From positions 4,846-26,148 of IMG/VR virus record IMGVR_UViG_3300030388_000387: a stretch of 21,303 nt of DNA; one strand, given 5' to 3'. This document shows positions 1 to 21,303 of this stretch, piece after piece. Below the pieces are notes generated by a model. It saw nothing but the letters and a program-made list of their open reading frames with translations. It was not told where the DNA came from and searched no databases. Each line of letters opens with the position of its first letter. Position 1 is the stretch's first letter. A program made the position numbers and the translations under genes. The DNA comes from a virus.

Positions 1-2045
1 AAGATTTTTCTGCATTAGAAGCGGTAGCAGCTAGAATGTCTGACAACAAAGGAAAGATGTTTCAAGAGCTTCTTAAAGAATTAAACTCCTCAGTAAGTGA
101 GGGCCGAGTTGTAGGCTTTGATCAATTTATTACTCCAAGAAGAGAAGTAGGTGGTGTAGATGGATACAGTGGTGACTTCATGAATGGTATTATGGCGTTT
201 GGATTAATGGCTTCTGATTTTGCCGCACGTAATGGTATGTCTAAAGAAGTTGCAAGAAACTATGGTAAGGCAAAAGATTATGCTGATAATCCTAGAAGTC
301 CTAAACCAAAATTAAGAGCAGCTATTACAGGTATGTATGACTATGGTGTAGTTGATGCTCACAACTATGAGTTTTCTGGACTAAGACGAATGGGTTTCTG
401 GTGGTTCTTGGGGGGCAATTTCTCTTCTGGTATCTTACAGACTATGAGTGCAGTACAATTTACTGGCCCAATACTATCACAATTTGCAGGCACTCCTAAA
501 ACAACAGTGCAATTAACTAGAGCATTTGATGATGCACGTAAGATGATGACTATTGTTGAGTCAGATTATGGTGACACGTTTATGAATGTAAGTAATGCAC
601 CTAAAGAATTACAAGCGTTGATACAAGAACGATTTAACAACGGAGTACTTAGACCTGGACAAGCTGGTTTGGAAAAAGGCCAAGCACCTAACGCTTCTAT
701 TATACCTGGCAAACGTGGTGCAGTTAGAAAGGCAGGAAGAATATTTGAACAAGGCATTATGAGTGGTGTCTTTAATACCTTTGAGACTTTCTCTCGTACT
801 GCTGCTTGGATTGCTTCATATAGGTTGGCATCAGATCCAGAGATGTTAAGAAAAGCTGATGAATATTATAGTGGATACAATGAAATATGGAATGCTAGAA
901 AAGCTAGGGAAGGTGGTATAGCAACTGCTACTATGTTTGCTGACCTAATGATTGATGAAACATTTGGTAATTATAGTAAAACTAATCGTCCTAAAATTAT
1001 GAGAGGACTTGGTTCAGTAGCTTTCTTATTCCAAACTTATGTTAATTTAATGCTTGGATTGTTACACAGTTTATTTGTTAAAGGTAACAGAAAAACAGGC
1101 GGAGCTATATTTGCTAAAGTAATGTTGATGATGTTTTTAACTGGCGGTGTATTAGGTATGCCAGGTGGTGATGATCTCAACAGAGCATATGCATTCTTAT
1201 CAAGACTTGGTGGATTTAACACAGATTTAAGAACTCAAATGAGAGACATGCTAACAGAAGTAACTGGCCCTAAAACTACTGACTTTATAATGAATGGAAT
1301 CTTTGAAGCATATGCTGGAGTGTCTATACAGCAAAGAATAACTCTAGGAAATTTACCTGGTATGCAACAAGTCTGGTCTATACTAGGTACTGTAGGAATG
1401 CCTACAGGTTCAAAACCTTACGAATTATTTGGAGCTCCTGGTGCTATTGTCTTAGGTATACCACAACAAATGATACAAATATCTAACCAACAAGGACTTG
1501 GACAAGCGGTAAAAAATTTAGATTTCTATATGGCAGCTGCTCCTTCGTTTATTAAAAACTTTTATAGAGGGGCATATAAATATCCGACCGAAGGATATGC
1601 GGATACTAGAAAAGGTACATTACTAACAGCAGACTTAACTACACCAGAGTTAATATTACAGTCATTAGGTTTTGCTTCTAATAAAGTAGCTAAAGAAAGA
1701 GACGCTTTATTCAGAGAAAGAATGATTGACACTAAGCATCAACAAGCACACCGTCAATTTAATGCTAGATATAAAGAAGCATACAGAGATTTATATATGG
1801 CGGAGAATATTACGTTTGATCCTTCTTTAACAGCAGATACATATAAAAGATTAGGCAAACTTAGAGTTGATGTTATTAAGTTTAATACTAAGATGGATGG
1901 AAAGTATGCCTACCGTCCTGATACAGCTAGACTGTTCGAAGAAGGCAGGCAACAAGCTAATCCTAAAGCAAGGATATATAGCTCAGATAAATTAAATATA
2001 CAAGAGAAAATGAAAAACAGAGAATCTCTTGGATTAGATTCTTAG
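1..2045 (+). CDS. C-terminal part of a large virion-type protein (5' partial)
   Basis: The reading frame is open from the window edge: the codons before the ATG at 36 contain no stop and read as a helical Ala/Glu segment, so the 669 residues from that ATG are probably only the C-terminal part of a much longer protein. It is helix-rich, with hydrophobic stretches around residues 325-380 (FLFQTYVNLMLGLL, then a Met/Leu/Gly-rich run) and a basic, charged tail. Composition and position at the end of a + strand arm resemble the C-terminal regions of giant phage internal-virion or 'large polyvalent' proteins that are ejected with the DNA; this is inference, since no catalytic motif is visible. It is the only + strand gene here and its stop overlaps the stop of the convergent - strand gene. 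The start at 36 has no convincing ribosome-binding site, which supports the partial reading. Confidence 0.6.
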   Translation, partial: DFSALEAVAARMSDNKGKMFQELLKELNSSVSEGRVVGFDQFITPRREVGGVDGYSGDFMNGIMAFGLMASDFAARNGMSKEVARNYGKAKDYADNPRSPKPKLRAAITGMYDYGVVDAHNYEFSGLRRMGFWWFLGGNFSSGILQTMSAVQFTGPILSQFAGTPKTTVQLTRAFDDARKMMTIVESDYGDTFMNVSNAPKELQALIQERFNNGVLRPGQAGLEKGQAPNASIIPGKRGAVRKAGRIFEQGIMSGVFNTFETFSRTAAWIASYRLASDPEMLRKADEYYSGYNEIWNARKAREGGIATATMFADLMIDETFGNYSKTNRPKIMRGLGSVAFLFQTYVNLMLGLLHSLFVKGNRKTGGAIFAKVMLMMFLTGGVLGMPGGDDLNRAYAFLSRLGGFNTDLRTQMRDMLTEVTGPKTTDFIMNGIFEAYAGVSIQQRITLGNLPGMQQVWSILGTVGMPTGSKPYELFGAPGAIVLGIPQQMIQISNQQGLGQAVKNLDFYMAAAPSFIKNFYRGAYKYPTEGYADTRKGTLLTADLTTPELILQSLGFASNKVAKERDALFRERMIDTKHQQAHRQFNARYKEAYRDLYMAENITFDPSLTADTYKRLGKLRVDVIKFNTKMDGKYAYRPDTARLFEEGRQQANPKARIYSSDKLNIQEKMKNRESLGLDS

Positions 2046-2062
2046 TTCTTAGAATCTTTTTT
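2036..2062 (+). terminator. Possible rho-independent terminator at convergent gene ends
   Basis: AGATTCT at 2036-2042 pairs with AGAATCT at 2051-2057 (7 bp, 8-nt loop) and is followed by a T run to 2062. It overlaps the stop codon of the + strand virion gene and lies inside the end of the opposing gene. The stem is AT-rich and weak, so the call is tentative. It would serve the + strand only, because no T run follows on the - strand. Confidence 0.4.
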
Positions 2063-2233
2063 CTTCTTATCTTCTACGGTCTCGACCGCTTCTTTTTTTA
2101 CTTGTAGTCCAGCTATTTGTGCTTTTAACTGTGTTATAGTAACTCGATATCCTATGATAGCAGTTTCTTTTTCTTGTAATTGACTTACAAGATCATTCAC
2201 AATTATCTGTTCATTGGTTGGTTGTTCACTCAT
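2042..2233 (-). CDS. Small Lys/Glu-rich coiled-coil protein
   Basis: A 63-residue protein with no recognised family. Residues about 10-50 have heptad-like spacing of Leu/Ile/Val (LVSQLQEKE, then LKAQIAGLQ), suggesting a short coiled coil, and the C-terminus is strongly basic (KKKKDSKN). The start is supported by AAGGAG six bases upstream of ATG at 2233. It is the last gene of the leftmost - strand unit, 26 bp after the holin-like gene, and its stop overlaps the stop of the convergent + strand gene. Position next to small membrane proteins would fit an accessory lysis or virion role, but nothing in the sequence establishes one. Confidence 0.7.
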   Translation of the reverse strand: MSEQPTNEQIIVNDLVSQLQEKETAIIGYRVTITQLKAQIAGLQVKKEAVETVEDKKKKDSKN

Positions 2234-2259
2234 GTGGTTCTCCTTGTTGGTTGTTAAAA

Positions 2260-2700
2260 TTATTTCTTCACTAATGATCCACCAAAATACAGACCAGTAA
2301 TTGCCGCCACGAGATTAGTATCAAGTGGTGTGATTACAATACCTGGTGCCGCCATTGGTACCCATTTCATTATCTCTTCACCTTCTGTAAAGAAAAGAAA
2401 CCCTGGCTTAAACTCTGAATAACCTACTATGATTTGTACTTCTGGCCAGAACAGTGGTACAATTTTAGGTAGAACAATAATAGAAAACACCGCAGTCAAT
2501 GCTATGATTCTTCTTGTCCATTGGAAGCCTACATCTTTATGTTCACGTGCTTCTTTATAACTAGCAGTCTGAACCTCAGCTCTTTGTAAGAGCATCTTCT
2601 GCTCATCTTGTTTAGCTTTGATCTTTTGCGACCATATGCTCATGACCCCACCGAGAACAGTGGAGCCAAGCATGGTAATCATTTCGAATGGAATACCCAT
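2260..2700 (-). CDS. Holin-like membrane protein
   Basis: A 146-residue protein with a predicted membrane segment near residues 5-22, a charged, helical, probably cytoplasmic stretch (about 25-60, rich in Lys/Glu/Gln), a second hydrophobic segment near 63-85 (RRIIALTAVFSIIVL) and a third Gly/Ala-rich one near 112-142. Three membrane segments, small size and position after the structural arm fit the phage / gene-transfer-agent 'three-TM holin' type, which forms lesions in the inner membrane for lysis. It starts at 2700 in a TAATG overlap with the 36-residue membrane gene upstream and has no obvious Shine-Dalgarno sequence, so it is probably translated by coupling. No endolysin is visible in the window. 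It could instead be a membrane-associated structural protein. Confidence 0.6.
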   Translation of the reverse strand: MGIPFEMITMLGSTVLGGVMSIWSQKIKAKQDEQKMLLQRAEVQTASYKEAREHKDVGFQWTRRIIALTAVFSIIVLPKIVPLFWPEVQIIVGYSEFKPGFLFFTEGEEIMKWVPMAAPGIVITPLDTNLVAAITGLYFGGSLVKK

Positions 2701-2810
2701 TAACTGTTAACAATGATTCCTATAATAACTACAACACCAATTGCAATTACTATCTTAGTTTTCTTACCAAGACCAATGTACCAGTCTTTAATTAGTTTTA
2801 TTTTTTCCAT
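2700..2810 (-). CDS. 36-residue single-pass membrane peptide
   Basis: A short gene starting at ATG 2810 with AAGGA six bases upstream. The N-terminal half is amphipathic and basic (MEKIKLIKDWYIGLGKK) and the C-terminal half is one Ile/Val/Gly membrane helix (KIVIAIGVVVIIGIIV). The stop overlaps the next start as TAATG, a classic coupling arrangement with the holin-like gene. Such a pair could be a holin with a partner peptide, or a regulator of lysis timing; this is inference from context. The clear ribosome-binding site and both-side overlaps make it likely to be a real gene despite its size. Confidence 0.65.
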   Translation of the reverse strand: MEKIKLIKDWYIGLGKKTKIVIAIGVVVIIGIIVNS

Positions 2811-2910
2811 TTGTTTTCCTTTTCTTTTTACCTACGCCAATAGTTTTCTTGTTAAGCATCTGTGCTAATTCTGCAAAGCTAATGCGTTCTTCTTCATTTT
2901 CTTTTGACAT
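2788..2910 (-). CDS. 40-residue highly charged protein
   Basis: Read from ATG 2910 this gives a 40-residue protein with an acidic N-terminus (MSKENEEERISF), a short Leu/Met-containing helix and a very basic Lys/Asn tail. The frame stays open upstream to 2979, but the earlier in-frame ATG would overlap the preceding gene's coding region; 2910 is the more economical start. The nearest purine-rich site (AAGGA) is about 13 bases away, so the ribosome-binding evidence is weak. Its 3' end overlaps the start of the 36-residue membrane gene by 23 bases. No family recognised. Confidence 0.5.
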   Translation of the reverse strand: MSKENEEERISFAELAQMLNKKTIGVGKKKRKTNGKNKTN

Positions 2911-2920
2911 GGGTTGTTGG

Positions 2921-3061
2921 TTAGTCCTTATCTTGTTTAAGATTGTCAGTTGTATCTTCAACCTTAACTGCATCACCACCTATTGTAACAGATGGTGCAT
3001 TAAGTTCTGGGTATGGTATGTTAAACCCTGTCTTAATTTCTTGTGGTTCTTTATCGCTCAT
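2921..3061 (-). CDS. 46-residue acidic small protein
   Basis: ATG at 3061 is preceded by AGGAG at five bases. The product is 46 residues, acidic, with Pro/Gly-rich middle (GFNIPYPELNAP) and a charged C-terminus, no hydrophobic segment and no recognised family. It sits between the metallophosphoesterase and the cluster of small lysis-like genes. The strong ribosome-binding site and absence of any overlapping alternative on this strand support it as a real gene of unknown function. Confidence 0.6.
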   Translation of the reverse strand: MSDKEPQEIKTGFNIPYPELNAPSVTIGGDAVKVEDTTDNLKQDKD

Positions 3062-3071
3062 AAAGTCTCCT

Positions 3072-3100
3072 ATTATATCAAATAAAGGGGGCACATGCAA
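3072..3100 (-). promoter_or_regulatory. Possible promoter before the small lysis-like genes
   Basis: On the - strand TTGCAT (3100-3095) is followed after 17 nt by a perfect TATAAT (3077-3072). The same TTGCAT hexamer occurs in the promoter at 19335-19362. Against it, initiation about seven bases downstream would remove the AGGAG of the 46-residue gene, giving a nearly leaderless message for it. A GGGGGCA/TGCCCCC heptamer lies in the spacer. Confidence 0.3.
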
Positions 3101-3103
3101 GGA

Positions 3104-4333
3104 TTATTTCCATTGTACCCACTCAGATTTTGGCTTCTTTCTTAGTGCTTGCTCAGACATTACAGGTAATTGAAAAGTTATACCATATTTAGGGTGTGTA
3201 AACCATAAAGCTTGGCGTGGTTCTTCAAAAGAAAACCTGTTACTCATTGCATATTCATCATAACCTTTTAGTGATCCATTAACTATGATACCTTTTAAAG
3301 TTAAGTACTGATGCCAATGACCCATGATAACATAATCAATAGGCTTCTTGTGTGTAGCATATTCAATCTTAACCTTAGAAACTCCTCGAGCAATCGGACC
3401 TAACATACCTACTACTCCACTGCCCCCCTTAACTCCAAGCCTATCACCATGAGTTAACAAGTAGCTAACATCATATACTTTGTAATAAGCATCAAAGCCA
3501 AATGGTATTTGGAATTGTACTCTGTCATCCTTGGCATTAGTATAATGTTTCTCAAGCATAGTATATAACATCCAGTCAAAACTGGTTGCCGCTGCTTGCT
3601 TATGTCTGTATTGTTTAAACATTCTGCCATGATTACCAAAGGCACACGGTACAAACACTTTGCCAAACACATCAGCTAGTGAATCAATTGCCCATGTCAA
3701 GTGGTCAAAGAGTTCTAGTACATGCTCAATGTTAGTGCCATCATTTGTTTCTGCTAGCTCTTCATGGATATGACCAGAGATCATATCACCACCAAGGGCA
3801 ACTACAATACCTGGATACTTAGGATTAACCATGTGGTTAGTACATAGATCTATGGTAGATTCGATAGTAGATTTAAGTCTAGCTTTAGCTATGTCTCTAT
3901 CAAAAGTATTTAGATGGTTTACCTCGGCTGAATTAACTACTTCACCCCAGTGAAAATCAGATAGAAATAATGTAGGTACACCTGGTGCGCCATGCGCAGG
4001 AGATGCTTTGGTTAACCACTTAGGTGGCTTGGCCTTGCGATTGTGTAATTGAAACACAGTCTTTCTGATTTGTTCTGCTGTAATATTTTCTAGTGCCAGC
4101 TCTTTAACTTGAGTTCTTAGTTCTTTAAGTTGCATATCATGCAACATCTTTTGTTCTACTAGGGCAGCAGATGTGTCGGGGGCATTAACATTTGGTGCAA
4201 TGCCTTCTCGTTCTGCAGTATCCAGTCTACCTATCAAGGTAGTACGTGGTATCCCTAAGTTCTTAGCCGCCTCTGCTTTGTTGCCTTTAGCAAGCACTAC
4301 TGCGTTGACTGCTTCTTGTACTTTGTCCATCAT
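3104..4333 (-). CDS. HTH-metallophosphoesterase fusion protein
   Basis: A 409-residue protein. Residues about 7-42 form a Fis-type helix-turn-helix (GNKAEAAKNLGIPRTTLIGR), followed by a helical linker to about residue 105. From 120 onward is a calcineurin-like metallophosphoesterase with its metal-binding blocks in order: SDFHWGE (125-131), GGDMISG (181-187), GNHGR (233-237), THGDR (294-298) and GHWH (338-341). Enzymes of this fold hydrolyse phosphodiester bonds with two metal ions, and the DNA-binding domain suggests a DNA substrate, so an Mre11/SbcD-like nuclease or repair role is plausible but unproven. AGGAG lies seven bases before ATG 4333. It follows the 127-residue gene by 15 bp and shares its promoter at 4809-4837. 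Confidence 0.8.
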   Translation of the reverse strand: MMDKVQEAVNAVVLAKGNKAEAAKNLGIPRTTLIGRLDTAEREGIAPNVNAPDTSAALVEQKMLHDMQLKELRTQVKELALENITAEQIRKTVFQLHNRKAKPPKWLTKASPAHGAPGVPTLFLSDFHWGEVVNSAEVNHLNTFDRDIAKARLKSTIESTIDLCTNHMVNPKYPGIVVALGGDMISGHIHEELAETNDGTNIEHVLELFDHLTWAIDSLADVFGKVFVPCAFGNHGRMFKQYRHKQAAATSFDWMLYTMLEKHYTNAKDDRVQFQIPFGFDAYYKVYDVSYLLTHGDRLGVKGGSGVVGMLGPIARGVSKVKIEYATHKKPIDYVIMGHWHQYLTLKGIIVNGSLKGYDEYAMSNRFSFEEPRQALWFTHPKYGITFQLPVMSEQALRKKPKSEWVQWK

Positions 4334-4348
4334 ATATGTTCTCCTATA

Positions 4349-4732
4349 TTATTTTTTGACATTAGAATCATTTACGATTCTGTTAAACCCATCAACAACT
4401 GCACCCTCTGGTGCACTCTTTAAGGTTCCGTTTGCATGGTAGGCAGGTGCTACTATTCTGTATACCAACTCTCGTGGAGGATCGGAAGGCATGTATGAGC
4501 CAGTCCATTCTCCGGTTCTTTCGTAGCGTCTTATCTCAGCTAGATCACTCTTCGCATCTAGGTAAGTTCTGTAATGTTCAGCGTGGTCTTTATCTCTTTG
4601 ACCTAATCTTCTTGATAGTCTGTATGCAGCAGACATGGCTTCAGTCTTATCTTTCTTCCACTTGTCTAATGTCTTTTGATCCACTGTTTCGAGTGGTGTA
4701 CTTACTGATGGGTATTTAGGGTGGTACTTCAT
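4349..4732 (-). CDS. Hypothetical charged protein, first gene of the left operon
   Basis: A 127-residue soluble protein, not recognised. Residues about 18-75 are helical and highly charged (Lys/Arg/Asp/Glu), and the C-terminal half contains a short Pro/Gly-containing segment (GEWTGSYMPSDPP) that may be a compact fold. The start at 4732 has AGGAG at six bases. It is the first gene after a strong promoter and a structured leader in which a predicted helix ends right at the ribosome-binding site, so its translation may be regulated. The metallophosphoesterase gene follows directly. Confidence 0.7.
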   Translation of the reverse strand: MKYHPKYPSVSTPLETVDQKTLDKWKKDKTEAMSAAYRLSRRLGQRDKDHAEHYRTYLDAKSDLAEIRRYERTGEWTGSYMPSDPPRELVYRIVAPAYHANGTLKSAPEGAVVDGFNRIVNDSNVKK

Positions 4733-4742
4733 TCTATTCTCC

Positions 4743-4790
4743 TGTAAAAGCTAGGGGCAAATCAAAACTTTTACATTCCAATCCGCCCCT
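4743..4790 (-). promoter_or_regulatory. Structured 5' leader with two mutually exclusive stems
   Basis: In transcript order the leader holds AGGGGC (4790-4785), TGTAAAAG (4775-4768), GCCCCT (4758-4753) and CTTTTACA (4750-4743). The first pairs with the third (6 bp) and the second with the fourth (8 bp), so the stems interleave. The last element runs straight into the GGAG of the downstream ribosome-binding site. This could be a switch between two hairpins or a loose pseudoknot. It does not match a riboswitch class known to me. Confidence 0.4.
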
Positions 4791-4808
4791 TGTGCCCCCC
4801 TATTGCAT

Positions 4809-4837
4809 ATTATACACGAGGAGAGCCGTTAAGTCAA
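4809..4837 (-). promoter_or_regulatory. Strong sigma70-type promoter, left operon
   Basis: TTGACT (4837-4832), a 17-nt spacer and TATAAT (4814-4809) lie directly after the ribonucleotide reductase stop codon. Transcription would start near 4802, giving a leader of about 70 nt before the 127-residue gene. The match to the host housekeeping consensus is close (5 of 6 and 6 of 6). Confidence 0.8.
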
Positions 4838-4840
4838 GGG

Positions 4841-6763
4841 TTAATTTGACGATATATCAACTATCTCACACACCCCAGAACTACAGGCTAACTCCTGCGA
4901 TCCAGTTGTATTGTCTTCTTCTTCGTAGTTACTTAGCTCTGACCAATCTACATGTTGTGGCATTAATTTAATTGCGTCTAGATATTCCTCTTTAGTTATG
5001 TCTTGATATGGTGCTTGTTGATACACATGCTCTGAATGCGGTAGGAAACTAACACCAGATATCTCATCGAAATGTTTGTATACCCAAGCCCCTACTTCTA
5101 ACCATTCGTTTTCTCTCACTGAGACTGTACATGAAGGCTTGTGCTCACACCAGTATCTTTGGTACATCAGCCATGTTTCTAATTGATTGATAGCTGATAG
5201 ATCGTGCCTAGTTATGCAACCCTCTGGTGCTTTCATAGGAAATGAGAACACAACAACTGAGTCTGGCTTAGTTATATCTGGTTCATGTGGCATGCCCTTC
5301 TCTATCATTAGAGTTGTTAAAGGATCTTTCTTATCCGCACGTACTGTACGTATATAGTATTGGCTATGTCTGCTGTGAATACCAGAAGCACTATCAACTA
5401 ACTGACTTACAGTACCAGATGGTTTAACACAAGTGATAGCAGTTGATTGTGGTATGCCTAGTTTCTTAGCAAACTCTTTGTTAGTATCTACTGCCTCTTT
5501 GCGTAGACGCATTAAGAAATCTTTGTTAGGACTACTAGTAAGTTTGTTGTCCATGATACCTGTTAGTGATACTCCAAGCAATCTTTCTTCTTCAGTGTTC
5601 TGTCTCCATTGCTTACGTAGATATTTAAAATCAGTGAAGGTAGATTGGAACGTACCCAGTATAGTTGCGGCTCTTACTTTAGCTAATAGATCTTTCTCAC
5701 CATCAGTTGCACGAATGACTACCTCAGTTAGATTACAGAATTGATATGGTCGTAGTATAATTTCAGAGCAAGGGTTAGTACCAAAGTCCCATTCAGCATC
5801 TCGTCTACCATTCTCTGAAGCTTTATTTTTGGCGGCTTGCCTATTGAATATACCACGCTCACCAGACTTAGAATCATATAGACTCTTCCATTCATTTATA
5901 AACACAGACATATCTGGCTTAGAAGTATAGGCCGCTGAGTTATTAGAGAGGGCACGTTGACCTTCATCTATCCACCATTGACCGGTCTTAGCTCCACGCA
6001 TTCTATCATCTTGTAAGTTACTAAGTGATATCAAAGCGGATCTTCTTACTCCACCTACTACTACAACTTCGCCAACCTTACATACAATGTCGTGACACTC
6101 TAATGAATTAAGCCGTCTACCTGCTGCATTCTTAAATGCTTTGATAGTAAATTCAAATAAGTTTATTAAAGGTTGAGGCCCACTTGCTCGCCCCCCAAAT
6201 GTTTTTAATCGTGCACCAGCAGGACGTACCCGTGATACATCTATCTTTGGTACTTGCCCAGAGTAAAGCATCGCAACCAATTCCCTAAATGATTTAGCCC
6301 ACCCAGCCTTGCTGTCTTGTACAATTATAGTTGTGGCAGTATCTTCAAACTCTTCGGCAATGGTAGGTAGCTTTTCTATGTTGCTACGTTCAACTGAAAA
6401 GCCTACGCCTGTACCACACAAAAGTATATACATAACCTCATCGAAAGATCTAACATGATCTATTGGTATGTAGCTACAGTTATACCCAGCAGTGTGATCT
6501 CTGTCTAGTGCAGGCCCAGCTGTCATCAATGCTCGCATTGACGGCATGACTTGTAATGATAATATGGAGTTGGTTAGTTCGGATTTTATTTTAGAGTTTA
6601 GTTTATATTTAAAATTAGTGTTGAGATTTTCAGATACAAAGTCTACATATCTGGTGACAGTTTCAGGCCAAGCCTCTCGTCTTTTTTCAGCATCAATAAA
6701 TCGAGCGTACCTAGAGGTATGGATAAATTGTTGGTATTCAGTAGGCAGATAATTGTTAGTCAT
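4841..6763 (-). CDS. Class II (B12-dependent) ribonucleotide reductase
   Basis: A 640-residue enzyme of the monomeric adenosylcobalamin-dependent ribonucleoside-triphosphate reductase type, which makes deoxynucleotides for phage replication without oxygen dependence or a second subunit. Key residues are in place: Cys96 (NCSY) and Cys343 (FCNLTE) as the active-site redox pair, the N330-P-C332-S-E334 block with the thiyl-radical cysteine Cys332, and the C-terminal relay pair Cys627/Cys632 (ACSSGVC). The 11-residue Cys332-Cys343 and 5-residue Cys627-Cys632 spacings match the Lactobacillus-type enzyme. Other family blocks include PSMRALMTAG (74-83) and a KPSGT loop at 447. AGAGG lies seven bases before ATG 6763. 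It stands alone between two promoters, so it is a one-gene unit that can be controlled separately. Its length is within the range for short phage versions. Confidence 0.93.
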   Translation of the reverse strand: MTNNYLPTEYQQFIHTSRYARFIDAEKRREAWPETVTRYVDFVSENLNTNFKYKLNSKIKSELTNSILSLQVMPSMRALMTAGPALDRDHTAGYNCSYIPIDHVRSFDEVMYILLCGTGVGFSVERSNIEKLPTIAEEFEDTATTIIVQDSKAGWAKSFRELVAMLYSGQVPKIDVSRVRPAGARLKTFGGRASGPQPLINLFEFTIKAFKNAAGRRLNSLECHDIVCKVGEVVVVGGVRRSALISLSNLQDDRMRGAKTGQWWIDEGQRALSNNSAAYTSKPDMSVFINEWKSLYDSKSGERGIFNRQAAKNKASENGRRDAEWDFGTNPCSEIILRPYQFCNLTEVVIRATDGEKDLLAKVRAATILGTFQSTFTDFKYLRKQWRQNTEEERLLGVSLTGIMDNKLTSSPNKDFLMRLRKEAVDTNKEFAKKLGIPQSTAITCVKPSGTVSQLVDSASGIHSRHSQYYIRTVRADKKDPLTTLMIEKGMPHEPDITKPDSVVVFSFPMKAPEGCITRHDLSAINQLETWLMYQRYWCEHKPSCTVSVRENEWLEVGAWVYKHFDEISGVSFLPHSEHVYQQAPYQDITKEEYLDAIKLMPQHVDWSELSNYEEEDNTTGSQELACSSGVCEIVDISSN

Positions 6764-6804
6764 TAGATTTCCTCTAGTTAGTTTTGTTGATGTGATGAAA
6801 GAAC

Positions 6805-6833
6805 ATTATAACATATTGATGTGCGTCTGTCCA
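6805..6833 (-). promoter_or_regulatory. Sigma70-type promoter of the ribonucleotide reductase gene
   Basis: TGGACA (6833-6828), a 17-nt spacer and TATAAT (6810-6805) fall in the short gap between the nuclease stop and the reductase start. Initiation would be near 6798, giving a leader of about 35 nt. A second TATAAT at 6843-6838 lacks a good -35 partner. Confidence 0.75.
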
Positions 6834-6838
6834 CAACA

Positions 6839-7321
6839 TTATACAAATGTCCTTAAATATAATGTAGATAAATCTTGCTTATACATATCAGCAATATCAT
6901 CTATGATTACTCCCTTAGTGTTAGGGTTTAGAAACTTACATACTTGCACCATAATAATATTGGTGTCTGGATATAGCCGTTCTACTATGGGTCTGTATAG
7001 ATAACGTAGTTGTACCTCAGCTACTCTCCTAGATTTTAATTTACATTCTAAGATTAAAAGATCTTTGACATCTCCATGTGGTAAGATTAGTATGTCAGAT
7101 TGGCAGTAACCTACACCCCGTCTATCCTGGTATTGATACCACTGGCCATGCAATACATTCTCATCTCCATAGATTGCTTTCATATAGCTAGCTACTCTAT
7201 TCTCATAGAGCACGCCAGCTCTCTTCACGCCTGTTAACCTTGGAGAGGGTATAAATACAGGACGTTCATCAAGAGCCTTTGCCCATTGCAACTTACTGAT
7301 TACTAAACGTCTTTTCGACAT
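6839..7321 (-). CDS. PD-(D/E)XK superfamily nuclease
   Basis: A 160-residue protein with the core of a PD-(D/E)XK nuclease: an N-terminal helix with Glu40 (VLYENRVA), Asp76 in QSDILIL and the paired Glu92-Cys-Lys94 in LLILECKLK, spaced as in the family, then a helix-strand pattern consistent with the fold. It probably cuts branched or damaged DNA as an endonuclease or resolvase; the substrate cannot be read from the sequence. It overlaps the 3' end of the helicase-like gene by 19 bases and is the last gene of the replication operon. The ribosome-binding site is weak, so translation may be coupled to the gene before it. Confidence 0.7.
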   Translation of the reverse strand: MSKRRLVISKLQWAKALDERPVFIPSPRLTGVKRAGVLYENRVASYMKAIYGDENVLHGQWYQYQDRRGVGYCQSDILILPHGDVKDLLILECKLKSRRVAEVQLRYLYRPIVERLYPDTNIIMVQVCKFLNPNTKGVIIDDIADMYKQDLSTLYLRTFV

Positions 7322-8568
7322 GGAAAAACCACATTCCCTTCGACCTTGATGTAACCAGAATCTTCCATAGCCCGGATAGTTTGTTCTAACTCTCCAGGAT
7401 TAGGAACCTTACGTAGCAATTCTCTTTTAAATAACTTCATAAGCATATGGCTTCTGCCGTTATTAAATAGTGTACCATTCAACCATGTTACCATGTCATG
7501 TGCAATGCGACCTGTTCTGCCCATACCAAAACCTTCTAAAGCTTTAGGCATTTGTTTCTCAGCCGCAAACATTAATTCTTTTGTGAACTCCCAGTCTTCT
7601 AACATAATCTTACGAGTGCTTCTGCGTGATGCTGATACTGCGATAGCAATCTTAATGAAGTGAGATACTCTACGTTGCACATACTCTGATAGATGATTAT
7701 CTGTAGGCTCTGGCGGTATGCCTGCCTTGATGTCTTCATCCACAATCTTGAACGCATCCTCATCAAAAGTCATTGGCCCGTACATCTTAGCTATGTCAGC
7801 TAAGTCTTCACGTAAATTGTTTACTGTATTGTCACTAACTCTTTCTTGTATAAGCGACTGTGGTATTCTATCACCATCATAATAGATAGGGAGTATACGA
7901 GATAACAACCCTTGGGATCGTGCATCTTCTGGCAGGTTGTCTACAAACTGTTCTGGTGTAGCACAGGCTAGCCAATTAAGGCACGGCCCTTTGATTAAAT
8001 ATTCACCAGAGGTTTTAGTCTTGTGACTGTACTCAGCTTTAGAGTCCCACATATCTGTCATAAACATTTGTAAATATCTTTCGTGCCTGCCCATAAAGGT
8101 ACCAAACTCTGACGTTATTAAAGTAACTGATGAGTCATAGAACTCTTCCATGATAGGAGAAGACAAACGTAGATCTAGTCTGGTAATCCTAGTCATGTCT
8201 ACTGCCAATTTCTCTGGCGTGATTCTATCTTGTACTGAGTACAATGGATAGTTACGTAAGCCATACTGATCTAATCCAGAGTTAAAGTTCTGATCATCTT
8301 CAGTAGTACCCACTGGTGTAGTTAGTTTACTAAATACTTTTGTGAATGGTAAGATTAAACTTACTGATTTGTTTCGCCCAGGAGGGGCAATCAATACCAC
8401 AAATAAATTGGCTCGTATATCATAGTTAGCCATTGGGTACCATACTCTTCTGCCTAATGCTCCAGCTACTGCACTGAGTGCACTCCACTGTGCAAAAGGT
8501 TTAGGTATCGGACTACCCTTGATAGCATCTGCTGATGCCTGTACAAAGTCTGCATAATTTCTACTCAT
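7303..8568 (-). CDS. Phage replicative helicase/primase-like ATPase (DUF3987-type)
   Basis: A 421-residue protein with a Walker A-like loop at about residues 60-68 (IAPPGRNKS) preceded by the segment FAQWSALSAVAGALGRRVWY, a pattern I associate with DUF3987-type proteins found beside phage polymerases. It has no visible primase zinc finger. The C-terminal 70 residues look like a winged-helix domain (LMKLFKRELLRKVPNPGELEQ). It starts at 8568 inside the last codons of the polymerase gene (ATGAGTAG overlap), which indicates tight co-translation with it. The likely role is unwinding or loading at the replication fork. Confidence is good for a P-loop replication ATPase and lower for the exact family. 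Confidence 0.65.
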   Translation of the reverse strand: MSRNYADFVQASADAIKGSPIPKPFAQWSALSAVAGALGRRVWYPMANYDIRANLFVVLIAPPGRNKSVSLILPFTKVFSKLTTPVGTTEDDQNFNSGLDQYGLRNYPLYSVQDRITPEKLAVDMTRITRLDLRLSSPIMEEFYDSSVTLITSEFGTFMGRHERYLQMFMTDMWDSKAEYSHKTKTSGEYLIKGPCLNWLACATPEQFVDNLPEDARSQGLLSRILPIYYDGDRIPQSLIQERVSDNTVNNLREDLADIAKMYGPMTFDEDAFKIVDEDIKAGIPPEPTDNHLSEYVQRRVSHFIKIAIAVSASRRSTRKIMLEDWEFTKELMFAAEKQMPKALEGFGMGRTGRIAHDMVTWLNGTLFNNGRSHMLMKLFKRELLRKVPNPGELEQTIRAMEDSGYIKVEGNVVFPCRKDV

Positions 8569-10105
8569 TTGGTTTCCATTTCTTCATGTTCTTCCAATCG
8601 AGACCTGTCTCACAATCAGAAGGTATTATCATTTCTCTATCGCCTACCTGCATAGGATTCTTCATGCGTGCTAGTATCTTAGGTATAACCTCAGCTTCTT
8701 TGCCAATAGGAAACTGCCCTAAGATTGCATCATGTACCTGTCCTAATACTTCTACGCCATCATCTTTTAATTCATCCCACACACGGTACAGTCCTATGTT
8801 TAATAGATCACCAATGGTGGATTGAGGTACATATGCAATAGCTTTCCTTAAGGTAGTAGCTTCATCCAGTCTACCCCAGAATTGTCTGCGTCTACCGAGT
8901 GGAGTTGTTAGTGTACCCTCTAGTTGTAACTGCTTCGCAGTCGCATCATGCCACTTACGTATGCCTGGAAATGCCCCCTGTATTCTGACTAAGGAAGATG
9001 GGCCAGTCCCTAAAATCGTGCCCCCATCAATTAGCTCGTGGAATCCACCTTCCTTGTCTTGTTTGTGCCATCTCTCCAGTGATGACAACGCAATCACTCC
9101 ACCGTAGTAAAGTAATTGAAACCTCGTTGCGTGTGATAGCTTAATCTTTAAGTGCCTACCTAAAGATGTAGCCGATAGACCATAGTTAGTACCATGACCT
9201 GCTCGCTTACACATGTCCCTGTAACTGAAGTGTCCTATGTATGGACGATCAGCAAGCTCTCTGTTCTGTGCAAGATCAGAAGACCAACCCATATTAGGCC
9301 ATACCATTTTAACTACTTGGGTATGTAAGTCTTCCCCTTCACACGCATTAATGTATCCCTGATCTCCAGCAACATACGCTGATACTCTAGACTCTGCTTG
9401 TTCCAAGTCAGCGTAGAAGAGTACGTTACCTTCATCGGGTACAAATATTTCTCGCATATCTTTTGTAATGTTCTGCAGGTTAGTACCTGTGCCCCAAGGA
9501 CTTTCAGAACTTGACCATCTGCCAGTCTCAGTACCTGCTACTTTAAATGAAGTACGAAGTCTACCATCAGAATCTCTCTCACAATTGAGTATGTTTAATT
9601 GTTTATCTATGTCACGCAAAGCTATGATAGAATTACAGAATGGCCTAGCCCGTGGGTACTCTCTCCGTAAATGTTCTAGTGCTTCTTTGTCAGTCGATAC
9701 TTTTTGTTTACCTTTAGCATAGGCTATAACTTGTGGTAAGTTAAGCCATTCATATAAGAAACTCTTAAGCTGTAGAGGACTGTTGTGATTAAGATCTTTA
9801 TCCCATACTGCATTAGCAAATAGATTCAACATGCGTTCTACCTTGACTCGGTTCTTGATAAGGGGGGCACGGAGTAATCCTGCCTTCATCTCATCAACCT
9901 TCAGTCCACGCAACATCATACTAAGTGCTGGCTTGAGGCTATCTAATTCAAACTTATACGTCTGCTTAGTAGTCTCGTCTAATTCTTTTGATAGCTTCGA
10001 CCATATCTCACTGGTGAGTGAGCAGTCTAGTCCGCAATATACCCAAAGAGTTTGTTCCTTACTTAACTCTTGAGCCGCTATCTCCGTGTTCTTTATTATT
10101 TTCAT
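8561..10105 (-). CDS. Family A DNA polymerase, polymerase half (separate polypeptide)
   Basis: A 514-residue protein that starts inside the exonuclease domain. Residues 23-27 (YCGLD, followed by CSLT) are the Exo III motif; the polymerase follows with motif A (YADLEQAESR, Asp233), motif B (Arg296, Lys300, Tyr308-Gly309 in CKRAGHGTNYG) and motif C (QVHDA, His458-Asp459). Exo I and Exo II are missing and lie on the gene at 10654-11757. The residue aligned with E. coli Phe762 is His304. Two ATGs are adjacent; AGGAG is seven bases before ATG 10105 and four before 10108, so 10105 is preferred, giving 514 residues. A longer in-frame ATG at 10129 lies upstream of the ribosome-binding site. It copies phage DNA, presumably as a complex with the other half. 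Confidence 0.92.
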   Translation of the reverse strand: MKIIKNTEIAAQELSKEQTLWVYCGLDCSLTSEIWSKLSKELDETTKQTYKFELDSLKPALSMMLRGLKVDEMKAGLLRAPLIKNRVKVERMLNLFANAVWDKDLNHNSPLQLKSFLYEWLNLPQVIAYAKGKQKVSTDKEALEHLRREYPRARPFCNSIIALRDIDKQLNILNCERDSDGRLRTSFKVAGTETGRWSSSESPWGTGTNLQNITKDMREIFVPDEGNVLFYADLEQAESRVSAYVAGDQGYINACEGEDLHTQVVKMVWPNMGWSSDLAQNRELADRPYIGHFSYRDMCKRAGHGTNYGLSATSLGRHLKIKLSHATRFQLLYYGGVIALSSLERWHKQDKEGGFHELIDGGTILGTGPSSLVRIQGAFPGIRKWHDATAKQLQLEGTLTTPLGRRRQFWGRLDEATTLRKAIAYVPQSTIGDLLNIGLYRVWDELKDDGVEVLGQVHDAILGQFPIGKEAEVIPKILARMKNPMQVGDREMIIPSDCETGLDWKNMKKWKPNE

Positions 10106-10379
10106 CATCCCTCTCCTGTGTGATTTCAATAAGTTTATTTATAAACCATTTGGCTTTCTCTAAATCTTGTATTGGTTTTTCTTTGTGCTCATATCTCCAT
10201 AGATATTTAAAAGCACTGCCTTGTAAGTAGTATTTAAATCCTTCACCTTGACTAGCTTGGATAGCATCAATACATCCGATGCCTCCCTTGTTATAATGTG
10301 ATGGATAGTTTACTGGATCATTGTCTTCTAATTCTTTTACTTTCTTAAAGAACTCAGTCATTTGTTTTACGTTTGTCAT
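10059..10379 (-). CDS. DUF3310-family small protein
   Basis: A 106-residue protein with the DUF3310 signature: DPVNYPSHYNKGGIGCIDAI near residues 20-39, then FKYYLQGSAFKYLWRY (about 48-63) and DLEKAKWFINKLIE. Members are common in phages and are sometimes labelled nucleotide kinase without proof, so no enzymatic activity is assigned. GAGGG is six bases before ATG 10379. The gene sits between the two halves of the DNA polymerase and overlaps both neighbours: 26 bases with the gene before and 47 bases with the polymerase half. Confidence 0.8.
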   Translation of the reverse strand: MTNVKQMTEFFKKVKELEDNDPVNYPSHYNKGGIGCIDAIQASQGEGFKYYLQGSAFKYLWRYEHKEKPIQDLEKAKWFINKLIEITQERDDENNKEHGDSGSRVK

Positions 10380-10647
10380 TTGCTACCCTCATTATATAAA
10401 AAAATTCTTGCTTGGATTTCTTAGGATCTAACATAGCAAAGTCACATATCAAATCAAAGTCTTCATCATTATTAAACAACCAATCAATGGCATCTTCTTT
10501 AAACTTTATATACTCCTTATCCTTACCTCGGTATGCAATGTCCTGCATAGCTTGATCTAATACGGAACGCCATAATACAATCTCATTCTCAATAGGAATG
10601 TACTCTTCCTCTATCGGCTTGGCCGCAAAGTATTGGGGACGTTTCAT
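10354..10647 (-). CDS. Hypothetical 97-residue protein within the split polymerase locus
   Basis: An acidic 97-residue protein. The central part (DAIDWLFNNDEDFDLICDFAMLDP) resembles small phage proteins with a W-L-x(n)-D-F-x(2)-[VI]-C-x(2)-A-x-L-D-P pattern that I have seen in other phages but cannot name. AGGA lies about nine bases before ATG 10647. It begins six bases after the stop of the exonuclease half and overlaps the DUF3310 gene by 26 bases, so it is part of the same operon. Confidence 0.65.
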   Translation of the reverse strand: MKRPQYFAAKPIEEEYIPIENEIVLWRSVLDQAMQDIAYRGKDKEYIKFKEDAIDWLFNNDEDFDLICDFAMLDPKKSKQEFFYIMRVANDKRKTND

Positions 10648-10653
10648 AAAGTT

Positions 10654-11757
10654 TTATTCCTGTGTTTTAGCGTTCTTAGAAAAACTTGTAAGGTTCTTCC
10701 ATGCCCCCTCGTTAGTATAGATAGAACCCAAGAAGCCTAATCCCTTTTCCATTTCTGGCTGGAGAGAATGTTGTGCATGCATGGTATCATGTATGATTCC
10801 TGCTACTTCTATTCCGTACTTATGGTTAAGCCAAGACACATCATACGTTTGGTTCTGTGCTACCTTGACTAGTGTCTCGTCTTCTAGTAATTCTTTTACT
10901 GCTGCCCATACTGCTAGCTCAGTAGTGTAGTCATAAAAAGTTAGAGACTTCTTGGTGATGTCCCTGAATGGTACGACCATTGAACGTTCTGGTGATGGTG
11001 CAAATCCTATGCAAGTAATCTCACCACTTGCTGTCTCGATGTCAAATGACAACGGATTGTCTTCACTGTTTTCTTCTTTACATTCTTTGAAGAACTGCAA
11101 GACTTCTTGGTATGTTGGTTCAATGTATATCTCTCTCTCTGTATTTATAATATCTGTAGTAGTAGATTCTCTTGCTGCTTTCTTTAGATCACTAACTACT
11201 GTAGGTCTAAACGCATAGTTCTTTATAACTGCAAACGGACTATAAGTTGGCATGACTTTGAAAGGTCTGCGTAGTCTGCTTGTGTTTGAATAAGTAAGTG
11301 CACCTCTGTATGAGCCGACCTTATCTATGTTAGTTACAGACCAGAAAGATAAACCACCCATAGTAATTATAATGTTAGGGTTGAAGTCATTGATCTCTTT
11401 GTATAATCTTTCAAGGTCTTGTTCATAGTCTTGCTTTAAAAATCCGTATTGGGAAGGAGAATAGTTTGACTTCCACTCCCCTTCTTTCTTGATAGCCTTG
11501 TACTCGTTCCGCTTGTGAAAGAAGAACTGAGCATTTTCTTGTGCTGGCTTTAATTGGAATGCATGAGTGAGCATTACGGTCTGTGCATCTATACCTGCGA
11601 GTGTGCACATGGGATTCAATACCTGTTGTATGCCTCCTGTATTTATTTTGTTAAGTCTAGATTCGGTAGTCGTAGGATATTCTAAAACTATGCAAATAGA
11701 ATTCCCAGAATCTGGAACCTGTGACTCAACCCGCTTATGTACTGCATACTCACTCAT
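10654..11757 (-). CDS. UDG-like domain fused to N-terminal part of PolA 3'-5' exonuclease
   Basis: A 367-residue protein with two parts. Residues about 20-200 look like a uracil-DNA-glycosylase-superfamily domain: CIVLEYPTT start, TGGIQQVL, NPNIIITMGG (127-136), a YRGAL loop (150-154) and VMPTYSPFAVIKN (168-180). The catalytic acidic block of family-4 enzymes is not obvious, so it may be non-catalytic. Residues about 205-367 are the proofreading exonuclease core with Exo I (FDIET, Asp239/Glu241) and Exo II (NQTYD, Asp306), then HDTMHAQH and GLGFLGSIYTNEGAW, where a normal PolA would continue to Exo III. The protein instead stops 14 residues later. Exo III is on the gene at 8561-10105. A UDG-like N-terminus on phage PolA is known, for example in SPO1-type phages. 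No clear ribosome-binding site is seen at 11757. Confidence 0.8.
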   Translation of the reverse strand: MSEYAVHKRVESQVPDSGNSICIVLEYPTTTESRLNKINTGGIQQVLNPMCTLAGIDAQTVMLTHAFQLKPAQENAQFFFHKRNEYKAIKKEGEWKSNYSPSQYGFLKQDYEQDLERLYKEINDFNPNIIITMGGLSFWSVTNIDKVGSYRGALTYSNTSRLRRPFKVMPTYSPFAVIKNYAFRPTVVSDLKKAARESTTTDIINTEREIYIEPTYQEVLQFFKECKEENSEDNPLSFDIETASGEITCIGFAPSPERSMVVPFRDITKKSLTFYDYTTELAVWAAVKELLEDETLVKVAQNQTYDVSWLNHKYGIEVAGIIHDTMHAQHSLQPEMEKGLGFLGSIYTNEGAWKNLTSFSKNAKTQE

Positions 11758-11768
11758 ACTATCACAAA

Positions 11769-12212
11769 CTACTTATTAATAATCTTTTTAATAGAAGCTT
11801 GTAATATGTCTTTGTTCTTTCCAACCATCTCGTGCTTTACAACACCCGAGAAAGACTGACCAATTGATTGCTCAAGTAGCTCACCAAAAGATTGTTCCTC
11901 ATCCATCTCGAGAGAATCAGTTAAGAAACTCTTTAGTGACATGGCTGGGTTCTTTTGTTTCATGGCATTAGGCGTAGCCCAATACTCCAGTCTTGTTGGT
12001 TCTGCATTAGCTATGTCAGCCTCATCCAAATCTGATTGGATAACTCCTGTAGCTTTTACATTTATCTTCACTAACGGAGTTTGGTTTTCACCTACTCTGT
12101 CTGATCGATAACTAGTAATTACAAAATCGTAACTACCTTCTGGTAAAGTAACCGTTTGTGGTACTTCGTTTGGTGACATGCTTAAAAAGTCATGTACGTC
12201 TGATCCTGTCAT
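11769..12212 (-). CDS. SSB-like / DUF669-type single-strand DNA-binding protein
   Basis: A 147-residue acidic protein with beta-rich organisation: a strand-like start (TVTLPEGSYDFVITSY), LVKINVKATGVIQ, then an acidic loop and a C-terminal strand plus basic tail (KIINK). The pattern fits the DUF669 / phage SSB-like proteins that occur beside Sak4-type ATPases. The likely role is coating single-stranded DNA for replication and annealing. GGAGG lies eight bases before ATG 12212. It is 12 bp downstream of the Sak4-like gene, in the same operon. Confidence 0.55.
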   Translation of the reverse strand: MTGSDVHDFLSMSPNEVPQTVTLPEGSYDFVITSYRSDRVGENQTPLVKINVKATGVIQSDLDEADIANAEPTRLEYWATPNAMKQKNPAMSLKSFLTDSLEMDEEQSFGELLEQSIGQSFSGVVKHEMVGKNKDILQASIKKIINK

Positions 12213-12224
12213 GGTATATACCTC

Positions 12225-13019
12225 CTATTTTGACATTGGTTTTGACAACTTCTTCTTCGCATTCCCTTGAATTGCATCAAACAATTTAGCAAGATCAAGC
12301 TCTGTGTTAGGTTCTAATATATCTAACGCAGGAACTTTGAGATCCATTCTATGATCTGATACAGTTCGAAGCGAACGTTCTGTGCCTTTGCTTGAACTCT
12401 TAGTGTCCACTCTACAAACACAGTTAAAGTATCGGCCCAATTTTGTAGATAGCTTTGAGCCCACACTAGTTGGATATGATTTACTCACACCCAAATCCCC
12501 TTCCATGTACTGCATGTGTGTTGTCACCACCACATTACACGGAACTTCTGAACCAGTTATATATTGTATGAGGTGTTGCACATCACGTGCCGCTGTTCCC
12601 CACTCTGGTTGAGATGGTTGTTCTGTTGGTTTCTTATTATTAAATACTAATGCACTACGTAATGCTGACTCACCCATAAGAGTAAGACTGTCGATTACAA
12701 GTACATCATCTTTAGTCCAAGTCTTGACTGAACCAAAGTCTTCATCTCCATCTTTCCAATTAGCAATTAAGTTTGCTCCCTTACGGAAAGCTTCTGCCTT
12801 ACCTATTGGATCTTTAAGAGTTACGTATGATACACGATCAACTCCCTCTGGAGTTAGTAGGTCTGTCAATATAGATAGACCATCATCGTAATCAAGTATA
12901 CGAAGATTCCTTCCTGCGTTAGCTAAAGAAGCTAGTGCTGCAGTCTTACCAGATCCGCTGTCGCCTACCAGTAATAGTTTAGTTACATCTGCTGATGTGT
13001 GTTCTTTAATACTTGCCAT
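12225..13019 (-). CDS. Sak4-like RecA-fold ATPase (AAA_24 type)
   Basis: A 264-residue P-loop ATPase. Walker A is GDSGSGKT (19-26), followed by LRILDYDDG, and Walker B is DVLVIDSL (about 104-111); a later PCNVVVTTH strand matches the sensor region. Short phage RecA-fold proteins of this kind (Sak4) promote strand annealing in recombination. The start is set at ATG 13019, with AGGAG at six bases; the earlier in-frame ATG at 13040 overlaps the TATAAT box of the promoter and cannot be on the message. It heads the replication operon, with the SSB-like gene next. Confidence 0.8.
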   Translation of the reverse strand: MASIKEHTSADVTKLLLVGDSGSGKTAALASLANAGRNLRILDYDDGLSILTDLLTPEGVDRVSYVTLKDPIGKAEAFRKGANLIANWKDGDEDFGSVKTWTKDDVLVIDSLTLMGESALRSALVFNNKKPTEQPSQPEWGTAARDVQHLIQYITGSEVPCNVVVTTHMQYMEGDLGVSKSYPTSVGSKLSTKLGRYFNCVCRVDTKSSSKGTERSLRTVSDHRMDLKVPALDILEPNTELDLAKLFDAIQGNAKKKLSKPMSK

Positions 13020-13038
13020 GTTGTTCTCCTGTGTTTGC

Positions 13039-13067
13039 ATTATACTAAATTAATTTGAATCCGTCAA
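13039..13067 (-). promoter_or_regulatory. Sigma70-type promoter of the replication operon
   Basis: TTGACG (13067-13062), a 17-nt spacer and TATAAT (13044-13039). Initiation would be near 13032, leaving a leader of only about 13 nt that still contains the AGGAG of the ATPase gene. This promoter fixes the ATPase start at 13019. Confidence 0.8.
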
Positions 13068-13075
13068 TACTTTTT

Positions 13076-13153
13076 TTATGTTAATGCTAAATAAATAATA
13101 CCTAGCATTATAGTCATGCTGACTACCACAAAAAATCTCATTTCGTTGTTCAT
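13076..13153 (-). CDS. 25-residue membrane peptide
   Basis: ATG 13153 has AAGG seven bases upstream. The product begins MNNEMRFF and is then one hydrophobic helix of about 18 residues rich in Val/Ile/Met/Leu. It occupies most of the gap between the 72-residue gene and the replication promoter. It resembles the 24-residue peptide at 19004-19078 in size, MNN start and topology. Function unknown; a small inner-membrane effector is one possibility. Confidence 0.5.
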   Translation of the reverse strand: MNNEMRFFVVVSMTIMLGIIYLALT

Positions 13154-13157
13154 AGTT

Positions 13158-13376
13158 CTACCTTTCTTGTTGCCATGAACCATCTGTGTTGTAACCACTC
13201 GGTAGTTCATTAGTCTTTTTAAATTTTTTTATTGTTTTACTTATGTGATAACCTTCTTCATTCTTCATACCCATAAATGTATTTAGATGTTCGTTGTCTG
13301 GATCTAACTTAAATAGTTCTATCGATAGATAGTCTATAATTTTATGATCCATTGGTGTCTTTAAAAACTTGCCCAT
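13158..13376 (-). CDS. Hypothetical 72-residue protein
   Basis: A soluble, mildly basic protein with a helical central part (DYLSIELFKLDPD) and a Lys-rich segment (SKTIKKFKKTNE); not recognised. GGAG lies eight bases before ATG 13376 and the start overlaps the stop of the Fe-S nuclease gene as TAATG, so translation is probably coupled. It ends just before the 25-residue membrane peptide gene. Confidence 0.65.
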   Translation of the reverse strand: MGKFLKTPMDHKIIDYLSIELFKLDPDNEHLNTFMGMKNEEGYHISKTIKKFKKTNELPSGYNTDGSWQQER

Positions 13377-14365
13377 TATTCTAACTCCACTTCTATTTGT
13401 AGTTCATCGGTTGGAAATTCAACCACGTTATCTTCTTTCCTTAAGTCTTTGTGTACTTCTCGGTTGAAGTCTGCCTCAACTATAGTTGCTCGGCGTGATG
13501 GTGCTTCATTACATATGTCTCGGTACTTACAGCCACCATAGTTTGCACAAGCAGTGAAGTCAGCAGGATAATAAATATCCTTAGCATACATGTTAGATAG
13601 ATCTATCTTGTGCATAGAATCTACATACCATTCTTCTATGACCTCATCATTAACTTTAAATACTGCACGTTCAAAGCGTGTAAAGTTTGCCCCAGTCTGT
13701 GCCGCCTCTACTATGAAGCCAACAACAGGCAGTTTTAATATGTGTCTTGCCGCCCATAGGTACGCATACACTTGATTGTTAGGGGTGAAGTTTGCAAAGT
13801 AATAACTAGACAGAGCAGTCTTAGTGGTCTTGGTATCCACCACATAGAGTTCACCATGTAACTCAACCACCTTATCTATACGACCGGACAATCTCTCACC
13901 AGTGTTAGCAAAGGGTACTTCAAATCTCTGCTCAAGTGCAGGCTCTCCATCAGGCATGGTGGCTATCTTAATTGTATCCTCCCAAAACTCTTCTGCTCGC
14001 CAGACAATAGCACGTAGAGCTGACTCAAGTCCACGAGCCTTGTCTTCAGTACGTAATAGTTCTTCACCAAACTCTAACAGCACCACCTTGATGGCGTGTT
14101 GTACTGACTCATCTTTTGACTTGCCTTCAAATCTGCCACGATCTATCTCTTCAAAGCCAACATGAACTGCTGACCCAAAGCCAGTAGCTGATGAGTATTG
14201 CTTAGACTTATAGCCTAATAAGTTTTGATAGTTGTAGTAGCGGGGGCATGATGAGAATGCCGTTAAGCTAGAGGTATCCCATACCATTTGTTTAGCCGTG
14301 CCGTTACTTTGCCACACATATTTAGGGAAGTGTGGTGCTTCTATGTATCCCATTCCGCTGTCCAT
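13376..14365 (-). CDS. Cas4/RecB-type PD-(D/E)XK exonuclease with Fe-S cysteines
   Basis: A 329-residue protein of the PDDEXK_1 family. It begins with a DTSSLTAFSSCPRYY segment (Cys40), then GSAVHVGFE (about 64-72) and the nuclease core: Glu145, Asp164 in GRIDKV, Asp177 and Lys179 in VDTKT, and the QVYAY helix (198-202). Three more cysteines, Cys273, Cys279 and Cys285 (CANYGGCKYRDIC), complete the four-Cys iron-sulphur pattern of Cas4 and AddB-like nucleases. It is likely to resect DNA ends for recombination with the Sak4-like ATPase and SSB-like protein downstream. AAGGAG is six bases before ATG 14365. It follows the oxygenase gene by three bases. Confidence 0.88.
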   Translation of the reverse strand: MDSGMGYIEAPHFPKYVWQSNGTAKQMVWDTSSLTAFSSCPRYYNYQNLLGYKSKQYSSATGFGSAVHVGFEEIDRGRFEGKSKDESVQHAIKVVLLEFGEELLRTEDKARGLESALRAIVWRAEEFWEDTIKIATMPDGEPALEQRFEVPFANTGERLSGRIDKVVELHGELYVVDTKTTKTALSSYYFANFTPNNQVYAYLWAARHILKLPVVGFIVEAAQTGANFTRFERAVFKVNDEVIEEWYVDSMHKIDLSNMYAKDIYYPADFTACANYGGCKYRDICNEAPSRRATIVEADFNREVHKDLRKEDNVVEFPTDELQIEVELE

Positions 14366-14368
14366 ATA

Positions 14369-15112
14369 TTACTCCTTGTACATTTTATTTATAATAGATT
14401 CTTTGTCTGCATTATCTTTGTGCCAAGCACATAGGTTTGCCGCAATAGTTCTGCGTTCACCATCACCCTTGAAAGGATAGACCATATGTTGTAGCCAAAT
14501 AGGAAAGATGTATAGCTTACCTACCTCTGGTTTAATAGTGCAAGTGGTTGGTGGTTTTAACATTGGGTTATCTAACGAAGATGTCTGCCCATAGTTAAAA
14601 GCAATGAAGCCATCTGAATTACCAGACGCACCAAATAGATTATAGCTACCATCATTCGGACTGTTCTGTTTAGTTATCTGCTCGGGTACTTTAGTCCAAG
14701 TAGTTACTGCTAGTCCAGTGATGGCAGGTACACTATGATCATGGATCGGATTGTAATCTCCTGCATAACTATGCACTGACCACATCTCATCTACCCCTAC
14801 CTCCATCTTGTCTGGAAACAATTTACTTGATCCAATTCTATTTACAAAATGTTTAATGTATTCTTTACCAAGTTGATTGATAGTCTGCGTAAAGTGTATA
14901 ACCTTTTCATGTTCAGCATTCATAGTCAACTGTTGACCATGTTGTATCTGTCCCACTAAATTGCTTGAGTGATCTTTCCTATTCTTTGCAACCATGAGAT
15001 CATCAAGATAAGCATTAAGATTATCTACCATTGACATAGGTATCTCAGCTTCCATAAGTATTACTTGAGGAAGTTCGTGCATCTTTAATTTTATCTCATG
15101 TTGCTGTTCCAT
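14369..15112 (-). CDS. 2OG-Fe(II) oxygenase superfamily protein
   Basis: A 247-residue protein with the C-terminal double-stranded beta-helix of a 2-oxoglutarate/Fe(II) oxygenase: NPIHDH (121-126) supplies the first iron ligands, ITGLAVTTW follows as in PF13759-like proteins, YIFPIWLQHMVYPF gives His209, and Arg220/Arg221 (GERR) would bind 2-oxoglutarate, with AANL at the end. The N-terminal 100 residues are helical. Such enzymes hydroxylate proteins, nucleobases or small molecules; the substrate is unknown. The start at 15112 overlaps the stop of the 28-residue gene (TAATG). Confidence 0.8.
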   Translation of the reverse strand: MEQQHEIKLKMHELPQVILMEAEIPMSMVDNLNAYLDDLMVAKNRKDHSSNLVGQIQHGQQLTMNAEHEKVIHFTQTINQLGKEYIKHFVNRIGSSKLFPDKMEVGVDEMWSVHSYAGDYNPIHDHSVPAITGLAVTTWTKVPEQITKQNSPNDGSYNLFGASGNSDGFIAFNYGQTSSLDNPMLKPPTTCTIKPEVGKLYIFPIWLQHMVYPFKGDGERRTIAANLCAWHKDNADKESIINKMYKE

Positions 15113-15198
15113 TATCTTGTCCCGTATAGTTTAGTCCATGACCAACTGCTTAGTTTGCCAGAGTACCTGTTAATTAATACTAATAGTCTGTGCTTCAT
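15112..15198 (-). CDS. 28-residue basic peptide
   Basis: ATG 15198 (or 15201, one residue longer) overlaps the stop of the 77-residue gene, and its own stop overlaps the start of the oxygenase as TAATG. AGGA lies six bases upstream. The product is basic and Trp/Ser-rich (MKHRLLVLINRYSGKL, then SSWSWTKLYGTR). Overlaps at both ends support translation. I cannot name a family. Confidence 0.55.
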   Translation of the reverse strand: MKHRLLVLINRYSGKLSSWSWTKLYGTR

Positions 15199-15431
15199 CA
15201 TGCGTCCTTTAAGATCATAGCCAATGGGTCTTGATCAAACTGTTTAGGCTTGGTGCGTGCCGCCTTTGCTGTGATTCTTTTGCCTGCTTTTTCTGCGGCT
15301 TTTATGTTAACCCTAGTGCTTCTAAGGTAAGCCATGATGGCTTGGATACCTGCCTCATCTTGAGCCAGATCAATCGGATCCATCTCTAAGTATTCAGTAG
15401 GTGCTACTAAGTCTTCACTACTTGTCTTCAT
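15198..15431 (-). CDS. Hypothetical 77-residue protein
   Basis: A 77-residue protein with an acidic N-terminal half (EYLEMDPIDLAQDEAG) and a basic helical C-terminal half (Lys/Arg/Ala-rich, around 45-65). GGAG lies seven bases before ATG 15431, and the gene overlaps the one before it by 14 bases. No family recognised. Confidence 0.65.
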   Translation of the reverse strand: MKTSSEDLVAPTEYLEMDPIDLAQDEAGIQAIMAYLRSTRVNIKAAEKAGKRITAKAARTKPKQFDQDPLAMILKDA

Positions 15432-15687
15432 TTAGTTGCTCCCTTCTTTCATCGTTGTCTAATTCATTGGGTGATTCTATTGCCATGATCACTGCGTCTG
15501 GTATAGTCTTCAAGGTTTCTTTATACATACTAGAGTGATATTGATTGTGTTCTTTACAGTACTCAAAGCTCTCAAGCAAGGAAGGTAGCTTTGATTCTGC
15601 GTCTGTCTTATCGTATGCCTCAACCTCCCAGTGTTTAGTATGCATGTGTCCTGTTACTACATTGAATTTTTTCTTAGGTATTTTCAT
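15418..15687 (-). CDS. Hypothetical 89-residue protein (start re-set)
   Basis: The frame is open up to an ATG at 15786, which abuts the previous stop, but AGGAG is seven bases before the internal ATG at 15687 and none precedes 15786. The shorter 89-residue form (MKIPKKKFNVVTGHMHTKHW start) is preferred. It has a beta-rich N-terminus with a VTGHMHTKHWEVEAYDKTDAE pattern like small phage proteins with a DUF-type beta-alpha fold, and an acidic tail. If both starts are used, a basic 33-residue N-terminal extension is added. Function unknown. Confidence 0.6.
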   Translation of the reverse strand: MKIPKKKFNVVTGHMHTKHWEVEAYDKTDAESKLPSLLESFEYCKEHNQYHSSMYKETLKTIPDAVIMAIESPNELDNDERREQLNEDK

Positions 15688-15786
15688 AGTGTCTCTCCTT
15701 TTTCTTTCTTGTTTTTGTCTAATAGATTCTTGGTATGAAAGCTCTAATAGCTTGTTCTCTTTGTCCCAATATTCGTGGAACTTCAT

Positions 15787-16101
15787 TTAGTGAATGGTAC
15801 TGTCTGGGTCTGGTACTATCCTTACCCCTGTTATTTCTGTGAAGTCAAGCGGGTCTGTAACTATACCACTCGCTATCATCTCATCTATCAGAGGCCCAAG
15901 TTCTGCTATGTTAGCAACGGATTGACCAAAGATCTTGAGTGCACCTGCTGTACCTACCGATAACATTATCATGCGTAGACTTACCTCAAGCAATGAACCC
16001 ATGAGTACCCCTGTTGAGTACTGCTTAGATAGTTCTAGTAAGGGTTCTTTAAACTCATTGACACAATCTTCAAACTCTTTACGCATATCTTGCTTATCCA
16101 T
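15787..16101 (-). CDS. Hypothetical 104-residue protein
   Basis: ATG 16101 is preceded by AGGTGG at eight bases and overlaps the stop of the 61-residue gene (ATGGATAA). An in-frame GTG at 16113 would add four residues. The middle (about 25-65) is hydrophobic and Gly/Ser/Ala-rich with a possible amphipathic or membrane helix, flanked by an acidic N-terminal helix and a Pro/Asp-rich tail. Not recognised. Confidence 0.6.
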   Translation of the reverse strand: MDKQDMRKEFEDCVNEFKEPLLELSKQYSTGVLMGSLLEVSLRMIMLSVGTAGALKIFGQSVANIAELGPLIDEMIASGIVTDPLDFTEITGVRIVPDPDSTIH

Positions 16102-16279
16102 CAGAGTCACCACCTGTTATCTCAAAGTTAACTGCATTAATCTTTAGCTTAGTAGTCTTGATATAATCTTTGTCAAGTTTGTTAAGCCTATCTCTTACTG
16201 CCCTTAGCTCATCTAGATTATTAGATGAAATAATTATGCGTCTATTTCTTTCGCTAGTCAAATGATATTCATTGGTCAT
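16094..16279 (-). CDS. Hypothetical 61-residue basic protein
   Basis: A small soluble protein with a basic, helical middle (NLDELRAVRDRLNKLDK) and a beta-like tail. GGAG is seven bases before ATG 16279, and the start overlaps the stop of the preceding gene (ATGA). Not recognised. Confidence 0.6.
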   Translation of the reverse strand: MTNEYHLTSERNRRIIISSNNLDELRAVRDRLNKLDKDYIKTTKLKINAVNFEITGGDSDG

Positions 16280-16599
16280 AGTTCTTCTCCAGTCTGTTCA
16301 TTAATCAACTCAAGTTGTTTCGTTTCCATTGAGTGGGTTATACGCACAACATCTTTGTCATGTGCAATCTTAAGTAGGTTATACTTTCCTTCATCTATGT
16401 CAACCTCATTCTTCATCTGCTCTTTGAAGGCTCTGATGTATCTATTAAATCGCATAGCCAAAGCAAAAGGTTTGCTAGTCTTGATAGAGATAGAGGGTGT
16501 CTCATCTTCTGTCTCGTCTAAGTATAACTTAGCTTTTTCCAAAGCGTTTGAGATATCTATCTGTTGGAATAGGTTGTAGGTTCTCGGATTGTAAGCCAT
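16276..16599 (-). CDS. Hypothetical 107-residue protein (start re-set)
   Basis: AGGAG lies seven bases before ATG 16599, so translation should start at MAYNPRTYN. The frame is open upstream to 16698, but that part overlaps the acidic 79-residue gene in another frame and has no ribosome-binding site of its own. The protein is helical, with charged Lys/Glu patches. Its first part overlaps the end of the 79-residue gene by 71 bases. No family recognised. Confidence 0.6.
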   Translation of the reverse strand: MAYNPRTYNLFQQIDISNALEKAKLYLDETEDETPSISIKTSKPFALAMRFNRYIRAFKEQMKNEVDIDEGKYNLLKIAHDKDVVRITHSMETKQLELINEQTGEEL

Positions 16600-16768
16600 T
16601 TGCATTCTCCTGTTGATATTCATAATCGTCTGTGTCATCAAAGACTCCTCGTGCCGAGCTATCATTATAGATATCCTCTGAAGCGTCATCAAATCCATCT
16701 AGAACAAAGTCCCCATCATCAGGTATCCATTCTGTTTTCTTTGTAGTCTTATTATATTTACTTACCAT
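16529..16768 (-). CDS. Hypothetical acidic 79-residue protein
   Basis: Strongly acidic in the middle (about 17-50, Asp/Glu/Ser-rich with a DDTDDYEYQQ run), with a basic start and tail. AGGAGG is nearly perfect, six bases before ATG 16768. Acidic small phage proteins of this type often mimic DNA or bind host enzymes; that is inference only. It overlaps the membrane gene before it by 11 bases and the next gene by 71. Confidence 0.65.
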   Translation of the reverse strand: MVSKYNKTTKKTEWIPDDGDFVLDGFDDASEDIYNDSSARGVFDDTDDYEYQQENANGLQSENLQPIPTDRYLKRFGKS

Positions 16769-16931
16769 TGTGACCTCCTAAGTCTAGGTAGGAAGCAGTT
16801 TTTCCTACGATTAATATCCCAAGCCATATGATAGCAAGGGGGTTAGGTAACGACAGCACTGCCATTATCGTTAAAAATAAAAAAAATCCATGAGTTCCAA
16901 TCCACCCATATATTTTACCAAATTCGTCCAT
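16758..16931 (-). CDS. 57-residue two-pass membrane protein
   Basis: ATG 16931 has AAGGA eight bases upstream and overlaps the 3' end of the cyclotransferase-like gene (17 bases). Two hydrophobic helices are visible, about residues 10-27 (FFLFLTIMAVLSL) and 31-45 (PLAIIWLGILIVG), joined by a PNP turn, with a short polar tail. The hairpin topology resembles small holins or membrane effectors. The stop overlaps the strong ribosome-binding site and start of the acidic 79-residue gene. Function unknown. Confidence 0.6.
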   Translation of the reverse strand: MDEFGKIYGWIGTHGFFLFLTIMAVLSLPNPLAIIWLGILIVGKTASYLDLGGHNGK

Positions 16932-17304
16932 GTTTCCATTCCTTTATGTTGTCCTCAATAACAATGTAGTTATCGGATAGGTTTACATCAGGCTCATCAG
17001 CATGAACATAGATAGTAGATTCTATATCATCTGGCATGAGTTTTATTTGAACAGGGGTATACCCTGCACCAATCTCTATTGCGTCAGTCAATCTAAATAC
17101 TTCTTCATCAACCTCATACAACTCTCCTTTGATACTGTAACCATTTTCTTTTGGTATTACAATAGGAAAAGATCCATTAGCATAATCTCTTATGTCAAAG
17201 TCGGGGGCAGTATTATACTCACCCCTGTACTTTTGTCCGTCTAGTATGCCACTAAGGCGGTGTCCTTTTTTTAATGTGCCATACACAAATAGATTCTTAA
17301 CCAT
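16915..17304 (-). CDS. Gamma-glutamylcyclotransferase-like (GGCT/AIG2) protein
   Basis: A 129-residue protein of the GGCT/AIG2-like fold. The family signature FVYGTLKKG (6-14) forms the substrate loop, followed by a predicted strand with FPIVIP (46-51), GELYEVDEE (60-68) and an ALD/E-Y-type segment (TDAIEIGAGY, 73-82). Family members cleave gamma-glutamyl bonds with release of 5-oxoproline, acting on gamma-glutamyl amines or peptides. Relatives are frequently found beside amidoligases and class II amidotransferases, both of which occur at 19586-21303. The start at 17304 overlaps the 53-residue gene by eight bases. Confidence 0.8.
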   Translation of the reverse strand: MVKNLFVYGTLKKGHRLSGILDGQKYRGEYNTAPDFDIRDYANGSFPIVIPKENGYSIKGELYEVDEEVFRLTDAIEIGAGYTPVQIKLMPDDIESTIYVHADEPDVNLSDNYIVIEDNIKEWKHGRIW

Positions 17305-17458
17305 TTATGTATATGCCTTTGAACTGTGCGTGTTTGTATGCCCACATAGCTTTTAGTTCTGCTGTTGGTGCATATCTTTTTATCTTATCTAAAGCTTTGT
17401 CTCTGCGTTCTATGGTTAGTTTGTATTTGTTGTATGCGTGATCACTTGTCCATGTCAT
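17297..17458 (-). CDS. Hypothetical 53-residue basic protein
   Basis: ATG 17458 has AGGAG seven bases upstream and lies inside the last codons of the metallopeptidase-like gene. The product is basic and helical (KYKLTIERRDKALDKIKRY, then AELKAMWAYKHAQF) with Trp near both ends. Its stop overlaps the start of the cyclotransferase-like gene, giving overlapping genes on both sides. Not recognised. Confidence 0.6.
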   Translation of the reverse strand: MTWTSDHAYNKYKLTIERRDKALDKIKRYAPTAELKAMWAYKHAQFKGIYING

Positions 17459-17816
17459 GTATAGTCTCCTTTAGTATGTCCAGTATGGCAGGGTTATCTC
17501 TAAAGACTCCCATCAACCAGTTGGTTAAGGTGTTAGCTACTTGTTCTTCTGCGTCATCATCTTTCAATGCTCCCCCATCAGAGTTAAGAGAAGATAAGTA
17601 TATCACTGCGTGAATTATCTCATGCAACAATGTGTTAGAATAATCAATGCCACTAATTTCTTTTTGTATTTCTATCTTGCTTTCTCTTGATAGGTACTGC
17701 CCAAAGTAATCGGTGTTGTTCTTTTTAAAAGAGGGAGCAACCCTCTCAATTAGTATGTCAGCAAAGCCAACCTTAACCTTAGTTAACTCATTGCTTTTCT
17801 TAGATTTTCCTATCAT
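17442..17816 (-). CDS. HExxH zinc metallopeptidase-like protein
   Basis: A 124-residue protein with the zinc-binding motif HEIIH at 65-69 (LLHEIIHAV) and a following acidic helix (DDDAEEQVANTL, 87-98) that could supply the third ligand, Glu90 or Glu91. This arrangement matches small phage metallopeptidases of the SprT/ImmA-IrrE-like gluzincin group. The target is unknown; proteolysis of a host regulator or of a phage protein is possible. The start at 17816 overlaps the preceding stop (ATGA). Confidence 0.7.
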   Translation of the reverse strand: MIGKSKKSNELTKVKVGFADILIERVAPSFKKNNTDYFGQYLSRESKIEIQKEISGIDYSNTLLHEIIHAVIYLSSLNSDGGALKDDDAEEQVANTLTNWLMGVFRDNPAILDILKETIHDMDK

Positions 17817-18271
17817 ACTGAATCGCTTTCCCTTAATGCTATGTTGATGTCAAAAGTTTCGCTGAAGTATCTTAGTATAGCTTCAGACGATTTGTCCAAA
17901 GGACTATTATACTTTGTTTTAGGTGTCTTGTCAAATGATTTTTTTGCCTCGTCAGTTAGTTGCTTGTGCATTTTTCGGGGCATGATAAGGACTCTACGCC
18001 CCCATGTTTTTGCTATAACATCACAGCTATCTTTGTAGTGGTGATTGATGTAGTGTTTGTCATCTGTTGCTCTGCCATTCCATCTACGGAAGTAATAGAT
18101 AGGGGCATTAGTTTCTTGTACTTGTTTGCATAGAGATCTCTTGCTTGTACCCTCTCGTACACAATCCCTTTGCTCATCACCATACTCATCTTCGTAGTAG
18201 TCGTAGACAGGTGTTTCAAATCTAACTTGTTCCGCCTTGGCAAAGTATCTATCTAAATAAAATTTAGCCAT
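17813..18271 (-). CDS. Hypothetical 152-residue protein
   Basis: A soluble protein with a Tyr/Asp/Glu-rich stretch at about 22-36 (PVYDYYEDEYGDEQRD), two cysteines near 37-50, an aromatic region (PIYYFRRWNG, 57-66), a His/Lys-rich part, and an acidic C-terminal helix. AAAGGA is nine bases before ATG 18271. Not recognised; small-gene context suggests a host-interaction role but nothing proves it. Confidence 0.6.
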   Translation of the reverse strand: MAKFYLDRYFAKAEQVRFETPVYDYYEDEYGDEQRDCVREGTSKRSLCKQVQETNAPIYYFRRWNGRATDDKHYINHHYKDSCDVIAKTWGRRVLIMPRKMHKQLTDEAKKSFDKTPKTKYNSPLDKSSEAILRYFSETFDINIALRESDSV

Positions 18272-18275
18272 ATCA

Positions 18276-18485
18276 TTATGTCCTTTCTAAGTATGTTATT
18301 GATTTAACCACTGGGGTTTTGTATCTCTTGTTAACGAATTGTTTTGCGTGTTCGTAGGTGTAGGTACATACTTCTATGCTATCCATTGTAGTCTTACCTG
18401 TCTCTTGATAGCCTACTAGGTAGCGGTGTATCTCTTGTTGTTCTTCATTGGGTATATACACAGCCACCTCTAACTTACCACCCAT
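18276..18485 (-). CDS. Hypothetical 69-residue protein
   Basis: ATG 18485 (MGGKLEVAVYIP) has GAGG nine bases upstream, while in-frame ATGs at 18503 and 18500 have no such site. The protein is short and beta-rich with a basic C-terminal part (FVNKRYKTPVVKSITYLERT). It overlaps the preceding gene by 11 bases. Not recognised. Confidence 0.55.
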   Translation of the reverse strand: MGGKLEVAVYIPNEEQQEIHRYLVGYQETGKTTMDSIEVCTYTYEHAKQFVNKRYKTPVVKSITYLERT

Positions 18486-18705
18486 ACTCACGATCCTCAT
18501 CATCTAGAATCATGTCAGCATGTCCTCGCCATTCATCATTGTTATCTTCTATCAAGTCATTGAGTACAGTCACTTGAGACTGACCATACTTAGCTACAAA
18601 AAACTCACGAGCTTGTTCCAAAGATATATTTCTGTCAGCCATCTCGTCAATCAAATGCCAAGAGTATTCTTGCATCTCCATTAACCAATTTTTTACTTGT
18701 CCCAT
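18475..18705 (-). CDS. Hypothetical acidic 76-residue protein
   Basis: An acidic, helical protein (Trp near residue 6 and 17, DEMADRNISLEQAREFFV helix) with an Asp/Glu-rich end (DMILDDEDREYGW). AGGAG is six bases before ATG 18705. Not recognised. Confidence 0.6.
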   Translation of the reverse strand: MGQVKNWLMEMQEYSWHLIDEMADRNISLEQAREFFVAKYGQSQVTVLNDLIEDNNDEWRGHADMILDDEDREYGW

Positions 18706-18720
18706 ATCATTCTCCTTTGT

Positions 18721-18810
18721 TCATATTAATAATACAGTAGCTATGACAACCATAACTACTTCCCACATCTCTGCGTCTAACATAGTCGTAAAGAATATTG
18801 CGTCAATCAT
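18721..18810 (-). CDS. 29-residue membrane peptide
   Basis: ATG 18810 overlaps the stop of the 65-residue membrane gene (TAATG) and has AGAGG at eight bases. The product is an acidic N-terminal part (MIDAIFFTTMLDAEMWE) followed by a 12-residue hydrophobic run (VVMVVIATVLLI). Its stop lies 15 bases before the next start, in front of a clear AGGAG. Function unknown. Confidence 0.5.
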   Translation of the reverse strand: MIDAIFFTTMLDAEMWEVVMVVIATVLLI

Positions 18811-19007
18811 TATTCAGTCCTCTCTAATTCATATACCACAACTGGTATAGTTTGTATAGTGTTTATTATCTCAGGCATCTCTTGTGAACTGGTGTGTATA
18901 GCATACACATCTTTGCGTACCTCTAAGGTGACACCGATTATAGCAATCAATCCCCACCCCCAGACAATGCCTAGAAAAAAGAAAGCAATCATATAAGTTT
19001 TATTCAT
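18810..19007 (-). CDS. 65-residue membrane-anchored protein
   Basis: The start is set at ATG 19007 because it overlaps the stop of the 24-residue gene (ATGA); the frame is open further upstream, but that part overlaps the 24-residue gene. The N-terminus is a signal-anchor-like helix (NKTYMIAFFFLGIVWGWGL), followed by a second hydrophobic stretch and a polar tail of about 35 residues with Glu/Ser/Thr and another short Ile/Val run. The first of three consecutive tiny membrane genes is immediately before it. Function unknown. Confidence 0.5.
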   Translation of the reverse strand: MNKTYMIAFFFLGIVWGWGLIAIIGVTLEVRKDVYAIHTSSQEMPEIINTIQTIPVVVYELERTE

Positions 19008-19078
19008 ATCCACACCCACAAAGCACTTAGTATTGTGAAAGTTATTATAAAGGCTATCGCCCATTCATCATTGTTCAT
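19004..19078 (-). CDS. 24-residue membrane peptide, first gene after the right promoter
   Basis: ATG 19078 has GGAG nine bases upstream. The product is MNNDEWAIA followed by a hydrophobic helix (FIITFTILSALWVWI). Its stop overlaps the next start (ATGA). It is the first good candidate gene after the promoter at 19335-19362, about 250 nt into the message. It resembles the 25-residue peptide at 13076-13153 in size and topology. Confidence 0.5.
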   Translation of the reverse strand: MNNDEWAIAFIITFTILSALWVWI

Positions 19079-19213
19079 AGTTTTATTCTCCGTTTAAGTT
19101 GCGAGGGTAGTAAGGTACAATCAGCTAACGATTTCATTCGCTTGGTAATTTATCCTTGCCCCCCTGTTTCATCTAGTCGATAGGCTCGTAGCTAGTGGTC
19201 GGCTTTCAACATA

Positions 19214-19258
19214 CTCACCGATAGGGTGTGAGAAAATAAACACATAAACTTTTCTCAC
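19214..19258 (-). promoter_or_regulatory. Alternative hairpins in the long leader
   Basis: In the transcript GTGAGAAAA (19258-19250) pairs with TTTTCTCAC (19236-19228), a 9-bp stem with a 13-nt loop. The CTCAC of the right arm can instead pair with GTGAG farther on (19218-19214) through a 9-nt loop. The two structures exclude each other. No T run follows, so this is not an ordinary terminator. Confidence 0.35.
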
Positions 19259-19334
19259 TTCAGTTCTCTTTGGCTCTTATCCCCTGTACAGTTCGACTTT
19301 TTTCACTCGACCAAATGCGTTTACTGAATACTGT

Positions 19335-19362
19335 ATTATATCATATTGATATTTAAATGCAA
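19335..19362 (-). promoter_or_regulatory. Promoter of the small-gene cluster
   Basis: TTGCAT (19362-19357), a 16-nt spacer and a perfect TATAAT (19340-19335). The -35 match is weak (3 of 6), which would fit a promoter needing an activator; the phased repeats begin 19 bp upstream of it. Transcription would start near 19328. Confidence 0.6.
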
Positions 19363-19380
19363 TAGTTATTTACACTACTG

Positions 19381-19409
19381 AACACCGCTAGATCACCGAT
19401 TGAACACTA
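19381..19409 (-). repeat. Three phased repeats, left arm (11-bp period)
   Basis: On the + strand AACACCG (19381), ATCACCG (19392) and AACACTA (19403) start exactly 11 bp apart. Read on the - strand they are TAGTGTT, CGGTGAT and CGGTGTT, matching the units of the right arm in opposite orientation. The period equals about one helical turn, so bound proteins would sit on one face. Confidence 0.7.
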
Positions 19410-19457
19410 GTGGTCACGATTTCGGGGTGACCCACCCACACACCCCTATAATATACG

Positions 19458-19497
19458 ATTATATATATATATATATATACTATATATAGTATATATA
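19458..19497. repeat. AT-rich tract with 26-bp perfect palindrome
   Basis: A nearly pure alternating TA run leads into a 26-bp palindrome at 19472-19497 centred on ACTATATATAGT. Such tracts melt easily and can extrude cruciforms, which fits a DNA-unwinding element between the two repeat sets. It may also contribute TATA-like -10 elements by chance. Confidence 0.7.
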
Positions 19498-19505
19498 GTT
19501 AAGAG

Positions 19506-19542
19506 TAACATACTAAAGGCTATGGACACCCCTAGTATGTTA
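19506..19542. repeat. 10-bp perfect inverted repeat
   Basis: TAACATACTA (19506-19515) is matched by TAGTATGTTA (19533-19542) around a 17-nt GC-containing loop. It lies between the AT-rich palindrome and the right repeats, 44 bp past the stop of the amidotransferase-like gene. With no T run it is a poor terminator; a protein-binding site is equally possible. Confidence 0.6.
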
Positions 19543-19553
19543 TCTGTTGCGTA

Positions 19554-19582
19554 TCGTGTTCTGTCGGTGTTCATACGGTGTT
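19554..19582 (+). repeat. Three phased repeats, right arm (11-bp period)
   Basis: TCGTGTT (19554), CGGTGTT (19565) and CGGTGTT (19576) start exactly 11 bp apart. The 9-mer CGGTGTTCA at 19565-19573 recurs exactly, on the other strand, at 19379-19387. The set ends next to the stop codon of the amidotransferase-like gene. Confidence 0.7.
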
Positions 19583-19585
19583 ATA

Positions 19586-20521
19586 CTATAGGTTGCCTTT
19601 GTTACCATCAATGTTAGACAAGCCCCATATCCATTCGGCAGTACCGATAGGATTGAACTCGACCTCATCTAGGATAGCCTCTTGGGTTGCCCCCAAAAAG
19701 TCAGCGTCAGTTAGTTTGGTATCATCAGGTTGAGCCATGTCAATAGTTGATTCAGCGTAACCCCTACCATACCTATCTCTAGGCTGATCCCTGTCCCAGT
19801 CAAAGTTACTGTTGATTGAGTTGTCAAAGTAATTATCCCCAGTCATGTCATCATAGAAACCATAGTTACCATAGTTTCCATAGCCATTTGACTTTACCAA
19901 TGCCCCTGTCTTCTTGCCTGTGTTGACATCATAGTTGAAGCCTACACCACGATTGATCGAATAGGTATTTGATACCCAACCTATTCCCGCAACCTCTTTG
20001 CCTTGTTGTGGATTGACAATAGTAAACTCTTTTGTTTTACCATCAAGAAATACCATCTTGTCAGTACCGATTGTCTCGGCTAACATATCTTGCCATTCAA
20101 CATTGTATAGCATGGCAGGATTGTGAGCCAGTTGTGGGCGTAGTATCCACTTGATAAATTGGTGAGTGTCTGATTTGTTGGCGTCAATCATTGGGGTTGG
20201 TAATCTTGCCCCATTGTGCATTACCCATATGTCTCGACCATGTTCTTTGGCATTGAGTACTTGGAACGGGTGAGATAGTGAGCGAGTGGTTTCACCCTCA
20301 GTAGTAAATCTGAAGTGAATACCCATTGGTGTATCCAAATCCTTGTAGATATCCCACACCTTGTTGATATCTTTGAATGACTTAGGTACAATTTTGTGAG
20401 TGTGTACCTTGCCATTGTTGTAAAACATAACTCCGAAGCCATCAGAATTATTTTCGTAGGCACATTCCATTAAGTCAATGTCTACTTTCTTGGGGTTGTT
20501 TGTTTGTATTATTAAGCACAT
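19586..20521 (-). CDS. Class II glutamine amidotransferase-like protein
   Basis: A 311-residue protein with an Ntn-hydrolase glutaminase N-terminus: Cys2 as nucleophile after removal of Met, NNSDGFGVMF (24-33), GIHFRFTTEGE (67-77, Arg71), SHPFQ (83-87) and MHNG (101-104). These enzymes release ammonia from glutamine and pass it to a partner. The C-terminal half is unusual, with a Gly/Asn/Tyr/Asp-rich low-complexity stretch (about 210-260) and an acidic end. GGAG is eight bases before ATG 20521, and the amidoligase-like gene ends 26 bp upstream. Together they match the amidoligase-amidotransferase pairs described in phages and bacteria, in which an amide or peptide bond is formed on a protein or small molecule. 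Confidence 0.85.
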   Translation of the reverse strand: MCLIIQTNNPKKVDIDLMECAYENNSDGFGVMFYNNGKVHTHKIVPKSFKDINKVWDIYKDLDTPMGIHFRFTTEGETTRSLSHPFQVLNAKEHGRDIWVMHNGARLPTPMIDANKSDTHQFIKWILRPQLAHNPAMLYNVEWQDMLAETIGTDKMVFLDGKTKEFTIVNPQQGKEVAGIGWVSNTYSINRGVGFNYDVNTGKKTGALVKSNGYGNYGNYGFYDDMTGDNYFDNSINSNFDWDRDQPRDRYGRGYAESTIDMAQPDDTKLTDADFLGATQEAILDEVEFNPIGTAEWIWGLSNIDGNKGNL

Positions 20522-20547
20522 ATTTTTATCTCCATTTAAGTTAAGAT

Positions 20548-21303
20548 TTAACCATTGACAGCATTGTCAATAGCTTCGTTGATCTCATTGGTAACAAGTC
20601 TATTTGACTTGCCATCTTTGAGATAGCCTTTGCGAACAAACCATTCATTGATAAATGGATAGTCGGCTCGGTTTCTTGGTAGATTAAACCACTTCAAGAA
20701 ATCTCTGTAATGCAGTGCCTTGAAACTGCATTGTTGTACATATTCACCGAGTGCGAATGAGAACTCTAACACTCTAAGTATGCCATTCTTGGTGGCATTA
20801 CCTCTGAATATTCGTAGCTCGATTGATTGTGAGTGAGCGGTATTGACAGCCTCGTATTTGCTGTAGTCTCGTTGACCACCCTCTGCAATAGATTTTTTAC
20901 TGAACTTAGCGTAGTCGTTAGCTTTACGACCAGCGACCGCCTCAATAAATTTTCTGTTCATATCCTCATTGACAATCTGTAATATCTTACCGATTTGTGA
21001 GCCTGTAAACGAGCCACGATTTAGATGTACATGAATCCCACACGTGTCAGTATTCCATGCTTTGACATAAGTATTTTTATCTTCATCAGTCCACCCATTC
21101 CAATCAAATAGCTTATCTATTTGTTGCCTATGAAAAGCAAGGGTACAGGGTGCAGTCACCATCTCGAAACCATTCCTCAATGAGCCGTCAGATTTGAACT
21201 TGCAATATTCACCACCAAATAATTCATCAATCTGTTCGGGTAAATCGGTAGGGCAAGAACTTCGAGCTTCCCACTCACACTCAAGCCCACCAAGCAAAGT
21301 CTT
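20548..21303 (-). CDS. Amidoligase-like (COOH-NH2 ligase) protein, 5' partial
   Basis: The frame is open through the window edge, and the TTG at 21297 is not a compelling start, so the N-terminus is probably cut by a few residues. The visible protein (about 250 residues) has the blocks of the amidoligase_2 fold, related to glutamate-cysteine ligase and glutamine synthetase: GLECEWE (4-10), KSDGSL (35-40), EMVTAP (45-50), GIHVHL (87-92) and IELRIFRG (159-166), with the Glu and His residues that bind metal and ATP. It would join a carboxylate to an amine using ATP. The class II amidotransferase-like gene follows at 26 bp. Confidence 0.85.
   Translation of the reverse strand, partial: KTLLGGLECEWEARSSCPTDLPEQIDELFGGEYCKFKSDGSLRNGFEMVTAPCTLAFHRQQIDKLFDWNGWTDEDKNTYVKAWNTDTCGIHVHLNRGSFTGSQIGKILQIVNEDMNRKFIEAVAGRKANDYAKFSKKSIAEGGQRDYSKYEAVNTAHSQSIELRIFRGNATKNGILRVLEFSFALGEYVQQCSFKALHYRDFLKWFNLPRNRADYPFINEWFVRKGYLKDGKSNRLVTNEINEAIDNAVNG

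Follow-up and report, generated by a model that had tools for sequence, protein, structure and literature searches.

A family A DNA polymerase of marine phages divided between two genes at the Exo II–Exo III loop of its proofreading domain

Replication enzymes encoded in two cistrons have previously been described in phages, such as gp43A/gp43B of the T4-like Aeromonas phages 25 and 44RR and NrdA of phage Aeh1. A review of these systems (PMC2988022) describes pieces that, where this was examined, come together again into an active enzyme: the split gp43A and gp43B of phage 25 co-purify with polymerase activity, and the split NrdA of Aeh1 is fully functional. These are a family B polymerase and a ribonucleotide reductase, with a spacer that carries a homing endonuclease or is untranslated (PMC2988022). 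The marine OM43 phages MEP401 and MEP402 also encode their family A polymerase in two ORFs, separated by a small one, an arrangement common to most of their group; in their case it is the polymerase domain that is interrupted, leaving the whole exonuclease domain on the first ORF, and the authors suspected an intron (PMC10580990). The enzyme described here, in contrast to gp43A/B and NrdA, belongs to family A, has spacer genes without sign of mobility and is cut through the proofreading site. Its domain order and motifs are those of the polymerases of Microcystis phage Mel-JY34 (L083), ctMlz233 (L085) and phiLo (9qhs, a solved structure covering the UDG-like and exonuclease parts), which are, however, single polypeptides. 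While split phage polymerases are already known, a stable Exo II/Exo III break occupied by ordinary genes that can be exchanged appears to be a new form of them, and a search of the open-access literature found no family A enzyme described as divided at this point.

The window, i.e. the whole stretch of 21,303 nucleotides that was analyzed, is part of a 26,148-base IMG/VR virus record. The replication genes considered here lie on the minus strand, and are given below in order of transcription.

12225..13040, minus strand: Sak4-like annealing ATPase gene, upstream
11769..12212, minus strand: gene of a 147-aa protein, upstream of the exonuclease half
10654..11757, minus strand: exonuclease half, 367 aa, a UDG-like domain plus the N-terminal part of a DnaQ-like 3'-5' exonuclease (Pfam, Klenow alignment, UDG fold, invariant residues)
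10354..10647, minus strand: 97-aa gene of the MKRPQYF...LWRxVLDQ family, between the halves
10059..10379, minus strand: DUF3310 gene, between the halves (Pfam, 7.2e-18)
10113..10117, minus strand: AGGAG Shine-Dalgarno of the polymerase half, 7 nt ahead of its ATG at 10105
8561..10105, minus strand: polymerase half, 514 aa, the Exo III segment plus complete family A thumb, palm and fingers (Pfam, Klenow/Taq match by sequence and fold, invariant residues)
7303..8568, minus strand: DUF3987 primase/helicase-like gene, downstream of the polymerase half

An ORF check returned the coordinates exactly as a previous sequence-only reading had claimed them, together with the 97-residue and DUF3310 genes between the halves and the AGGAG and ATG proper to the 514-residue protein. 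The 548 nt from the stop of the exonuclease half to the ATG of the polymerase half are entirely coding, with a 6-nt gap between the exonuclease half and the 97-aa gene, a 26-nt overlap between the latter and the DUF3310 gene and a 47-nt overlap between the DUF3310 gene and the polymerase half, whose stop is in turn overlapped by the DUF3987 gene. From this packing we infer that the DUF3987 gene and the upstream genes form the same replication operon as the split polymerase, and that one polycistronic message would yield the two polypeptides. A promoter-like site precedes the gene block at 13067-13039 (11/12 matches), such sites being no commoner in the window than in shuffles. AGGAG or near variants are found ahead of the polymerase half in most relatives. 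In certain relatives (L036 5538-7733, L045 5538-7084 and L044 4175-5090) 0.9-2.2 kb of extra genes, some of them resembling 2OG-oxygenases, separate the polymerase half from the primase; in the window these two genes overlap instead.

Concerning the exonuclease half, Pfam assigns a UDG domain (3e-5) and a DNA_pol_A_exo1 domain (1.4e-10). The first spans approximately residues 1-200 and adopts the UDG fold (best Z 20.8, rmsd 2.0, 163 aligned); the VIA-align rows cover chiefly this UDG-like part, residues 1-204. The family 4 UDG catalytic motif GE(A/G)PG is absent from it, with LEYPT at the GEAPG position. Since the fold is kept but the usual catalytic motif is not, the UDG-like domain probably plays a structural role, its original activity having probably been lost. 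In the alignment to Klenow, residues 226-328 correspond to chain positions 19-122; this segment holds Exo I (D239, E241) and Exo II (N302, D306). Both motifs are thus on the 367-residue protein, as had been proposed; the accompanying statement that this protein ends just after GSIYTNEGAW needs correction, as 14 more residues follow (KNLTSFSKNAKTQE).

The polymerase half matches DNA_pol_A (PF00476, 6e-39, Pfam), and an alignment to Klenow pairs its residues 22-361 with positions 173-497. With residue 22 at chain index 173, and with a Klenow numbering offset that we take to be 323, Y23 and D27 coincide with Y497 and D501 of Klenow, which make up its Exo III, so that the alignment agrees with the view that Exo III opens the 514-residue protein. 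Among the family A hallmarks, D233, R240, R296, Y308, H458 and D459 are invariant, and position 301 is R or K. The Exo I, II and III residues of a DnaQ-like exonuclease are likewise all present, spread over two chains, and in place of the usual single polypeptide with exonuclease and polymerase there are two ORFs, in the window as in all relatives fetched. The catalytic residues of both activities, predicted to be complete, could all be mapped, and those of the exonuclease motifs are invariant in relatives.

Comparison with undivided enzymes places the break precisely. PHROG_17, a phage DNA polymerase family, is matched contiguously by the two products, from 467 to 799 by the exonuclease half and from 802 to 1239 by the polymerase half. 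On a profile of fused relatives, exonuclease-half residues 18-356 run collinearly along columns 10-343 and the polymerase half, from residue 16-17 onwards, along columns 352-787, leaving only about 8 linker columns unaligned at the junction. The new ends amount to a gain of about 14 residues for the exonuclease half and about 20 for the polymerase half. Motif mapping, together with the conservation of the split in relatives, corroborates that the enzyme is divided inside its exonuclease domain.

Relatives were counted among fetched IMG/VR loci with both halves at >45% identity. All 177 of 177 show the break at the same position, with no fused form among them; they represent 105 distinct stretches, and the one locus scored as not split (L151) is the window itself read in reverse; longer-reach scans with alignments returned, as their best 80 matches, mostly the same close relatives. 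Conserved in so many locus records and distinct stretches, the break is more than chance. The spacer measures 510-590 nt in the fetched relatives, and the relative reading frame of the halves varies. The same split point is found in the cultured, plaque-forming lake phage Kuura of Caulobacter and in a related contig, L200. In Kuura the halves are gp29 and gp26 (OQ067476), separated by two genes that are both unrelated to those of the window; its exonuclease half is annotated merely as hypothetical, and the word 'split' is absent from the Kuura paper (PMC9959647).

These data bear on whether a post-transcriptional event (intron splicing, ribosomal bypassing or frameshifting) unites the halves into one normal protein. 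Group I introns are frequent in phage polymerase genes, a point that PMC10580990 discusses for the split polymerase described there. The spacer, however, is filled with overlapping genes that are entirely replaced in Kuura and L200, its length and the relative frame vary among relatives, the polymerase half comes with a separate Shine-Dalgarno and start codon, and Rfam yields no match at E<=1 within 8000-12500, all of which makes such joining extremely improbable. Since the split point is conserved while spacing, frame and between-genes vary, and since the Rfam search is empty, the break reflects neither misassembly nor an intron. The same variation in frame and spacer genes, with no intron RNA found, supports the view that it is not a simple frameshift.

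Fused forms do exist among other relatives, as a survey of fused versus split forms shows: they were found in Mel-JY34, Tiera, ctMlz233 and a Desulfofustis phage, and five further fused polymerases were checked. In the resulting phylogeny every split row falls in one clade, with support of 99/98 for all columns and 97/98 for polymerase columns only. This clade joins the marine phages and Kuura and is surrounded by the fused forms, whose own order is unsure due to long branches among some of their rows. Since all split rows form a single supported clade, one old fission in an ancestor of these phages, followed by turnover of the genes in between, explains the distribution.

It should be noted that some relatives show breaks elsewhere. 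In the fused-type L082 (4525-5079), L220/L221 (4689-4912) and L226 (4728-5573) the polymerase is broken within its polymerase domain, at a recurring site immediately ahead of motif A; the L226 insert holds a gene resembling a SAM methyltransferase and no evident homing endonuclease. In L218 (1365-1662) and L224 (3648-3945) the same protein is broken between the UDG-like and exonuclease parts, with the pieces about 300 nt apart. In L215 and L219, near 4647, one stop closes the polymerase ORF inside the matched region, where there is extra sequence that could be an in-frame insertion or an intein.

Regarding the genes between the halves, the DUF3310 gene is swapped in relatives for a divergent DUF3310, a DUF6378 or unrelated genes, and in Kuura and L200 the between-genes are wholly unrelated, with an RNase H in L200. 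The 97-aa protein, with no Pfam, PHROG or NCBIfam match, is encoded beside the exonuclease half across the marine clade, although the adjoining gene alternates between DUF3310 and DUF6378; this would fit a third subunit bridging the two halves. Yet the family is missing from the Kuura/L200 branch, where the split persists, it is less conserved than either half, and its weak relative in Pelagibacter phage HTVC023P (gp19, 10247-10480) lies away from the polymerase of that phage, so that a bridging role seems very unlikely. The spacer genes would rather be exchangeable cargo and no part of the enzyme. A homing endonuclease was not found at the split site, where the between-genes comprise the 97-aa family, DUF3310, DUF6378, RNase H and unknowns; an ancestral one, since lost, is possible.

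Both parts of the divided active site show the marks of selection. D239, E241, N302 and D306 of the exonuclease half, together with Y23 and D27 of the polymerase half, are invariant across 70-82 distinct sequences, with the Exo III Tyr and Asp retained in all 82 distinct polymerase halves, and the codons of these exonuclease residues alternate synonymously (GAT/GAC, GAA/GAG, AAT/AAC, TAT/TAC). Since the motif residues are invariant while their codons vary synonymously, both parts of the site are under purifying selection. In comparisons with close relatives the exonuclease part has dN/dS values of 0.05-0.20 and the polymerase values of 0.05-0.08, those for segment 1-40 of the polymerase half being noisy (0.04-0.25). 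The stretch just before the break, residues 324-354, is the most conserved of the exonuclease half (71% invariant). When each half is modelled alone with AlphaFold, residues 324-367 of the exonuclease half fall at pLDDT <50 and residues 1-60 of the polymerase half at 53-64, values for which the shallow alignments (17-19 rows) may partly account. Since the low-confidence ends pack together in fused enzymes, they may be read in these models as lacking the partner chain.

We therefore weigh two ways in which the halves could operate. They might work separately, the polymerase without proofreading and the UDG-exonuclease protein as a free nuclease or accessory factor. Family A polymerases without exonuclease are viable, and the top Foldseek likenesses of the polymerase half are Taq and Bst fragments, without an active exonuclease; these fragments make up most of the fold matches, so that the comparison says little about the Exo III segment. 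Separate function is nevertheless hard to reconcile with an Exo III Tyr/Asp pair that serves only the exonuclease site and is kept under synonymous codon turnover, and with an exonuclease half that is without Exo III and whose end is unplaced when modelled alone, and we consider it unlikely.

The preferred reading, to which we give a probability of roughly 80%, is that two chains from one message dock to form a single proofreading polymerase whose exonuclease site is composite and is completed by the Exo III helix. A single family A polymerase gene, comprising UDG-like, 3'-5' exonuclease and polymerase parts, was cut once at the Exo II–Exo III loop. The first helix of the polymerase chain, bearing the Exo III Tyr and Asp, would dock on the exonuclease chain, thereby completing the two-metal exonuclease site and coupling proofreading to the polymerase, and the junction would thereafter have held small exchangeable genes outside the enzyme. 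A more speculative extension, with a low likelihood comparable to that of separately working halves, is that the exonuclease half acts as a dissociable proofreading subunit like epsilon of bacterial Pol III, allowing the phage to tune its mutation rate through the ratio of the chains or their docking; if true, this would be a family A polymerase in which a separable proofreader with a composite site has evolved.

Docked as proposed, the enzyme would represent a natural, old and stable case in which two genes each supply part of one active site, both in a marine phage group that is widespread and in the cultured Kuura. It makes testable how split polymerases reassemble, whether a separable exonuclease allows fidelity to be tuned and how a gap in an essential gene is colonised by ordinary genes. 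It also carries a warning for annotation, half of the Kuura proofreading enzyme being labelled hypothetical.

A final point concerns other genes of the window. Positions 4841-6763 encode a B12-dependent (class II) ribonucleotide reductase (PHROG_367, E 7.8e-190), and the gene at 3104-4333 combines an HTH_8 match at its start with a PHROG exonuclease match across most of its length. At 19586-21297 a weak glutamine amidotransferase class II-like gene stands beside an amidoligase-like gene, a possible amide-forming pair. The 669-aa protein encoded on the plus strand at 36-2045 aligns chiefly with the C-terminus of PHROG profiles of great length (1,664-4,647 positions, one of them DarB-like antirestriction), and is possibly a separately encoded tail piece of a giant protein.
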